A stretch of DNA of 64,000 nt from Solitalea longa (GTDB lineage Bacteria; Bacteroidota; Bacteroidia; Sphingobacteriales; Sphingobacteriaceae). The notes under the pieces are model-generated. The model searched no databases, was not told the DNA's origin, and saw only the letters and a list, made by a program, of their open reading frames with translations. The translations under genes and the position numbers were made by a program. Below, in pieces: positions 1 through 64,000 of this stretch. Within the stretch, counting starts at the first letter, position 1. Every line of letters starts with the position of its first letter. The stretch covers positions 1 to 64,000 of the forward strand of contig NZ_PQVF01000005.1 in assembly GCF_002920915.1 (NCBI RefSeq), given 5' to 3'.

Positions 1-33
1 TAACACTAAAAAAAGTAACTTCGAAAAACAGCC

Positions 34-150
34 TGTATAGGTTAATTAGGATTAACAACATCCAGTGTATAGTTAATCCAGGATTTATTCACTAATCTGT
101 ATAGTTATTTCAGGACGGGTCATGGACGGGATCAAGGACGGGGCAAAGCC
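34..150. repeat. Degenerate direct repeats downstream of panC
   Basis: Three imperfect copies of a unit starting GTATAG-TTAAT and ending near AGGA lie at about 34-54, 66-84 and 99-116, and they run into three copies of GGACGGG at 113-119, 124-130 and 136-142. I find no convincing coding frame in bases 1-247. panC is often followed by panD in bacteria, but no panD is visible here. The role of the repeats is unknown. Confidence 0.45.
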
Positions 151-247
151 ATATATAAGGCATGGATAAAGCATAGATAGTGTATATTGAATGTATATCA
201 TTCATATCTTGCCTTAACTCTGGAAAGGATTAAATTGATTGAACATT

Positions 248-1090
248 TTATACCAACACCATATTGTCGATCAACCTGGTATTACCTACTTTGGCGGCAA
301 TTAAAGCAACGGGTTCTGCTGATTGACCCCATTCAGATATCTCCTTAAGTGTGGCTCCATCGGTAATTACAAGGTATTCCAAGCCAATTTGAGCTTCGTT
401 AATCAGGTCTTTTGCCTCTTTTAAAACTTCAGGCAGGCTACCTTTTCCTGTTTTGCTTTTAATAAATGCTAAAGCTTCTGAAAGTTTAAGGGCTGTCTGT
501 GGTTCCTTTTCTTTTAAATGAACATTTCGCGAACTCATAGCTAATCCTTCCTCTTCTCTAACGGTAGGGCACCGAATAATAGTTACAGGAATATTAAACA
601 TTTCCACCATTTTAAGAATAACCATGATTTGTTGGTAATCTTTTTGTCCGAAATAAGCACGGGTTGGCTGAACAATATCGAACAGCTTTTTTACTATCTG
701 TGTAACCCCTTGGTAATGGCCCGGGCGAAATGCCCCTTCAAGAATAGTTTCGAGGTATCCAAGTTCCAGGTGCCAGGTTTCACCTTTAGTGTACATTTCA
801 TCTACCGAAGGCAGAAACAAATAATCACAATTGGCTGACTTCAGTTTTTCGATATCCGCTTCAATTGGGCGTGGATATTTATCTAAATCTGCGGGGTCGT
901 TAAACTGGGTGGGGTTAACAAAAATACTACAAACAGTTACGTCATTTTCAGCAATTGACCTGGAAATCAGACTTAAGTGCCCATTGTGTAAAGCTCCCAT
1001 TGTCGGTACAAAACCTAGTGATTTACCCTGAGCCTTTAGGTCAACAGCTATCTGCTGCATTTTAACTCTTGTAGTTATTATTTGTAACAA
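248..1090 (-). CDS. panC: Pantothenate synthetase (pantoate--beta-alanine ligase)
   Basis: Joins pantoate and beta-alanine with ATP hydrolysis to AMP to give pantothenate, the precursor of coenzyme A, in the cytosol. The ATP-binding signature PTMGALHNGH lies near the N-terminus; the FVNPTQF, FGQKDYQQ and MSSRN motifs of the family follow in order. I place the start at a TTG at 1090, giving 280 residues and putting PTMG at residue 29, as in the E. coli enzyme of 283 residues. An ATG at 1060 would cut 10 residues before the first beta strand; a further TTG at 1123 also exists. The gene is divergent from the glycogen-synthase-like gene, with which it shares an intergenic promoter region. Confidence 0.95.
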   Translation of the reverse strand: MLQIITTRVKMQQIAVDLKAQGKSLGFVPTMGALHNGHLSLISRSIAENDVTVCSIFVNPTQFNDPADLDKYPRPIEADIEKLKSANCDYLFLPSVDEMYTKGETWHLELGYLETILEGAFRPGHYQGVTQIVKKLFDIVQPTRAYFGQKDYQQIMVILKMVEMFNIPVTIIRCPTVREEEGLAMSSRNVHLKEKEPQTALKLSEALAFIKSKTGKGSLPEVLKEAKDLINEAQIGLEYLVITDGATLKEISEWGQSAEPVALIAAKVGNTRLIDNMVLV

Positions 1091-1182
1091 GGTGAAAAAG
1101 TTTAAAAACCGCAAATTTTGCAAAAACCAAGCCTAATATGCAAGAGAAATTGTTAAATCCTTTATAATTAAGAAAATATTCG

Positions 1183-1190
1183 TACATTTG
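1183..1190 (+). promoter_or_regulatory. Bacteroidota-type -7 promoter element
   Basis: TACATTTG matches the TAnnTTTG consensus recognised by the Bacteroidota primary sigma factor. It lies 46 bases before the ATG of the glycogen-synthase-like gene. The -33 half is not clear. Confidence 0.6.
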
Positions 1191-1236
1191 CAGCATTATT
1201 GGCTTAGTACACAATTAGTTTAAGTAACAGAAGAGC

Positions 1237-2058
1237 ATGGCAAAGAAGAAGGTTCTGTACATCACCCACGAGATGTCACCGTTTTTAGAGTTGACCGAAA
1301 TTTCAAAAATCACCCGCCAACTTCCGCAAGCAATCCAAGAACAAGGTTATGAGATCAGAGTTTTAATGCCCCGTTTCGGTTGCATTAACGAGCGTCGTAA
1401 CCGTTTGCATGAAGTTATTCGTTTATCAGGGATGAATATTGTTATTAACGACAATGATAACCCGCTGATTATCAAAGTAGCGTCGATTCAAGGGGCAAAA
1501 ATGCAGGTGTATTTTTTGGATAACGAAGAATATTTCCAAAGAAGACACGTTTTTAGTGATGATAAAGAAAAGTTCTTTGACGATAACGATGAGCGTACCA
1601 TTTTCTTCAGCAAAGGTGCTATTGAAACCGTTAAAAAATTAGGTTGGACTCCTGACATTGTACATTGTCATGGTTGGATGAGCAGTTTGGTTCCTGCTTA
1701 TTTAAAAACCACCTATAAAAACGACCCAATGTTTAAAAACACTAAGGTCGCCTATTCGGTTTATGAAAACAGCTTTAACGGAGGTTTACATGCTGACTTT
1801 AGCAAAAAAGCAGTAATGAGTCAAATGACGGAACAAGATCTTACTCATTATGCACCGGCAACAAATTCAGCACTTCACATGGGAGCTATTGCATTTGCTG
1901 ACGCTGTAATTAAAGGAGACGAGCGAATTGATCCGAAAGTTGAAGAATTTATTGCAGCAAGCGGCAAACCTGTCATGAATTATACTACCTTTGACCAAAC
2001 TGAAACATATGCCCAGTTTTATGAGGAAATGGCTAATGCAGAATTGGTTTCAGCTTAA
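1237..2058 (+). CDS. Glycogen/starch synthase N-domain-like protein, truncated family member
   Basis: The 273-residue product resembles the N-terminal Rossmann domain of GT5 glycogen synthases: a beta strand KVLYITHEMSPF at the start, PDIVHCHGWMSSLVPAYL around residues 141-158, and an FNGGLHADF-like segment. Full-length GlgA is about 480 residues, so the C-terminal nucleotide-sugar domain is absent. The KTGGL loop that binds ADP-glucose in GlgA is replaced by LELTEIS (about residues 17-23). A role as an active synthase is therefore unlikely. Similar short proteins next to panC and DUF4270 genes are, to my knowledge, common in this phylum. It could be a regulatory or binding domain; the function is unknown. 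Confidence 0.75.
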   Translation: MAKKKVLYITHEMSPFLELTEISKITRQLPQAIQEQGYEIRVLMPRFGCINERRNRLHEVIRLSGMNIVINDNDNPLIIKVASIQGAKMQVYFLDNEEYFQRRHVFSDDKEKFFDDNDERTIFFSKGAIETVKKLGWTPDIVHCHGWMSSLVPAYLKTTYKNDPMFKNTKVAYSVYENSFNGGLHADFSKKAVMSQMTEQDLTHYAPATNSALHMGAIAFADAVIKGDERIDPKVEEFIAASGKPVMNYTTFDQTETYAQFYEEMANAELVSA

Positions 2059-2089
2059 TAACAAGTAATTAGAGATCATTAAGTCATAT

Positions 2090-3490
2090 ATGAAATTAGT
2101 TAAACTAGACTTATTAATTCTATTAATAAGTCTTTTTATTTTTTCGGGTTGCGAAAACCCTGATGGAATCGGATTAAGTGATACCGATTACCAAAATGGT
2201 GTACAAACAGACACCTTTACTGTACAAACACTGCTGGTTGCTGATCAACCGGTTCGTACAGATAATCATTTTAGCTATAACGGAACTTCATTAGCCAACA
2301 ATACCAAGCTTTTAGGCTATATGAACGATGACATTTTTGGCAAAAGCTATGCAGAAATAAATACACAATTATTAAAACCTGATTCGGCGGCATTTGCATT
2401 TCCTGCAGGAACTGTGCTCGATTCGGCTGTACTGGTATTAGCCTATCAGGATACATCGAAAATGGCAAACACTTTCTATGGCGCTTCTACTTCGAAGTTT
2501 CGCTTTTTGGTAGAGGAACTTGGCGACCCGATGAGAGTGGACACTTCTTATTTCTCTGATCAATACTTCAACCCAAAAAGTTCAACTGCCATAGGTACGG
2601 CATTAATAACACCCAATTTAAGCAAGATCAAAATCTTTGATTTCATCAAAGACAAACCTGATACATTAAAAACGGTTGAGGCACAAATTCGAATTCCAAT
2701 CGATAAAGAATACGCTATTTTAAAGTTTGTTAATGCTCCGGCAACCATTTATAAAAATGTGGCCAACTTTAATTCGTATATCAAAGGAATCAAACTAAGA
2801 ATTAACCCCAATGAAACAACAGGCTTGGGAGGAATATTTAAACTGGATGTTCAAACCTACGATAAGTCTGTAATAAATTTTTACTACCATACACCAACCG
2901 ACACTACATTCCATACACTCAGGTTATCTGGCACTGTTGCCCAAAGCAATTATTTTAACCATGATTATGCCGGAACGGTTATAGAAACGTTATTAGGTGG
3001 TGGCGCTAACACACAACAAACCGTGTATGCCCAATCAATGGCGGGAGTAAAAACAAAAGTTAGGTTCCCATACGTAAAATCAATCATTAAGGATAGTAAA
3101 AAAGCGATCAACAAAGCTGAATTAGTTGTGAGTATTGATCAGGGAACTGATGGAACCTTTGCAAGCCCGCTACGTATTTTACTTAACCAGGGACAAAAAA
3201 AATCAGGAGCATTTATTCAAATACCTGACAACAATCCTTCGGATAACCGATACTCGACTACAGGAGCTGCATACAGTGGTTACTATAACTCCAGTAAAAA
3301 GAACTATTCTATATTAGTCACTAAATACATACAAGATATTTTGGATGGAAAAGCGAATGATGACGAATTGTTTTTGACATTCGATAATCCGGCAATATCT
3401 AGTGAGCGAGGCGCATTTGGTGGCCCGAAAGGCGTCAATTACAGCATGAAATTGCGCATTATTTTCTCTGATGTAAAACAAACCAATTAA
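2090..3490 (+). CDS. DUF4270-family lipoprotein
   Basis: A 466-residue exported lipoprotein. The N-terminus has a lysine, a hydrophobic stretch LLILLISLFIFSG and a lipobox cysteine at about residue 21, followed by acidic and glycine-rich residues. The body is Thr/Asn-rich, with beta-strand-like alternation typical of DUF4270. It starts 31 bases after the glycogen-synthase-like gene on the same strand and is probably co-transcribed. A strong terminator follows. The molecular function of DUF4270 is not known; an outer-membrane surface role is an inference from the lipoprotein signal. Confidence 0.8.
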   Translation: MKLVKLDLLILLISLFIFSGCENPDGIGLSDTDYQNGVQTDTFTVQTLLVADQPVRTDNHFSYNGTSLANNTKLLGYMNDDIFGKSYAEINTQLLKPDSAAFAFPAGTVLDSAVLVLAYQDTSKMANTFYGASTSKFRFLVEELGDPMRVDTSYFSDQYFNPKSSTAIGTALITPNLSKIKIFDFIKDKPDTLKTVEAQIRIPIDKEYAILKFVNAPATIYKNVANFNSYIKGIKLRINPNETTGLGGIFKLDVQTYDKSVINFYYHTPTDTTFHTLRLSGTVAQSNYFNHDYAGTVIETLLGGGANTQQTVYAQSMAGVKTKVRFPYVKSIIKDSKKAINKAELVVSIDQGTDGTFASPLRILLNQGQKKSGAFIQIPDNNPSDNRYSTTGAAYSGYYNSSKKNYSILVTKYIQDILDGKANDDELFLTFDNPAISSERGAFGGPKGVNYSMKLRIIFSDVKQTN

Positions 3491-3502
3491 TTGGTTAACT
3501 AT

Positions 3503-3548
3503 AAAAAAAGAAACCCTGATTCAATATTGAATCAGGGTTTCTTTTTTT
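3503..3548. terminator. Bidirectional rho-independent terminator
   Basis: A 14-bp perfect stem (GAAACCCTGATTCA at 3510-3523 with its complement at 3528-3541) is flanked by seven A on the left and seven T on the right. It can therefore end transcripts of both the DUF4270 gene and the convergent superoxide dismutase gene. Confidence 0.93.
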
Positions 3549-3563
3549 ATAAAACATCGTAAA

Positions 3564-4169
3564 CTATTTTGCTTTTGCAAAACGTTCAGCAACTGCATTC
3601 CAGTTAATCACATTAAAAAATGCTGAAATATAATCTGGACGACGGTTTTGATATTTTAAATAATAAGCGTGTTCCCAAACATCCATTCCTAAAATTGGAG
3701 TACCTTTTACTTCGGCAACATCCATTAAAGGATTATCCTGATTAGGGGTTGAGGAAACTTCTAGTTTACCATCTTTTACCAATAACCAAGCCCAGCCAGA
3801 ACCAAAGCGGGTAGCACCTGCAGCAGCAAATTTTTCTTTAAATGCATCAAACGATCCAAATGCACTGTTAATAGCATTAGCCAGATCGCCAGTTGGCAAA
3901 CCACCTGCATTAGGGCCAATTACTGCCCAAAATAAAGAATGGTTATAATGACCACCGCCATTGTTACGAACTGCAACCGGATATTTAGAGATATTTTTAC
4001 AGATTTCTTCAATGCTTAATTTCTCGGCATCTGTACCTTTAATAGCATTATTAAGGTTAGTTACATAGGCCTGATGGTGTTTACCATGGTGAATTTCCAT
4101 AGTCAATTTATCGATGTTTGGCTCTAAGGCGTCGAAAGCGTATGGTAACGCAGGTAATTCAAATGACAT
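3564..4169 (-). CDS. sodA: Superoxide dismutase (Fe/Mn family, Mn-type signature)
   Basis: Converts superoxide to oxygen and hydrogen peroxide in the cytosol. The four metal ligands are visible as His27, His77 ([13 protein letters not shown]), Asp163 and His167 (MDVWEHAYY). The active-site pattern is of the manganese type: glycine in the GGGH segment and glutamine at 144 (TPNQDNP), whereas iron enzymes have the glutamine earlier, in an AAQ segment. Length of 201 residues is normal, and there is no signal peptide. It is a single-gene unit ending at the bidirectional terminator. The metal preference is inferred from the motifs; cambialistic use cannot be excluded. Confidence 0.95.
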
Positions 4170-4368
4170 TTTTATAGATTTATATAGTTAAACAATAGAT
4201 GAATAGATAATTGTTAATAAGCTCAATAGTTTGCTTGTAAAATTACTTGTTTAGCACTAAAGAGCATAGTGTAAAACTGAAAAGAATTAAAACGAAGAAT
4301 TCAGGAGATTAATCAATCTTCAAACTGAAACATGAAAACTCAACTGCCCCCTCTATTTTAACTTTTGT

Positions 4369-4833
4369 TTACCTTTTTTGTTTGAAAAAATCTTTGATCA
4401 GCTGACCGCATTCATTTTCTAAAATCCCTCCAACAAATTCTGTTTTCGGATGTAAAGGACTTGGAATTAATCTCATAAAACCACGTTTCGGATCAAATGC
4501 TCCAAAAACAATACGTCCAATTTGTGCCCAATGCAAAGCTCCCGAACACATTACACAAGGCTCTAAGGTTACATACAGTGTGCATTCATCCAGATATTTC
4601 CCGTTTAAGAAATTGGCAGCCGCAGTAATGGCTTGCATTTCTGCATGTGCAGTTACATCATTCAATCGCTCGGTTAAATTATGAGCACGAGCTATAACCC
4701 TATTTCGGCAAACCACTATTGCTCCTACTGGCACTTCATCCGCTTCCATTGCCAAATAAGCCTCCTTCAGGGCTTGCTTCATATAAAATTCATCGGTCGA
4801 GACGCCCGGATCTTCATCAAATTTGAATATCAT
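4369..4833 (-). CDS. tadA: tRNA-specific adenosine deaminase / nucleoside deaminase
   Basis: A cytidine-deaminase-fold zinc enzyme expected to deaminate the wobble adenosine of tRNA-Arg(ACG) to inosine. The zinc site is intact: His63 and catalytic Glu65 in TAHAEMQAI, Cys93 and Cys96 in PCVMC. The VPVGAIVV segment and GAFDPKRG near the C-terminus fit TadA. It has 154 residues, the usual size. It is divergent from the rRNA methyltransferase gene, with only 55 bases between the start codons. A guanine- or other nucleoside deaminase is the main alternative, since the families share these motifs. Confidence 0.88.
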   Translation of the reverse strand: MIFKFDEDPGVSTDEFYMKQALKEAYLAMEADEVPVGAIVVCRNRVIARAHNLTERLNDVTAHAEMQAITAAANFLNGKYLDECTLYVTLEPCVMCSGALHWAQIGRIVFGAFDPKRGFMRLIPSPLHPKTEFVGGILENECGQLIKDFFKQKR

Positions 4834-4876
4834 AGTGCAAAACTAGCATTAATACTAATCTGTGTATTCAAAAGTC

Positions 4877-4884
4877 TACTTTTG
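4877..4884 (+). promoter_or_regulatory. -7 promoter element directly before the rlmI start
   Basis: TACTTTTG fits TAnnTTTG and ends five bases before the ATG at 4889. Transcription from it would begin at or next to the start codon, so the mRNA may be leaderless. It also overlaps the earlier in-frame ATG at 4862, which argues against that start. Confidence 0.6.
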
Positions 4885-4888
4885 CAGC

Positions 4889-6076
4889 ATGAAAACGCTG
4901 CAGATTAAAGCCGGAAAAGACAAAGCTGTAAAACAACATCACCCTTGGGTCTTTTCAGGTGCTCTCGAAACCATAAAACAAAACCCTGAACAAGGAGAAA
5001 TCATAAAGCTTGTTAATGCAAAAAATGAATTTCTTGCCTATGGTTATTTTAATAACCTCTCAAAAATTATGGTGCGAGCCATCGAGTGGAATGAGGAAAC
5101 TCAAGTTGACGACCAATGGTGGAAAGAAAAGATCAAGGCTTCAGTTAATCGCCGCCAGCATTTATTGAATTCTAAAGACACGAATTCATTTAGATTAATT
5201 TATAGTGAGGCAGACGGTTTACCGGGCTTAATAGTTGATAAATATGCTGATCATTTGGTGGTTCAAGTATTAACTGTCGGCATTGAAGTACGAAAACAAC
5301 TGATTGCCGAATATTTATTTGAATTAGTAAAGCCAACAGGGATTTACGAAAGAAGCGATGCTACCGCCCGCAGTTTAGAAGGCTTAAAAGCTTCAAATGG
5401 ATTGTTGATAGGCATCGAACCCGCAGAGTTTACCGAAATAACTGAAAATGGATTAAAATTCGTGGTTAATATAGCAGACGGTCAAAAGTCAGGATACTTT
5501 TTAGATCAGCGAAATACACGTAAACGTGTTGCTGATTATGCCAAAGAGTTAAACGTTTTAGATTGTTTTTGCTATGCAGGCGGCTTTACATTAAATGCAA
5601 AAAAGGCCGGAGCCAAATCAGTTATGAGTGTAGATTCATCAGCCTTAGCTATTGACATGGTTCGAAGGAATCATAAAGCAAATGATATTACTTTTTTAGA
5701 AGATGAGTTGATAAAAGGGGATTCGAATAACACTTTACGACGTTTTCAGGAAGAGAATAGAAATTTCGATTTGATTATTCTAGACCCACCGAAGCTTGCT
5801 CCTAGCCGATCGGCAGTTGATAGGGCTTTACGAGCCTATAAAGACTTAAATCTTCAGGCCTTAAAATTATTAGGCAAAGGAGGATTGTTAGCAACTTTCT
5901 CTTGTTCCGGAGGGGTTGAATTAGGCATGCTTAAGCAAGCGGTTGCATGGGCGGCATTGGACGCAGGCAAAGAGGTACAGTTTATCGAGCAGTTCGGTCA
6001 TCCGGAAGATCATCCAATCTTGGCATCATTCCCGGAATCGGAATATTTAAAAGGTGTGATGTGCAGGGTTATTTAA
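4889..6076 (+). CDS. rlmI: Class I SAM-dependent rRNA methyltransferase, RlmI-like (23S m5C)
   Basis: Expected to methylate a cytosine of 23S rRNA using S-adenosylmethionine. An N-terminal PUA domain (KAGKDKAVKQHHPWVFSGA) is followed by an EEHD-like middle region, then the methyltransferase domain with motif I in LDCFCYAGGFTLNA and the catalytic-site motif LDPPKLAPSR. The ATG at 4889 gives 395 residues, essentially the length of E. coli RlmI, and starts directly on the MKTLQIKAGKDK strand; an upstream ATG at 4862 would add nine residues without family support. The exact target base is inferred from the family. Confidence 0.88.
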   Translation: MKTLQIKAGKDKAVKQHHPWVFSGALETIKQNPEQGEIIKLVNAKNEFLAYGYFNNLSKIMVRAIEWNEETQVDDQWWKEKIKASVNRRQHLLNSKDTNSFRLIYSEADGLPGLIVDKYADHLVVQVLTVGIEVRKQLIAEYLFELVKPTGIYERSDATARSLEGLKASNGLLIGIEPAEFTEITENGLKFVVNIADGQKSGYFLDQRNTRKRVADYAKELNVLDCFCYAGGFTLNAKKAGAKSVMSVDSSALAIDMVRRNHKANDITFLEDELIKGDSNNTLRRFQEENRNFDLIILDPPKLAPSRSAVDRALRAYKDLNLQALKLLGKGGLLATFSCSGGVELGMLKQAVAWAALDAGKEVQFIEQFGHPEDHPILASFPESEYLKGVMCRVI

Positions 6077-6089
6077 TGAGTGAATGCCC

Positions 6090-6152
6090 GAATGATAGAA
6101 TGATTGAATAAAGTGCTTAAAGCTCATCTATCATTCTATCATTCTATCATTC
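6090..6152. repeat. Inverted array of GAATGATA / TATCATTC octamers
   Basis: The left arm GAATGATAGAATGAT (6090-6104) is perfectly complementary to 6130-6144, and the right side repeats TATCATTC three times. It lies between the convergent rlmI and terC genes, so it can form a 15-bp stem-loop and may act as a terminator. Related arms occur near 49,330-49,400 and 53,050-53,130. Confidence 0.75.
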
Positions 6153-6159
6153 TATTAAT

Positions 6160-6975
6160 CTATTTTACAATTTCGTCAGATGTAGGCCCATGCAGATGAA
6201 CTGGAGGCCCTTTCTTCCTCAGTCGCATATTAAGGAACTCCACCCCTAACGAAAATGCAATGGCAAAGTATAAATAGCCTTTTGGAATGGCACCAACCTC
6301 ACTTCCCAAAACGGAAACATGGCCCAAATGCGCAGATTCCGTTATCAACATAAAGCCGATCAAAATTAAAAACGCCATTCCCAACATCTGAATAGTGGGA
6401 TGGTCGTTTACAAACTTTCCAACTGGAGCTGCAAAAAGCATCATAACGGCCATTGATAATATCACGGCAACAATCATTAAAACAAGTGCATTCGGTAGTC
6501 CGTTGGTCATTCCCACCGCTGTTAAAATTGAGTCGAATGAAAACACAATGTTAATAACCGTAATTTGAGCAATTGCGCTGCCTAAACTTGAAGCTGCCTT
6601 TTTAGTTGTTGATTGCTCAGGATGCTCCTCCCCTTCCAATTTATGGTGAATTTCTGATGTACTTTTATACAGTAAAAAGATTCCTCCTGCAAGCAAGATT
6701 AAACTTTGCCCTGAAAAATCGCCATGAAACCATGAAGCATGGAAACTAATCCAAGGCTTTTTCATAGAGATTAGTACGTTAATACCTAACAATAAGACAA
6801 TACGTAGAACCATCGCCAATAACAAACCGATATTGGTTGCTTTTTTACGTAATTCAGGGGGAAGTTTGCCCGAGGCAATAGAGATGAAAATAATATTATC
6901 AACCCCTAATACTATTTCAAGAAACGTTAATGTTAAAAGCCCCAACCAAGCGTCGGGATTGGATATCCACTCCAT
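6160..6975 (-). CDS. TerC family integral membrane protein
   Basis: The N-terminus MEWISNPDAWLGLLTLTFLEIVLGVDNIIFISI is the TerC signature, with the conserved Glu and Asp inside the first membrane segments. A second copy of the pattern, VINIVFSFDSILTAVGM, lies near the middle. About seven membrane segments can be counted in 271 residues, a usual length. Family members are linked to metal (manganese, tellurite) handling during membrane protein metalation; the substrate here cannot be read from the sequence. It is a single-gene unit, convergent with rlmI. Confidence 0.88.
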   Translation of the reverse strand: MEWISNPDAWLGLLTLTFLEIVLGVDNIIFISIASGKLPPELRKKATNIGLLLAMVLRIVLLLGINVLISMKKPWISFHASWFHGDFSGQSLILLAGGIFLLYKSTSEIHHKLEGEEHPEQSTTKKAASSLGSAIAQITVINIVFSFDSILTAVGMTNGLPNALVLMIVAVILSMAVMMLFAAPVGKFVNDHPTIQMLGMAFLILIGFMLITESAHLGHVSVLGSEVGAIPKGYLYFAIAFSLGVEFLNMRLRKKGPPVHLHGPTSDEIVK

Positions 6976-7044
6976 AGATAATTTATAGTTTTAAAGAGTC
7001 CCGAAGATAAATAATATTGAGGTTTTCTGCTCCATTAGAATAAA

Positions 7045-7069
7045 AAAAGCCCGACAAAACCGGGCTTTT
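7045..7069 (-). terminator. Rho-independent terminator of the DUF4097-like gene
   Basis: Stem AAAAGCCCG / CGGGCTTTT around a short A-rich loop, with a T run on the minus strand. It lies just downstream of the stop of the minus-strand gene ending at 7090. Confidence 0.85.
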
Positions 7070-7089
7070 CATTCAATTTCAATTGAAGC

Positions 7090-8145
7090 TTAATTAAACC
7101 TTACATTGCCATACTTAGCACTTATTGAGATCTTTCCATTAACCGTTCCGGTACCGTAACGCCCACTGAAGCTTTTTGAGGGTTTCCAATCTTTTCCATC
7201 ATTACCCTGTTGTGAAATACCGGCTGACTTGCTATTATCATATGCAAAATCGCCATAAGAAACATTCACTGATACATCAAAGGTGGCATTGTCGGCAAAG
7301 CTGAGCGTAACCCCTGAATAAGCAGAATTGATAACCAATGATTTCAATGACTTGGAAACATTATTCAATTTAACTCCACTCGAATATTTGCTGTTAATTG
7401 ATCCTGACTGGTTGATCTGATTAATTCTTATTCCTGAATAGTCAATATCTGCACTTAACTGATCCACTTCATCGATATCCAGATTTCCGTACCGGTGCAC
7501 AACAGAAATATTTCCAGCCTTTCCAACGCTTAACTTTGAATATGACACATCAAAACTTCCTATTTTAATACTTTCTACAGTTCCTCCTCCGTATTTAATG
7601 TTTATTGAATTTGCACTGCTTCTAAGATTGCCTCCGGTGAAATTCCCGTAAGTCTGGTTAACAGTTAACGGACCATTAAAATCAGGCACCCTGGTCGGAC
7701 CGTATTTATTCTCTATGCTTAACGAATTGGTTGAAGGCATATAAACAACATAGTTCACTTCAAGCCCTTTTTTATCATCATCTCCTTTCCAGTTCCAGCT
7801 ATTACCGCTGGCAATATTAGTTACGAATTTAACCTCGGTCCCTGATTTACTATCTGTTATGCTAACCCTGTCTAACTGTTTCTGAGCCTTTTCATCTGAA
7901 TTATCATTGGCTACTACGGTAATTTCAATCTTAAACTCGCTTTTGTCCCAGGTATTAATGGTAACAGAACCAAATTTATTATCTATAGAAAGTCCATCTT
8001 TAGTGCTTACCTGATAAGTTCTGATTATTTTCTTGCTCTTCTGAACACCAAACTCCCCACTTTCTCCATCAGCGGCTTTGGCGCCCAATGCAAGCATTAA
8101 AAAGGCAATGAGTAAAAATCTATAATGCAATACCTTTGTTCTCAT
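7090..8145 (-). CDS. Exported DUF4097-like beta-repeat protein
   Basis: A 351-residue protein with a signal peptide (MRTKVLHYRFLLIAFLMLALGAKA). The body is a series of short strands with recurring elements such as SIENKYGP, NQTYGNF, VVHRYGNLDI and SAKYGNV, the pattern of DUF4097-type right-handed beta-helix 'adhesin' proteins. Its start overlaps the end of the upstream membrane protein gene by 26 bases, suggesting translational coupling. Together with the ECF sigma factor upstream it forms a three-gene locus. The function is unknown; it could be the surface effector or sensor of the sigma system. Confidence 0.7.
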   Translation of the reverse strand: MRTKVLHYRFLLIAFLMLALGAKAADGESGEFGVQKSKKIIRTYQVSTKDGLSIDNKFGSVTINTWDKSEFKIEITVVANDNSDEKAQKQLDRVSITDSKSGTEVKFVTNIASGNSWNWKGDDDKKGLEVNYVVYMPSTNSLSIENKYGPTRVPDFNGPLTVNQTYGNFTGGNLRSSANSINIKYGGGTVESIKIGSFDVSYSKLSVGKAGNISVVHRYGNLDIDEVDQLSADIDYSGIRINQINQSGSINSKYSSGVKLNNVSKSLKSLVINSAYSGVTLSFADNATFDVSVNVSYGDFAYDNSKSAGISQQGNDGKDWKPSKSFSGRYGTGTVNGKISISAKYGNVRFN

Positions 8146-8665
8146 ATTGTTTGTTTTTATTATTTATTCGTTGAATTATTGTTAACTGTTGATTTAACAG
8201 ATCGATCTGCAATTGTAAATTTTGAATCATGGCTTCCACCACGGTTTCTTGGTTGGCAGCACCTCCCAATTGAATTTTCATGGCCTGATAATTCTTATCC
8301 AGACGTTCCAAATCACCCGAGAATTCCTGATATAACTCAGGCTGTTCTTTTTGAATTTGCTTAAGCTCATCGCGCTTTATATCAATTAAAGCCGCCATAT
8401 GATAAGCAGTTTGAGCGTATTCAGGATTGATTTTCGCCAAACTGTCTTCCGGTTGCGGAGTTCTGTTGGCCACTCTGAAAACAGTAAATCCAAAACCAAT
8501 TATTAATGCGATGGCGGCTGCAATACGCCAATTAAAACTCAGCTTAAGCACTTTAGGCTCATTTCGCATGGTCTTCTCTATTGAGCGCCACACTTGCGGA
8601 TTGGGTTCGTAAACATCAAACTCATCACGGTGCTCTTCAACAAAACTTTCCAAACGATCTTTCAT
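8120..8665 (-). CDS. Single-pass membrane protein, probable anti-sigma factor
   Basis: A 181-residue protein. The cytosolic part (about residues 1-45) includes EPNPQVWRSIEKTM, a helix often seen at the N-terminus of Bacteroidota anti-sigma proteins. One membrane segment follows (about 46-65, WRIAAAIALIIGFGFTVF), then a periplasmic helical part with likely coiled coil (NLQLQIDLLNQQLTIIQRINNKNK). It lies 123 bases after the ECF sigma gene on the same strand and overlaps the downstream export gene. The anti-sigma role is inferred from topology and neighbourhood; no zinc-finger motif is present. Confidence 0.6.
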   Translation of the reverse strand: MKDRLESFVEEHRDEFDVYEPNPQVWRSIEKTMRNEPKVLKLSFNWRIAAAIALIIGFGFTVFRVANRTPQPEDSLAKINPEYAQTAYHMAALIDIKRDELKQIQKEQPELYQEFSGDLERLDKNYQAMKIQLGGAANQETVVEAMIQNLQLQIDLLNQQLTIIQRINNKNKQYENKGIAL

Positions 8666-8788
8666 TTTATTTTAGATTTGAGATTTTAGATTTCGGATTT
8701 GAAATACACCTCCATCTTAAATCGATTTTTATTCTAACTACTTAAATTTTATTCTCCCTCCTACCGGAGTGTGCTTACTGCAGACTGA

Positions 8789-9358
8789 CTACTTTTTCAA
8801 AATCTCCAGCAAGCGTTTCTTGGCTCGTATATACTGCGTTCTGGAAGTTGACTCGCTTATGTTCAATATCTCCGCTATTTCTTCATGATCATACCCCTCT
8901 AACAGGTAAAGCGTCAATACAGTACGATAACCGTCAGCTAATTTTTGAATAGCAGCCCGTACTTCCGAGACTCTTAGTTCCAACTCTTCTTCATCAACGG
9001 TTTCATCTTCTATATCTACCTCCGGATGATTGTCAATATCTTCAAACTTTACCCGCCTTGCTCGCAGGTAATTGATCGAATTATTAATTACAATGCGTTT
9101 TAACCAGCCGCCAAAAGTCGATTCGCTTCTAAAGCTTTCGAGCTTATCAAAAGCATCAATAAACGACTCCTGTAACACATCCTCTGCATCTCCTGTATCA
9201 TTTAATATGCGCATTGCCACGCTAAACATACTGCGTGAGTACAAACGGTAAAGTTCATATTGAGCTTTACTGCTGCCCGTTCGACATTTTTCTACCAAGT
9301 CTATATGCCTGTCGAGAATTAGTGTTTCCAATGGATTTGTTTTTCGTTGTAATGACAT
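8789..9358 (-). CDS. ECF-type RNA polymerase sigma factor (sigma-70 family)
   Basis: Sigma region 2 is seen in DAEDVLQESFIDAFDKLESF and FGGWLKRIVINNSINYLRAR. Region 4 is YRTVLTLYLLEGYDHEEIAEILNISESTSRTQYIRAKKRL, with a clear helix-turn-helix. The ATG at 9358 gives 189 residues; a GTG two codons upstream is also open. A highly acidic linker (about residues 108-126) joins the two regions. It probably directs transcription of its own locus together with the membrane protein and the DUF4097-like protein. The inducing signal is unknown. Confidence 0.9.
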   Translation of the reverse strand: MSLQRKTNPLETLILDRHIDLVEKCRTGSSKAQYELYRLYSRSMFSVAMRILNDTGDAEDVLQESFIDAFDKLESFRSESTFGGWLKRIVINNSINYLRARRVKFEDIDNHPEVDIEDETVDEEELELRVSEVRAAIQKLADGYRTVLTLYLLEGYDHEEIAEILNISESTSRTQYIRAKKRLLEILKK

Positions 9359-9514
9359 AGGCACTTTACAAAATGTTGCACATTACTTAAATATTTTTCG
9401 AAAATGCAGTTAAAAAGCATTTCCACTGATAAAATGATATTGCAAGCCTTAATTTAGTTAGATTTTACTACTTTAATTGCATGTCAACAAGCAACTAATT
9501 TCGGTGTAAATAAT

Positions 9515-9522
9515 TACTTTTG
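9515..9522 (+). promoter_or_regulatory. -7 promoter element of aspS
   Basis: TACTTTTG fits the TAnnTTTG consensus and ends 29 bases before the aspS ATG, which leaves a short 5' untranslated region. Confidence 0.6.
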
Positions 9523-9551
9523 CGCCTCAACAGACTGCAAAACATAAGTAT

Positions 9552-11297
9552 ATGCATAGAACACACACTTGCGGAGAGTTAACGATAAAAGATTTAGGGG
9601 TAGAAGTGACCCTGAGCGGATGGGTTGCCAAATCGCGTGATTTGGGAGGAATGACATTTATAGATTTACGTGATCGTTATGGAATTACCCAGTTAGTTTT
9701 TAACATGGATGATAACGAGCAGCTTTGTGCTGAGGGACGTAAATTGGGCCGTGAGTTTGTAATTAAAATTACCGGAAAAGTGATTGAGCGTTCAAGCAAG
9801 AACCTTAAAATACCTACCGGAGAAATTGAAATTAAAGTTTCTAAACTTGAAATATTAAATGCTGCCAAAACAGTTCCTTTTTTAATTGAAGATGAAACCG
9901 ATGGTGGCGATGATTTACGCATGAAATACCGTTACCTCGATTTACGTCGAGCAATTGTGCGTAAAAACATGGAGCTACGCCATAAAATGGCTCATGAAAC
10001 CCGCAATTATTTAAGCAATCATAAGTTTATTGAGGTTGAAACGCCGGTATTGATCAAATCAACACCTGAAGGAGCTCGTGATTTCGTGGTGCCAAGCCGT
10101 ATGAACCCGGGTGAGTTTTATGCACTTCCTCAATCACCTCAAACATTCAAACAACTGCTAATGGTTTCGGGCTTCGACCGCTATTTTCAAATTGTAAAAT
10201 GTTTCCGTGACGAAGACCTACGAGCCGATCGCCAGCCTGAGTTTACTCAAATTGACTGCGAAATGAGCTTTGTGGAGCAGGAAGACATTTTAAATATGTT
10301 CGAAGGCTTATTTAAACATTTATTTAAGTCGATTAAGGGAATTGATATTGCTGAGGTGCCACGCATGACCTATGCTGACGCTATGAAATACTATGGTTCT
10401 GACAAACCGGATATTCGTTTTGACATGAAGTTTGTTGAGCTGAATGACATAGTAAAAGGCAAAGACTTTAAAGTATTTGATGATGCCGAATTAGTGGTTG
10501 GTATTTGTGCTAAAGGTTGCGCGCCATACACCCGCAAACAGGTTGATGAGTTAACTGATTTTGTTAAAAAACCACAAATTGGTGCTACAGGCTTGGTTTA
10601 TTGCCGTTACAACGAAGATGGAACCATTAAATCATCAGTTGATAAATTCTATTTGGAAGAAGAACTTCAGAAATGGGTAAATGCTTTCGGCGCTGAAAAA
10701 GGAGACCTTATCCTGATTCTTGCTGGAAAAACTGACAAGACGCGTAAAGCACTAAATGAACTTCGTTTAGAAATGGGAAATCGTTTAGGTTTCCGTAATA
10801 AAGATACATTTGCTCCATTGTGGGTGCTTGATTTCCCATTATTGGAGTTTGATGAAGAAAGCGGACGCTGGCATGCAATGCACCATCCGTTTACTTCTCC
10901 TAAACCTGAAGATATTGCCTTGTTAGAAACTGATCCTGGAGCTGTTCGTGCTAATGCTTATGACATGGTATTAAACGGAACTGAAATTGGTGGAGGATCG
11001 ATTCGTATTCACAACAAAGAATTGCAAAGCTTGATGTTCAAACACTTAGGGTTCAGCACTGAAGAAGCACATAAGCAGTTTGGATTTTTGATGGATGCCT
11101 TTGAATTCGGAGCTCCTCCACACGGAGGTATTGCCTTTGGCTTCGACCGTTTATGCTCGTTATTTGCAGGCTTAGATACCATTCGCGATGTAATTGCCTT
11201 CCCTAAAAACAACTCAGGTCGTGATGTGATGATCGACTCTCCATCAACAATTGCATTAGAACAATTAGATGAACTAAAAATTAAAACAACTGTTTAG
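9552..11297 (+). CDS. aspS: Aspartyl-tRNA synthetase
   Basis: Charges tRNA-Asp with aspartate. The N-terminal OB-fold anticodon-binding domain begins [42 protein letters not shown]. Class II motif 2 is in [19 protein letters not shown] and motif 3 in GIAFGFDRL. The bacterial insertion domain lies between these motifs. It has 581 residues, near the usual 590. A terminator follows and the gene appears monocistronic. Whether it is discriminating or also charges tRNA-Asn cannot be decided without the rest of the genome. Confidence 0.97.
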
Positions 11298-11320
11298 TTC
11301 AGTTTTATTCATAAAATTTA

Positions 11321-11356
11321 AAACGGGTCAAGGGTACATCTTTTGACCCGTTTTTC
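11321..11356 (+). terminator. Rho-independent terminator after aspS
   Basis: AAACGGGTCAA pairs with TTGACCCGTTT (11343-11353), followed by a T run, 24 bases after the aspS stop. Confidence 0.88.
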
Positions 11357-11414
11357 ATTGGTATATTTTTCGCTTCAAATTATATCTTTATAAAAATCTA
11401 CTAATTAATAAGAT

Positions 11415-12734
11415 ATGAAGAAAAGTTACCTGCTTATCCCCATTGCCTGCATTTCAATTTCTTTTGAAGCCTTTTCACAACAGAAACAAGATTTACGCAA
11501 CACAGTAAACCAAAAAGCCGATGCCATTGAGCAACAAGTGATCAATTGGCGAAGAGATTTTCATGCAAACCCTGAGCTCGGAAACCGGGAGATAAAGACC
11601 GCCGAAAAAATTGCCACTTTCTTACGTTCCTTAGGCTTGGAAGTTAAAACCGGAGTAGCTAAAACGGGTGTTGTTGCTTTACTAAAAGGCGCCAAACCTG
11701 GCCCTACAGTTGGGCTTAGAGCCGATATCGATGCACTTCCGGTTACTGAACGGACGCCTGTTGCTTTTGCATCTAAAATACACACCATTTATAACGGACA
11801 AGATGTTGGGGTAATGCACGCTTGCGGGCATGATTCTCATACTGCTATTTTAATGGGTGTCGCAGAGATCTTAACCTCCATGAAAGATCAGCTACACGGC
11901 AATGTGAAGTTCATCTTTCAGCCCGCGGAAGAAGGAGTTCCTCCCGGAGAAGTTGGTGGAGCTGAACAGATGGTAAAAGAGGGCGTATTGGAGAATCCTC
12001 ACGTAGATGTTATTTTCGGCTTACATATTAATTCCCAAACCGAAGCAGGAACGATTACCTATCGCCCAGGAGCTATAATGGCAGGTGTAAATGATATGAA
12101 GATTGTTGTAAAAGGCAAGGGAGCACACGGTGCTGCACCATGGTCATCAGTTGATCCTGTAGTTACAGCTGCGCAAATTATCACTAGCTTACAAACAGTT
12201 GTAAGCCGAAATATAGACATTACTGAAAACCCTGCTATTGTAACTATTGGAGGTATAAAGGGAGGAACACGTTTCAATATTATTCCGGAAGAAGTGGAGC
12301 TAATTGGCACCATTCGAACATTTACTGCCGAAGATGATCAGCTGACAAAAGAACGTATTAAAACCATCGCTACAAAAACGGCAGAAAGTATGGGCGCTAC
12401 AGCAGATGTTAAAATCCCGTTCAGTGCCTCATATCCGGTTACTTTTAATGATCCTGCTCTTACTGCTTTAATGCTTCCTTCATTACAATTAACCGCAGGG
12501 GAAGACAATGTTATTCTTCGGAAACCAATGACGGGTTCTGAGGATTTTTCATTCTTTGCTAAAAAAGTACCTGGATTATATTTCTTTCTAGGTGGAATGG
12601 AGAAAGGTAAAAAACCTGAAGAAGTGGCATCACATCATACCGCCGATTTTTACATTGATGAAAGCGGATTTAAGCTGGGTGTAAAAGCACTGGCTAATCT
12701 CACTATTGATTATATGAATAAAACAGCTCAATAA
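11415..12734 (+). CDS. Exported M20 family amidohydrolase
   Basis: A zinc-dependent hydrolase of the hippurate hydrolase / N-acyl-amino-acid amidohydrolase group. Metal-binding and catalytic motifs are present: GLRADIDALPV, MHACGHDSHTAIL, and the general-base pair in QPAEEGVPPGE; GSEDFSFFAKKVPG lies near the C-terminus. A signal peptide (MKKSYLLIPIACISISFEAFSQ) places the 439-residue enzyme in the periplasm or outside the cell. The substrate is probably an N-acylated amino acid or peptide, but it is not determined. The gene is flanked by terminators on both sides and so is its own unit. Confidence 0.88.
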   Translation: MKKSYLLIPIACISISFEAFSQQKQDLRNTVNQKADAIEQQVINWRRDFHANPELGNREIKTAEKIATFLRSLGLEVKTGVAKTGVVALLKGAKPGPTVGLRADIDALPVTERTPVAFASKIHTIYNGQDVGVMHACGHDSHTAILMGVAEILTSMKDQLHGNVKFIFQPAEEGVPPGEVGGAEQMVKEGVLENPHVDVIFGLHINSQTEAGTITYRPGAIMAGVNDMKIVVKGKGAHGAAPWSSVDPVVTAAQIITSLQTVVSRNIDITENPAIVTIGGIKGGTRFNIIPEEVELIGTIRTFTAEDDQLTKERIKTIATKTAESMGATADVKIPFSASYPVTFNDPALTALMLPSLQLTAGEDNVILRKPMTGSEDFSFFAKKVPGLYFFLGGMEKGKKPEEVASHHTADFYIDESGFKLGVKALANLTIDYMNKTAQ

Positions 12735-12736
12735 AT

Positions 12737-12778
12737 AAAAATGGGGCCAGATCCTAAAATTGACCTGGCCCCATTTTT
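12737..12778. terminator. Bidirectional terminator
   Basis: A 10-bp GC-rich stem, ATGGGGCCAG (12741-12750) with CTGGCCCCAT (12765-12774), flanked by four A and four T. It lies between the convergent M20 gene and the OmpA-like gene and can serve both. Confidence 0.93.
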
Positions 12779-12780
12779 CA

Positions 12781-14037
12781 TTATTTTTTCGTCACCCTGA
12801 TATCAATTCTTCTGTTTTGAGCTTTTCCTTCTTCGGTGTCATTACTGGCCACCGGATGGTCTTGACCATAGCCTTCAGCAGCTATACGTTTCCCATCTAT
12901 TCCTAATTTTTCAAGTTCTGCTTTAACGTTATTGGCACGATCAGCTGAAAGCTTCAGATTAGTGGCCGCATCACCTACATTGTCGGTATAACCACCAAGT
13001 TTAACCTCCACATTAGGATAGGCCTTTAAAATTTCCGCAATATTTTTCAACTGCTCTTCCGATTCAGGTTTTAAAACTGCAGAACCAGTTTCAAAGGTTA
13101 ACCTATCGAAAGAGAACCATGTTGTTTTATCCACTGGCTTACTTGTATCTTCAATAAAAGCTAGGAGCTTATTCTCAATGCCCATTTCCGGAATATTAAG
13201 TTCAATCCCGTTCGGCAGTTTCTTTTTAAAGAAAGCACCCAATTTAGCTAAGGCATCCGAAGCCATTGAAGCAGCTGAATCGGCCATAGTTTCGGCTTTA
13301 TTAGCCAACGAATCAACTGTCGAAGGCACTGTACTCATATCTTCTTTCTTATTGCAGCTTCTCCATAAAAAGAATACAGCCAATATGCCTACTGCCAATA
13401 AAATTAGATTTCGAACGGTTGAAGATTCTGCTCGTTTACCGGTTCCTTCCATTGTACTTTTAACAGCGCTTGCTGCACTTGATCCTAAATTCGACAAACT
13501 GCCAATTCCTAACAAACTTCCTAATCCTGCAGGAGCCGCGTTAATAATATTGTCTTTCTGACTGCCTAAAAAACTGGTTAAGCCGCTTAAACCCAAACCT
13601 TCAGTGTTCACTTTATTTCCTAAAAAGCTCAACACCAAAGGCGCAGCCACTGCTAAAATGGAGGAAGCTGAGGAGCTTTTTATTCCTGCAGCCGAACCAA
13701 TCGTAGTTGAAAGCTCAGCCGTTTTATTACCAAACAAAGAAGATAAGAATTGTTTACCCTGATCAATAATACCGCTGCCTCCCGCGCCCAGCTCCGAAAC
13801 CAAACTACCTGGATCCGATAATATATTACTGGTTCCGGCGCCCTGCATCATACTGTATAAACCACTCATTGCACTCATATCTGTAGATTTATTTAATAAA
13901 CCCGCCAGAATACTTGGAAATGAAAGTCCAAAGGCCGAACTAATATTTCCTGAAGATTCACCCAGCATAGAAGAGGTATTTAAAACCAAATCAGGAGTGA
14001 CCAAGCTTTTTAAGCTATCAACAATATTGGTTGCCAT
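12781..14037 (-). CDS. DUF937 domain - transmembrane - OmpA-like peptidoglycan-binding protein
   Basis: The first ~190 of 418 residues are a Gly/Ser/Ala-rich DUF937 region (SIPSLAGLL-like repeats, LSFPSILAGLLNKS, SFLGNKVN). One membrane segment follows (about 210-226, LILLAVGILAVFFLW). The C-terminal ~120 residues form an OmpA domain: FETGSAVLKPES, LGGYTDNVGDAATNLKLSADRANNV and the NRRIDIRV ending, which bind peptidoglycan. The topology places the DUF937 part in the cytosol and OmpA at the cell wall. The gene lies downstream of ssb but is separated from it by a terminator. The function of the DUF937 part is unknown. Confidence 0.85.
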   Translation of the reverse strand: MATNIVDSLKSLVTPDLVLNTSSMLGESSGNISSAFGLSFPSILAGLLNKSTDMSAMSGLYSMMQGAGTSNILSDPGSLVSELGAGGSGIIDQGKQFLSSLFGNKTAELSTTIGSAAGIKSSSASSILAVAAPLVLSFLGNKVNTEGLGLSGLTSFLGSQKDNIINAAPAGLGSLLGIGSLSNLGSSAASAVKSTMEGTGKRAESSTVRNLILLAVGILAVFFLWRSCNKKEDMSTVPSTVDSLANKAETMADSAASMASDALAKLGAFFKKKLPNGIELNIPEMGIENKLLAFIEDTSKPVDKTTWFSFDRLTFETGSAVLKPESEEQLKNIAEILKAYPNVEVKLGGYTDNVGDAATNLKLSADRANNVKAELEKLGIDGKRIAAEGYGQDHPVASNDTEEGKAQNRRIDIRVTKK

Positions 14038-14130
14038 AAATTTAGATTTTAGGTTAGAATAGAAGGTTTATTTGTGAGGTTGATTAAAGTTATGAATTTC
14101 AAATAACTACTAATCAATTATTTATATAAA

Positions 14131-14160
14131 AAAAACAGGTTCCTTTTTTTGAGGAACCTG
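14131..14160 (-). terminator. Rho-independent terminator of ssb
   Basis: CAGGTTCC (14136-14143) pairs with GGAACCTG (14153-14160); on the minus strand it is followed by a run of eight T. It lies 30 bases past the ssb stop. Confidence 0.9.
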
Positions 14161-14189
14161 CTAAGTATTAAAAAAATAGATGTTTTAAA

Positions 14190-14657
14190 TTAAAAAGGAA
14201 GATCATCTTCCGCGGCATCCTGACTGGCCGAAATAGCTGCAGGAACGTGATCGTCAATTTTTGTAGTTCCATGAGAACTTTCGTACGATCCGGTAGATTG
14301 ATAGCCGCCATTAACAGGCTCGTTATCACTTTTTCTGCCAAGCATGGTAAAGTTATCGGCAACTATTTCCGTTTGATAACGTTTGTGGCCTTCTTTATCT
14401 TCCCATGAACGGGTCCGGAGTTTACCTTCAATATAAACCAGCTTTCCTTTCACCAGAAATTTTTCAGCAATATCTGCCAAACCGCGCCACATCACAATAT
14501 TGTGCCATTCTGTTTGTTCTACCTTTTTACCATCCTTAGTGTATGTTTCGGAAGTGGCCAAAGGAAAACTAGCTACCTTTACTCCGCCTTCCAGGTGTCT
14601 TAATTCGGGATCCTTGCCCAAATGTCCAACTAGAATAACTTTATTAATTCCAGACAT
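14190..14657 (-). CDS. ssb: Single-stranded DNA-binding protein
   Basis: An OB-fold protein that coats single-stranded DNA in replication and repair. The start MSGINKVILVGHLGKDPELRHLEGG and the segments EWHNIVMW and YIEGKLRTRSW are typical. A disordered linker leads to the acidic tip DDLPF, which recruits partner proteins. It has 155 residues. It is followed by a terminator and lies 44 bases downstream of mutY on the same strand, so the two DNA-maintenance genes could share a transcript. Confidence 0.95.
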   Translation of the reverse strand: MSGINKVILVGHLGKDPELRHLEGGVKVASFPLATSETYTKDGKKVEQTEWHNIVMWRGLADIAEKFLVKGKLVYIEGKLRTRSWEDKEGHKRYQTEIVADNFTMLGRKSDNEPVNGGYQSTGSYESSHGTTKIDDHVPAAISASQDAAEDDLPF

Positions 14658-14701
14658 AGATAAATTGTATTAGAGCGTAAATTTAGATTTATCAGAATAA
14701 G

Positions 14702-15745
14702 TTAAAACTTTTTTAAATAATTATCAACTAATTTTGGGAAAGCATAACTTTCAAGTTCCTCTTCGGCTACCCAAAAACCATTTTGCATTGTACTGTTTTC
14801 CTGATGATTACACTCTAGTTCCCAAAACTTAGCGTAAATAACCTGGTGTGAAAGCACGTGCTTAAGTTCTTCAGAAACGGCCTTAATTATCACTGATTTT
14901 GTACTGATCAACTGTTTAAAATCATCGGAAATCAATAATTCTTTTTCACTTAGCCGATTTGCGCTCTCAATCAATGGAAAATCATACATATTTTGCCATA
15001 TATCCTTGGCAATTCTCTTATTTAACAGCAAATCATTATTGTTTCTAAAGACCAGGTAATTAAAAAATCGCTCCTTAACCTTCGTTTTCTTTGTCTTGAT
15101 TGGCAACGTATTTACAATTCCCTCAATAAAAGCTACACAATTAACTGAAAGCGGGCATTCTGCACAATTTGGGCTTGCAGGTTTGCATTGAATTGCACCA
15201 AATTCCATAATTGCCTGATTATATTCTGCCGGCTGAGCCTCTTTCAGCAGTTCATAAGCCAATTCCTTAAATTGTTTTCGGCCTTGGGTTGAATCAATGG
15301 GAGTTGAAATGCCAAAAAACCGCGACAATAAGCGATAAACATTTCCATCAACCACAGCATGAGGCTCATTTGCCGAAAAGGAAGAAATAGCTGCAGCTGT
15401 ATATTCTCCTATTCCCTTTAGCTGCAGTAACTGCTCATATCGAGTTGGAAAAACTCCATGATGTTTCTCCATTACAGCTTTTGCCGTAGCATGCATATTG
15501 CGCGCCCTTGAATAATAACCAAGTCCCTGCCAGAGCTTTAATACTTCATCCTCTGAAGCCAAGGCAAACTCTTTTACCGTCTTGAATCGTTCCTGAAACT
15601 TGTAGAAATACGGAAGTCCCTGTTCTACACGGGTTTGCTGTAAAATAATTTCTGACAACCATATGATATAAGCGTCATTGGTATTTCTCCAGGGTAAGGT
15701 TCTCCTGTTAATTTGATACCACTTTGTAACTTCTTGAACAAACAA
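14702..15745 (-). CDS. mutY: A/G-specific adenine DNA glycosylase
   Basis: Removes adenine mispaired with 8-oxoguanine. Visible features are the catalytic glutamate in LSEIILQQTRVEQG, the helix-hairpin-helix LKGIGEYTAAAISSF, the catalytic aspartate in VVDGNVYR, and the iron-sulfur loop C-x6-C-x2-C-x5-C (CKPASPNCAECPLSVNC). The C-terminal ~120 residues are a NUDIX-like 8-oxoG-recognition domain (WQNMYDFPLIE). It has 347 residues, the usual size. It is divergent from the HU gene. Confidence 0.96.
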   Translation of the reverse strand: MFVQEVTKWYQINRRTLPWRNTNDAYIIWLSEIILQQTRVEQGLPYFYKFQERFKTVKEFALASEDEVLKLWQGLGYYSRARNMHATAKAVMEKHHGVFPTRYEQLLQLKGIGEYTAAAISSFSANEPHAVVDGNVYRLLSRFFGISTPIDSTQGRKQFKELAYELLKEAQPAEYNQAIMEFGAIQCKPASPNCAECPLSVNCVAFIEGIVNTLPIKTKKTKVKERFFNYLVFRNNNDLLLNKRIAKDIWQNMYDFPLIESANRLSEKELLISDDFKQLISTKSVIIKAVSEELKHVLSHQVIYAKFWELECNHQENSTMQNGFWVAEEELESYAFPKLVDNYLKKF

Positions 15746-15789
15746 TTTAAAAAAATATTATTTAGATTTTTATAATCGGTTTAAACACA

Positions 15790-15797
15790 TAACTTTG
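15790..15797 (+). promoter_or_regulatory. -7 promoter element of the HU gene
   Basis: TAACTTTG fits TAnnTTTG, 45 bases before the HU start codon. It also overlaps a TTG at 15795 that would be a false upstream start. Confidence 0.6.
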
Positions 15798-15842
15798 CAA
15801 CCCCAAATTAATGAAGACGTTAGGACTTTAAAAAGAAAAAAG

Positions 15843-16169
15843 ATGACTAAAGCTGAGGTAATTGCAGAAATTGCACAAAAAACTGGAATTGAGAAAGTTG
15901 ATGTAGCGGAATGCGTAGAAGCATTTTTTAAGGTAATCAAAAACTCAATGATTGAGGGTGATAACGTGTACGTAAGAGGCTTTGGAAGCTTTGTGATCAA
16001 GAAAAGAGCTGAAAAAACTGCCAGAAATATCTCTAAAAACACTGCGATTATTATTCCTGAACACTTTATCCCTAGCTTTAAACCTGCAAAAGTATTTGTA
16101 GAAAAAGTTAAGAACAGTAGCGCAAAAGCTAAAATGGCTGCTTCTGCTGAAGAAAAAGTAGAATTGTAA
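15843..16169 (+). CDS. HU/IHF family DNA-binding protein
   Basis: A nucleoid protein that bends DNA as a dimer. The ATG at 15843 begins the standard MTKAEVIAEIAQKTG helix; the frame is open further upstream but the promoter element lies there. The beta-arm region RGFGSFVIKKRAEKTARN...FIPSFKPAK is intact. It has 108 residues, about 18 more than the usual 90, because of a Lys/Ala/Glu-rich tail (AKAKMAASAEEKVEL). It is followed 18 bases later by a TPR gene in the same direction. Confidence 0.93.
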   Translation: MTKAEVIAEIAQKTGIEKVDVAECVEAFFKVIKNSMIEGDNVYVRGFGSFVIKKRAEKTARNISKNTAIIIPEHFIPSFKPAKVFVEKVKNSSAKAKMAASAEEKVEL

Positions 16170-16187
16170 TTTTAACCCCCTATCGAA

Positions 16188-17018
16188 TTGCTGTCGAGAA
16201 AACAAATAATAGTTATTGGATCATCAGTTGCACTGGTTGGTGTACTGTATTCACTCGACATCAAAGGACTGGTAAATCCAAAAGAGGGCAAAAAACCGGA
16301 GAATACGCAAGTTTCTTCGGAGATTTCAACAGTATCGATTTCTAAATCTGCTAAAAAGCAACTAAGTACAGGAGCTGTTAAGCAAATTGAAGAGCTAGAA
16401 ACACAACTTTCTAAAGATCCTCAAAATGCTGAATTGAAAAGGTCGTTAGCAAAACAATGGGAAAACACCGACAAAAGTTTAAGTTACGTGAGTGGCTTAT
16501 ACTATTATGATGCGGCTAAAGCCCAACCTGAGGCAAAAAACTGGCTTCTTGCTGCCGACAAATTACAAACCGGCACCGCTTCTATTAGCGATAGCTTGAT
16601 CGTTCGTTACGTTGCCGATAAAGCCATTGATGCTTATCAGCACGTTTTAAAAACTGAACCTGATAATCTTGATGCTAAAACAGGTTTAGGAATTTGCTAT
16701 GTTGAAACCACGCAAAACCCAATGCAGGGTATCACCTTGCTCCGTGAGGTTATTGCAAAAGAACCTGAAAACATAAAAGCCAACCTAAGTTTAGGTTTGT
16801 TTTCTATGCGTTCGGGACAATATGATAAGGCAGAGAAGCGCTTTATCACTGTTCTGAAAAAAGCTCCAAGCGGAGATGCTTATTTTTACTTAGGCGAAAC
16901 CTATCGCTATATGGGTGAAAAAGCTAAAGCAATTGAAGCCTATCAGAAATCAAAAGAATTCATTGTAGACCCGCAATTTATAGCGCAGGTAGACATGATT
17001 ATAAAAGAGCTTAAATAA
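16188..17018 (+). CDS. Membrane-anchored tetratricopeptide-repeat protein
   Basis: A 276-residue protein starting at a TTG; no ATG or GTG lies near. A single N-terminal hydrophobic segment (QIIVIGSSVALVGVLYSL) anchors it. TPR-like repeats run from about residue 145 to the end, with pieces such as NLDAKTGLGICYVET, NIKANLSLGLFSMRSGQYDKAEKRF and GDAYFYLGETYRYMGEKAKAIEAYQKS. It sits between HU and the mini ribosomal-type gene, apparently in one transcript. A scaffold role is likely; the partner is unknown. Confidence 0.8.
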   Translation: MLSRKQIIVIGSSVALVGVLYSLDIKGLVNPKEGKKPENTQVSSEISTVSISKSAKKQLSTGAVKQIEELETQLSKDPQNAELKRSLAKQWENTDKSLSYVSGLYYYDAAKAQPEAKNWLLAADKLQTGTASISDSLIVRYVADKAIDAYQHVLKTEPDNLDAKTGLGICYVETTQNPMQGITLLREVIAKEPENIKANLSLGLFSMRSGQYDKAEKRFITVLKKAPSGDAYFYLGETYRYMGEKAKAIEAYQKSKEFIVDPQFIAQVDMIIKELK

Positions 17019-17046
17019 ATTGTAACACTTTAAACGAGTTGAAATT

Positions 17047-17136
17047 ATGCCAAGCGGTAAGAAAAGAAAAAGACATAAAATGGCTACTCATAAGCGCAAA
17101 AAACGCTTAAGAAAAAACAGACATAAGAAGAAATAA
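17047..17136 (+). CDS. 29-residue AURKAIP1/COX24 (mS38-like) basic protein
   Basis: A very short gene reading MPSGKKRKRHKMATHKRKKR at the start and ending RKNRHKKK; 17 of 29 residues are Lys or Arg. The K-K-R-x-K-x-x-K-M-x-x-H-K-R-x-K-R-x-R-K-x-R core is the COX24/AURKAIP1 signature, which in mitochondria belongs to small-subunit ribosomal protein mS38. I recall such mini-proteins annotated in many Bacteroidota. It is probably an rRNA-binding ribosomal component. It lies 28 bases after the TPR gene and is closed by a terminator, before RNase G. Confidence 0.8.
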   Translation: MPSGKKRKRHKMATHKRKKRLRKNRHKKK

Positions 17137-17163
17137 TTAATCTTCTTTTCGCTATTATTGCTT

Positions 17164-17208
17164 ACAAGGACATGAAATGCAAACGAATGCACTTGTGTCC
17201 TTGTTTTT
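17164..17208 (+). terminator. Terminator after the COX24-like gene
   Basis: ACAAGGACA (17164-17172) pairs with TGTCCTTGT (17196-17204), followed by four T. It separates the HU-TPR-COX24 unit from the RNase G gene. Confidence 0.85.
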
Positions 17209-17298
17209 CATTGGATTTAAGTAGAGAATTAATCGTATTTCTAACCAACTCCAATGTTGCTCATTTATGAGCCATTGGGATTATCAAGGATTTATTTT

Positions 17299-18849
17299 TT
17301 GGTAAAGGAACTTCTAATCAACTCAACTCCTACCGGAGTCACCATCGCCTTATTAAAAGATAAACAACTTATAGAGCTACATCAAGAGCAGCGTAATAAG
17401 AATTATGCTGTTGGCGATATTTATCTTGGTCGAATTAAAAAAATTATGCCGGGGTTAAATGCCGCGTTTGTGGATGTAGGCTATGAGAAGGATGCCTTTT
17501 TACATTACCTCGACCTTGGGCCGCAGGTACGATCGCTATTAAAGGTAACCAAAGAAGTACGTAACGGAAGTCATAACTACCACAATCTTCAAAGTTTTAA
17601 CGGCGAAGAGGATATTAATAAAAGTGGTAAGATCTCCGAAGTTCTTAGCAAAAGCCAATTAATTCCTGTACAAATTGCAAAAGAACCTATTTCAACTAAA
17701 GGTCCGCGCTTGAGCTCAGATATCTCTCTTGCCGGCCGTTTTGTTGTACTGGTTCCGTTCTCTGATACCGTTTCCATCTCCAAAAAAATTAAGAGCTCTG
17801 CGGAACGCATGCGTTTAAGAAAACTGATCGAAAGTATCAAACCTAAAAACTTTGGTGTAATCATTCGTACCGTTTCTGAAAACAAAGGTGTAGCTGAATT
17901 GCATGCAGATCTTACTGAGCTGGTAAATAAATGGGAAGAGTTTGCCCGTCGCTTAAAATCAGCTGATCCTACCCGTAAGGTTTTAGGAGAAATTGACAGA
18001 ACATCGAGCATTTTACGCGACATTCTAAGCCCTGATTTTCAAAACATCGTTGTTGATGATCAGAGTATTTACGAAGAGATTCGTTCCTATATCCACAATA
18101 TTGCTCCTGAACAAGAGAAAATTGTAAAACTGCACAAAGGCCGAGAGGCTCTTTTTGAACAATATGGAATTGAAAAGCAAATCAAATCATCCTTTGGTCG
18201 TACAATCAATTTCCATGGCGGTGCTTACTTGATTTTGGAAAGCACAGAAGCAATGCATGTTATCGACGTTAATAGCGGTAACCGCAACGCCAGTGAAGAT
18301 ACGCAGGAAGAAAATGCTCTTCTTGTAAATGTTGAAGCGGCTAAAGAAATTGCCCGTCAATTACGATTGCGCGACTTAGGTGGAATTATAGTTATTGACT
18401 TTATCGACATGCACAAACCGGCAAACCGGAAAGCGCTTTATGATGCTTTGCGTAAGGAAATGTCGGAAGACCGTGCAAAACACACTATCCTTCCTCCAAG
18501 CAAGTTTGGATTAGTGCAAATTACCCGTCAGCGTGTTCGTCCAGAAATGAACATTGTAACGGTAGAAAAATGCCCTACCTGCAATGGAACCGGTGAAGTT
18601 AAAGCAACCATTACACTGGTTGATGATATTCAGAATAATCTTCAATACATTTTAGAAGAGCAGAATGAGAATAACATTACGCTATGTGTTCACCCTTACA
18701 TTGCTGCTTATTTAACTAAAGGATTTTCTTCAATTCGATTGAAATGGTTATTCAAATATCGTAAGTGGGTAAAAATTAAATCTATTACTTCTTATGCGCT
18801 TACTGAATATCATTTCTTTAATCCAAACGAAGAAGAAATCTCGTTTTAA
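17299..18849 (+). CDS. rng: Ribonuclease G (Rne/Rng family)
   Basis: An endoribonuclease for rRNA maturation and mRNA decay. An S1 domain (YAVGDIYLGRIKKIMPGLNAAFVDVGYEKDAFLHY) is interrupted by a ~45-residue insert, then comes the catalytic domain with magnesium-binding aspartates in VIDVNSGNRN and VIDFIDMH and the zinc-link CPTCNGTG. A TTG at 17299 starts the product on VKELLINSTPTG, the family's usual beginning, giving 516 residues; an ATG at 17254 would add 15 residues. It has no long C-terminal degradosome scaffold, so RNase G rather than RNase E. It follows the COX24-like gene. Confidence 0.93.
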   Translation: MVKELLINSTPTGVTIALLKDKQLIELHQEQRNKNYAVGDIYLGRIKKIMPGLNAAFVDVGYEKDAFLHYLDLGPQVRSLLKVTKEVRNGSHNYHNLQSFNGEEDINKSGKISEVLSKSQLIPVQIAKEPISTKGPRLSSDISLAGRFVVLVPFSDTVSISKKIKSSAERMRLRKLIESIKPKNFGVIIRTVSENKGVAELHADLTELVNKWEEFARRLKSADPTRKVLGEIDRTSSILRDILSPDFQNIVVDDQSIYEEIRSYIHNIAPEQEKIVKLHKGREALFEQYGIEKQIKSSFGRTINFHGGAYLILESTEAMHVIDVNSGNRNASEDTQEENALLVNVEAAKEIARQLRLRDLGGIIVIDFIDMHKPANRKALYDALRKEMSEDRAKHTILPPSKFGLVQITRQRVRPEMNIVTVEKCPTCNGTGEVKATITLVDDIQNNLQYILEEQNENNITLCVHPYIAAYLTKGFSSIRLKWLFKYRKWVKIKSITSYALTEYHFFNPNEEEISF

Positions 18850-18910
18850 AGTAGAAGAAAGAAGATAAATTTTAACGATCTATCTTGAACCTAAATTCCT
18901 AAAAGCAGAA

Positions 18911-18930
18911 AAAGGAGCAAAAGCTCCTTT
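18911..18930 (-). terminator. Terminator between rng and the small membrane protein
   Basis: AAAGGAGC and GCTCCTTT form an 8-bp stem with a four-base loop. The T-rich tail is on the minus-strand side, so it mainly serves the minus-strand gene ending at 18957. Confidence 0.7.
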
Positions 18931-18956
18931 CAAATGCGTTTTTGATATTCTCATCA

Positions 18957-19190
18957 CTAAGCTTGAGCAGGTTCTTTCAACTTATTCCTTATGATTAGAT
19001 AAAGAATACTTCCAATCAAGGGAAACATTACAATCAAAAGGATTGACAACAATAGGTTGGTAACTGACATTTTGGAACGCACAATATCTACTAAACACAC
19101 AATCCATAACACCATTGCGGGGATAACCGCAAAAAATATCAATACTAATTCGGGTATACCTAGGTTAAGAAAAGCTAATAAATGATTCAT
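18957..19190 (-). CDS. Small PLDc_N-type membrane protein
   Basis: A 77-residue protein with two membrane segments (about residues 10-35 and 44-66). The stretch LWIVCLVDIVRSKMSV, the later FPLIGSILYLIIR and the short basic tail match the PLDc_N domain, which normally precedes phospholipase D-like domains but is often found alone in Bacteroidota. It stands alone between rng and radA. No enzymatic residues are seen; the function is unknown. Confidence 0.72.
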   Translation of the reverse strand: MNHLLAFLNLGIPELVLIFFAVIPAMVLWIVCLVDIVRSKMSVTNLLLSILLIVMFPLIGSILYLIIRNKLKEPAQA

Positions 19191-19360
19191 AAATAAAAAT
19201 TTAGGTTATTTTCAAACTTAATTTTTTATTGTCAAAAAGAAAAACCCCTCATCCAGACAATCCTATTTTAGCTTGAAAACCAAGCAATTTGAAAATTAAT
19301 TAGTTTTATTGCCCATAATTTTCACATTTTCATATCCTCAAATTTTCAAATTCACTTACG

Positions 19361-20749
19361 TTGTCAAAAATAAAAACCTCTTATTTCTGTCAAAGCTGTG
19401 GTTATCAATCACCTAAATGGCTTGGCAAATGTCCAGCATGTTCGGCATGGAACACTTTTGTTGAAGAAGTAATTGAGAAACCGAATGCAAGTATACCTGA
19501 CTGGAAAGCTGCATCGCAATCAACAAGCACCCAGCGAGCTCAAAAGCCACAAGACATTAATGCGATCAATTATAAAGAACAATCGCGAATACAAACTTCA
19601 GATGAAGAATTAAACCGTGTTCTAGGTGGGGGAATTGTTCCTGGATCGCTCATATTAATTGGGGGCGAACCTGGTATTGGAAAATCGACCTTAATGCTGC
19701 AACTGGCATTAACCCTTAATGGACATCGCGTTTTATATGTTTCGGGTGAAGAGAGTGATCAGCAAATAAAAATGCGCGCCGAGCGTTTAGACCAAAATCT
19801 CCAAAGCGGTGAATGTTATATTCTTACCGAAACATCTACTCAAAATATTTTTAAACAAATAGAAGAGCTTGATCCGGGTATTGTAATCATTGATTCCATA
19901 CAAACACTCTATTCAGCTCATATTGAATCAACACCTGGAAGTGTTTCGCAGGTAAGGGAGTGTACAGCAGAATTATTGCGATTTGCTAAAGAAACCGCAA
20001 CCCCTGTTTTTTTGATCGGTCATATTACTAAAGATGGCATGATTGCGGGTCCTAAAATACTGGAACATATGGTGGATACGGTATTGCAGTTTGAAGGCGA
20101 CAGGCATTATTCCTACCGCATTTTAAGAGCTGTAAAAAACCGTTTTGGCTCGGCCTCTGAATTGGGCATTTACGAGATGCAGGGCAGCGGACTGCGCGAA
20201 GTGTCAAATCCATCGGAAATATTATTATCGCAACGTGACGAGCCGCTAAGTGGCGTTACCGTATCAGCTACTATAGAAGGAGCTCGAACCATGCTGGTTG
20301 AAACCCAGGCATTGGTTAGTCATTCGGCTTATGGAACACCACAACGATCGGCTACAGGCTTTGACACCCGACGGATGAATATGCTTTTAGCTGTTCTTGA
20401 AAAAAGAGGTGGCTTTAAACTGGGTATGAAAGATGTTTTTGTAAATATTACTGGCGGCATACGAATTGAAGACCCGGCAATTGATCTGGGCCTTGTGGCT
20501 GCTATTATTTCTTCCAATGAAGATATTCCTGTTTCTTATAAGACCTGTTTTGCTGCCGAAGTAGGTTTATCCGGGGAAATCCGCGCTGTAAACCGTATTG
20601 AACAGCGAATTGCCGAAGCCGAAAAATTGGGCTTCGAGCAAATCTTTATTTCTAAATACAATCAAAAATCACTCGATTTAAAACGATTTAAAATTGCAAT
20701 TGTTAGTGTAGGTAAAATTGAAGAAGTTTTTGGTTATTTATTTGGATAA
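19361..20749 (+). CDS. radA: DNA repair protein RadA
   Basis: A RecA-like ATPase that drives branch migration in recombinational repair. The N-terminal zinc finger has Cys10, Cys13, Cys24 and Cys27. Walker A is GGEPGIGKST (102-110). The RadA-specific KNRFGSASELGIYEM segment is present, and the C-terminus is a Lon-protease-like domain (VFVNITGGIRIEDPAIDLGLVAAIISS). It has 462 residues and starts at TTG, the only start that keeps the zinc finger. The next gene begins two bases after its stop. Confidence 0.96.
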   Translation: MSKIKTSYFCQSCGYQSPKWLGKCPACSAWNTFVEEVIEKPNASIPDWKAASQSTSTQRAQKPQDINAINYKEQSRIQTSDEELNRVLGGGIVPGSLILIGGEPGIGKSTLMLQLALTLNGHRVLYVSGEESDQQIKMRAERLDQNLQSGECYILTETSTQNIFKQIEELDPGIVIIDSIQTLYSAHIESTPGSVSQVRECTAELLRFAKETATPVFLIGHITKDGMIAGPKILEHMVDTVLQFEGDRHYSYRILRAVKNRFGSASELGIYEMQGSGLREVSNPSEILLSQRDEPLSGVTVSATIEGARTMLVETQALVSHSAYGTPQRSATGFDTRRMNMLLAVLEKRGGFKLGMKDVFVNITGGIRIEDPAIDLGLVAAIISSNEDIPVSYKTCFAAEVGLSGEIRAVNRIEQRIAEAEKLGFEQIFISKYNQKSLDLKRFKIAIVSVGKIEEVFGYLFG

Positions 20750-20751
20750 AA

Positions 20752-21285
20752 ATGGAGACAATAGGACTGGTTTACCTTAAAAACGTTAAAAAGGTGTTTG
20801 CTTCCCAAAAAGATCTTGGAGACAAAACCTTTGCTCAGCTTTCGGAGGAGGAAATGCACTACACTCCCGATGAAAACACAAATTCGATTGCCATTCAGAT
20901 ACAACACGTAACCGGCAATATAAGATCGAGGTTTGTTGATTTTTTTACTTCTGACGGTGAAAAACCAGATCGTAACCGCGATGGAGAGTTCAATGAACAG
21001 CAGCTCTCCAAGGAAGAGTTGTTTAAAACCTGGGAGAATGGCTGGATGGTCCTTTTTAATTTACTTGAAAACATGTCTGAAAACGAGCTGTTGAATACAG
21101 TTTATATTAGGGGCGAAGCTCATACAGCTTTGGATGCCATTAACAGACAGGTAAACCACTATGCTTACCATGTAGGGCAAATTGTTCAATTAGGCAAGCT
21201 CATTAAAAAGGATGAATGGAATTCATTGAGCATTCCCAAAAATAAGTCAAAGCAATTCAATACTTCTTTCCTTAACAAATCTTAA
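20752..21285 (+). CDS. DUF1572 / DinB-superfamily protein
   Basis: A 177-residue, mostly helical protein starting METIGLVYLKNVKKVF. Putative metal-binding histidines sit in IQIQHVTGNIRSRF and QVNHYAYHVGQIVQL, the two positions of the DinB four-helix fold. Such proteins are often thiol-dependent enzymes, but the substrate is unknown. The two-base gap after radA suggests a shared transcript and translational coupling. Confidence 0.75.
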   Translation: METIGLVYLKNVKKVFASQKDLGDKTFAQLSEEEMHYTPDENTNSIAIQIQHVTGNIRSRFVDFFTSDGEKPDRNRDGEFNEQQLSKEELFKTWENGWMVLFNLLENMSENELLNTVYIRGEAHTALDAINRQVNHYAYHVGQIVQLGKLIKKDEWNSLSIPKNKSKQFNTSFLNKS

Positions 21286-21426
21286 CAATAAATTAAGGAA
21301 CCTTTTGTTTTTACCTCTACTTAAAAGATTAAAACTTTAAGAAGAATGCCTGACTATTAGTTGTACGTATTTATACTTAAATTGAAAATATTATAATGAA
21401 TTAATCTTTATTTTGTGAAAAAGGAA

Positions 21427-21434
21427 TATTTTTG
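21427..21434 (+). promoter_or_regulatory. -7 promoter element of the 101-residue membrane protein gene
   Basis: TATTTTTG fits TAnnTTTG and lies 18 bases before the ATG at 21453. It overlaps an upstream TTG, so the ATG is preferred as the start. Confidence 0.5.
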
Positions 21435-21452
21435 CTCAACAACTTCGAAACT

Positions 21453-21758
21453 ATGGAATTAAATGTTGAAACAAAAGCCTTGAATCTAAAAATAAAAGCC
21501 CAAAGAGAAAAAATCCCGAGCATCTCACAACTTACTAAAGCATCTTCTATCTATGAGATTTCCGAAGAATCAATTGATGAGCATTCAGAAAATCGGTTCT
21601 ATAGAAAGGAAATAATTCTTCCGGCTTTATTAATGATCATAACATTGATAGTTGGAAAATACACAGGCATTTCAATTCCAGAACTTGTAATGATATCAAT
21701 TGGCTGTATATGGTACATTGTTTCTTGTTACAAAGTATTTAGGGAAAATGAGAAATAA
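21453..21758 (+). CDS. Hypothetical two-pass membrane protein
   Basis: I do not recognise a family. The 101-residue product has a charged N-terminal half with likely helix (about 1-48), then two hydrophobic segments, EIILPALLMIITLIVGKYTG and ELVMISIGCIWYIVSCYKVF, and a short charged tail. It may be an inner-membrane accessory protein. It stands alone, with its own promoter-like element and a shared terminator. Confidence 0.6.
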   Translation: MELNVETKALNLKIKAQREKIPSISQLTKASSIYEISEESIDEHSENRFYRKEIILPALLMIITLIVGKYTGISIPELVMISIGCIWYIVSCYKVFRENEK

Positions 21759-21782
21759 TTACTCTTTAATCATATTTTGAGC

Positions 21783-21815
21783 AAACGGCCGATACTTCTA
21801 TCGGCCGTTTTTTAT
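21783..21815. terminator. Bidirectional terminator with CTTC tetraloop
   Basis: A 12-bp perfect stem (AAACGGCCGATA, 21783-21794) closes a CTTC loop and is followed by a T run. It lies between a plus-strand gene and the convergent acyl-CoA ligase gene. Confidence 0.92.
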
Positions 21816-21816
21816 A

Positions 21817-23712
21817 TTAAGCTAAAGCATTAAGGTTTTCTTTATTTAAAATATTTTTTCCTTCGGAAGTATATAATGCATCTATTCTCGGTTGGTAATG
21901 GGTAGTTATTTTCCCTCTAACCATTTTCATGGTACTATTCAAGAAATGATTCTGCTCAGTGAAACCTTCAGGCAAAACAGCAAATGCAGCCGGCAACCAG
22001 CGCTCAGGAAACATTCCTGCATACTTGCCTTTACTCTTGTATTCGTTTATTTCAGATTGCAATACCTTTATCGCTTCTGTTTTGCCCTCATCACTATCCC
22101 AGCTAAGGTGGTGCTGTTTCAAATAAGCCTTCAATGATTCTTTGTTGGGAACAATTAAAGCCGTAGTGTAAGCGTCCTGGTTATTATGCAGCATTACCTG
22201 GTCAATAAATTTAGAGTTTTGCACCAATGACTCTTCAATACCTTCAGGACTGTATTTTTCTCCGTCACTACCTATCAATAAACTTTTAAAACGGCCCAAC
22301 ACATATAAAAAGCCGTCCTCATCCATATAACCTAAATCACCAGTATGAAGCCATCCGTTTTTTATCGTATCGGCTGTTGCTACTTCATTTTTCCAGTAAC
22401 CGATCATCACATTCTCACCCTTAATTACAATCTCTCCTTTTTGTCCTACAGGCAGAGCGTTACCGTTATCATCACAAATTTTAAGTTCCATAGGCTGAAC
22501 CAAATAACCCGAAGACCCCAGTTTATGTTTTTTCAAGGAATTGGAGGAAATAATTGGTGTAGCTTCTGATAAGCCATAACCCTGAAACATGGGAACATTA
22601 ATCGCATAGAAAAATCGCTGAAGATCAATATCTAATAAAGCCCCGCCGCCGATAAAGAAGCTCAATTGCCCGCCAAAAGCAGCACGGACTTTTGAAAAAA
22701 CGAGTTTATCATAAACTACCAGTAAGACTTTATAAAAAGGATTTACCCCTTTTCCCTTATTAAATCCTTCACGATTATAAGTGTAGGCAACTTTCAATGC
22801 GTGATTGAATAGCTTTTCAGTAAACCCTCCCTTTTGCTTTATCGCTGTTTCAATATTCTTTTTAAAGTTTTTAGCCAAAGCGGGCACACTCAAAAGCAAA
22901 TTTGGCTGAACTTCCTTCATATTGATCGGGATGTTCTTCAGGGTATCCATTGCGTTTTTACCCGGATCAACAGTGGCTACACTCGCTCCTGAGGCCATGA
23001 AACTATAGAAGCCCGCAACATGCGCGAAGCAGTGATCCAACGGAAGAATGATCAGCGTTTTCCAATTGGTGGGGATATTCATCAGGCTAAGCGCCTGTTC
23101 AACATTTGCGGTATAATTACGGTGAGAAAGAATAATTCCCTTTGGATCGGCGGTTGTACCAGATGTGTAACTGATATTCGCATAGTCATTATCTTTTACT
23201 GATTTATAGCGATTCTCAAAGGCCGAAGGTTTGGTGTTCAGAAATTCTCGTCCCAATTGCAGAACATCGCCAATGTAAACTTCTTTTGCCCCATAATTCT
23301 CCAATTGATCGAAAACAATAACTTTTTCTATGTTAGGCAAATCAGCAACAATAGCTTGTATTTTCGGTAAGTTTCGGGCAGAAACCATCACAAACTTCGC
23401 ATCCGAATGCTGGATACGAAAGACCAGGTCATTGCTTTCTTCCAGCTTTACCGAAAGCGGAACATTAACCGCTCCTGCATAAAGAATACCCAACTCGCCA
23501 ATAACCCATGCATTACGTCCTTCTGAAAGAAATGCAATCTTATCATTTTTCTCCACACCCAAAGCCATTAGGCCCGCACCTAGCTGGTGTACTTGAGCAT
23601 GCGTCTCACTATAGGTTAATGGAACAAATTCCGTTTCGCGTTTCTCCCATAAAAATGGATTCTTGCTATATTTAGTTACACTTTCTTCAAAAAGATCAAT
23701 TATTGTCTTCAT
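21817..23712 (-). CDS. Long-chain fatty acid--CoA ligase (AMP-binding)
   Basis: Activates fatty acids to acyl-CoA through an acyl-adenylate, probably at the inner membrane face. The ANL-superfamily motifs are in order: P-loop-like YTSGTTADPKGIILSHRN (about 179-196), FQGYGLSEATP (about 370-380), WLHTGDLGYMDEDGFLYVLGR and the C-terminal lysine region. It has 631 residues, close to the FadD/FAA long-chain group. It is monocistronic, with a TATATTTG promoter element before the ATG and a terminator behind it. The chain-length preference is not readable. Confidence 0.92.
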   Translation of the reverse strand: MKTIIDLFEESVTKYSKNPFLWEKRETEFVPLTYSETHAQVHQLGAGLMALGVEKNDKIAFLSEGRNAWVIGELGILYAGAVNVPLSVKLEESNDLVFRIQHSDAKFVMVSARNLPKIQAIVADLPNIEKVIVFDQLENYGAKEVYIGDVLQLGREFLNTKPSAFENRYKSVKDNDYANISYTSGTTADPKGIILSHRNYTANVEQALSLMNIPTNWKTLIILPLDHCFAHVAGFYSFMASGASVATVDPGKNAMDTLKNIPINMKEVQPNLLLSVPALAKNFKKNIETAIKQKGGFTEKLFNHALKVAYTYNREGFNKGKGVNPFYKVLLVVYDKLVFSKVRAAFGGQLSFFIGGGALLDIDLQRFFYAINVPMFQGYGLSEATPIISSNSLKKHKLGSSGYLVQPMELKICDDNGNALPVGQKGEIVIKGENVMIGYWKNEVATADTIKNGWLHTGDLGYMDEDGFLYVLGRFKSLLIGSDGEKYSPEGIEESLVQNSKFIDQVMLHNNQDAYTTALIVPNKESLKAYLKQHHLSWDSDEGKTEAIKVLQSEINEYKSKGKYAGMFPERWLPAAFAVLPEGFTEQNHFLNSTMKMVRGKITTHYQPRIDALYTSEGKNILNKENLNALA

Positions 23713-23731
23713 AAATATTTAAAAAGGACAA

Positions 23732-23739
23732 CAAATATA
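23732..23739 (-). promoter_or_regulatory. -7 promoter element of the acyl-CoA ligase
   Basis: On the minus strand this reads TATATTTG, which fits TAnnTTTG; it ends 19 bases before the ATG of the ligase. Confidence 0.55.
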
Positions 23740-23798
23740 ATTTCTTTCATCGTCGGAAGAAATGAGATGAATTATTGTTTACCAGCTGAACTAAAAAA

Positions 23799-24362
23799 AT
23801 GGGACTCTATTTACTAGCAATTTTACCCATTGAAGAAGTTGCACAGGAAGTAATTCAGTGGAAGAAACATATGGCAGAAACTTATAACGCCTCATACGGT
23901 CTTAAAGTTTTGCCTCATATCACCTTAAAACAACCTTTCACTATCGACGACTCCTTTATTCCATCACTGGTAAACGAATTAAATCAATTCGGTAAACAAG
24001 AATCTCCGTTTACCATAACTTTAAATGGTTTTGGTTTTTTTACCGGAAAAAGAAGTGACGTGATCTATGTGAAAATTTCCGAAAGTTCAGCTCTTCAGGT
24101 ATTTTATGCCAAATTAGCTAATTTTCTTAACAGCCAAACAAACCATTTACTTCATTTAGACCCACCTAACTCATATGCCCCCCATATGACCATTGCCTAT
24201 CGCGACTTATCAACCGAAAACCGAAAAAAGGCTTGGACTGAATTTGAGCAATTGGATTATATACGAACATTAACTATAAACGAGTTTTATCTGTTGAAGC
24301 ACGACGGGAGACAATGGAGAAAGCATACAGCTATAAAATTAAAAGGAGAACCCTGTGATTAA
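23799..24362 (+). CDS. 2H phosphoesterase / 2'-5' RNA ligase family protein
   Basis: The two histidine motifs that define the 2H superfamily are present: PHITLKQPF (His40) and PHMTIAYR (His129). The protein of 187 residues has the internal two-fold repeat of the fold. Relatives open 2',3'-cyclic phosphates or make 2'-5' links in RNA; the physiological substrate in bacteria is uncertain. It is divergent from the acyl-CoA ligase, and its end overlaps a hairpin shared with the convergent beta-barrel gene. Confidence 0.85.
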   Translation: MGLYLLAILPIEEVAQEVIQWKKHMAETYNASYGLKVLPHITLKQPFTIDDSFIPSLVNELNQFGKQESPFTITLNGFGFFTGKRSDVIYVKISESSALQVFYAKLANFLNSQTNHLLHLDPPNSYAPHMTIAYRDLSTENRKKAWTEFEQLDYIRTLTINEFYLLKHDGRQWRKHTAIKLKGEPCD

Positions 24363-24376
24363 TTACCGGTTCTCCT
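24344..24376. terminator. Possible bidirectional hairpin terminator
   Basis: AGGAGAACC (24344-24352) pairs with GGTTCTCCT (24368-24376). The left arm lies inside the last codons of the 2H gene. The T tail is weak, so termination strength is uncertain. Confidence 0.5.
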
Positions 24377-24391
24377 ATTATGGGGATGATC

Positions 24392-24973
24392 TTATTGTCC
24401 ACTTTTCTCCTGTTCAATAATATTTTTGGCTTTGTCTTTATGAAGATAGATTTGGAAGCCAAGATTTAAACTTACCTGGTTAGTGGTTGTTGAGCTTCCG
24501 AAACCTAAGGTTAGATCGTATTTTAATAAACCTTCAAGCCCAATATTGGGAGTAAGGAAATAAGCCAATCCCGGACCAAATCCTAAGCCCAATCCATTAG
24601 TATTACTTCCTGCGGCATTAACACCTTGAATTCCTGCATTTGCTTCAAAGAACCAACTGCTATGCTTTGAAAACTCAATGGAAGGATCATTAAAGTATTT
24701 ACGTCCGAAAACGCCAACACCCCATAGAAAATAATCCTCACCGCTTGTATGAGTATATTCAAAATTAACTCGTGGCCCAACAGCCACATTATCTTTAATA
24801 AAGAAACCCACCATAGGGGTTATTCCTGCGCTAAAAGTAGTGTTGCCACTTTGAAAAACGCCACCAATATTGGCAAGTTGAGCCCCAATGAGAAAATTGC
24901 CTCGTTGGGTTTGTGCCTTAGCAGTAAGCATAACTGTTAAAAGCAAAATAAGAAGTGTAGAGAGCTTTTTCAT
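24392..24973 (-). CDS. Outer-membrane beta-barrel protein
   Basis: A 193-residue protein with a signal peptide (MKKLSTLLILLLTVMLTAKAQ). The remainder consists of short alternating strands with aromatic ends (RGNFLIGAQLANIGGVF, FFEANAGIQGV, LGLGFGPGLAYFLTPNIGLEGLLKYDLTLGF), the pattern of the small OMP_b-brl family. A charged tail (KDKAKNIIEQEKSGQ) extends beyond the last strand. The function is unknown; similar proteins act as small structural porin-like barrels. It is monocistronic. Confidence 0.8.
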   Translation of the reverse strand: MKKLSTLLILLLTVMLTAKAQTQRGNFLIGAQLANIGGVFQSGNTTFSAGITPMVGFFIKDNVAVGPRVNFEYTHTSGEDYFLWGVGVFGRKYFNDPSIEFSKHSSWFFEANAGIQGVNAAGSNTNGLGLGFGPGLAYFLTPNIGLEGLLKYDLTLGFGSSTTTNQVSLNLGFQIYLHKDKAKNIIEQEKSGQ

Positions 24974-25106
24974 AACGATTAAAATTTAGATAAATAGCGT
25001 GTATTGACCTTTCACAAATTTTAGATGGTATACTAATTTAGTCATGTTTGCCTGTAATACAAAGCTTTAGCTGGTTTTAAACCGAAGGAAAAACCTTACT
25101 AAAACA

Positions 25107-25142
25107 AAAAACTCCCGAATAAAAGCTATCCGGGAGTTTTTT
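25107..25142 (-). terminator. Rho-independent terminator of carB
   Basis: The stem AAAAACTCCCG / CGGGAGTTTTT (25131-25141) is followed on the minus strand by a T-rich run. It lies 21 bases past the carB stop. Confidence 0.9.
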
Positions 25143-25162
25143 ATCAAGGTTTTTGTCCTTAT

Positions 25163-27976
25163 CTATTTCGATAAATACATCGATTTTTCTTTTACTAAAT
25201 GACGGAAGTACGGATCTTCCAGGTCTTTAATAAATCGAATGGCTTCACCGGTTGATTTCATCTCAGGTCCTAACTCCTTGTTTACTTCAGGGAACTTCTC
25301 GAACGAGAAAACAGGTTCTTTGATAGCATAACCTTTAAGTTTCTCAACGATGGTAAAGTCTTTCAATTTATTTACCCCTAACATAATTTTGGCAGCAATA
25401 TTAATGTAAGGTACGTCGTAAGCTTTAGCGATAAACGGAACTGTACGCGAAGCACGAGGATTGGCTTCAATGACATACACGTTTTCGTTTTTGATGGCGA
25501 ACTGAATATTCAACAAGCCCCTTACATTTAATGATTTAGCCAATTTGATGGTGTACTCTTTCATTTTATTCTGAACGTTTTCAGATAAGCTGAAAGGAGG
25601 AAGCACTGCACTTGAATCGCCTGAGTGAATACCTGCAGGCTCAATATGTTCCATTAAACCTACAATGTGAACATCCTCACCGTCACAAATCGAATCAGAC
25701 TCTGACTCTTCTGCTCTGTCGAGGAAGTGGTCAATCAAAATCTTATTATCAGGCATGTGACGAAGCAATTTCACAACTGCGCGCTCTAATTCTTCATCAT
25801 TGATCACAATCTCCATACCTTGTCCACCCAATACATAGCTAGGACGAACCAAGACAGGATAACCAACCTCATTAGCCACTTTAATTGCTTCATCGGCTGA
25901 GTGAGCTACTCCGTATCTAGGATAAGGAATATCCAGGTCTTTTAACAAATCCGAGAAACGGCCACGATCTTCAGCCACATCCATGTCTGGGAATGAGGTA
26001 CCGATGATCTTAATATTATGCTTGTGAAGCAATTCTGCCATTTTCAAAGCAGTTTGACCACCTAATTGAACAATCACACCTTCAGGTTTTTCAAGGTCAA
26101 TGATCTCACGAACATGCTCCCAGAATACCGGTTCAAAGTATAATTTATCGGCCATGTTAAAGTCGGTTGAAACCGTTTCAGGATTACAATTAATCATGAT
26201 CGCTTCAAAACCGGTTTCTTTAGCAGCTAATAATCCATGCACACATGAATAATCAAACTCAATACCCTGACCGATACGGTTAGGTCCTGAACCTAATACA
26301 ATGATCTTTTTCTTATCAGAAGGGATCGATTCATTCTCACCTTCGTAAGTTGAGTAATAATAAGGAGTTTGAGCAGGGAACTCAGCCGCACAGGTATCTA
26401 CCATTTTATAAACCCTGCGAATGCCTAGTTCTTTACGTTTATTGTAAATATCATCTTCTTCAACACCTAGCAAATAAGCTAACTGAAGATCAGAATATCC
26501 TTTTTGCTTAGCATTGATCAATAATTCTTTTGGAAGATTGGCCAATGTATAGCGCTTGATCTCTAATTCAATATGAACCAGGTCTTGGATTTGCATTAAA
26601 AACCAGCGGTCAATTTTAGTAGCTTTTTGAACTGAAGATACCGGAACACCTAAAGCCAAAGCATCTTTAATGTGGAATAAACGATCCCAGCTTGGGTGCT
26701 CAAGGCTATACATGATCTTATCAAGATCTTTTAATTGCTTGCCATCAGCCCCTAACCCATAACGGCTGATCTCTAATGACTGACATGCTTTTTGAAGAGC
26801 TTCAGTAAAACTGCGGCCAATTGCCATTACCTCTCCTACCGACTTCATTTGAAGACCTAACTGTTTGTTGGCTCCTTTGAATTTCTGGAAGTTAAAGCGA
26901 GGCACCTTAACAATTACATAGTCAAGTGAAGGCTCGAAATAAGCTGAAGTGGTTTTTGTAATCTGATTTTCAATCTCATCAAGGTTATAACCGATTGCAA
27001 GCTTGGCTGCAATTTTAGCAATTGGATAACCGGTAGCCTTTGAGGCAAGTGCCGAGGAGCGCGAAACACGAGGGTTAATTTCAATGGCAATGATCGATTC
27101 ATCATCCGGACTTACCGAAAACTGAACATTACATCCACCGGCAAAATTTCCAATCGCACGCATCATTTTGATCGCTTGGTTTCGCATATCCTGGTAACAA
27201 CGGTCAGACAGGGTCATTGCAGGTGCAACTGTAATCGAATCTCCTGTATGAATACCCATAGGATCGAAATTTTCGATCGAACAGATAATGATCACATTGT
27301 CATTTCCATCGCGCAAAAGCTCAAGCTCATATTCTTTCCAGCCGATAACCGCTTTTTCAACCAGTACCTCGTGGGTAGGTGAAGCTTGCAAACCACGGTT
27401 CAGAGCAGCGTCAAATTCTTCTTTTTTATGTACGAAACCGCCTCCTGAACCACCAAGGGTATAAGAAGGACGGATTACCAATGGAAAACCAATTTCTTGA
27501 GCGGCTTCTTTACCTTCAAGGAAAGAGTTGGCAATTTTAGAAGGGGCAACTCCCACTCCTATATCAATCATCAACTGGCGGAATTCTTCACGATTTTCAG
27601 TTTTTTCAATCGCTGCAACATCTACACCGATTACCTTTACACCATATTTTTCCCAAATTCCACGTTCTTCTGCCTCTTTAGCAAGATTTAACGCTGTTTG
27701 TCCACCCATGGTAGGTAATACCGCATCGATTTTACGCTCTTGTAAAATTTGTTCAATACTTTCACAATTTAGCGGCAAAAGATAAACATGATCACCAATA
27801 ACCTTATCAGTCATAATGGTAGCGGGATTCGAGTTAATGATCGAAACCTCAATACCTTCTTCTTTTAATGATAATGCTGCTTGGGAACCTGAATAATCGA
27901 ATTCGCATGCCTGGCCAATAATAATAGGACCAGAACCGATGATGAGGACAGATTTAATACTTTCGTTTCTTGGCAT
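25163..27976 (-). CDS. carB: Carbamoyl-phosphate synthase large subunit, without allosteric domain
   Basis: Makes carbamoyl phosphate from bicarbonate, ATP and ammonia supplied by CarA; the product feeds pyrimidine synthesis and the transcarbamylase encoded near 52 kb. Both ATP-grasp halves are present, starting at VLIIGSGPIIIGQACEFDYSG and, in the second half, IIVLGSGPNRIGQGIEFDYS, with paired PSYTLGG/PSYVLGGQG glycine loops. It has 937 residues against 1073 in E. coli; the missing part is the C-terminal MGS domain that binds UMP and ornithine. The reading frame ends normally on LVKEKSMYLSK. carA is not adjacent. Confidence 0.95.
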   Translation of the reverse strand: MPRNESIKSVLIIGSGPIIIGQACEFDYSGSQAALSLKEEGIEVSIINSNPATIMTDKVIGDHVYLLPLNCESIEQILQERKIDAVLPTMGGQTALNLAKEAEERGIWEKYGVKVIGVDVAAIEKTENREEFRQLMIDIGVGVAPSKIANSFLEGKEAAQEIGFPLVIRPSYTLGGSGGGFVHKKEEFDAALNRGLQASPTHEVLVEKAVIGWKEYELELLRDGNDNVIIICSIENFDPMGIHTGDSITVAPAMTLSDRCYQDMRNQAIKMMRAIGNFAGGCNVQFSVSPDDESIIAIEINPRVSRSSALASKATGYPIAKIAAKLAIGYNLDEIENQITKTTSAYFEPSLDYVIVKVPRFNFQKFKGANKQLGLQMKSVGEVMAIGRSFTEALQKACQSLEISRYGLGADGKQLKDLDKIMYSLEHPSWDRLFHIKDALALGVPVSSVQKATKIDRWFLMQIQDLVHIELEIKRYTLANLPKELLINAKQKGYSDLQLAYLLGVEEDDIYNKRKELGIRRVYKMVDTCAAEFPAQTPYYYSTYEGENESIPSDKKKIIVLGSGPNRIGQGIEFDYSCVHGLLAAKETGFEAIMINCNPETVSTDFNMADKLYFEPVFWEHVREIIDLEKPEGVIVQLGGQTALKMAELLHKHNIKIIGTSFPDMDVAEDRGRFSDLLKDLDIPYPRYGVAHSADEAIKVANEVGYPVLVRPSYVLGGQGMEIVINDEELERAVVKLLRHMPDNKILIDHFLDRAEESESDSICDGEDVHIVGLMEHIEPAGIHSGDSSAVLPPFSLSENVQNKMKEYTIKLAKSLNVRGLLNIQFAIKNENVYVIEANPRASRTVPFIAKAYDVPYINIAAKIMLGVNKLKDFTIVEKLKGYAIKEPVFSFEKFPEVNKELGPEMKSTGEAIRFIKDLEDPYFRHLVKEKSMYLSK

Positions 27977-28225
27977 TTCTTGAAGGGAGTCTAAAAATTG
28001 TGCAAAGTTATCATTTTCAGACCATAATTTATCGATTAATTTGAGTTTTTTATATTAGCTACTAAATGTTTAACAAAAAGGTAATTCTTTAGCCCTATTA
28101 AAGCTAAGAGCCACTCCATGGGGAACGGAGCAGCTCTATCTGCCTGGAATAAATATAGCTGGGATTTGAGTTAAAATTTATAAGGCCTGACAATAAAAGA
28201 CCGACCCTATAGGATTAAGCCTATA

Positions 28226-28540
28226 TTATTGAGCGAGCTTAATATCACCTACATTTACAATTTTATTTTCAGGTACTGAAACCTCAAACTGGACATCTTT
28301 TAAGGGTTCAATGGCATCAATAATCACTTTATAATTGCCGGGCTTGATATTGTTGAATTCAAAACCACCCGCGTTTACAGTTGTTTTCAATGAATCAGCA
28401 CCTGTAATTGCCCATACAGAAGTTGCTCCTTCCGCCGGTACAACATTTCCCTTAATGCCCGAATTTTCAGCTATAGTGAAGGCAACTAAGCCCGCAGATA
28501 AACCTATTAGCGCTAAAGCGCTACTCATAATTTTTTTCAT
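28226..28540 (-). CDS. Small exported carboxypeptidase-regulatory-like (Ig-fold) protein
   Basis: A 104-residue protein with a signal peptide (MKKIMSSALALIGLSAGLVAFTIA). The mature part, GIKGNVVPAEGATSVWAITGADSLKTTVNAGGFEFNNIKPGNYKVII, is a single beta-sandwich of the carboxypeptidase regulatory-like or CnaB type. It stands alone upstream of carB on the same strand, with 249 bases between. A periplasmic or surface accessory role is inferred; there is no catalytic motif. Confidence 0.7.
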   Translation of the reverse strand: MKKIMSSALALIGLSAGLVAFTIAENSGIKGNVVPAEGATSVWAITGADSLKTTVNAGGFEFNNIKPGNYKVIIDAIEPLKDVQFEVSVPENKIVNVGDIKLAQ

Positions 28541-28842
28541 GATGTTGATTTTTAGTTTTTACAATTTTTAATGTCAAGTAAAACTTCAGTTCATATCATT
28601 TATCTTGGTGTAATCTCAGAGTTCCAAATAATATGCCTTTTGAGTTGATTCTTGAAAAAAAGCCTTTAAATGGCTTAAATCGATGATTCAATACTTATAT
28701 AATTGAATTTTAGTCAGTTAACTGTGGAAAAGTTGCGACTTTTGAGGATAATATCGACCCTATTATGCAACACAGCCGTTACATATTTATTTTTTAATCG
28801 TAATAGTTTTCTTTCTTATTTTTAAAGAAATAAATACTGATC
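28541..28842. other. Intergenic region between divergent genes
   Basis: About 300 AT-rich bases between a small exported protein and the M13 peptidase, whose transcripts diverge. I see no clear open frame, RNA structure or TAnnTTTG element that I would trust; it presumably carries the promoters of both genes. Confidence 0.4.
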
Positions 28843-30891
28843 ATGAACCTATTTAAACCCAAAACTCATTTATTATTATGGGGCGGCTTGGCCTCAGCTG
28901 TAATGGCCTGCAAGCAGGAGCCTAAATCAACCGTCGATTTAATAAAGACTGATATTGACTCTACAGTAAATCCAGGCAAAGATTTCTTTATGCATGCTAA
29001 TGGTACCTGGATCAAAAACAATCCTATTCCGGCTGCATACAGCCGTTGGGGCATTGGCAACCTTGTTAACGATGAGATCTATGATAAACTGAAGAAGATA
29101 AACGAGGATGCAGCTAAGGAAAACGCCAGTGAAGGAAGTAATTCACAAAAAATTGGCGATTTCTGGCAAGCGGGCATGGATACTGTTGCCATTGAAAAAC
29201 AAGGAATTAAACCAATAGAAGCTGATTTAAATCGAATAAATTCGATTAAGGATATCCAGGGAGTTTTAGCTGAAGTTGCCTTGCAACATACGCAGGATAA
29301 TGATCCTCTTTTTAGCTTGGGCGTTTACCAGGACATGAAGAACAGTGAGGTAATGGCGCTTTACATTAACCAAGGCGGCATTGGTTTGCCAGATCGCGAT
29401 TATTATTTCAATACCGATGGACGTACCAAGTCTGTTCGCACTGATTACAGACAACAGCACCTTGTACAAATGTTTAAGCTTTCGGGATTAGACGAAGCCT
29501 CATCAAAAACTGCTGCCGAAAGCACTTATAAACTGGAAGAAGGATTAGCAAAAGCTTCGCGTAAACTTGAAGCGCTGCGTGATCCATATGCCAATTATAA
29601 CAAAATGTCGATCACCGATTTAAATAAGCTCACCCCTTCCATCAACTGGACGGACCTTTTATCAAAAATGAAAATCAAAAAGGTGGATTCAATAATTGTT
29701 GGTCAGCCTGAGTTTTTGAAACAGGTGGAGCAAAGTTTAAAAACGGTTTCAGTAAACGATTGGAAGAACTACCTGCGCTGGCATTACTTTACTTCGGCAG
29801 CTTCGTATTTGAATAAATCTATTGACGATGAAAACTTCCGCTTTTATGGAACTGTACTTACAGGCAAAAAAGCACAACGTCCTCGTTGGAAACGTGTTCT
29901 TACGGCTGAAGAATCAGTTATGGGTGAGGTTTTAGGACAACTATATGTTAAGCAATTCTACTCGGCAAAAACCAAAAAACGCTATGAGGATTTAGTGGAG
30001 GCTATTCGTGATGCCTACAAAGAACGTATTCAGAAATTGGATTGGATGAGTGCTGAGACTAAGAAAAAGGCTTTGGAGAAACTTGCTTCAATGACCAAAA
30101 AAGTAGGCTATCCTGATAAATGGAGAGATTACACGGCATTAAAGATTGACAAAAGTGCTTATGTGACCAACATGAAACGTGGTTCGGAGTTTTGGTATAA
30201 CTACAATGTGGACAAACTTGGAAAACCAGTGGATAGAACTGAATGGGATATGACCCCGCAAACCTATAATGCGTATTACAATCCATCTAACAACGAAATT
30301 GTATTACCTGCCGGCATTTTCCTAATTCCGGGATGGAATGATGAAGATGTTGATGACGCTGTTGTTTATGGCTATGCTGCTGCTTCAACCATTGGACACG
30401 AAATTACCCATGGCTTTGACGACCAGGGTAGCCAGTTTGATGCAAAAGGAAACCTTAAAAAATGGTGGACCAAAGAAGATGAAGCCAAATTTAAAGAGCG
30501 CTGCAAAATGATTGTTAAGCAATTTAATGAATTTAAAGTGCTTGACAGTTTGCATGTGAATGGGGACGCTACTCAGGGCGAAAACATTGCGGACTTAGGA
30601 GGAATTTTGCTGGGCTGGGATGCATTTATAAAAACTGAGCAGTACAAAAAAGGAGAAAAAATAAACGGATTAACACCCGCACAGCGCTATTTTCTGGGAT
30701 ATGCTATTGGCTGGTTAGGCCATCAGCGCGATGAAAGTCTTGCCAACCAGATTATGACTGATGTTCATGCTCCTGCAAATTTGCGCGTAAATGGACCATT
30801 TGCAAATATTCCGGCATTTTATGAAGCCTTTAATATCAAACCTGGCGATCCAATGTACAGACCTGATAGCTTAAGAGTGAATATCTGGTAA
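28843..30891 (+). CDS. M13 family zinc metallopeptidase, lipoprotein
   Basis: A neprilysin/PepO-like endopeptidase. The zinc site HEITHGFDDQGSQFD and the downstream ENIADLGG glutamate motif are intact, as is the substrate-binding NAYYNPSNNEIVLPAGI. The N-terminus carries a signal peptide ending in a lipobox (AVMAC, Cys23), so the 682-residue enzyme is anchored in a membrane facing the periplasm or outside. It probably trims small peptides. It is monocistronic and followed by a hairpin terminator. Confidence 0.94.
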   Translation: MNLFKPKTHLLLWGGLASAVMACKQEPKSTVDLIKTDIDSTVNPGKDFFMHANGTWIKNNPIPAAYSRWGIGNLVNDEIYDKLKKINEDAAKENASEGSNSQKIGDFWQAGMDTVAIEKQGIKPIEADLNRINSIKDIQGVLAEVALQHTQDNDPLFSLGVYQDMKNSEVMALYINQGGIGLPDRDYYFNTDGRTKSVRTDYRQQHLVQMFKLSGLDEASSKTAAESTYKLEEGLAKASRKLEALRDPYANYNKMSITDLNKLTPSINWTDLLSKMKIKKVDSIIVGQPEFLKQVEQSLKTVSVNDWKNYLRWHYFTSAASYLNKSIDDENFRFYGTVLTGKKAQRPRWKRVLTAEESVMGEVLGQLYVKQFYSAKTKKRYEDLVEAIRDAYKERIQKLDWMSAETKKKALEKLASMTKKVGYPDKWRDYTALKIDKSAYVTNMKRGSEFWYNYNVDKLGKPVDRTEWDMTPQTYNAYYNPSNNEIVLPAGIFLIPGWNDEDVDDAVVYGYAAASTIGHEITHGFDDQGSQFDAKGNLKKWWTKEDEAKFKERCKMIVKQFNEFKVLDSLHVNGDATQGENIADLGGILLGWDAFIKTEQYKKGEKINGLTPAQRYFLGYAIGWLGHQRDESLANQIMTDVHAPANLRVNGPFANIPAFYEAFNIKPGDPMYRPDSLRVNIW

Positions 30892-30907
30892 AACCAATTT
30901 AGATTTT

Positions 30908-30949
30908 GGAAGTGCGATTTTTGGGGGTAAAAACTTAAATCGCACTTCT
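30908..30949 (+). terminator. Hairpin terminator after the M13 peptidase
   Basis: GAAGTGCGATTT (30909-30920) is perfectly complementary to AAATCGCACTTC (30937-30948). The T tail is short, so termination efficiency is uncertain. Confidence 0.7.
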
Positions 30950-31047
30950 AAAATTATTTCCTCCTGAAAATCTGGAACAAACGATTGCTTAGATTTCCCA
31001 ACCTCAGCAAATTACTCTAAAATTGTACTTCAAAATCTAAAAATCTT

Positions 31048-31584
31048 TTGGTGACTTATTCAGCTATAAAAAAGATCGCTATTGTTGGCCCTGAATCTAC
31101 AGGCAAATCAACCATGGCCCAATACCTGGCAAAATATTTCAATACCGTTTGGGTTCCTGAATATTCAAGAGAGTATTGTGCTGGCCTTGACCGCGAATGT
31201 ACACTTGAAGATGAAATAAACATGTTTTATGGTCAACTGGCGCTGGAAGAAAAGTTATTACCTCAAGCTAATGAATTACTTTTTTGCGATGTAACTGTTC
31301 TAACAGTAAAGATCTGGTGCGATGAAGTTTTTGGATCAACTCCACAGTTTATTACTGATGAAATTCAAAACCGACATTACGATCATTACCTGCTCATGTA
31401 TGTTGATAACCCTTGGGAAGAAGACCCTTTAAGAGATTTTCCACATAAAAGAGAATACTTTTTCAATATCTACAAACAAGAATTAGATGCATTAGGTGCT
31501 TCTTATACTATTATTACCGGTTTAGGGCAACAACGATTTAACAATGGCATTCAAGCTGTAAAAGCAATATCAAATAAAATATAA
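31048..31584 (+). CDS. NadR-like AAA_28 ATPase / nucleoside kinase
   Basis: A 178-residue P-loop protein with Walker A GPESTGKST (14-22), followed by VPEYSREY and the LFCDVTVLTVKIWCDEVFG segment, which resemble the ribosylnicotinamide kinase domain of NadR. The adenylyltransferase and helix-turn-helix parts of NadR are absent. It may phosphorylate nicotinamide riboside or another salvaged nucleoside. It ends about 90 bases before the promoter of a TPP-riboswitch gene; similar kinases occur near thiamin transport genes in this phylum, but that link is inference. The start is TTG 31048 or GTG 31051. Confidence 0.78.
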   Translation: MVTYSAIKKIAIVGPESTGKSTMAQYLAKYFNTVWVPEYSREYCAGLDRECTLEDEINMFYGQLALEEKLLPQANELLFCDVTVLTVKIWCDEVFGSTPQFITDEIQNRHYDHYLLMYVDNPWEEDPLRDFPHKREYFFNIYKQELDALGASYTIITGLGQQRFNNGIQAVKAISNKI

Positions 31585-31671
31585 GAATTCAATTTATATC
31601 TACTTTTTCGCACTCTTTCGTGCATTTACCAACCTATTTCGTTAACAATTTTCAAATTTTGAAATTATCCC

Positions 31672-31679
31672 TACATTTG
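31672..31679 (+). promoter_or_regulatory. -7 promoter element before the TPP riboswitch
   Basis: TACATTTG fits TAnnTTTG and ends two bases before the 5' side of riboswitch helix P1, as expected for a transcript starting at the aptamer. Confidence 0.7.
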
Positions 31680-31680
31680 C

Positions 31681-31871
31681 TTTAATTCTTAAGGGGTGCC
31701 GACAAGATTTAGAAGCAAACAGTTAAAAGTTCTAAGTATAACTTAAAACTCAAAACTCCAGACTTATAACTCTATACAGGCTGAGATTATACCCATCAAT
31801 TGTTGAGTTACTCAAAACTTAACATTGAGCACCTGATCCGGATAATGCCGGCGTAGGGAGGTAAAGTTAAA
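31681..31871 (+). ncRNA. TPP riboswitch (THI element) with expanded arms
   Basis: The conserved core is unmistakable: GGGGTGCC at 31693-31700, GGCTGAGATTATACCC at 31779-31794, and ACCTGATCCGGATAATGCCG then GCGTAGGGA at 31831-31859. A P1 helix can form between 31681-31687 and 31865-31871. The P3 arm is about 80 nucleotides. Between the ACCC and ACCTGATC blocks lie about 36 nucleotides instead of the few seen in E. coli thiM, and they contain a 9-bp hairpin (31801-31809 with 31816-31824). It controls the TonB-dependent receptor 58 bases downstream and should repress it when thiamin pyrophosphate is plentiful. Confidence 0.93.
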
Positions 31872-31929
31872 TTTAGGCGTTTGTATACCCTTTGCATTCG
31901 CAATTTTTAACAAAAACACACTAAACAAA

Positions 31930-34407
31930 ATGAAAAAAGTTTTACTTATGGCACTTTTGGCCATGGTAACACCTTTATTCGCTCTTGCACAGTTGCAATT
32001 GAGTGGTAAAGTTATGGACAAGCAATCTAACCTTGCTTTAGCGGGAGCCAATGTTAGCATTAAAGGAACTTCAAACGGTACACAAACCAGCACATCAGGA
32101 GCCTTCAGTTTCAAAAAATTAAAAAAAGGCAATTACACATTGCTTATTTCGTTTGTCGGCTACGTTTCGGTCGAAGAAAAGGTAGAACTTACAGCTGATA
32201 AAGCCCTTGAAATTAAACTTGATCGGAGCAACATTATTGCCGACGAGGTGGTAGTTCGTTCAACCAGGGCTTCAGCAAACTCGGCTACTACCTTTAAAAA
32301 TGTTAGCAAAGCTGATCTGGAGAAACAGAACCTTGGACAAGACCTCCCTTTTCTTTTAAACCAAACCCCTTCAGCAGTAATATCTTCGGATGCTGGTAAC
32401 GGCATTGGTTATACAGGAATCCGCATTCGTGGTAGCGACGGTTCTCGTACCAATTTAACCATTAACGGAATTCCCTTAAATGATGCAGAATCACAGGGGT
32501 CATTCCTTGTTAACTTACCGGATTTTGCATCTTCAGTTGACAACATCCAGATTCAACGCGGAGTAGGAACTTCAACCAATGGCGCAGGTGCTTTTGGCGC
32601 AAGTATCAATATTCAAACCAATACCTTAAACGAAAAGCCATATGCAGAGATCGCCAGTTCGGGAGGATCATTTGGTTCAGTGAAGAACACTTTAAATGTT
32701 GGAACCGGCTTAATGGGCAAATTTGCTTTTGACGGACGTTTATCGATGATCAACTCTAATGGATTTATAGATCGGGGTTCATCAAATCTGCGTTCTTTCT
32801 TCCTTTCTGGCGGTTATTATTGTAAAAAAAGTTTGCTAAAAGTTAATGTGATCTCGGGTAAAGAAAAGACCTACCAAGCTTGGAACGGCATTCCAGGGGC
32901 TAAACTTTTTGGCAAATCTGATGATTTGAAGGCTCATTATGAGCGCAACGCGGGTTACGATGGAGCCATGTATAACACCAAGGAGGATTCCTTGAATTTG
33001 TTTCAGTCAAACCCACGCACCTACAATTATTTCACTTATAACAACCAAACCGACAATTATCGCCAAGATCATTACCAGGCGTTTTATTCACAATCTATCA
33101 ATGAAAAGCTGAATTTTAATATTGGCTTACATTATACGCACGGCGAAGGCTATTATGAAGAATATAAATACAATGCTGAGCTGGCCAAGTATGGAATTGA
33201 TAATGTTGTTATAGGAGGAGAAACCATTACCAACTCAAATCTTATTCGTCAGAAATGGCTGAATAATGATTTCTATGGAACTGTTTTCTCTCTGGAATAT
33301 AAGCCGGTTAGCAGGTTGAATTTAACATTGGGCGGAGCCTACAACAATTACGATGGTGCTCATTATGGGAAAGTGATTTGGGCCCAGTATGCTTCAAACA
33401 GCGATCCGGATAGAAAATACTATGAAGACAACGCCAATAAAAAGGATTTCAATATTTATGGAAAGGCAACTTATGGTATTAATGATCAATTAACTGCTTT
33501 TGCCGACCTGCAATATCGTCGTGTCAATTACTCATTTTTAGGTTATGAGCATAGTGGCGATGAATTAGTAAACGTTCAACAGGATGCCATTCTGAACTTC
33601 TTTAACCCCAAAGTGGGCTTAAGCTACCAGATCAACGAAAGCAACAATACGTATGTTTCATATGCTCATACCAATAAAGAGCCTGGTCGTGATGAGTATA
33701 CCAAATCGACCCCACAAAGTAGACCTAAACCTGAAAAACTAGACAATATAGAACTGGGATACCGTAATCAAACCTCGACCCATAATTTGGGATTGAACCT
33801 GTATTACATGAACTACACGGATCAGCTGATTTTAACCGGACAGGTTAATGATGTAGGTGAAGCCATTAGGGTGAACACTCCTGAGAGCTACCGTGCGGGT
33901 ATTGAATTTGACGGAAGCTTTAAGCTTACCAGTATCCTAACCTGGAATTTAAACGCCGCATTAAGTGCTAATAAGGTTAAAAACTTTAGCGAGTTTGTAA
34001 CAAACTACGACACGGGTAATATCGATCAGATCAGTTACAAAACAACTGATATTGCTTATTCACCTAACTTTATTGCCGGCACACAGTTTAACCTTAGCCC
34101 TTTTAAAAACTTTACAGCTGGTATATCGGGTAAATACGTTGGCCAACAATACCTCGACAATACTTCAAGTAGTTCTCGTTCAATGGATGCATTTTTTGTG
34201 AGTGACTTATTGCTGAATTACAACCTTCAATTTAAAGCCGTTAAAAACTTAGGCTTTACGGTAATGGTTAACAACCTGTTTAATGCTAAGTATGAACCGA
34301 ATGGCTACACTTGGGGCTATATTACTGGTGGTGAACGAATAAATGAGAACTTCTATTTTCCGCAAGCAGGAACAAATGTTTTGGTTGGCTTAAACTTGAA
34401 ATTCTAG
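31930..34407 (+). CDS. TonB-dependent outer-membrane receptor, probably for thiamin
   Basis: An 825-residue receptor with a signal peptide, a carboxypeptidase-like N-terminal domain (LSGKVMDKQSNLALAGANVSI, about 25-110), a plug domain (GIRIRGSDGSRTNLTINGIPLND, about 165-190) and a C-terminal 22-strand barrel ending in an aromatic-rich strand (NVLVGLNLKF). It imports a substrate across the outer membrane using TonB energy. The TPP riboswitch in its leader points to thiamin or a precursor; thiamin-regulated receptors of this kind have been predicted in Bacteroidota. The substrate has not been shown. A terminator hairpin follows. Confidence 0.9.
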   Translation: MKKVLLMALLAMVTPLFALAQLQLSGKVMDKQSNLALAGANVSIKGTSNGTQTSTSGAFSFKKLKKGNYTLLISFVGYVSVEEKVELTADKALEIKLDRSNIIADEVVVRSTRASANSATTFKNVSKADLEKQNLGQDLPFLLNQTPSAVISSDAGNGIGYTGIRIRGSDGSRTNLTINGIPLNDAESQGSFLVNLPDFASSVDNIQIQRGVGTSTNGAGAFGASINIQTNTLNEKPYAEIASSGGSFGSVKNTLNVGTGLMGKFAFDGRLSMINSNGFIDRGSSNLRSFFLSGGYYCKKSLLKVNVISGKEKTYQAWNGIPGAKLFGKSDDLKAHYERNAGYDGAMYNTKEDSLNLFQSNPRTYNYFTYNNQTDNYRQDHYQAFYSQSINEKLNFNIGLHYTHGEGYYEEYKYNAELAKYGIDNVVIGGETITNSNLIRQKWLNNDFYGTVFSLEYKPVSRLNLTLGGAYNNYDGAHYGKVIWAQYASNSDPDRKYYEDNANKKDFNIYGKATYGINDQLTAFADLQYRRVNYSFLGYEHSGDELVNVQQDAILNFFNPKVGLSYQINESNNTYVSYAHTNKEPGRDEYTKSTPQSRPKPEKLDNIELGYRNQTSTHNLGLNLYYMNYTDQLILTGQVNDVGEAIRVNTPESYRAGIEFDGSFKLTSILTWNLNAALSANKVKNFSEFVTNYDTGNIDQISYKTTDIAYSPNFIAGTQFNLSPFKNFTAGISGKYVGQQYLDNTSSSSRSMDAFFVSDLLLNYNLQFKAVKNLGFTVMVNNLFNAKYEPNGYTWGYITGGERINENFYFPQAGTNVLVGLNLKF

Positions 34408-34420
34408 CACTTATCATTTA

Positions 34421-34457
34421 TTAAGGCACAAAGCTTCCCAAAAGTTTCGTGCCTTAA
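34421..34457 (+). terminator. Hairpin terminator after the receptor gene
   Basis: TTAAGGCAC (34421-34429) pairs with GTGCCTTAA (34449-34457), 14 bases past the stop. The tail after the stem is short of T, so the strength is moderate. Confidence 0.65.
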
Positions 34458-34529
34458 TTGGTTAAGGGTAACCTTTTTGAAAAAGTCTTCTTTTTATTAA
34501 ATTTCGAATCAAAAGAAAAATCTACTATT

Positions 34530-35030
34530 ATGTTTAGAACAATTGAAGACTTTTTAAACGCTTGGAGTTACGAAAACCAGGTTACTGAAACCTTACTTCG
34601 CCAACTAACCGATAACTCATTAAATCAAAAGGTTTATGATGAAGGCCGATCATTAGGACAGCTTGTTTGGCATATTGCCGGCAGTATTCCGGAGATCTTA
34701 AACCGAGCGGGACTTGAACTGGATGAAATAGATGACAGCTTAGATGCACCTCAATCGGCAGATGAATTACGACAAGCTTTTTCAAAAGCTGCCGACCAGG
34801 TAAAAGAACAAGTGCTTGCCAAATGGCTCGACTCCGAACTTGAAAATGAAGTTAACATGTATGGCGAAATGTGGTCGAAGGGAAAAATTCTTACCGTACT
34901 CATCCTTCATCAGGCGCATCACCGCGGACAGCTTACAGTTTTGATGCGTCAGGCAGGCTTAGTTGTTACAGGAGTTTATGGTCCGGCAAAGGAAGAATGG
35001 TCGTCTATGGGCATGACCGCTGCTAAGTAG
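34530..35030 (+). CDS. DinB family protein (putative thiol-dependent metalloenzyme)
   Basis: A 166-residue four-helix protein. The DinB metal ligands are present in QLVWHIAGS and HQAHHRGQL. The ATG at 34530 starts the family's usual MFRTIEDFLNAW; the frame is open for another 24 codons upstream, but that stretch looks non-coding. DinB proteins include bacillithiol transferases and maleylpyruvate isomerases; the substrate here is unknown. It lies between the thiamin receptor and thiE, but has no obvious thiamin function. Confidence 0.8.
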   Translation: MFRTIEDFLNAWSYENQVTETLLRQLTDNSLNQKVYDEGRSLGQLVWHIAGSIPEILNRAGLELDEIDDSLDAPQSADELRQAFSKAADQVKEQVLAKWLDSELENEVNMYGEMWSKGKILTVLILHQAHHRGQLTVLMRQAGLVVTGVYGPAKEEWSSMGMTAAK

Positions 35031-35039
35031 TTTCTGGCT

Positions 35040-35105
35040 ATTGGCTGTTAGCAAAACGTAAATCAAATTTCAAAAATCAATAAATGCCAACGGCTAAAAG
35101 CCAAT
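35040..35105. repeat. Imperfect inverted repeat before thiE
   Basis: ATTGGCTGTTAGC (35040-35052) and GCTAAAAGCCAAT (35093-35105) pair with one mismatch, enclosing about 40 AT-rich bases. It could form a stem-loop in the transcript leader of thiE or be a relic of a dispersed repeat. Confidence 0.5.
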
Positions 35106-35114
35106 TGCTATAAA

Positions 35115-35753
35115 ATGAAAAAACACATAGAAAAATTCCACTACCTCACACTCGACATGGATAATTTCAGCCATGCTCAGCAGGTAGAAATGGCCTGCAA
35201 AGCAGGTGCAAAATGGGTTCAATATCGAACCAAAAACAAACGTTCAACAGAAGAATGGATTGCCGAAGCTACTCAACTGGCCAATATTTGTGACGATTGG
35301 GGAACAACCCTGATCGTTTGCTCAAATGTTGAGGTGGTAAATACTGTTGAAGATGCTCAAGGGGTACACATTGAAATGGCGGATATTTCGGTAGAAGAAG
35401 CCCGTGAATTGCTGGGAGAAAGCAAAATAATTGGTGGATCGGCCCATACATTTGAACAAATAAAAGCGGTTTACCATTCGGGCGCCGATTATGTCGGGCT
35501 TGGTCCATACCAAGCTACTACAACCATAAAATACAACGTGGGTCATTTAACACTTGATGATTACGCTTCTATTATTGAACGTATGAAAGCCGAAGGAATT
35601 GATTTACCTGTAATTGCTGCCGGAGGCATTAAACCCGAGCATGTTGAAGAGCTAATGAAAACAGGGATACATGGGGTAGCTGTTTGCTCAGCCATAAACC
35701 AAGCCGAAAACCCTGAAGAAGTTTATAAGGATATCTATAAAAGGATCTATTAA
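35115..35753 (+). CDS. thiE: Thiamine phosphate synthase
   Basis: Joins the thiazole phosphate and HMP-PP to give thiamin phosphate. The TIM-barrel motifs are present: VQYRTKNKRS (pyrophosphate-binding region), IGGSAHTFEQIKAVYHSGADYVGLGPYQATTTI and VIAAGGIKPEHVEELMKTGIHGVAVCSAI. It has 212 residues, normal size. It lies downstream of the TPP-regulated receptor but has no riboswitch of its own; whether it is read from the same transcript is doubtful, since a hairpin and an unrelated gene intervene. Confidence 0.93.
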   Translation: MKKHIEKFHYLTLDMDNFSHAQQVEMACKAGAKWVQYRTKNKRSTEEWIAEATQLANICDDWGTTLIVCSNVEVVNTVEDAQGVHIEMADISVEEARELLGESKIIGGSAHTFEQIKAVYHSGADYVGLGPYQATTTIKYNVGHLTLDDYASIIERMKAEGIDLPVIAAGGIKPEHVEELMKTGIHGVAVCSAINQAENPEEVYKDIYKRIY

Positions 35754-35817
35754 AACTGCCAAATGGTTGTATTGTTTTAGTGCTTAATACTTATCCGCTT
35801 AACAATACAGCCATTTT

Positions 35818-36666
35818 TCATTCCATATTCACATTAAACCAGTCAACTATCTTTTTTCGTGTATCATCTAAATTAGCTCCCAACCAAGCATGGCCCTCAT
35901 CGGGGTAACTTATCAACTGATTTTTTACTTGTAATGAATTAAGGCGCTGCTGCAATGTTACACTTTGTAATGGCACAACCACATCGTCTTTTTCTCCCAC
36001 GAAAAGTATAGTTGGAGGCGCCTTATCTGTAACTTTCCAATAAGGACTGGCATTTTTCCACAATTCCGCATCCTCTTCATATGTTTTACCCAAAAAATAA
36101 ACAATGGTATTAATGGCTTGTGTATTTCCTGAATTAGCCGCCTGAACCAAATCTGTAGGCGCCGATTGTGCCGCAACGGCTTTAATCTTGCCTTCGGTAT
36201 CATAAGCGTAAGCGTAGAGAAGGCCCAAATGTGCACCGGCACTATTGCCTGCTAAAGCAAGCTTATCGGAAACCACGTACTCATTTCGGTTGGCCAGCAC
36301 CTTGTCTATGATCAATTTTATATCCTGCATTTGAACCGGAAACTTATCAGTATTATCTTTTGCTAAGCGATAATTTGCATTAACCACCGCAAAGCCATTA
36401 TCAACAAAATAAGTGAGCAAAGGGGCATAAAAGCTCTTATCCTCATCCCTCCATCCTCCGCCATGTAAAAACAAAATAACTTTAGTATAAGAGCTTCTTG
36501 CTTTAGGGAGATAAACATCAAAGGACTGTTCTGTTGCATTGCCATAGGCCACATCCATTACCTGTTTAGCCTCCAGGGTAGGCGTAGGCTCCTTTAGGTT
36601 TTGCTGGCAAGAGGGTAAGACAAAAGCTAAGAGAAATAAAAAGAGTTGTGTAGAGAGCGCTTTCAT
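35818..36666 (-). CDS. Alpha/beta hydrolase lipoprotein (copy 2 of a tandem pair)
   Basis: A 282-residue esterase/lipase-like protein. The oxyanion loop LFLHGGGW, the nucleophile elbow GNSAGAHLG, the acid in VGEKDDVVVP and the histidine in YPDEGHAWLG make a complete Ser-Asp-His site. The N-terminal signal peptide ends with a lipobox (LPSC, about Cys20), so it is membrane-anchored. It is closely related to the upstream neighbour, which begins 38 bases before this gene, and the two arose by tandem duplication. The substrate is unknown; the domain resembles carboxylesterase and kynurenine-formamidase types. Confidence 0.85.
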   Translation of the reverse strand: MKALSTQLFLFLLAFVLPSCQQNLKEPTPTLEAKQVMDVAYGNATEQSFDVYLPKARSSYTKVILFLHGGGWRDEDKSFYAPLLTYFVDNGFAVVNANYRLAKDNTDKFPVQMQDIKLIIDKVLANRNEYVVSDKLALAGNSAGAHLGLLYAYAYDTEGKIKAVAAQSAPTDLVQAANSGNTQAINTIVYFLGKTYEEDAELWKNASPYWKVTDKAPPTILFVGEKDDVVVPLQSVTLQQRLNSLQVKNQLISYPDEGHAWLGANLDDTRKKIVDWFNVNME

Positions 36667-36704
36667 ATATGAACGGTGTTTAGCATAAATTTAAGCCAAA
36701 GCAT

Positions 36705-37556
36705 TCATTTTACGTAAGTGTTCATCCATTTTATCACATTTTCGCGGGTATCACGTAAATCGGCACCCAGCCATACATGGCCCGCATCATATTTGATAAA
36801 TTTCGAAGGAATATTATAACACTCCAATCGCTCTTCGAGTTTAGCACTCTGGTTACAGGGAACCACCTTATCTTCCGTACCATGAAAAAGCAAGGTGGGT
36901 ACTGCAGCGGCTGTTACCATCCAATAAGGACTGGCGGCTATCCATAGCGTTGAATCTTGCATAAACTTTTTTCCTAGGAAATTCACAATCGGATTCAGGT
37001 AGGCCGAACTTCCTACACGAGCGGCCTCAGTCAAATCAGATACAGGTGCCAATGCAGCCACTGCTTTAACCTTGCCGGTTTTGTTGAAATGATAGCTGTA
37101 TAACAGCGCGAGATGAGCTCCGGCACTATGCCCGGCAAGTCCAACGCTGGTTAAATTAAACCCCAAATCTTTTGCTTTATGGTCGAGCATGGCTATCGCT
37201 TCAGAAATATCCTCCATTTGGGCCGGAAACTTATTTTTGTTTTTTTCTGCCAGCCGATAATTCATATTAACAACAACCAAACCGCGCTCAGCAAATGCTT
37301 TAAGAGCCGGGGTGTAATCAGATTTATCTCCTTTTTTCCATGACCCTCCATGCAAAAAGATAATTACTTTTGTTTGCTGGGTACGTTGGGTTGGCATTAA
37401 AATATCAAGTTTTTGCTCCGGATCTTTGCCATATGACAAATTCTCTACAATTTGCAAAGGTTTGTCGGAGGTCATGTTTGAACGGCTAACCTGGCTACAG
37501 GAACCTAGCTGAAGAGACAGCAGAAAAAGCACGAAAAGAAGTAGAGATTTTTTCAT
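36705..37556 (-). CDS. Alpha/beta hydrolase lipoprotein (copy 1 of a tandem pair)
   Basis: A 283-residue paralogue of the next gene, with the same block order: IFLHGGSWKKGDKSD, GHSAGAHLALLYSY, HGTEDKVVP and YDAGHVWLG, so the catalytic triad is intact. A signal peptide with lipobox (QLGSC, about Cys20) anchors it. The pair differs mainly in the middle lid region, which may give different substrate preferences. The locus shows no regulator; the promoter probably lies in the AT-rich divergent region before 37,700. Confidence 0.85.
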   Translation of the reverse strand: MKKSLLLFVLFLLSLQLGSCSQVSRSNMTSDKPLQIVENLSYGKDPEQKLDILMPTQRTQQTKVIIFLHGGSWKKGDKSDYTPALKAFAERGLVVVNMNYRLAEKNKNKFPAQMEDISEAIAMLDHKAKDLGFNLTSVGLAGHSAGAHLALLYSYHFNKTGKVKAVAALAPVSDLTEAARVGSSAYLNPIVNFLGKKFMQDSTLWIAASPYWMVTAAAVPTLLFHGTEDKVVPCNQSAKLEERLECYNIPSKFIKYDAGHVWLGADLRDTRENVIKWMNTYVK

Positions 37557-37699
37557 AAAGAGGGAGATTAGGTCTTAATAATTTACAAAAAACACTCCAT
37601 TTTTACGGCTTTTTTAATCAGTTTTTTAAAGCTAAAACCCAAATAATCAACTTAATAATCAGCTTTTTAGTCAATAAACCCAAATAGTATTTTGATTAT

Positions 37700-38281
37700 A
37701 TGTCATCACATCATGTTGTAAGAGAAAAACAAGAACCAGCACTCATCATTTTGTCGTACAATAATTTTGATGATGAATATTTAGGACAATTGTTGGAATG
37801 GAGCCCGGTAGTATTTGTGTTTGAAAACGAGCTGGAAAATTTACTATCGAAAGAAATTAAAGTGGATGGTGTTTTTACAATTATGGATAAAGAAATTGAT
37901 TCACTGCAGGAATTTACAAAGGTAATTCCACTAGCCTCAAATACTTTGGAAGAAGCACTGCGATACCTGATCGAGGATGAGTTTCCATCGGTAAATATTA
38001 TTGCCGAAACATCTGAACTGCAGTCCCTACAACCCTTTTTAAATCAAATTGATATTGTTCTATTACAGGATGATATAAAAGTTTTTCCGGTAAAAGATAA
38101 ACTGGAGAAGTGGTACCCGGCGAATGAGAAAATCACGATAATTGATTTTAATATCGACAACCAATATTTCATTACAGGTGCAATTCAAATTGAAAACAAT
38201 TGTTTTGAAACCGAAAACAACGGCATTGTGACATTTAGCGCTGCAAAATCACCTATTTTTGTGATTGAAAAACTTACCTGA
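37700..38281 (+). CDS. Degenerate thiamin-pyrophosphokinase-like protein
   Basis: A 193-residue protein. The start MSSHHVVREKQEPALIIL and GQLLEWSPVVFVF recall, as I remember them, thiamin pyrophosphokinases of Sphingobacteriaceae, and EKWYPANEKITIIDF and the strand-rich C-terminus fit the second TPK domain. The catalytic GDFD- and DKTD-like acidic motifs and the R-x-D-H segment are not visible; the corresponding places read FTIMDKEIDS and SNTLEEAL. It may therefore be a non-catalytic paralogue, or a different family. Its stop overlaps the next start (TGATG), showing coupling to the GNAT gene. Assignment is tentative. Confidence 0.45.
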   Translation: MSSHHVVREKQEPALIILSYNNFDDEYLGQLLEWSPVVFVFENELENLLSKEIKVDGVFTIMDKEIDSLQEFTKVIPLASNTLEEALRYLIEDEFPSVNIIAETSELQSLQPFLNQIDIVLLQDDIKVFPVKDKLEKWYPANEKITIIDFNIDNQYFITGAIQIENNCFETENNGIVTFSAAKSPIFVIEKLT

Positions 38282-38775
38282 TGAGCTCCTACACTTATAA
38301 AATTGCCCAAGCCGAAGACATAGACCTCATAGTTTCTTTAGCCGACCGTATTTGGAAACAAACCTATCGGGGAGTAATTTCGGATGAACAAATTGAATAC
38401 ATGTACAGCAACATGTATACTGCTGAGGCTTTAAAAAAGCAGCAAAAAGAAGATAATACCTTTATTATTGCTTACGATGGCGATACGCCAATGGGCTTTT
38501 CCTCATTTTCAAAAATTGAAGAAAATAAGTTTAAGATCCATAAGCTGTATGTTTTAACCGAAACGCAAGGAAAAGGTATTGGCCGGTTTTTAATTGATTC
38601 GGTTATAAAGGAAATTAAGCCCCAGGGCGCTACTATTTTAGAGCTAAACGTTAACCGATACAATAAAGCGAAACAGTTTTATGACAAACTTGGCTTTAAA
38701 GTTCATGAGGTAGTGGATATACCTTACGGAAAATTTGTTTTAAACGACTACGTAATGCAATTGGACTTGGTTTAA
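38281..38775 (+). CDS. GNAT family N-acetyltransferase
   Basis: A 164-residue acetyltransferase with the acetyl-CoA loop TETQGKGIGRFLID and a typical C-terminal NRYNKAKQFYDKLGFKV. It is translationally coupled to the preceding TPK-like gene by the overlapping TGATG. Its own stop overlaps that of the convergent anti-sigma gene by four bases. The acceptor substrate (small amine or protein N-terminus) cannot be read. Confidence 0.88.
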   Translation: MSSYTYKIAQAEDIDLIVSLADRIWKQTYRGVISDEQIEYMYSNMYTAEALKKQQKEDNTFIIAYDGDTPMGFSSFSKIEENKFKIHKLYVLTETQGKGIGRFLIDSVIKEIKPQGATILELNVNRYNKAKQFYDKLGFKVHEVVDIPYGKFVLNDYVMQLDLV

Positions 38776-39998
38776 TGACCCGGTTTAGACTTCGCCTTAT
38801 TGCCGTTAATATTTAGGTTAAAGTTAATGGCAACTCCAGCCGATTTCAGGTCAACCCGTGAATAACCCACGCCGTTTATCGGAATTTTAACAAACGGTTG
38901 AATACCCACGCTGGTAGCAGGGGAAAGCTTTCGCTCATACTGTATCTGTAGATTTACTACATTGAACCAATGCTTGTTTTGATTGCTCACGGAATATTCC
39001 TGCGGATCTGAAGGCGAAGGATATTTGTAGTTAAAGTGATAATCTTCATTCAGCATGATATAAGAAGATAAACCCGTGGTAAGCGACAAGGCATTCTTAT
39101 GTTTATCCAGGAGTTTATAATTAATGTTTAGCGGAAGATCAAGCACCCGGCAATCGGCATCCACAGAAGTTGGATGATAAGTGAATGGTGGAGAATAAAC
39201 AGGGTTATAATTTTCATATCCTGTTGAATACACTTTCTTCGCATAAATTGCTCCGGCACTTACACTCCACTTTTTGGTTAACCCTAAAGTAAGGAAACCA
39301 CCAAAATCTCCACCTAAACTGCCACCCTTTAAGGTATTAACTCCATTTATAGAAGATGCGGCACTTACCGAAAATGTTAATTTTCCAAACTGATTATTTC
39401 CTTTTGCTTTCTTATCATTTGCAGCGCCTGCTAGGCCAACTCCTTTTATTGAGTTATTCTGCAATGGATTTGTTAAAACTGTTTTATTCGAATCAACAAT
39501 TCCATTCTTATTAATAAAACTAAGCCCGGTCATATTTTGGTCTGATCCAATTGATGCAATAACAACGTCATGTTGTTTTTCATCTAAATCATTCCTCTGC
39601 TCATCTGCTTTGTTATTGCTGGCTTTAGTTTGATTTTGAGCGAAATCTTGATTTGCAGGGGCTATTTTATTATCTGATTTATTTAAAGGTATTCCATTTG
39701 AGATCTTCGCCTTATTGCCGGCTAATTTCTGTTCTGATTGTTTTGCTTCCTTCTTTATTTCGGCTTGCTGATTCTGCTGTTTATTAGTCTGACTACCTTG
39801 CATCCAAATAATACCAAGAATAAGACAAGCTGCTATACCTCCTGCCAGGCTAATCCAGAATATTGGAACCTTTTTGCGATCGTTTTTATCCAAACGCTTT
39901 TCAAGCAGCTCCCATTGCTCTTCACTGAATGCAGCAGGCTCATCCGCTTTATTAAAAGCAGCTTTAAATAAATCGTCTATTCTTTCTTGTTCTTTCAT
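38772..39998 (-). CDS. Anti-sigma-like / beta-barrel fusion protein
   Basis: A 408-residue protein. The N-terminal ~45 residues (MKEQERIDDLFKAAFNKADEPAAFSEEQWELLEKRL) look like a cytosolic anti-sigma part. One membrane segment follows (about 47-64, FWISLAGGIAACLILGII), then an Asn/Gln/Lys-rich linker, and from about 205 an outer-membrane barrel pattern (GKLTFSVSAASSINGV, WSVSAGAIYAKKVY, ATSVGIQPFVKI). It is 11 bases downstream of an ECF sigma gene. It may sense envelope state and hold the sigma factor; this is an inference from layout. Confidence 0.65.
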   Translation of the reverse strand: MKEQERIDDLFKAAFNKADEPAAFSEEQWELLEKRLDKNDRKKVPIFWISLAGGIAACLILGIIWMQGSQTNKQQNQQAEIKKEAKQSEQKLAGNKAKISNGIPLNKSDNKIAPANQDFAQNQTKASNNKADEQRNDLDEKQHDVVIASIGSDQNMTGLSFINKNGIVDSNKTVLTNPLQNNSIKGVGLAGAANDKKAKGNNQFGKLTFSVSAASSINGVNTLKGGSLGGDFGGFLTLGLTKKWSVSAGAIYAKKVYSTGYENYNPVYSPPFTYHPTSVDADCRVLDLPLNINYKLLDKHKNALSLTTGLSSYIMLNEDYHFNYKYPSPSDPQEYSVSNQNKHWFNVVNLQIQYERKLSPATSVGIQPFVKIPINGVGYSRVDLKSAGVAINFNLNINGNKAKSKPGH

Positions 39999-40009
39999 CG
40001 TTCCCCTTT

Positions 40010-40597
40010 CTATCCTCCTGATTGATTAATGTTCACAATTAACTTTTCCCTAACCTCCGTTCCGTTTTGCTTGTCAATTATCATTTTTTGCAATTTTGCC
40101 CGGGCTTTGAACAAGTTCGACTTGGAAGTTCCGGATGAAATATGCAGCATTTGAGCGATCTCCTCATGTGAATAACCGTCGATTGCATAAAGGTTAAAAA
40201 CTGCCCTATAGGCTGGCGGAAGTTTTTGAACAATGGCTAGCAGATCATCATAAGCCAGCTTTTGCTCAATTGTGGCATTCACTTCAATCTCAGGCGCCGA
40301 CTCAAGGTCGTCCGTAAGATTTCTTTTAATGTTGGCCCTGTAAAAATCAATAGAGGCATTATGCATAATAGAACTCAGCCAGCTTTTAAAAGACCGCGAG
40401 GAATCATATCTTCCAATGTTAGTGAAAAGCTTAAAAAATCCTTCATTAACCACCTCTGCGGCTTCGTAACGGTTAGTTGCATAACGTAAACAAATACCCA
40501 TAGCAAAGCCATAAAATGCCTGGTAAAGCATTTTCTGACTTTGTCTGTCGTTTCGCATACAACCTTCTATTAAAAGGCTTAATTGTTCATCAGTCAT
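40010..40597 (-). CDS. ECF-type RNA polymerase sigma factor
   Basis: A 195-residue sigma factor with region 2 (YRFEAAEVVNEGFF-like: ATNRYEAAEVVNEGFFKLFTN, FKSWLSSIMHNASIDFYR) and region 4 (YRAVFNLYAIDGYSHEEIAQMLHISSGTSKSNLFKARAKL). Its partner is the anti-sigma/barrel gene 11 bases downstream, and the beta-barrel operon lies 59 bases upstream on the same strand. It probably controls this region; the signal is unknown. Confidence 0.9.
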   Translation of the reverse strand: MTDEQLSLLIEGCMRNDRQSQKMLYQAFYGFAMGICLRYATNRYEAAEVVNEGFFKLFTNIGRYDSSRSFKSWLSSIMHNASIDFYRANIKRNLTDDLESAPEIEVNATIEQKLAYDDLLAIVQKLPPAYRAVFNLYAIDGYSHEEIAQMLHISSGTSKSNLFKARAKLQKMIIDKQNGTEVREKLIVNINQSGG

Positions 40598-40656
40598 GCA
40601 AATTCTCTATCTCTATAAGTTTCTCAAATCCCTTTTATTTTAGTTAGTTACTTCTT

Positions 40657-41610
40657 TTATTTTTTTGACAAAGTAAAAGTTCTTGAAATATTAAAGCCCC
40701 ACCTGAACTGTCCTTTGGACCATGCTGAACTCGTACTTGGAATAAACTGATTATCAAGTATCGCTGTTGAATTGGTAAAGCTTATATTGAATACATGCCC
40801 CCCCGTTTCAATTTCCAATCCTACGCCTAAGGCATTATAAAACTTAAAATCCTGAACAGTTTCATAATAGTCTTTACTGGCCTCGGTTCTAAACGAATGA
40901 AAATAATCAGCTACTATTGCCATGCGCGGCGAGAACTTCAGCCTCGCTCCTGCGCCCAGTGCAAACAAGTCATTCATATCCTGAAAAGATACATAATTTC
41001 TCCTTACGTATGTTGGCATCAGGGCAAGTGAAAATGTTCGACTGAATTTCCGAGCCAACACAGCCTGGATGGTATAACTCATTCGCTCTCCAAAGTTTTG
41101 GAAATCTGCATCAGAAGTGGCCAGATCAAGGGGCTCCATACCACAAATCACTGTATTGCCAAACAATGTAACTGAAAGTGGAATATGATCATCGGTTGTT
41201 TGTTGGAACAGACGGTATTTCAAGCTTAAATAATAGAGCTCCTTTTGAAAAGTATTTACTCCATTAGGAGCTCCTTTGGCTCTGCCTGCACCTATCATTA
41301 GCCTATCCGTAATTCCGTATTTGAGCGAAATCAGGATATCGGTTGAATTGTCTAATCCGTAGAAATTATGAACACCTCCATTCGCTCCGCCTATATCTCC
41401 AAAGCGGTGAGCGATATCAACTAAAAGATCTGATTTGTGAAGTGTTTCGTTAGATTGGCCATTAATAATCAGGCCCGATTTAAAGGTTGCTATAACCGGA
41501 ATATGCTCTTCGCCACCAAGTGTGTCAATTGCCTTAACCGAATCGGGTTGTTGTGCCATTGCCATAACTGTTAGCAAGCAACTAAACAGAAATAAAGATA
41601 CTGCTTTCAT
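40657..41610 (-). CDS. DUF5777-family outer-membrane beta-barrel protein
   Basis: A 317-residue protein starting at the ATG at 41610, with a signal peptide (MKAVSLFLFSCLLTVMAMAQ). The frame is open 12 codons further, into the end of the YceI gene, but that would put charged residues before the signal. The mature part has the DUF5777 start (IPVIATFKSGLIINGQSNETL) and barrel strands ending in RWGFNISRTFTL. It is the last gene of a four-gene operon with YceI, a haem-type lipoprotein and a CHRD protein. A transport or redox-linked outer-membrane role is possible but not shown. Confidence 0.8.
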   Translation of the reverse strand: MKAVSLFLFSCLLTVMAMAQQPDSVKAIDTLGGEEHIPVIATFKSGLIINGQSNETLHKSDLLVDIAHRFGDIGGANGGVHNFYGLDNSTDILISLKYGITDRLMIGAGRAKGAPNGVNTFQKELYYLSLKYRLFQQTTDDHIPLSVTLFGNTVICGMEPLDLATSDADFQNFGERMSYTIQAVLARKFSRTFSLALMPTYVRRNYVSFQDMNDLFALGAGARLKFSPRMAIVADYFHSFRTEASKDYYETVQDFKFYNALGVGLEIETGGHVFNISFTNSTAILDNQFIPSTSSAWSKGQFRWGFNISRTFTLSKK

Positions 41611-41617
41611 AGGGCGA

Positions 41618-42181
41618 TCACATTTTTCTGGCCAAACTGTTTTCATATGTTACATTTACCGTAACCTGCACCACCTCCGCAATATTTTTAATCAATAAAG
41701 TTGGGATCTTAATGTTATGATCTTCCAGTTTAACCGGAAAATTAGAAGAGCCGGAAATATTGCCATTTTTAATGGTGAGTACAGCTTTCGTAGAATAATT
41801 TTGTTTTACATTATGCAATAGGAGATCTCCAGTAACGGTAATATCATAAGTTCCGTCTTTCGAGAAATCAACCGGCTCTTTAATTTTTCCTTTGAATTCG
41901 GCATATGGATATTTATCAGTTTCCATATAATTTTCATTAAAATGTTCCTGCATCAATCCCTTTCTGAACTTAAACGTACGCATGTCAACCTTAAAGTAAA
42001 TCGTGTTGGCCTGCACATCCAAAATCGAATATCCTGTTTTTGATTCGGCCTTAATATCTTCAATAGGAGCAGAAGAAAAGAAGCTCATTATGGCATTTCT
42101 GCTTACCAACTGGGTTTGAGCACATGTAGTTTCTGCTCCTATGAAAACAATTAAACCTACTATGAACAAAGCAATTTTCAT
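41618..42181 (-). CDS. YceI-family exported lipocalin-like protein
   Basis: A 187-residue protein with a signal peptide (MKIALFIVGLIVFIGAETTCA). The YceI pattern is visible: the FKVDMRTFKF strand, HFNENYMETDKYPYAEFKGK, and DGTYDITVTGDLLLHNVKQ. YceI proteins bind long isoprenoid-like lipids in the periplasm. It sits between the haem-type lipoprotein and the DUF5777 barrel, with 13 and 7 bases between genes, so it works in the same operon. The bound lipid is unknown; a quinone-like ligand would fit the redox neighbour, as inference. Confidence 0.85.
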   Translation of the reverse strand: MKIALFIVGLIVFIGAETTCAQTQLVSRNAIMSFFSSAPIEDIKAESKTGYSILDVQANTIYFKVDMRTFKFRKGLMQEHFNENYMETDKYPYAEFKGKIKEPVDFSKDGTYDITVTGDLLLHNVKQNYSTKAVLTIKNGNISGSSNFPVKLEDHNIKIPTLLIKNIAEVVQVTVNVTYENSLARKM

Positions 42182-42194
42182 GTTTCTATTCGTT

Positions 42195-42572
42195 TTAATT
42201 CTCCGGAATACAGTTTTTTAACCAAACATTCAGAGAGTCTCGGGTTGATTTGGGAAGAGGAGCCATACCTTGAGGCATGTCGGCATTGTCTTGCACCACT
42301 CTGATATAGAAATTATCATTTGCAAAAGGCTTCAATCCTTCATAGCTGGTAAAATTACCAGTGCCAAGCGTGTTTCCTCCTCGATGGCAACTCTGGGTAC
42401 AATGGGCAGCAATAATGTGCTTCACATACCCATTGTAAGTAACCTGTTTATCAGGAAACACCGGGCTGCAATCAGAAGGTCCATTATCTTCCGGTTCTGT
42501 TTCCGGTGCCATACGGGTGCAACTCATTAAAACTGTTGTTGCAACAAGTGTCATGATAATTCCTTTTAACAT
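42195..42572 (-). CDS. Cytochrome c-like lipoprotein with CX3CH motif
   Basis: A 125-residue lipoprotein starting at the ATG at 42572, with a lipobox (LMSC, Cys18). A single haem-type motif CTQSCH (58-63) has three residues between the cysteines instead of two. DMPQGMAPLP further on could supply a methionine ligand. Two extra cysteines are present (about 35 and near the C-terminus). It starts 10 bases after the CHRD gene and 13 bases before the YceI gene. It may be a covalent haem protein, or a disulfide/metal protein if no haem is attached. Confidence 0.75.
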   Translation of the reverse strand: MLKGIIMTLVATTVLMSCTRMAPETEPEDNGPSDCSPVFPDKQVTYNGYVKHIIAAHCTQSCHRGGNTLGTGNFTSYEGLKPFANDNFYIRVVQDNADMPQGMAPLPKSTRDSLNVWLKNCIPEN

Positions 42573-42582
42573 CTCACTTTCA

Positions 42583-43068
42583 TTAATAGCCAGATGGCGG
42601 AGGTGAAGAAGCAGACTTGTTAAGAGCGGCAATAATCTCTCCTCCCGGGAAATTGGCAGTATGAATTTGAACATACACTTTGCCTGCCATCAAATCAGCG
42701 CCCTGAGTTGCAGTAAAGATGGCCTTACCTGAAAATGTTCCCGTTATTGCAGTAGGAAATCCTTCGATATGGATGATTATTGGTCCATTATCGTGAAAAT
42801 GCATGTCTGCAACAGTACTGGTTAAATTATTCCAATTAATGGTATAGGTTAATTCGTAAGTAGAAGGATTATAGGTTCCCGAAACTGTACCTGTGGCGGC
42901 GGAAACTACCGACCCATTAGATTTGGTAAATGTTGCTGTAAACTGCACCTGTTTATCCCCATTTGACTGGTCATCGCTTTTACTGCAAGCCACTAATACA
43001 GCACAGTGAATGATAATAAAAGCTAGCAACCATACTTCGCTTTTATAAAACGTAATCAGCTTTTTCAT
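42583..43068 (-). CDS. CHRD-domain lipoprotein
   Basis: A 161-residue protein with signal peptide and lipobox (LVACSK, about Cys28). The CHRD pattern is clear: FTATFTKSNGSVVSAATGTVSGTYNPSTYELTYTINWNNL, MHFHDNGPIIIHI, and GKVYVQIHTANFPGGEIIAALN. It is the first gene of the CHRD / CX3CH / YceI / DUF5777 operon. CHRD domains occur in surface proteins and in some copper-binding contexts; the histidines in the HFHD segment could bind a metal, but this is not shown. Confidence 0.8.
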   Translation of the reverse strand: MKKLITFYKSEVWLLAFIIIHCAVLVACSKSDDQSNGDKQVQFTATFTKSNGSVVSAATGTVSGTYNPSTYELTYTINWNNLTSTVADMHFHDNGPIIIHIEGFPTAITGTFSGKAIFTATQGADLMAGKVYVQIHTANFPGGEIIAALNKSASSPPPSGY

Positions 43069-43169
43069 ACATCATATTTTTGAAACGATAGAACTAAACT
43101 TTAATTAGTTTTTAATCGTTACGGATGTAAACTGAACATGGTTGCCTTGTCAACTTTTAATGCAAACAA

Positions 43170-43203
43170 AAAGGTCTGATGCAGTGAGTGCATCAGACCT
43201 TTA
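43170..43203 (-). terminator. Rho-independent terminator of the M28 peptidase
   Basis: AAGGTCTGATGCA pairs with TGCATCAGACCTT around a short loop, and the minus strand continues with a T run. It lies 21 bases past the M28 stop and upstream of the CHRD operon. Confidence 0.9.
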
Positions 43204-43223
43204 AAATACCTTACGGGTTATAG

Positions 43224-44612
43224 TTACCGGTTGCTTTGTGCTCTTTTTATATTCTTTGGACTACTTGGATCATCTTTGTAATTAGTAATCCGCGTTGGTG
43301 TAAACCGTCCTTTTATAAGATCGTCAGAAACGTAGGCTATGGCTTTAACAATGTCGAGCATGTTCTCCACCTCAATCGTGTTCATATCATCTCTAACAGA
43401 GTTAAAGTAACGATCAATGTCGATTTGAACCGTAGAAAACGTATGCGATGGAACACCCATCATCCCCAATGGAGTGTTGGCAGCCTGATAAAAAAGCCCT
43501 TTTTCTTTGTACGGATCAGCTTTGAATTTGAATTTTATCTTTTCTGCAGCATCTGAAAAATGCTTACCTAAATCACTCTTATCATAACCGGTTATAAATG
43601 CCGATCTAAGGCCAAACTTTGATTCCTTTCCGATTGCGTCAATATTAACTACGGCAACAGTATTTTCCGCTTCAAAATGCTTAGCGAAATATTTTGAGCT
43701 GGTAGAACTCACCGTTTCGGCGCCATAGTTCACAAATACCAAGGTTCTTTCGTTATCACCCTTTTCTTTAAAATACTTGGCAAGTGCCAATACTGCAGTT
43801 ACTCCCGAAGCATTTTCATCGGCTCCGTTCGCAATCGAATCGCCTTTATTGGCATTAATTACTCCAAGGTTATCATAATGGGCCGAGAAAATCACATACT
43901 GATCTTTTTTACTTTTTCCGGGGATAGTTCCAATTAGATTGCTCATCGGCACATGATTCACCTCTGCTTTAATGGAGATATCATACATTGGAAGTTTCTT
44001 TTTGTCGGTAAGAATAAATACATACGCGTTTTTCGATAAAGAAGTAGTGTCGCTTTCAAAACGATCACGTTTAAACCTCGATTTATAAATACTAAAGAAT
44101 GGCTTTAATTGATTATCAATTAATACAATTGCGTCTTTTTTTGTTGATTCAATATCCTTCAGCCGCTTTAGAATATCATCATTCGGGCCTACATACTCAA
44201 CCCTTACTGTGTCTTTATCTGTGTTCTTCCAGCTAAGCTCTTTTTTGTCGGAGATATAAATAATGTTCTTATTATCAACCACCGAATCGCCAACTTTAAC
44301 AACTCCAGCTAATGATTTAACCCGAACAGAAGGAAATCCTTGACGGTAACCTTCAACGCCCTGCATTTTCATGGGTTCAAGCCCAATTTGTTTATACTGA
44401 TGTTCGATGTAGTTCGCAGCCTTTTCGGCCCCGTGATTAAACAATCCGCGTCCCAGCATAGAATCGGCCGCCAGTGTTGAGATGATCTGTTTTAGTTCAT
44501 CCTCTTTAATATTAATAGTATTGGTAATCTTTTTATAGGCAGTGTCAACCTTTTGGGCATATGTTAAGTTGGCTATAAAAACGGCGATAAGTACGAGAAT
44601 AATACGCTTCAT
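43224..44612 (-). CDS. Exported M28 family zinc peptidase
   Basis: A 462-residue aminopeptidase-like enzyme with signal peptide (MKRIILVLIAVFIANLTYA). The two-zinc site is visible in IFSAHYDNLG (His, Asp), NGADENASGVTAVLALAKYF (Asp) and further acidic and histidine residues near AIGKES and SHTFSTVQIDID. An inserted domain lies between the signal and the zinc site (about 100-215), as in PA-domain-bearing members. It is the downstream neighbour of a DUF4407 gene, with seven bases between, so the two probably share a transcript. Confidence 0.87.
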   Translation of the reverse strand: MKRIILVLIAVFIANLTYAQKVDTAYKKITNTINIKEDELKQIISTLAADSMLGRGLFNHGAEKAANYIEHQYKQIGLEPMKMQGVEGYRQGFPSVRVKSLAGVVKVGDSVVDNKNIIYISDKKELSWKNTDKDTVRVEYVGPNDDILKRLKDIESTKKDAIVLIDNQLKPFFSIYKSRFKRDRFESDTTSLSKNAYVFILTDKKKLPMYDISIKAEVNHVPMSNLIGTIPGKSKKDQYVIFSAHYDNLGVINANKGDSIANGADENASGVTAVLALAKYFKEKGDNERTLVFVNYGAETVSSTSSKYFAKHFEAENTVAVVNIDAIGKESKFGLRSAFITGYDKSDLGKHFSDAAEKIKFKFKADPYKEKGLFYQAANTPLGMMGVPSHTFSTVQIDIDRYFNSVRDDMNTIEVENMLDIVKAIAYVSDDLIKGRFTPTRITNYKDDPSSPKNIKRAQSNR

Positions 44613-44619
44613 CTATTTT

Positions 44620-45798
44620 TTAAGTCTGATCTGTATATAATTCCTTATTAGGTGTTAGCTTTTGTTTTTTCCAATCTTCAATTTCTGCCAGTTCAGTAAT
44701 TGTTTCCGCTTCTGTGCGTTCTTCATTTAGCTTAAGTTGCTTATTCAATTCCAATTCAACCGCTCTTTCCTGCATTGCGTTACGAACCTCGATCTTCTTC
44801 TCGCCTTCCTTTAAAAGCTCATGCATTTTTACAGATTCAATCGCAAATATCTCTTCGTCATAAGGTCCTTTTGCTGTTAGCAATTTAACGATTACAGGCA
44901 AACATTCAAATGCAACAAATAGCAAACTGATAAATAAGACCGCGGTTGGCGTTGATCCATCATCTTTCCCATTTCTTAATACCGAAATTTGTGCCAAACC
45001 CCGGTTTCGGTCAGCAAATCCAGCAACATTGGCCATACTATCCAATGACCTTTCATCCAAAATTACCTGACGGTTTAAGCCATCCAGCTCTTTCCGACTG
45101 GCAATTAAACTGTCTAACGTTAAACCTTCGGCCCTTAAAAATGCTAAACGTTTTTCCTTCTCAATAATTACGCCTTCTTTCATTTTAGCATACGGACCAT
45201 AGCCCATTTTACCAGAAGTTTGGTTGGTTCGGTCACCAAATATCTCCTGATTCAACACATAGCGTAATTGTTTTACCTCTTTATCCAAACTGTCGGCCTC
45301 TTTTTGTAACGAAGTCCGTTTATTCAGTTCGATGGTATACTTTTTTGCAAAGCTTAGATTAATGGTATCTATTTTGGCTTTGTGGTCCGATAAATAATTT
45401 TCCTTTAGTTTCGAGCGGATCTCTTTATCAAATATTTTTAATTCCAATGGCCGGGCTATTACCACCGCCACAAGAATAGCCAAAATCAAACGCGGCAATG
45501 CCTGCAGCAATTGTTTGAACCAGGATCCGTGTTTGCTGATACTGGAAACTATGTATCGGTCGAGGTTGAAAATTGCCAGGCCCCACAGCAGTCCGAATAC
45601 CAACGCAAAAACAACAGCCAAATTACTGCCCGAAAAAACAAACCATAATGCATAACCTCCAGACAAGGCTGCAAAAACGGCTGTAAAAAACACAGTTGCA
45701 CCAATACTGAAATACTTATTATGCTCAGTTGTATGTTTTAAGAGAACTTCTTTATTAACGCCTGAACAAAACCAAAAAAAACGTTGTAATCTATCCAT
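44620..45798 (-). CDS. DUF4407 integral membrane protein
   Basis: A 392-residue protein starting MDRLQRFFWFCSGVNKEVLLKH. Two N-terminal membrane segments pack into FSIGATVFFTAVFAALSGGYALWFVFSG and LAVVFALVFGLLWGLAIFNLDRY, a third lies at LILAILVAVVIARPL, and a last at TAVLFISLLFVAFECLPVIVKLL (about 290-313). Between them is a long coiled coil (about 145-275), and a second one ends the protein. The layout fits DUF4407, of unknown function. It is coupled to the M28 peptidase by a seven-base gap. Confidence 0.8.
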   Translation of the reverse strand: MDRLQRFFWFCSGVNKEVLLKHTTEHNKYFSIGATVFFTAVFAALSGGYALWFVFSGSNLAVVFALVFGLLWGLAIFNLDRYIVSSISKHGSWFKQLLQALPRLILAILVAVVIARPLELKIFDKEIRSKLKENYLSDHKAKIDTINLSFAKKYTIELNKRTSLQKEADSLDKEVKQLRYVLNQEIFGDRTNQTSGKMGYGPYAKMKEGVIIEKEKRLAFLRAEGLTLDSLIASRKELDGLNRQVILDERSLDSMANVAGFADRNRGLAQISVLRNGKDDGSTPTAVLFISLLFVAFECLPVIVKLLTAKGPYDEEIFAIESVKMHELLKEGEKKIEVRNAMQERAVELELNKQLKLNEERTEAETITELAEIEDWKKQKLTPNKELYTDQT

Positions 45799-45907
45799 TG
45801 CTATACATGGTTGTATGTATTACAAAGGTTGATGTTTTTCGGCAAATTTTCTGAAATATTTTTGTTGCAAAAACCAACTGAGCGAAAGATACATTTGGCA
45901 GTTAATA

Positions 45908-46393
45908 CTAAAGTGTAGTTTTAAATTCACACCTGGCAATATCTTTTTTAAGAGCCTCCAATCGCTCATCGGTGAGTGCAAATTTCAATGCTTTTTTAAA
46001 ATGTTCAATAGCGAGATCAAAATCCTGGCGTAGTTCAAACAAGTATCCATACCTGATATGAACCGCGCATTTATCAACCTTTGCCACTGATAATGATGCA
46101 TCTAAAATTAATTCAGCCTCAATCCATCTTTCGGCATCAGTTAATAATGCGGCTAAATTAATGTATGGATGCGGATAGGAAGGTTCATATTTTATTGCCG
46201 CACGATAATGATTTTCGGCTTTCTCAAAATCTTCCAATTGGGTCTTATAAATCCATCCCAACGAATTATGAACATGAGCAGAGGTGGGTTCTTCCGTTAA
46301 CATTTGCTCATACATTTGCTTTGCTTCAAGGTAAGCACTATTTCTTATTGAAGCTTCTGCTTCCAGGTACAGGTCTTCTAAACGGTTCATCAT
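45908..46393 (-). CDS. Tetratricopeptide-repeat protein
   Basis: A 161-residue cytosolic protein made of TPR repeats: EAEASIRNSAYLEAKQMYEQML, AHVHNSLGWIYKTQLEDFEKAENHY, PHPYINLAALLTDAERWIEAELIL and RYGYLFELRQDFDLAIEHFKKAL. No signal peptide, no catalytic domain. It lies upstream of the DUF4407 gene with 109 bases between, so operon membership is uncertain. The partner protein is unknown. Confidence 0.75.
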   Translation of the reverse strand: MMNRLEDLYLEAEASIRNSAYLEAKQMYEQMLTEEPTSAHVHNSLGWIYKTQLEDFEKAENHYRAAIKYEPSYPHPYINLAALLTDAERWIEAELILDASLSVAKVDKCAVHIRYGYLFELRQDFDLAIEHFKKALKFALTDERLEALKKDIARCEFKTTL

Positions 46394-46444
46394 TCTTTAT
46401 TGAGTATAACAGTTGCAATAATAAAGATGTGATGATTATAATAA

Positions 46445-46477
46445 AAGAGATCCACTTTAATTAAAGCAGATCTCTTT
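46445..46477 (-). terminator. Rho-independent terminator of the small membrane protein gene
   Basis: AAAGAGATC (46445-46453) and GATCTCTTT (46469-46477) pair, with an inner CTTTAATTAAAG stem. On the minus strand a TTTTATT tail follows. Confidence 0.75.
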
Positions 46478-46499
46478 CAAACCGGTATAGTTATTTTAT

Positions 46500-46787
46500 C
46501 TAATGATGAAGAAAGCCCGTCCAAAGAAATAACACATATAAAGTAGCTACCACTAAAAACAATACGGTAAGTGCAAATGCGAAACCATTGTGCCCCAGGT
46601 TATACCATTCGCGAACAATCAGGCCTGGTAACAGAATACAATAGGCCAATAAAATGGTCCAACGATAATCACTAAAAACGCCGGTGAAAAGAATTACTGC
46701 GGAAATAGCCATGCATAGAATCAAAATCATCCATGAGTTTCGATTGAATTGGCTGTCGTTGTGGGTATCAAAAAAGAACGTTTTCAT
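46500..46787 (-). CDS. Hypothetical three-pass membrane protein
   Basis: A 95-residue protein with three membrane segments (about 18-36, 43-58, 70-90). The N-terminus is polar with HNDSQFNRNS; the end is WTGFLHH. I recognise no family. It is a single-gene unit closed by its own terminator, before the arginine cluster. Confidence 0.55.
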   Translation of the reverse strand: MKTFFFDTHNDSQFNRNSWMILILCMAISAVILFTGVFSDYRWTILLAYCILLPGLIVREWYNLGHNGFAFALTVLFLVVATLYVLFLWTGFLHH

Positions 46788-47051
46788 AGAAATAAATCTA
46801 TTGTAATAAAATCATTTTCAATTACTTATAAATATACTCAAAGCCTGATGAAAGCCCAAATACTCCAATGAATCTATTGTGCATTAACAGTTTGGCAATT
46901 AATATTTTTTTTATTTGCGATTTTTAAATTAAAATGTGAATATTTGTAAAAAATCATAATAAATTAATTAACTGTTTATTAATTATATAACTAATAGTCT
47001 TCATTCATACTGATTGAGCAATTAGTTAAAACAATAAAGAATCCAAAACAG

Positions 47052-47177
47052 ATGAAAAAACACTTTTTATCATACGTAACCGATATGATAAACGCTTCGA
47101 AAGAAGTGGTTTTTTCTACGCTAATGAGTGTAGTTTTTGTTCACCCAACCCCGGTTGCTTATTTCCCGCGACGCTGA
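47052..47177 (+). CDS. Candidate leader peptide upstream of the arginine cluster
   Basis: A 41-codon frame, ATG at 47052 and TGA at 47175, lies in an otherwise empty 540-base gap. It starts MKKHFLSYVTDM and ends HPTPVAYFPRR, that is, with two arginine codons (CGA CGC) just before the stop, after a proline-rich stretch. Its end overlaps a small hairpin and an internal hairpin followed by T residues lies within it. A regulatory arrest peptide sensing arginine is a possible role. A separate promoter-like element between it and the first arginine gene speaks against, so it may also be a small protein gene or chance. Confidence 0.4.
   Translation: MKKHFLSYVTDMINASKEVVFSTLMSVVFVHPTPVAYFPRR
47116..47138 (+). 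promoter_or_regulatory. Terminator-like hairpin inside the leader frame
   Basis: CTACGC (47116-47121) can pair with GTGTAG (47128-47133) with one G-U pair around TAATGA, followed by five T. CTACGC recurs at 47202-47207, so an alternative pairing is possible. A second short stem, GACGC/GCGTC at 47170-47174 and 47179-47183, encloses the stop codon. Attenuation is speculative. Confidence 0.35.
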
Positions 47178-47300
47178 TGCGTCCATTTTATCACCGACTG
47201 TCTACGCGATGGTCAAGCCTCACATAAAGTTTTCCTGAACATTTAACGTTAACTAAACATTAAAAGCTGAATTTTAAACCAGCACTGTTGATTTAGTTGG

Positions 47301-47308
47301 TATTTTTG
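47301..47308 (+). promoter_or_regulatory. Possible -7 promoter element of the arginine cluster
   Basis: TATTTTTG fits TAnnTTTG and ends 22 bases before the GTG start of the first arginine-cluster gene. No clear -33 element. Confidence 0.45.
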
Positions 47309-47330
47309 TAATCATTTCATTTTAGAAGAA

Positions 47331-48014
47331 GTGCAACTTTCTGATTTTGACATAATTGTTGCCAGCGAGCAACATATTTCATATGCTGAGCAAATAGTGG
47401 AGGAAATGGCTGAATCGGCCAAAGCCAGAGGAACCGGTATTGCCAGACGCTCACCCGATTACGTTGCGAATAAAATGCAAGAAGGCAAAGCCGTAATTGC
47501 TTTGCACAAAGACGGAACCTGGGCTGGTTTCTGTTATATCGAAACCTGGAGCCATGGAAAATTCGTTGCCAATTCAGGCTTAATTGTCAATCCTGAGTTT
47601 AGAAAAGTAGGCCTTGCGAAGGCTATCAAATACAAAATCTTCGAACTTTCTCGTCAGCAATACCCCGATTCTAAAATTTTCGGACTAACTACCGGTTTGG
47701 CAGTGATGAAGATCAACTCCGAATTAGGTTATGAGCCTGTAACTTATTCAGAACTCACCACCGATGAAGAGTTTTGGAAAGGCTGTCAGAGCTGTGTAAA
47801 TCATGATATTTTAATGAGCAAAGGCCGCAAAAACTGCCTTTGTACGGCAATGCTTTACGATCCGGCTGAAAAAGAGCCTCCAAAAGAAGAAGAAGAAGTA
47901 AAAAAAGAGGAGCACCTGGAAAAGGTTACTCATAAATCGAAATTGTTTGAACGTATTGAACGCAAACTTGGTTCGTTCAAACTGTTTAATGCTTTCTTTT
48001 TAAACAAATACTAA
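47331..48014 (+). CDS. GNAT acyltransferase, candidate N-acylglutamate synthase of the arginine cluster
   Basis: A 227-residue GNAT protein starting at GTG. The fold is seen in IALHKDGTWAGFCYIETWSHGKFVANSGLIVNPEFRKVGLAKAIKYKIFEL, with the acyl-CoA loop FRKVGLA. The C-terminus has a cysteine-containing segment (GCQSCVNHDI) and an acidic Lys/Glu-rich tail. As first gene before argG it is the natural candidate for the missing first step, transfer of an acyl group to glutamate. If the pathway is the succinyl one, the donor would be succinyl-CoA. The family assignment is firm, the substrate is inferred. Confidence 0.75.
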   Translation: MQLSDFDIIVASEQHISYAEQIVEEMAESAKARGTGIARRSPDYVANKMQEGKAVIALHKDGTWAGFCYIETWSHGKFVANSGLIVNPEFRKVGLAKAIKYKIFELSRQQYPDSKIFGLTTGLAVMKINSELGYEPVTYSELTTDEEFWKGCQSCVNHDILMSKGRKNCLCTAMLYDPAEKEPPKEEEEVKKEEHLEKVTHKSKLFERIERKLGSFKLFNAFFLNKY

Positions 48015-48134
48015 TTGCAACGCAGCTAAAAACGCGTAACATGATATTAACTGATTTTATAAAACCAAAGCAATCACACGGAAAAAGTCTTCCGGATCAT
48101 TAGTGGCTGTTTTTATTATTTCTTAACCCCCCAA

Positions 48135-49322
48135 ATGAAAAAAGTAGTATTGGCTTTTAGCGGCGGATTGGACACCTCTTACTGCGCCGTATACCTGTCG
48201 AAGGTAAAAAACATGGAGGTACATGCCGTAACTGTTGACACAGGCGGTTTTAGCAAAGAAGAACTTGTTCAGATTGAAGAACGCGCACTTTCCCTTGGCG
48301 CAAAAACCTACCGATGCATTAACGAAATAGACAACTATTACGAAAGCTGCATTAAGTATCTCATCTTCGGAAATATCTTAAAAAATAACACTTATCCCCT
48401 TTCTGTAAGCGCGGAACGCATTGCACAGGCTATGGCTATTGCAAAATATGCTAAGGAAATTGGAGCTGAAGCAATTGCCCATGGTTCTACCGGAGCGGGC
48501 AATGACCAGGTACGTTTTGATATGGTTTTCCAAATTCTAACTCCTGAAGTTGAGATCATCACTCCTATCCGCGACAATAAACTTTCGCGTGAGGCAGAGA
48601 TCGAATTCTTAGCAAGATATGATGTTGTTTACAGTGCGGAAAAAGCTAAATACTCTATTAACAAAGGCATTTGGGGAACATCTGTTGGCGGTGCAGAAAC
48701 CCTTACCTCTAACGGTTTCTTACCGGAAAGTGCATGGCCAACGCAGGTAACTAAATCAGAGCCAGAAGATATTACTTTGCATTTTGAAGCAGGTGAACTT
48801 AAAGGCATCAATGATAAAAAATATGAAAAATCGGCTGACGCAATTTTAGCCTTAACTGCAATTGCTGCTCCTTTCGGAATTGGCCGTGATATTCATATTG
48901 GTGATACCATTATAGGTATTAAAGGCCGTGTAGGCTTTGAAGCACCTGCTCCTTTGATTATTATTAAGGCACACCACACTTTAGAAAAGCATGTGCTTAC
49001 CAAATGGCAGTTGTACTGGAAAGACCAGCTAGCCATGTTCTACGGAAACTGGTTGCATGAGGGTCAGCTACTTGATCCAACAATGCGAGACATTGAATCA
49101 TTTTTACAGAGCACTCAACAGTTTGTTACCGGAAAAGTATTTGTAAGTCTTCGCCCTTACCAGTTTTTGGTTACGGGTATTGAATCAGATCATGATTTGA
49201 TGAGCGCCAAATTTGGCAGCTACGGCGAGATGAACAATACCTGGAGTGGCGAAGATGTTAAAGGCTTTACCAAGATATTCGGTAACCAGGTGAGTATATA
49301 TCATAAAGTGAACAATTTATAA
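48135..49322 (+). CDS. argG: Argininosuccinate synthase
   Basis: Joins citrulline and aspartate with ATP to argininosuccinate, the second-last step. The PP-loop AFSGGLDTSY starts at residue 7, and GSTGAGNDQVRFDMVFQ and SINKGIWGTSVGG follow as in the family. It has 395 residues. It is the second gene of the cluster, 120 bases after the GNAT gene. Confidence 0.96.
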   Translation: MKKVVLAFSGGLDTSYCAVYLSKVKNMEVHAVTVDTGGFSKEELVQIEERALSLGAKTYRCINEIDNYYESCIKYLIFGNILKNNTYPLSVSAERIAQAMAIAKYAKEIGAEAIAHGSTGAGNDQVRFDMVFQILTPEVEIITPIRDNKLSREAEIEFLARYDVVYSAEKAKYSINKGIWGTSVGGAETLTSNGFLPESAWPTQVTKSEPEDITLHFEAGELKGINDKKYEKSADAILALTAIAAPFGIGRDIHIGDTIIGIKGRVGFEAPAPLIIIKAHHTLEKHVLTKWQLYWKDQLAMFYGNWLHEGQLLDPTMRDIESFLQSTQQFVTGKVFVSLRPYQFLVTGIESDHDLMSAKFGSYGEMNNTWSGEDVKGFTKIFGNQVSIYHKVNNL

Positions 49323-49331
49323 ACGCTAAGT

Positions 49332-49400
49332 GATAGAATGACTGAATGATAGAATGAGTGAATATTCTGTCATTCAATCCTTCTTTCATTCAACCATAGT
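49332..49400. repeat. GAATGA / TCATTC inverted repeats between argG and argC
   Basis: GATAGAATGACTGAATGATAG on the left is echoed in inverted form by TCTGTCATTCAATC on the right, with related short units. Same family as the array at 6090-6152. Located between two co-directed genes, it may fold as a stem-loop in the message. Confidence 0.6.
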
Positions 49401-49404
49401 ACTA

Positions 49405-50412
49405 ATGCAACAAACTACCATACGTGCAGGCATCATCGGCGGAGCTGGTTATACAGGCGGCGAATTATTACGCATCCTGATTAACCATCCAAATGTTGAA
49501 ATTGCCTTTGTACATAGTAATAGTAATGCCGGCAATTTAGTTTCAGATGTCCACACCGATCTACTGGGTGATACCGATCTGAAATTTGCGGCAGAAACAT
49601 CCCAGAATATCGACGTTTTGTTTTTATGTGTGGGTCATGGCGATGCTAAGAAATTCCTTTCAGCAAATCACTTTGATGCACGAATTAAAATCATTGACTT
49701 AAGCCAGGATTTCCGTTTAAATAAGGCGGATGGCCATATTTTAAATGCAGAACAAGGCGACAGAACTTTTACCTACGGATTGCCTGAACTTCAGCGGGAG
49801 GACATTAAATCAGCTCAAAACATTGCTAACCCAGGTTGTTTTGCCACCTGTATTCAGTTAGCATTATTGCCATTGGCTGCCAAAGGTTTGTTAAACGAAG
49901 AAGTTCATATTTCGGCCACAACCGGTTCAACTGGGGCGGGCCAATCATTAAGTACTACTTCACATTTCTCTTGGCGAAACAATAATCTTTCTGTTTACAA
50001 AGCTTTCGGTCATCAGCATCTAAAAGAGATCACTCAAAGTGTAAAGCAATTGCAGAACGGTTTTTCCAAGGAAATTAATTTTATACCTTACAGAGGTGAC
50101 TTTGCCAGAGGAATCATGGTTTCCGCTTATACAGAATTTGAGGGTACACAAGAAGAGGCAGAGAAGCTTTATACAGATTTCTATGCTTCACATCCGTTTA
50201 CGCATGTTTCAGGTAACAATATTGACCTCAAGCAGGTAGTGAACACCAACAAATGCTTAGTTCATGTAGAAAAACATGGCAGTAAGCTAATGGTACTGAG
50301 CATTATCGATAACCTGTTAAAAGGAGCTTCGGGACAAGCGGTTCAAAACATGAATTTAATGTTTGGCTTAGATGAAAACGCCGGATTGAGACTAAAACCG
50401 GTAGGATTTTAG
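49405..50412 (+). CDS. argC: N-acyl-gamma-glutamyl-phosphate reductase
   Basis: Reduces the acylglutamyl phosphate with NADPH to the semialdehyde. The NADP loop IIGGAGYTGGELLR, the catalytic cysteine in ANPGCFATCIQL and the histidine in RGHxxE-like FGHQHLKEITQ are in place. The ATG at 49405 gives 335 residues; the frame is open 17 codons further upstream, into the repeat, and that part does not look like protein. It follows argG. Confidence 0.95.
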   Translation: MQQTTIRAGIIGGAGYTGGELLRILINHPNVEIAFVHSNSNAGNLVSDVHTDLLGDTDLKFAAETSQNIDVLFLCVGHGDAKKFLSANHFDARIKIIDLSQDFRLNKADGHILNAEQGDRTFTYGLPELQREDIKSAQNIANPGCFATCIQLALLPLAAKGLLNEEVHISATTGSTGAGQSLSTTSHFSWRNNNLSVYKAFGHQHLKEITQSVKQLQNGFSKEINFIPYRGDFARGIMVSAYTEFEGTQEEAEKLYTDFYASHPFTHVSGNNIDLKQVVNTNKCLVHVEKHGSKLMVLSIIDNLLKGASGQAVQNMNLMFGLDENAGLRLKPVGF

Positions 50413-50448
50413 GGTAGTTTTAAGTGATAAGTATTTAGTAATAAGTAA

Positions 50449-50808
50449 ATGCAGGATTATAGAAAACTACTCGTTTGGCAACGTTCACATCTGTTCACTC
50501 TTGAGATTTATAAAATCTCGACGGATTTTCCAAAATCTGAACAGTTCGGTGTTACTAGTCAGATTAGACGTGCTGTTTTTTCAATTCAAAGCAATGTGGC
50601 CGAAGGATGCGGAAAGTATACAAAAAATGATTTGGCGAACTATCTTCAAACATCTTTAGGCTCCGTAAACGAAGTTTCATACTTATTACTTCTTTCAAAA
50701 GACCTAGAATACATATCAAAAGAGAGCTACAATAAGTTAGATTCAGAAATAGATGAAATTAGAGCAATGATGATTGCATTAATCAACAAAGTAAGAGGAA
50801 ATGAATAA
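50449..50808 (+). CDS. Four-helix-bundle protein (23S rRNA intervening-sequence type)
   Basis: A 119-residue protein whose start MQDYRKLLVWQRSHLFTLEIYKIS and the segment VTSQIRRAVFSIQSNVAEGCGKYTKNDLANYLQTSLGSVNEV are the hallmark of the family first seen in rRNA intervening sequences and widespread as free-standing genes. No enzyme motif; the function is unknown. It sits inside the arginine cluster, between argC and argD, with short spacers (36 and 61 bases), and looks like an insertion into an otherwise biosynthetic operon. Confidence 0.9.
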   Translation: MQDYRKLLVWQRSHLFTLEIYKISTDFPKSEQFGVTSQIRRAVFSIQSNVAEGCGKYTKNDLANYLQTSLGSVNEVSYLLLLSKDLEYISKESYNKLDSEIDEIRAMMIALINKVRGNE

Positions 50809-50869
50809 AATTCCATGCTTTTAACAATCATAGAATTACTTCAAAACTAATTACTCAAAACTTAGAACT

Positions 50870-52012
50870 ATGAATTTATTCGATGTATATCCATTATTCC
50901 CATTTGAATTGGTAAAAGCTGAAGGCTCTTACGTTTGGGATGAAAACGGAAATAAATATTTAGACTTATATGGCGGTCATGCCGTGATTTCCATTGGCCA
51001 CACCCACCCGCATTATGTAAAGCTGATCAATGAGCAGCTAAACAAAATCGGATTCTATTCTAACTCAGTTCAAATTCCTATTCAAAAAGAATTAGCTAAA
51101 AAATTGGGTGAGTTAACAGGAGGCTATGAAGATTACAGCCTGTTTTTATGTAACTCAGGTGCCGAAGCGAATGAAAATGCGTTAAAGCTAGCTTCATTTC
51201 ATACCGGAAGAAAGAAAATTGTAGCATTTAGCAAATCATTCCATGGTCGCACTTCGGCTGTTGTTGCTGCAACGGATGATAAATCGATCATTGCTCCTAT
51301 AAACGAAACGAGCAATATCATCTTTGTTCCATTTAATGATGAAGCGGCTTTAGAAGCTGTAATGAATAATGAAATTGCAGGAGTTATTATTGAAGGCTTA
51401 CAAGGTGTTGGCGGTGTGCAGGTGCCAACTGACTCATTCTTACAAAAAGTACGTTCGTTGTGTGATAAGTTCGGCGCGTTAATGATCATGGATGAGATCC
51501 AATCAGGCTACGGACGTTCAGGTAAATTCTTTGCACATCAGCATTCAAATGTTAAAGCCGATATTATTTCAATGGCCAAAGGCATGGGCAATGGCTTTCC
51601 AATCGGAGGAATTATCATCGCTCCTCACATTGAAGCTAAGCACGGCATGTTGGGAACCACTTTTGGAGGAAATCATCTAGCCTGCGCGGCAGCAATTGCA
51701 GTTTGCGATATCATTAAACAAGAAAAACTGATGCAAAATGCTGCAGAAGTTGGATCTTATTTAATGGCTGAACTTAAAAAGTTCGAAGGCATTAAAGATG
51801 TTCGTGGTTATGGATTAATGATTGGGGTGGAGCTGGATAACTATGCTGAGGTACGCAAAAAACTTATGAACGACTTTAAGATTCTTACCGGTGTTTCGGG
51901 TAAGCAAAATACAATTCGTTTGCTTCCTCCTTTAAATATCACCAAAGCTGAAGCAGAGAAATTCTTGCAGGCTTTTGAGCAGGTATTGAATTCGGTTGCG
52001 GTTGCTAAATAA
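50870..52012 (+). CDS. argD: N-acylornithine aminotransferase
   Basis: A class III, PLP-dependent aminotransferase that converts the acylglutamate semialdehyde to N-acylornithine. The PLP lysine is in MAKGMGNGFPIGG, with the aspartate in MIMDEIQSGYGRSGKFFAHQH; LYGGHAVISIGHTHP and CNSGAEANENALKLA fit. It has 380 residues, a usual length. It is downstream of the four-helix protein and upstream of the transcarbamylase. Confidence 0.93.
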   Translation: MNLFDVYPLFPFELVKAEGSYVWDENGNKYLDLYGGHAVISIGHTHPHYVKLINEQLNKIGFYSNSVQIPIQKELAKKLGELTGGYEDYSLFLCNSGAEANENALKLASFHTGRKKIVAFSKSFHGRTSAVVAATDDKSIIAPINETSNIIFVPFNDEAALEAVMNNEIAGVIIEGLQGVGGVQVPTDSFLQKVRSLCDKFGALMIMDEIQSGYGRSGKFFAHQHSNVKADIISMAKGMGNGFPIGGIIIAPHIEAKHGMLGTTFGGNHLACAAAIAVCDIIKQEKLMQNAAEVGSYLMAELKKFEGIKDVRGYGLMIGVELDNYAEVRKKLMNDFKILTGVSGKQNTIRLLPPLNITKAEAEKFLQAFEQVLNSVAVAK

Positions 52013-52084
52013 GTTTAGCAGCTATTATTATATTAACAGTCTGAAAAGCATCTGAGCATTAATAACATAACTCAAGTTTTGCCA

Positions 52085-53050
52085 ATGAAACATTTCACAT
52101 CAGTAAACGATGTTAATGACCTGAATAAATGGGTTAGCGAGGCGCTTAAAATTAAAAGTGACCCTCTTGGCTTTGTCGATATCGGAGGTCAGAAGACCAT
52201 GGGCCTGGTATTTCTAAACCCTAGTTTACGTACCCGCATGAGTACCCAAAAGGCGGCTATGAATCTGGGCATGAATACTATGGTTATCAATATGGATAAA
52301 GAAGGCTGGCGCTTGGAAATGAATGATGATGTGATAATGGATGGGTATACGGTTGAACATATTAAGGAAGCCGCCGCAGTATTAGGTCAATATTGCGATA
52401 TTTTGGGCCTTCGCTGTTTCCCTAATCTTAAAGATAAACAGGAAGATTACAGTGAAGACATTCTGAATAAGTTCATTAAATATTGTGGTGTACCGGTGGT
52501 TTCTCTCGAAAGCGCTACCCGTCATCCACTGCAAAGTTTTGCTGATCTAATCACCATAAAAGAACATGCCACCAAGTCAAAACCTAAAGTAGTTTTAACC
52601 TGGGCCCCGCATGTAAAACCGTTACCACAGGCCGTTTCAAACTCGTTTTCGGAATGGATGGTTAAGGCCCAAGAGTTAAATATGGTTGATTTTGTGATCA
52701 CTCATCCTGAAGGCTATGAACTCGCTGAAGAATTTACAAAAGGTGCCAAAATTACTCACAATCAGAATGAGGCATTGAAAGACGCAGATTTTGTGTATGT
52801 GAAAAATTGGTCAAGCTACAGTAATTACGGCGAGATTTTAACTGATGGCAAGGGCTGGATGATGGACAATGAAAAACTAAAGCTAACCGATAATGCCAAA
52901 GTGATGCACTGTTTACCTGTTCGCCGTGGACTGGAGCTCGGCAATGATATCCTAGACGGTAAAAACTCCCTGGTTATCCATGAAGCCGCCAACCGCGTTT
53001 ATGCGGCACAAACCGTCCTTAAAAAGTTAATAGAAGGAAACAAACTTTAA
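52085..53050 (+). CDS. argF': N-acylornithine transcarbamylase, probably N-succinylornithine type
   Basis: Transfers a carbamoyl group from carbamoyl phosphate to N-acylornithine to give N-acylcitrulline. FLNPSLRTRMS (carbamoyl phosphate site), ATRHPLQSFADL and HCLPVRRG are the family motifs. The ATG at 52085 gives 321 residues. In the DGYTVEH segment, residue 90 is Val (52352-52354); the acetyl-specific enzyme of Xanthomonas has Glu92 and the succinyl-specific enzyme of Bacteroides has Pro90 at that place. Published mutants Glu92 to Val, Pro, Ser or Ala switch to succinylornithine, so a succinyl substrate is likely. The alignment was by eye. Confidence 0.92.
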   Translation: MKHFTSVNDVNDLNKWVSEALKIKSDPLGFVDIGGQKTMGLVFLNPSLRTRMSTQKAAMNLGMNTMVINMDKEGWRLEMNDDVIMDGYTVEHIKEAAAVLGQYCDILGLRCFPNLKDKQEDYSEDILNKFIKYCGVPVVSLESATRHPLQSFADLITIKEHATKSKPKVVLTWAPHVKPLPQAVSNSFSEWMVKAQELNMVDFVITHPEGYELAEEFTKGAKITHNQNEALKDADFVYVKNWSSYSNYGEILTDGKGWMMDNEKLKLTDNAKVMHCLPVRRGLELGNDILDGKNSLVIHEAANRVYAAQTVLKKLIEGNKL

Positions 53051-53054
53051 TAAA

Positions 53055-53130
53055 ATGAAAGAAGGATTGAAGAAGAGAACGATTGAAGAAAGCCTTTCTA
53101 TTCTCTCAATCTATCATTCTGTCATTCAAT
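53055..53130. repeat. GAATGA/TCATTC-type repeat between argF' and argB
   Basis: AGAAGGATTGAAGAAG-type units on the left face TCTCAATCTATCATTCTGTCATTCAATC on the right in inverted orientation. It shares the octamer theme with the arrays at 6090 and 49,332. Confidence 0.55.
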
Positions 53131-53143
53131 CATATTTAAGTAC

Positions 53144-53929
53144 ATGCAACAAGCTGTCAACATTATAAAAGTAGGCGGAAACATTATTGATAACGAAGAA
53201 AAGCTCGCTTCGTTTTTAAAAGATTTCTCGGAACTAAAGGGATTAAAGGTATTAATTCATGGTGGTGGCAAAGTAGCTACCGAAATAAGCAAAGGTTTAG
53301 GCATTGAAGCTAAGATGGTGGATGGCCGCCGAATTACTGATAATGAGACCTTGAAGATCGTAACGATGGTGTATGCAGGTTTAATTAACAAAAACCTTGT
53401 TGCTAAGTTACAGGCGTTGAGTTGTAATGCTATCGGATTAACAGGAGCTGACGCAAATATTATCCCGGCTCATAAACGACCAGTTAAAGAAATTGATTAC
53501 GGTTTTGTGGGAGATGTGGAAGAAGGTAAAATGGATGGAAAAATTCTTTCTACTTTATTGCAAGCTGAGCTCACCCCTATTTTGGCGCCATTGACTCATG
53601 ATCAGCAGGGGAACATGCTAAACACCAATGCCGATACCATTGCATCAACAGTTGCAGTTTCACTTTCAAAAAACTTTAAAGTAAACCTGATTTATTGTTT
53701 TGAAAAAGATGGTGTGTTGGATGGAGAAGATAAAGTAATTCCTGCAATCAGCAAAACGTACTTTGCTGAACTGAAAGAGCAGGGAATTGTTGTGGCGGGT
53801 ATGATACCTAAACTTGACAATGCTTTTGCCGCTATTGACAAGGGCGTTTCTTCGGTTTACATTATGCACGCTGATGGATTAAAAGATTTGATCAACAACG
53901 ATCGGAATTCGGGGACAAAAATTTCGTAA
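53144..53929 (+). CDS. argB: N-acylglutamate kinase
   Basis: Phosphorylates the gamma-carboxylate of N-acylglutamate, the second step. The amino-acid kinase pattern is KVGGNIIDNEEKL, IHGGGKVATEISKGLGIEAKMVDGRRITDNETL and NTNADTIASTVAVSL. It has 261 residues and lacks the N-terminal helix of arginine-inhibited kinases, so feedback by arginine is not expected from the sequence. Confidence 0.93.
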   Translation: MQQAVNIIKVGGNIIDNEEKLASFLKDFSELKGLKVLIHGGGKVATEISKGLGIEAKMVDGRRITDNETLKIVTMVYAGLINKNLVAKLQALSCNAIGLTGADANIIPAHKRPVKEIDYGFVGDVEEGKMDGKILSTLLQAELTPILAPLTHDQQGNMLNTNADTIASTVAVSLSKNFKVNLIYCFEKDGVLDGEDKVIPAISKTYFAELKEQGIVVAGMIPKLDNAFAAIDKGVSSVYIMHADGLKDLINNDRNSGTKIS

Positions 53930-53962
53930 TCGATTATAAAGCGCTACCAACGCTAAACCACA

Positions 53963-53985
53963 TGAAGTTTATTTTATAAACTTCA
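53963..53985. other. Perfect palindrome before proC
   Basis: TGAAGTTTA (53963-53971) and TAAACTTCA (53977-53985) are perfectly complementary around TTTTA. It lies 12 bases before the proC start. It may fold as a hairpin in the message or be an operator; neither is shown. Confidence 0.5.
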
Positions 53986-53997
53986 AAAGCTTAATAC

Positions 53998-54816
53998 ATG
54001 TCAACACAAAACCTCAACATCGCCATTTTGGGTGGTGGAAACATTGGCTTGGCTCTTGCCAAAGGACTCGTAACATCAGGCAGTTATAACGCCGAACAAA
54101 TTACCATTACCCGTCGTAACCTTGGCGCCTTACAGCCCTATTCTATCCAAGGTTATAAAATCACCAATGATAATAATGCCGCTGCAAAATCTGCTGATAT
54201 TGTTGTTTTGGGAGTACTTCCGCAGCAATTAAATGGTTTATTAGCCGAGATCAAGGATTCGATCAACGAAAACCAGCTCATCATTTCTTTAGTTACAGGC
54301 GTATCAATTCAGGATGTAAAAGACAATCTTGGAAAAGCTCCGGCCGTAGTAAGAGCAATGCCAAACACCGCTATTTCTGTGGGTGAATCGATGACCTGTA
54401 TATCATTTGATGGCGTTAGTGCCGAGCGCAAAGAATTGGTGAATGAAATTTTCAATACCGTTGGAATTACGCAGGAAATTAAAGAAGAACTAATGACCTC
54501 TGCCACCGCCTTATGTGCATGCGGTATCGCCTTTTTCTTGCGCTCTATCCGTGCAGCCATGCAAGGAGGTGTTGAGATCGGGTTTCATTCTGAAGAAGCT
54601 TTAAATATGGCGGTGCAAACAGCTAAAGGAGCTGCTGCCTTATTAGCTAAAGAAGACGCTCACCCAGAACGAGAAATTGATAAAGTTACTTCTCCTCGTG
54701 GTTGTACCATTGCCGGATTAAATGAAATGGAGCATCAGGGTTTTAGCTCAGCACTTATTAAAGGTATCCGAACTTCTGCAATAAAAGCTGGTGGATTGTA
54801 TTCGAAGGATTCTTAG
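53998..54816 (+). CDS. proC: Pyrroline-5-carboxylate reductase
   Basis: Reduces pyrroline-5-carboxylate to proline with NAD(P)H. The Rossmann start is IAILGGGNIGLALAKGLV; RAMPNTAISVGESMTCIS and the C-terminal EIDKVTSPRGCTIAGLNEME signature are intact. It has 272 residues, normal. It is placed inside the arginine cluster, between argB and argE, which ties proline and arginine formation from glutamate. Confidence 0.94.
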   Translation: MSTQNLNIAILGGGNIGLALAKGLVTSGSYNAEQITITRRNLGALQPYSIQGYKITNDNNAAAKSADIVVLGVLPQQLNGLLAEIKDSINENQLIISLVTGVSIQDVKDNLGKAPAVVRAMPNTAISVGESMTCISFDGVSAERKELVNEIFNTVGITQEIKEELMTSATALCACGIAFFLRSIRAAMQGGVEIGFHSEEALNMAVQTAKGAAALLAKEDAHPEREIDKVTSPRGCTIAGLNEMEHQGFSSALIKGIRTSAIKAGGLYSKDS

Positions 54817-54923
54817 TTTTGCAATCCCTGAAAAGGGAACCATTAACCTTAAAGAATCGATTCGAAATTTAGAGATTCTTCGATTTATATTAAATAGAAG
54901 AGTGCTATAAAGTATACTATATA

Positions 54924-55991
54924 ATGAACCATGAACTTAAACACGACGCTATAGAATTGCTGAAAAAGCTGATTTCTATTCAGTCGTTTAGTAAGGAAGA
55001 AAATGTTACCGGCGATCTGATCGAATCTTTCTTAAAAGAAAGAGGTGTATTTACTTTTCGCAAAATGCATAATATCTGGGCATTTAATAAGCATTACGAC
55101 CCTAAAAAGCCCACTGTTCTTTTAAACTCACATCATGATACAGTAAAGCCTAATAAAGGTTATACCAAAGATCCTTTCTCTCCAATTGTTGAAGACGGCA
55201 AGCTATTTGGCTTGGGCAGTAATGATGCTGGCGGATGTTTAGTTTCCCTTATGGCCACCTTCCTTTATTATCACGATCAGGAAAACTTAAAATATAATGT
55301 AGCTTTTGCCGCTTCGGCTGAAGAAGAAATTTCGGGTTTTAATGGCATCGAACTTATTGTGCCCGAACTTGGACCTGTAGAGTTTGCCATTGTTGGAGAG
55401 CCTACTCAAATGCACCTGGCTATTGCCGAAAAAGGTTTAATGGTATGCGATTGTGTTGCTTACGGAAAATCGGGACATGCGGCACGTGAAGAAGGCGACA
55501 ATGCTATTTACAAAGCATTAAAAGATATTCAGTGGCTGAGTTCCTATCAATTCCCTAAAGTGTCTCCATTTATGGGGCCCATTAAGATGAGTGTGACCAT
55601 CATTCATGCAGGCTCTCAGCACAATGTAGTTCCTGATAGGTGTGAGTTTACGATTGATGTGCGCGTTACCGAGCAGTATACGCATGAGGAACTCTTGGAA
55701 ACCATTCGGGCCAATGTAAGCAGTGAGGTTACACCACGATCTATGCGTATGCGTTCTTCAGCTATTGATATCAATCACGCGATTGTTCAATCGGGTTTGG
55801 CATTAGGCAGAGAAACCTATGGTTCTCCTACTACTTCCGATCAGGCCTTAATTCCGGTGCCTTCTTTAAAATTAGGCCCTGGCGATTCGGCAAGATCTCA
55901 TACTGCAGATGAGTACATCTATTTGAATGAAATTGAAGAGGGTATTGACCTTTATATACAGATATTGAGTAAGGTGATTAAGGGGTTGTAA
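54924..55991 (+). CDS. argE: M20 deacylase of the arginine cluster (ArgE-type)
   Basis: A zinc-dependent hydrolase that removes the acyl group from N-acylcitrulline or N-acylornithine. Motifs are SHHDTVKPNKG, GSNDAGGCLVSL and AASAEEEISGFNGIELI, with the second-domain GKSGHAA and the ending GPGDSARSHTADEYI. It has 355 residues and no signal peptide, so it is cytosolic, unlike the exported M20 enzyme at 11.4 kb. It follows proC by 107 bases; the actual acyl group removed follows from the transcarbamylase (probably succinyl). Confidence 0.88.
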   Translation: MNHELKHDAIELLKKLISIQSFSKEENVTGDLIESFLKERGVFTFRKMHNIWAFNKHYDPKKPTVLLNSHHDTVKPNKGYTKDPFSPIVEDGKLFGLGSNDAGGCLVSLMATFLYYHDQENLKYNVAFAASAEEEISGFNGIELIVPELGPVEFAIVGEPTQMHLAIAEKGLMVCDCVAYGKSGHAAREEGDNAIYKALKDIQWLSSYQFPKVSPFMGPIKMSVTIIHAGSQHNVVPDRCEFTIDVRVTEQYTHEELLETIRANVSSEVTPRSMRMRSSAIDINHAIVQSGLALGRETYGSPTTSDQALIPVPSLKLGPGDSARSHTADEYIYLNEIEEGIDLYIQILSKVIKGL

Positions 55992-56123
55992 GTTGCGGGT
56001 TAGGGGTTTCACATTGTAAACTTTTTAATAATCATTTGATCTAGTCAGAAGACTTAGAAAGATATTACAATGATTAATTATTTAAATTAGAAACTCAACA
56101 CGAAATTCGAAACCCGTAATCTT

Positions 56124-56942
56124 ATGCTAAAGGAAAAATACCTTCACGGCTTTTCGAAAACTGAACAGGAGCGCTTAATGCGCCAGGCTCGTTTTCTCGA
56201 AAACTATATTTATACAGACATCGATCTTTCATCAGTTGAGAATCTGCTGGAGGTGGGTAGCGGTGTGGGTGCACAAACAGAAATTTTGCTACGCCGATTC
56301 CCTTCAACACAATTAACCTGTGTTGATTTTTCGGAGAGCCAGATTGAAACAGCGCGTGCTTTTTTAAGTGAAAATCCGGTGGCAAAAAACCGCTATGAGA
56401 TTTTGCAGATGGATGCCACCGATATGGATTTTAATGCAAATGATAAATTCGACGGGGCTTTTCTTTGCTGGGTATTGGAGCATATCCCTAACCCCGTAAA
56501 AGTGCTATCAGAGATCAGACGGGTGCTAAAACCAGGAAGTGTAGTTTATCTGACGGAGGTATTGAATTCGAGTTTTTTTCTCGACCCCTATTCTCCCAAC
56601 ACCTGGCTTTATTGGAAGCGTTACAACGACTTACAATATGACATGGGCGGAGATCCGTTTATTGGAGCCAAATTAGGAAACATGCTGCAAAGTGTAGGCT
56701 ATTCCAATATTCAAACAACGGTTAAAACCATTCATTTGGATAATCGTCAACCGGGGAAGCGGGCCGAGATGATCAATTTTTGGGCTGATCTGTTGATGAG
56801 CGGAATGCCTAACTTAATTGATTCGGGATATGTGGAGGCTGAAACTGCCGAAAAAGTAAAAGAAGAAATGAAAGCCGTAGCCAAAAACCCAAATGCCGTA
56901 TTTTTTTACTCATTTGTACAGGCTAAGGCGTATACTTCATAA
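56124..56942 (+). CDS. Class I SAM-dependent methyltransferase
   Basis: A 272-residue methyltransferase with motif I LLEVGSGVGAQTEILL (about 41-56) and FDGAFLCWVLEHIPNPVKVLSEIRRVLKPG downstream. The C-terminal ~100 residues carry an additional helical region with KTIHLDNRQPGKRAEM. The target is unknown. It is located between argE and argH without a clear role in arginine formation; it may be a passenger of the operon. Confidence 0.85.
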   Translation: MLKEKYLHGFSKTEQERLMRQARFLENYIYTDIDLSSVENLLEVGSGVGAQTEILLRRFPSTQLTCVDFSESQIETARAFLSENPVAKNRYEILQMDATDMDFNANDKFDGAFLCWVLEHIPNPVKVLSEIRRVLKPGSVVYLTEVLNSSFFLDPYSPNTWLYWKRYNDLQYDMGGDPFIGAKLGNMLQSVGYSNIQTTVKTIHLDNRQPGKRAEMINFWADLLMSGMPNLIDSGYVEAETAEKVKEEMKAVAKNPNAVFFYSFVQAKAYTS

Positions 56943-56943
56943 A

Positions 56944-56989
56944 AGATGTGAGATGTGAGATGTGAGATGTGAGATGTGAGATGTGAGAT
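56944..56989. repeat. Tandem heptamer repeat AGATGTG x 6
   Basis: Six identical copies of AGATGTG (56944-56985) plus a partial copy lie just after the methyltransferase stop and 50 bases before argH. Perfect identity suggests slippage-prone, recently changing DNA. The unit length of seven can change the spacing between the two genes. Confidence 0.95.
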
Positions 56990-57036
56990 AAAAATAAATT
57001 CGTGAAATTCGATTAATTCGAAAAATTAGTGTTTAA

Positions 57037-58368
57037 ATGAAACTCTGGGCAAAAAACACCAACGTACAAAAAGAAGTAGAACAATTTACAGTAGGTAACG
57101 ATCGTGAGTTGGATATGTACCTGGCACCGTTTGACGTGTTAGGCTCCATTGCACATATTACCATGCTAGAGAGCATTGGACTATTAAGCAAAGAAGACCT
57201 TTCGACCTTAAAAAAAGAGCTGGTAAAAATTTACAGTGAAATTGAGCGCGGAGAATTTAAAATTGAAGATGGGGTTGAAGATGTTCACTCACAGGTAGAA
57301 TACTTATTGACTCAACGAATTGGTGAAGCCGGAAAAAAGATTCACAGTGGTCGTTCGCGTAACGACCAGGTATTAGTTGACATTAAACAATACCTGCGTA
57401 ATGAATTAAAGCAAATTGTGCAATTGGTACAGCAGTTATTCGATACGCTGCAAGGACTGAGTGAGGAACATAAAGAAAAACTAATTCCGGGATACACGCA
57501 TTTGCAAATCGCTATGCCTTCATCGTTTGGTTTATGGTTTGGTGCTTACGCCGAATCGCTGGTTGACGATATGGAGTTGCTATTGGCCGCTTATAAGGTT
57601 TCCAATAAAAATCCCTTAGGCTCGGCTGCAGGTTATGGCTCCTCATTTCCATTAAACCGTACTCTAACTACTGAACTATTGGGTTTTGGCGCCTTAAACC
57701 ACAATGTAGTTTATGCACAAATGACACGCGGAAAGTCAGAGAAGATCGTATCTATGGCTTTAGCATCGGTAGCTGCTACCTTATCAAAATTCGCTTATGA
57801 TGTTTGTTTATACATCAGTCAGAATTTCGGATTCATCAGCTTTCCTGATCATTTGACCACCGGATCGAGCATAATGCCGCATAAAAAGAATCCTGATGTT
57901 TTTGAACTGATCCGGGCTAAATGCAATAAATTGCAAGGCTTACCTAATGACCTCACCTTATTAACGAATAATCTGCCATCGGGTTATTTCCGCGACATGC
58001 AAATCACCAAGGCACTGATCATTCCGGCATTTGAAGAGCTAACCGATTGCCTTCAAATTTGTAATTACATGCTGCAGCATATTACCTGCAATGATGGCAT
58101 CACTAATGATGAAAAGTATAAATACATATTTAGCGTTGAAGTAGTGAATAACCAGGTATTACAGGGTGTACCGTTTCGCGAAGCTTATAAAAGCGTTGGC
58201 TTAGCAATAGAAGATGGCAATTTTGAAGTCCCTGATAGTATTAACCATACACACGAAGGAAGCATTGGCAATCTTTGTACCTCTCAAATAAAAACCGCAA
58301 TGGATAGCGTTATTGCTGGCTTTGGCTTTGAAAAAGTTGAAAAAGCTATTGAGAAGCTATTAAAATAA
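57037..58368 (+). CDS. argH: Argininosuccinate lyase
   Basis: Splits argininosuccinate into arginine and fumarate, the last step. The fumarase-superfamily signature GSSIMPHKKNPD (about 279-290) is intact, with EDVHSQVEYLLTQRIG and KIHSGRSRNDQVLVD early on. It has 443 residues, near the usual 455. It is the last gene of the cluster and is closed by a strong terminator. Confidence 0.95.
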   Translation: MKLWAKNTNVQKEVEQFTVGNDRELDMYLAPFDVLGSIAHITMLESIGLLSKEDLSTLKKELVKIYSEIERGEFKIEDGVEDVHSQVEYLLTQRIGEAGKKIHSGRSRNDQVLVDIKQYLRNELKQIVQLVQQLFDTLQGLSEEHKEKLIPGYTHLQIAMPSSFGLWFGAYAESLVDDMELLLAAYKVSNKNPLGSAAGYGSSFPLNRTLTTELLGFGALNHNVVYAQMTRGKSEKIVSMALASVAATLSKFAYDVCLYISQNFGFISFPDHLTTGSSIMPHKKNPDVFELIRAKCNKLQGLPNDLTLLTNNLPSGYFRDMQITKALIIPAFEELTDCLQICNYMLQHITCNDGITNDEKYKYIFSVEVVNNQVLQGVPFREAYKSVGLAIEDGNFEVPDSINHTHEGSIGNLCTSQIKTAMDSVIAGFGFEKVEKAIEKLLK

Positions 58369-58393
58369 AAGAATTGCTTCATTTTATAATAAG

Positions 58394-58424
58394 GCGGCCT
58401 TGCAGAATATACCTGCAAGGCCGC
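58394..58424. terminator. Terminator of the arginine cluster
   Basis: A 12-bp stem, GCGGCCTTGCAG (58394-58405) with CTGCAAGGCCGC (58413-58424), then TTTATT. It lies between argH and a convergent lipoprotein gene and can serve both. Confidence 0.9.
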
Positions 58425-58450
58425 TTTATTAATAGTGTAAAAGGATATTT

Positions 58451-58996
58451 TTATAGTTGAACAATCAATCCGTAAACAATAAGACCTAAACCTACTACGA
58501 AAGCTATCCAGCCTAAACCTCCAACAATGGCACCTAAAATAATACCGGCTAATAGAATAATTAAACCAATAAGCATAATACGTGTGAACTGAACGTTTGG
58601 AGCCGGAGCTGGAGCCGCTTTTTTCTTAGCCACCACTTTGTCAACACGTTTAGTAATTAATTTCTCCACCTTTTCTTGCTGGCTTGCCGATAATTTATTG
58701 AAAGCAACATTTTTACTCATTTCGGAACGAACCAACTGACGGGTTGAAGTAGTTTGTTGGCCTGTTAAGCTTTCAGTTGCTTGAGCTGCTCCATCAGGTG
58801 TCACATTTGAAACCAATGCTTCCGTATTTTCCGTTTCCTGAGCTCGTGTTTCGGTACTTTGTGCTTCTATTTGAACTGCTTCAGTAGTTCTCACATATAC
58901 AGGTTCAGTGCTCTTTACTTTTACAAATTTAAGTTCGTTTGAACAAGAAGTTGCCAGCAATACAATTGATAACAATCCTACAGTTTTTATCTTCAT
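58451..58996 (-). CDS. Hypothetical lipoprotein with C-terminal membrane segments
   Basis: A 181-residue protein starting at the ATG at 58996, with signal peptide and lipobox (LLATSC, about Cys18). The middle is Thr/Glu/Gln-rich and probably unstructured (about 25-95), followed by a Lys-rich helix (VEKLITKRVDKVVAKKK) and two hydrophobic segments near the end (about 136-158 and 163-179). I recognise no family. Similar stretches are known from Bacteroidota membrane proteins of unknown role. It is a single gene, convergent with argH. Confidence 0.55.
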   Translation of the reverse strand: MKIKTVGLLSIVLLATSCSNELKFVKVKSTEPVYVRTTEAVQIEAQSTETRAQETENTEALVSNVTPDGAAQATESLTGQQTTSTRQLVRSEMSKNVAFNKLSASQQEKVEKLITKRVDKVVAKKKAAPAPAPNVQFTRIMLIGLIILLAGIILGAIVGGLGWIAFVVGLGLIVYGLIVQL

Positions 58997-59337
58997 AAAT
59001 AAAGTACTTTTAGTTTCCATGTGTTTCTAAGGTTTGATTTTAATTAAGTGGAAATTAATCATTTTCAAAACAATTGCTCATAGATAAAATTAAATTACTA
59101 CTAATAAAATTTGATCTAATTTCTCCATTAGATTATCGAACTACTATCTGCGCTTAACCTGTTCGTTGGTTTTTATTAACCTTATATAAAATTAGTAATC
59201 CTCTTGTTTTCATTAATCAAAAATTAAAATTAAATTAAACCTCTGATTTTCAACAAAACAGCAAGCAAAGGCTTTACTTACCGCTCCCAATTCAATAATC
59301 GTATAAAGCCTTTTCACCCACCTAAAAAGGAAAATTT
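58997..59337. other. AT-rich intergenic region upstream of the EF-G paralogue
   Basis: About 340 bases between divergent genes. I see no open frame, RNA gene or convincing TAnnTTTG element. AAAGGA lies eight bases before the ATG at 59338 and could be a weak Shine-Dalgarno site, unusual for this phylum. Confidence 0.45.
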
Positions 59338-61473
59338 ATGAAGACTTACGATGAAAAACACATTAAAAATGTAGTGTTAGTGGGCTCTGCGAAAAGCGGC
59401 AAGACCACGCTTGCCGAAACCATGTTATTTGAAGCAGGATTGATTAACAGACGAGGTACAGTGGAGGATAAAAGTACCATCTCTGACTATCATGAAATTG
59501 AACACGAACGTGGTAATTCAGTTTATGCGACCTCTTTACATACCGAATGGCGCGACTATAAAATAAATCTTATTGATACCCCCGGATTGGATGATTTTAT
59601 TGGAGAAGTGGCTTCTTCAATACGTGTTTGCGACACTGCGGTAATGTTACTAAATGCACAATATGGAGTGGAAGTAGGTACAGAGCTATTATGGGATTAT
59701 ATAGACCGATATCAGAAACCTACAATAATAGCTGTAAATCAACTTGACTCTGACAAAGCCAATTTTAGTCAAACTATTGAAGAAGCTAAAAAATTCTTCG
59801 GACCAGCAGTTACTGTAATGCAATATCCGCTAAATGCCGGATTGAATTTTAACTGCATCATTGATCTCTTGAAGATGACCATGTATAAGTTTCCGGCAGA
59901 AGGTGGTAAGCCGGAAAAACTACCTATACCTGATTCAGAAAAGGGAACTGCAGATCAACTACATAATGAATTGGTTGAAAAGGCGGCTGAAAACGATGAA
60001 CGCCTAATGGAACTTTATTTCGAAAAAGGCAACTTAGACGAGGATGAACTGCGTGAAGGCTTAAAAATTGGCATGATGAAACATCAGGTTTTTCCGGTGT
60101 TTTGTTTAGCCGCAAAAAAAGACATGGGTAGTGGCCGTTTAATGGGATTTATTGACAATGTAGCCCCCAGCTCAGTTGACATGCCTGCAGAACTGTTGGA
60201 AAATGGAAAAGAAGCTCCCTGTGATCCTAAAGGACCAACCCGCCTGTTTATTTTTAAAACATTGGTTGAACCTCATTTAGGTAAGCTTTCTTTTTTTAAG
60301 GTGATCTCAGGTGAAGTTTCCGTTGGACAGGAATTTACTAATGAAAAAACTAGCACCGTTGAGCGTTTAAATCAACTTTTTATTGCTGATGGTAAAAACC
60401 GTAATGCCGTTGACAAATTAAAGGCCGGCGACATTGGTTGCACTCTTAAACTAAAGAATTCCTATACCAATCATACGCTAAACTTTAAAGGAGCTAGCGG
60501 ATCTATTGCTCCAATCAAGTTTCCTCATCCAAAAGTTAGAGTAGCTATAATTGCACGAAATAAACAGGATGACGAGAAACTAAGCGAAGTACTAAGCGAA
60601 ATCCACATGGAGGACCCTACCATTGAGGTCGAATACAATCGTGAACTAAAACAGGTGATTCTTCATGGACAGGGTGAACTTCATTTATCGTTGACCAAAT
60701 GGCGACTTGAAAATATTTACAAGATGCAGGTCGAGTTTATTAAGGCTCGAATTCCCTATCGCGAAACCATTCAAAAAGCCGCTAATTCTTCCTATCGCCA
60801 TAAAAAACAATCAGGAGGAGCGGGACAGTTTGGAGAAGTATTTATGAAGATAGAGCCCTATTTTGATGGCATGGCTCCACTCAAGGAGTTCCCGGTTAGA
60901 GATACTGAGACGCATGAATTAGCATGGGGTGGAAAACTGGTTTTTAATAACTGTATTGTTGGTGGCGTAATTGATGCCCGTTTTATTCCATCAATACTGA
61001 AAGGCGTTATGGAAAAGATGCACGAGGGGCCTTTAACAGGATCCTATGTGCGCGACATTAGGGTAAGCGTTTACGATGGTAAAATGCACCCGGTTGACAG
61101 CAATGATATTTCATTTAAAATTGCGGGAATGATGGCTTTTAAAGAGGCTTTTCATCAAGCTGAGCCTCAATTACTTGAACCGGTTTATGATGTTGAAACC
61201 ACTGTGCCGGATGAAATGATGGGCGATGTGATGACGGAACTTCAAAGCCGTAGAAGTATTATTACGGGGATGGATAATCGAAGTGGATTTCAGGTGATCA
61301 AATCCCGAACACCATTAGCTGAACTTGATAAGTACTTTTCAGTATTGCGAAATATTAGTCAGGGTCGAGCAAAAGTAAGTATTGAATTTGCCGAATATGC
61401 CCCGGTTCCGGGTGAACTACAGCGAAAACTAACAGAAGAGCATCAAAAGGAGCTGGCAACAGAAAGTCATTAA
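59338..61473 (+). CDS. EF-G paralogue (EF-G2-like), altered GTPase site
   Basis: A 711-residue translation factor with the five EF-G domains: G domain 1-280 (P-loop GSAKSGKTT, 16-24), then domains II-V with YRETI, QSGGAGQFGEVFMKIEP and the C-terminal EVTVP-like VETTVPDEMMGDVM. The G3 motif reads DTPGLDDF with Leu84 (59587-59589), where canonical EF-G has the catalytic histidine (DTPGHVDF), and G4 is NQLD instead of NKMD. Bacteroides EF-G2 has been described as lacking GTPase activity and supporting translation in starvation; this gene is a likely relative. Its stop overlaps the next start. Confidence 0.9.
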   Translation: MKTYDEKHIKNVVLVGSAKSGKTTLAETMLFEAGLINRRGTVEDKSTISDYHEIEHERGNSVYATSLHTEWRDYKINLIDTPGLDDFIGEVASSIRVCDTAVMLLNAQYGVEVGTELLWDYIDRYQKPTIIAVNQLDSDKANFSQTIEEAKKFFGPAVTVMQYPLNAGLNFNCIIDLLKMTMYKFPAEGGKPEKLPIPDSEKGTADQLHNELVEKAAENDERLMELYFEKGNLDEDELREGLKIGMMKHQVFPVFCLAAKKDMGSGRLMGFIDNVAPSSVDMPAELLENGKEAPCDPKGPTRLFIFKTLVEPHLGKLSFFKVISGEVSVGQEFTNEKTSTVERLNQLFIADGKNRNAVDKLKAGDIGCTLKLKNSYTNHTLNFKGASGSIAPIKFPHPKVRVAIIARNKQDDEKLSEVLSEIHMEDPTIEVEYNRELKQVILHGQGELHLSLTKWRLENIYKMQVEFIKARIPYRETIQKAANSSYRHKKQSGGAGQFGEVFMKIEPYFDGMAPLKEFPVRDTETHELAWGGKLVFNNCIVGGVIDARFIPSILKGVMEKMHEGPLTGSYVRDIRVSVYDGKMHPVDSNDISFKIAGMMAFKEAFHQAEPQLLEPVYDVETTVPDEMMGDVMTELQSRRSIITGMDNRSGFQVIKSRTPLAELDKYFSVLRNISQGRAKVSIEFAEYAPVPGELQRKLTEEHQKELATESH

Positions 61474-61736
61474 TGATCTCAAAAATGGGTCGATATAAAT
61501 TACTCAGTAGCTTATTCTCTGGCAAACTCGAAACATTTGCAGCCAATAAAACACCTTGCTCGATCATTTATAATGATGAAGATAATCGGCAAAAACATGC
61601 GATGGGATTGATAGTTGATCTTTTTGAAAGGGATAATAAAGAGTTTGTGAAATTGGATAATGGTGTGGAAATAGCCCTCGGATCAATCGTTAATGTAGAT
61701 GGAATAAGTGCTGTTAATTTTGACAATTATTGTTGA
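61473..61736 (+). CDS. Small protein coupled to the EF-G paralogue
   Basis: An 87-residue protein whose ATG shares its first base with the EF-G2 stop codon (TAATG), a sign of translational coupling. The core, GLIVDLFERDNKEFVKLDNGVEIALGSIVNVDG, is a small beta-barrel that reminds me of Rof/YaeO or Sm-like folds. The N-terminal part is helical and basic. I do not recognise a firm family. A role together with EF-G2 at the ribosome or on RNA is possible but unproven. Confidence 0.6.
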   Translation: MISKMGRYKLLSSLFSGKLETFAANKTPCSIIYNDEDNRQKHAMGLIVDLFERDNKEFVKLDNGVEIALGSIVNVDGISAVNFDNYC

Positions 61737-61842
61737 AAACGATGTGTTGTAAGCTCTTAAATCAGCCTTCTTCACTGTTTCAAAAAAGTTACAGATTTAG
61801 GGTTCTAAAAATGAGCATTGGTTTTAAAGGCCAACAATTGAG

Positions 61843-61879
61843 GTTGTGTAACTAAATCGATAAAAGCTTGTTACATAAC
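61843..61879. other. Hairpin upstream of the SusC-type gene
   Basis: GTTGTGTAAC (61843-61852) pairs with GTTACATAAC (61870-61879) with one G-U pair. It lies about 95 bases before the SusC start, after the EF-G2 operon, and may be a terminator or leader element; there is no T tail. Confidence 0.4.
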
Positions 61880-61972
61880 TTGAAATCCAGCTCCCTCGGG
61901 TAAATATTTGGATGGACAAACCACTATTTTTTTACTAACTTGGTGGTAATCAGCTATTTAAATTTTACTCTT

Positions 61973-64000
61973 ATGAAGAAAAATTTACTCTTAGTCACCT
62001 GGCTAGTGTTATTTTCTTTAGTTAGCGTGGCACAAAATCGTACCATTACAGGTACGGTTACCGACAAATCAGATGGTCAATCTGTCCCCGGGGTTACCAT
62101 CCAAGTTAAAGGAACCAATTTAGGTTCCCAAACCAACCAAGAAGGCAAGTATTCCCTTTCAATTCCAAGTGATGCAAAAACGCTTACATTCCAATACATT
62201 GGATACATAACTCGTGAAGTCGCATTAGGGGCAAGCAATGTTGTCAATATTGCATTGGAGCAGGACTCTAAGCAATTAGGAGAAGTTGTTGTGACAGCTT
62301 TAGGAATAAGCCGTGAAAAAAAGGCTTTAGGTTATGCTGTTACTGATCTCAAAGGTGATGAGCTTAAGCGTTCTGGGGAAGTTAATATTATCGAAGCCTT
62401 ATCGGCAAAATCAGCGGGTGTGCAAGTAACGAGTTCTGCAGGAACTCCAGGAGCCTCCAGCAAAGTAGTGCTAAGAGCACCTGCCACTATTACCGGAGAG
62501 GTGCAACCTTTAATTATTGTGGATGGAGTTCCAATAGATAATACTACTACGCAAAGTACTGCCGGTGATTATCCTTTTAATCAAAATCTTAGCGGTGTAA
62601 ATAATTCAAACAGAGCAATAGACTTAAACCCTGATGATATTGAATCTGTAACCATACTTAAAGGTCCTGCCGCAGCTGCCCTATATGGAGCAAGAGCCGG
62701 AAATGGAGCTATTGTTTACACCACTAAAAGAGGAAAGAATAAAAAAGGATTAGGAGTTACTTTGGGACAAACAATTGAGATTGCCAATGTTACCGATCTC
62801 CCAGAAAGACAAAGCATTTATGCCCAGGGAACTATACAAAATGGGGTTCCTACCTATGTTACAGCAGACCCCGGACCTGACAATTTATATAACACAGCCG
62901 ATGATGTTTCTGCTGGAACATCGGCCAGTTGGGGACCGCTTATTTCGAGTGTGGCAGGAATTGCTTCACACGATAATGCCTCAACATTCTTTGAAACATC
63001 AACATCTTATACAACTAATGTTTCTGTTGATGGGGGTTCTGATAAAGTTACGTTTAGGTTTGGGGTGGGCAATACGAATCAGAATGGGGTGGTACCCGGA
63101 ACAGATTTCAAACGGACTTCTTTCAGACTTACTGCCGATGGATATATAAAAGACTGGTTGAAAATTGGTGGTACTGCGAACTATATTAAATCAGCTGGAC
63201 AAAGGGTGCAAAACGGCAGCACCTTGGGAGGAGTAATGTTAGGCCTAATGCGCATGCCCGCATCCTTTGATATAAATCCTTATACATTCAATAATGGTTT
63301 TCAACGGACTTATTTTGGCTTAGGTTACGACAATCCTTATTATACCTCTTATGAAAACCCCTTTAATGATAATGTGAACCGTGTATTAGGAAATATTTAC
63401 CTTTCTTATCTTGGAAAGCCATGGTTTAATGTTACTTATAAATTGGGGATCGATTCTTATTCAGATGATCGGCGACAAGTATTCGCAATTTCTTCTTTTG
63501 GCAATGACGCCGCCGATCAAACGGGTCAGGTAAACTATAACACTATTACAAATAGAGATATTTACAGCGACCTTATTTTTACAGGCAGTGGTAATATTGC
63601 TAAAGATTGGACATTAAACTATACTGCAGGTCATAATATCACAAATAAGAACTTTGGAAGCTTATATTCCAGAGGAACGGTGCTTTCAATTCCTAATTTT
63701 TATGACTTATCGAATGCGGCCAATTTATACTCATCTACGTTAAAAACAAGGCAGTATACCTGGGCATTATTTGGTCAGTTAGATTTTTCATTTCGCAATA
63801 TGCTGTTTATTTCACTAGCTGGTCGGAATGAATGGTCATCAACTTTTGGTACAGCAAAAAATAACTTCTTTTATCCATCGGCCAACCTTTCATGGGTATT
63901 TAGTGAAACTTTCAAACTACCCGAATGGTTTAGTTTTGGCAAGTTAAGATATGCTTATGCGCAATCTGGTATATCTCCAGAGCCATATCAGGCAAAAACC
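61973..64000 (+). CDS. SusC/RagA-type TonB-linked outer-membrane protein (3' end outside window)
   Basis: The ATG at 61973 opens a frame that stays open to base 64000 (676 codons). It has a signal peptide (MKKNLLLVTWLVLFSLVSVAQ), a carboxypeptidase-like domain (ITGTVTDKSDGQSVPGVTI), the SusC pattern LGEVVVTALGISREKKALGYAV and a plug domain with QPLIIVDGVPIDN and PAAAALYGARAGNGAI. The barrel is cut by the window edge. SusC proteins import glycans or peptides together with a SusD lipoprotein, which should lie to the right. The substrate is unknown. A shorter frame in another phase at 62,775-63,149 is not coding. Confidence 0.93.
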   Translation, partial: MKKNLLLVTWLVLFSLVSVAQNRTITGTVTDKSDGQSVPGVTIQVKGTNLGSQTNQEGKYSLSIPSDAKTLTFQYIGYITREVALGASNVVNIALEQDSKQLGEVVVTALGISREKKALGYAVTDLKGDELKRSGEVNIIEALSAKSAGVQVTSSAGTPGASSKVVLRAPATITGEVQPLIIVDGVPIDNTTTQSTAGDYPFNQNLSGVNNSNRAIDLNPDDIESVTILKGPAAAALYGARAGNGAIVYTTKRGKNKKGLGVTLGQTIEIANVTDLPERQSIYAQGTIQNGVPTYVTADPGPDNLYNTADDVSAGTSASWGPLISSVAGIASHDNASTFFETSTSYTTNVSVDGGSDKVTFRFGVGNTNQNGVVPGTDFKRTSFRLTADGYIKDWLKIGGTANYIKSAGQRVQNGSTLGGVMLGLMRMPASFDINPYTFNNGFQRTYFGLGYDNPYYTSYENPFNDNVNRVLGNIYLSYLGKPWFNVTYKLGIDSYSDDRRQVFAISSFGNDAADQTGQVNYNTITNRDIYSDLIFTGSGNIAKDWTLNYTAGHNITNKNFGSLYSRGTVLSIPNFYDLSNAANLYSSTLKTRQYTWALFGQLDFSFRNMLFISLAGRNEWSSTFGTAKNNFFYPSANLSWVFSETFKLPEWFSFGKLRYAYAQSGISPEPYQAKT

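Follow-up and report, generated by a model that had tools for sequence, protein, structure and literature searches.

The window analysed here is a stretch of 64,000 nucleotides. It contains a 41-codon open reading frame in a gap of 543 nt, which extends from a divergent frame (start at 46787) to the GTG start codon, at 47331, of a GNAT acetyltransferase gene, the first gene of an arginine cluster. The features of the locus are as follows.

46914..46946, + strand: candidate promoter of the leader transcript, TTTG, 21 nt, AATATTTG (7 of 8 positions matching TAnnTTTG)
47052..47177, + strand: leader peptide ORF of 41 codons (41 residues), ATG start, MKKHFLSYVTDMINASKEVVFSTLMSVVFVHPTPVAYFPRR, ending FPRR (CGA CGC) before the stop
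47137-47238: overlapping frame with a TTG start, from the ORF list
47170..47183, + strand: hairpin straddling the stop codon, GACGC-TGAT-GCGTC, found by a scan; its 5' arm contains the last Arg codons and its loop the stop codon
47196..47214, + strand: second hairpin, GACTGTC-TACGC-GATGGTC, loop UACGC, identified by covariation; hairpin model R1 matches at 47133-47216
47331..48014, + strand: GNAT acetyltransferase gene, GTG start, first of the arginine cluster (PF00583, 20.9 bits against a cut-off of 20.7)
48135..49322, + strand: argG, argininosuccinate synthase, named after the best NCBIfam models, which score below their cut-offs
49354..58368, + strand: argC, argD-like, N-acetylornithine carbamoyltransferase-like, argB, proC, ArgE/DapE-like, a methyltransferase-like frame and argH

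In the last segment argC, argB, proC and argH score over the NCBIfam cut-offs, and the argD, carbamoyltransferase and ArgE/DapE assignments lie below them; the methyltransferase-like label comes from a reading of the sequence by eye. The GNAT gene, which barely passes its Pfam cut-off and carries no NCBIfam name, is nearly universal in the family (227 of 251 genomes) and lies upstream of argG. Within the arginine pathway, its product may act as acetyl- or succinylglutamate synthase. The gene that follows it is argG in 67 of 68 loci, and argG was also observed in ten of 13 further loci (L207-L219).

The block at 46914-46946 is strongly conserved in the four genomes of the window genus. TAnnTTTG is a promoter consensus. 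It occurs in exact form up to 200 nt before the leader in 48 of 135 loci, at a distance of 36-55 nt in 38 of these; no exact upstream copy is present in the window genus. Judged by its sequence, the block with AATATTTG is likely the promoter of the leader RNA. Between the leader stop codon and the GNAT gene, TAnnTTTG is found in two of the 135 loci only, the window and a relative (L017). An earlier note on this DNA had proposed that the -7-like element TATTTTTG at 47301-47308 could make the leader a separate unit; the element exists, but since it is confined to these two loci we do not retain it as the mark of a separate unit.

Leader frames in related genomes

The 41-codon frame is real. The earlier note had described a frame of this length ending in Arg-Arg (CGA CGC) upstream of the arginine genes, and it is present as claimed, its 3' end reading ...CCG CGA CGC TGA, and kept in the genus. 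All four genomes sampled from the window genus, the window's own included, contain it, with identities of 100, 100 and 93% to the other three. The DNA of the ORF and 13 bases 3' of the stop are nearly frozen in the genus, and much of the flanking non-coding DNA has diverged. Substitutions in the last 12 codons are exclusively synonymous (pN 0.00 versus pS 0.16), and in the remaining codons they are mostly so (0.02 versus 0.07). Because three other genomes of the genus keep the frame while the flanking non-coding DNA diverges, it is not a chance frame; it is very probably translated.

Short frames at the same place upstream of the GNAT gene were found in 109 of 109 scored family loci from 17 genera, a count that leaves out L153, which could not be scored, and the GNAT-bearing genera g12, g17 and g22. 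Ninety of these loci were examined first; a single pattern retrieved 86 of the frames, and the four of the window genus, which the pattern missed, were added separately. In these 90 loci the frames end some 80-155 nt upstream of the GNAT start codon. Twenty further family loci yielded a frame in all 19 that were scored, 17 of Pedobacter type and two of a Sphingobacterium-type genus, labels that derive from the likeness of the leaders to those of named loci.

The N-termini of the leaders differ between most genera of the family; the C-terminal ends are alike (SRRRLFIPRV, RHRRPFMPRV, RFRRPILPRA, SRQNFTPRI and IRPFPRR, the window leader itself ending AYFPRR). ORFs of at least 25 residues with three or more Arg in the last 12 are present in 89 of the 109 loci, versus 1.4 expected from dinucleotide shuffles. 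The 20 loci without such an ORF comprise all four from the window genus and 16 of the 17 of Pedobacter type. In the eight genera tested dN/dS is below 1 in both parts of the leader (one value being saturated), with values of 0.33-0.77 for the N-terminal part in the seven genera where it could be computed, and pS exceeds pN in every comparison made.

The GNAT gene is also found in 83 of 247 genomes of the class, 75 of these outside the family. Among the 69 class loci outside the family that lack argR, 29 have an ORF with an Arg-rich end (3.5 expected by shuffling). The other 40, which have no ORF of this kind, count against an arginine sensor; in some of them the frame has no more than two Arg (L130, L175) or is longer, and many show none. 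In named public genomes, many of which overlap with the genomes of the other counts and which are not independent of them, 73 of 78 loci with sufficient upstream DNA have a frame with Arg at position -2 (counted from the C-terminus). Seventy of these have at least three Arg in the last 12 residues, and one of the other three (L276) is plainly a different frame. The named loci with a leader include Mucilaginibacter, Parapedobacter, Sphingobacterium, Pedobacter, Daejeonella, a Cyclobacteriaceae genome, Myroides and Chitinophagaceae, many of the last ending PF-x-VRR.

Two other arrangements were observed before the GNAT gene. In L192, L196 and L198 a Ser/Thr-rich short frame (MNK.SLHITSLSRT...SPEVR..), possibly a different leader, replaces the Arg-rich frame. 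In L140 and L146, short frames located about 179 and 212 nt before the GNAT gene, respectively, end in LRSPRRQPNTAG and YRSLRRRPYAAG, carry an Arg cluster and are followed by a GC-rich hairpin with a T-run, an arrangement that looks like a variant of the classical attenuator.

Probable arginine sensing, ArgR and the conserved leader end

ArgR, a DNA-binding repressor, was not found in the window's own genome or in any of 121 family genomes by a search that does find it in the control genome Bacteroides ihuae and others. Matches were obtained in 14 of 247 class genomes, in 11 of them over the cut-off. In six class genomes (L204, L206-L210) argR lies directly upstream of the GNAT gene on the same strand, and none of these six loci has a frame with an Arg-rich end before the GNAT gene. 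Upstream of argR itself, the four loci with DNA there contain no frame with at least three Arg (L204 and L206 have too little DNA for this check); the pair of short frames seen in L208, with two Arg, does not resemble the leader. The six loci come from two families only and therefore represent few independent events. Two genomes are possible exceptions to the mutual exclusion of leader and ArgR. G411 combines Arg-rich frames before its GNAT gene (L195) with a borderline ArgR match just over the cut-off (1.1e-5) on another contig, and G421 combines a leader (L136) with a sub-threshold match at another site (5.5e-4). The two matches fall in frames that exceed 300 residues and the length of the argR frames; they may not represent ArgR.

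Repressor gene and leader peptide seem to swap at one site, where argR presumably does the same job. The leader is found at this spot in bacteria without ArgR, and therefore it is probably the arginine sensor of its carriers. We consider it likely, on comparative sequence evidence, that the arginine operon is controlled by a regulatory leader peptide that senses arginine through ribosome stalling. The earlier note had placed the frame where regulation of arginine synthesis would be expected, and had read its layout as that of a sensing or arrest peptide, a candidate leader. The conserved Arg-rich ends, the arginine pathway genes downstream and the absence of ArgR support an arginine-sensing leader peptide.

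The leader ends were compared in 135 frames, weighted as 31 groups: 17 genera of the family and 14 groups of other families, the latter derived from 26 of the 75 class loci and picked by the search pattern. Position -2 is Arg in 135 of 135 frames, a figure that is partly built in, because the pattern demanded Arg at the last or last-but-one position. Its codon varies between groups, with AGG, AGA, CGG, CGA, CGC and CGT all represented. Further Arg residues are located at positions -7 to -10 (group-weighted frequency 0.72 at -8 and 0.51 at -7, mostly CGA). Position -5 is aromatic in 0.64, and in the majority of members in 20 of the 31 groups, against a background of 0.109; position -3 is Pro in 0.54. 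The last 12 residues contain 3.67 Arg on average, compared with 0.42 per 12 residues elsewhere; the window peptide, with just two, falls below this group-weighted mean, which counts against the sensor reading. CGA accounts for 38% of the Arg codons in leader ends and for 15% in 36 long ORFs of the window. Because differing codons encode the same end, residues and not only bases are kept across groups. Conservation of the C-terminal residues and Arg codons before orthologous clusters, which the earlier note had suggested checking, extends through the family and into other families; for the residues it is independent of the codon, with Arg at -2 partly selected for.

This conservation of residues could reflect an arrest peptide, in which the nascent chain (R-x-x-F/Y-x-P-R-x-stop) would stall the terminating ribosome, arginine being a possible ligand, and in which the conserved residues would matter rather than the Arg codons alone. 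The aromatic residue at -5, the Pro at -3 and the use of all six codons for the Arg at -2 point in this direction, as does Phe at -5 in 16 of 19 Chitinophagaceae-type named leaders. However, some members lack the aromatic residue (RRPILPRA in g4 and g16, SRSSRSRA in the Myroides locus L288), the M-P part of the motif doubles as a hairpin arm, and frames had been selected for an Arg in one of their last two positions. Codon and residue are moreover inseparable in the Chitinophagaceae-type leaders, because 18 of the 19 have CGA at -2. Termination arrest overlaps with the sensing of arginine by a stalled ribosome, which leaves the way of stalling open; as a separate explanation we regard it as rather unlikely. 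The many natural variants of the leader could separate codon sensing from nascent-chain sensing. Also rather unlikely is a broader proposal, that of one slot, widespread in the Bacteroidia, for two unrelated arginine sensors, where a termination-arrest peptide (R-R-x-F/Y-x-P-R-x-stop) with a stop hairpin, and in some lineages a UACGY hairpin, would exchange with ArgR.

A conserved small protein with a function of its own, merely adjoining the arginine genes, would be in keeping with the purifying selection on the N-terminal part of the leader. However, many genera have N-termini with no evident relation to one another, whereas the Arg-rich end and the location upstream of the GNAT gene are retained, and in six class genomes it is argR that occupies this place. 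We consider such a protein very improbable.

RNA hairpins and the output step

The stop-straddling hairpin corresponds to helix 1 of an alignment of 13 sequences, A4, in which 78.5% of the cells are paired. In a swap test, the pairing between the last 24 nt of each ORF and the 24 nt that follow was set against the pairing obtained with the corresponding stretch from other groups. In 12 of 31 groups fewer than 10% of the swaps paired as well (about three expected; group mean 0.264), and the hairpin is clear in g16, g4, g15, g7, f63, f44 and others. In g3, g13, g14, f15, f15b, f41, f45 and f58 it is about at chance level or worse (0.42-0.88). The window genus has the hairpin with weak support, 0.25 of swaps being as good.

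A second hairpin, which covaries and carries a loop of the UACGY type, lies about 20 nt 3' of the stop hairpin in the window genus and several families. When only uninterrupted stems of at least four pairs are counted, hairpins with a UAYGY loop occur in 13 of 135 sequences, versus 0.28 expected; five groups have the loop 23-27 nt past the stop, and a sixth has it at 15 nt. In alignment A4, whose 13 sequences were chosen for showing this hairpin, seven of seven pairs change on both sides and 94.5% of the cells are paired. The covariation score of both helices is 0.715, compared with 0.10-0.20 for slid partners. A4 excludes L134 and L144, both with insertions, as well as L177, L180, L185 and L194, whose loop is similar. 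Run against 50 sources, the hairpin model matches L144, L180 and L213 besides its own members (E up to 0.01). In the own genome it gives a single match (E up to 0.1, strict filters), and a further copy there was rejected. The motif has no Rfam match: none reaches the gathering score in the window, and seven related loci gave one weak match below that score, about 1 kb from the leader. The hairpin stretch of the window is not unusually stable (z -0.92).

We also considered pairing between the UACGY loop and the 3' arm of the stop hairpin. It looks good by eye in L129, L144 and L145, and was dropped because it is absent in L138, L169 and L134. The 7-nt loop C-UACGY-G (47203-47207 in the window, and in A4) has what we take to be a resemblance to the anticodon loop of tRNA-Arg(ACG) (U33-A-C-G). 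A role as tRNA-Arg(ACG) mimic is conceivable; the UAUGU of L185 breaks the likeness. That the element acts as RNA only, with the open frame a by-product of conserved RNA structure, would account for the nearly frozen DNA of the window genus, including the 13 bases past the stop, and for the covarying hairpins, but is hardly credible given that peptide ends are kept with different codons across groups, that the frame occurs in all scored family loci and that pS exceeds pN throughout.

No common output step emerged from the comparison. Terminator-like hairpins at or below -6 kcal/mol before the GNAT gene are absent from all four genomes of the window genus and were found in 17 of 90 loci (6.1 expected), confined to some groups; an intrinsic terminator was therefore rejected as the common output. 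Pairing of the Arg codon region with the GNAT start region gave swap-test values below 0.1 in only five of 31 groups (g4, g7, g16, f3 and f39; about three expected; mean 0.405). No general sequestering pair emerged: masking of the GNAT start by the Arg codons is convincing in g4, g7 and g16 only, and partly in g15 and g19. In 22 groups folded with the Arg region forced open by blocking the ribosome footprint, the GNAT start was not generally freed, with a rise in single groups such as f39. The output step seems to differ between lineages, and a step based on Rho or on pausing is possible.

Near the GNAT start of L051, L058, L064 and L033, in several genera, we observed hairpins of the type AAGAC..GTCTT (or AAAAGC..GCTTTT) and TCCG..CGGA together with T-runs. 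Their layout resembles that of a terminator reaching into the start region, although only some of them reach the -6 kcal/mol threshold.

Proposed mechanism and known systems

We favour control of the arginine operon by an arginine-sensing leader peptide, because the coding frame, the Arg-rich end, both hairpins, the position and the absence of ArgR are all supported by comparison. According to this model, the promoter just upstream would give rise to the leader RNA, and ribosomes would translate its 41 codons. At the end of the leader the ribosome would meet Arg codons within the stop-straddling hairpin. When charged tRNA-Arg is scarce, it would pause at these codons and keep the stop hairpin open, and the downstream RNA would then take a form that allows expression of the operon (GNAT, argG, argC, argD, carbamoyltransferase, argB, argE and argH). 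When arginine is plentiful, the ribosome would finish the leader, the stop hairpin would close and expression would fall. We infer translation, the pausing, its direction and the output step alike. The simplest account would be a ribosome-mediated arginine attenuator, the first half of which resembles known ones, standing in for ArgR.

A literature search, for which most subscription journals were outside reach, retrieved no arginine leader of Bacteroidota, nor did the literature searched describe how arginine is controlled in Bacteroidota without ArgR. The leader is a concrete candidate for the sensor in many genera.

In attenuators of the kind of E. coli trpL and hisL, an amino acid biosynthetic operon is preceded by a short ORF that contains codons for the operon's product. 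The window leader has this layout too, and shares with them the location of the control codons in the 5' arm of a hairpin, with the stop codon in its loop. It differs from them in the arginine signal, the penultimate Arg with an often aromatic residue at -5, the lack of a general intrinsic terminator and an output step that seems lineage-dependent. SpeFL is a small peptide whose residues matter for stalling, together with a ligand. The same holds for TnaC (PMC8429421), and the window leader is likened to both as a small peptide with possibly residue-dependent stalling, not by sequence.

In Staphylococcus aureus, the rbfL leader peptide contains Arg codons and senses when arginine is short; it occludes the ribosome site of a biofilm regulator and thereby represses it (PMC13009471). 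Both are leaders with Arg codons, likened here by that description and not by sequence; the controlled gene and the phylum differ. Flavobacterium psychrophilum belongs to the same phylum, and signs of attenuation by leader peptides upstream of its amino acid operons have been reported (PMC9723704). The proposed class of mechanism is the same; the passage on attenuation names no arginine operon, and an arginine case may be among these attenuators.
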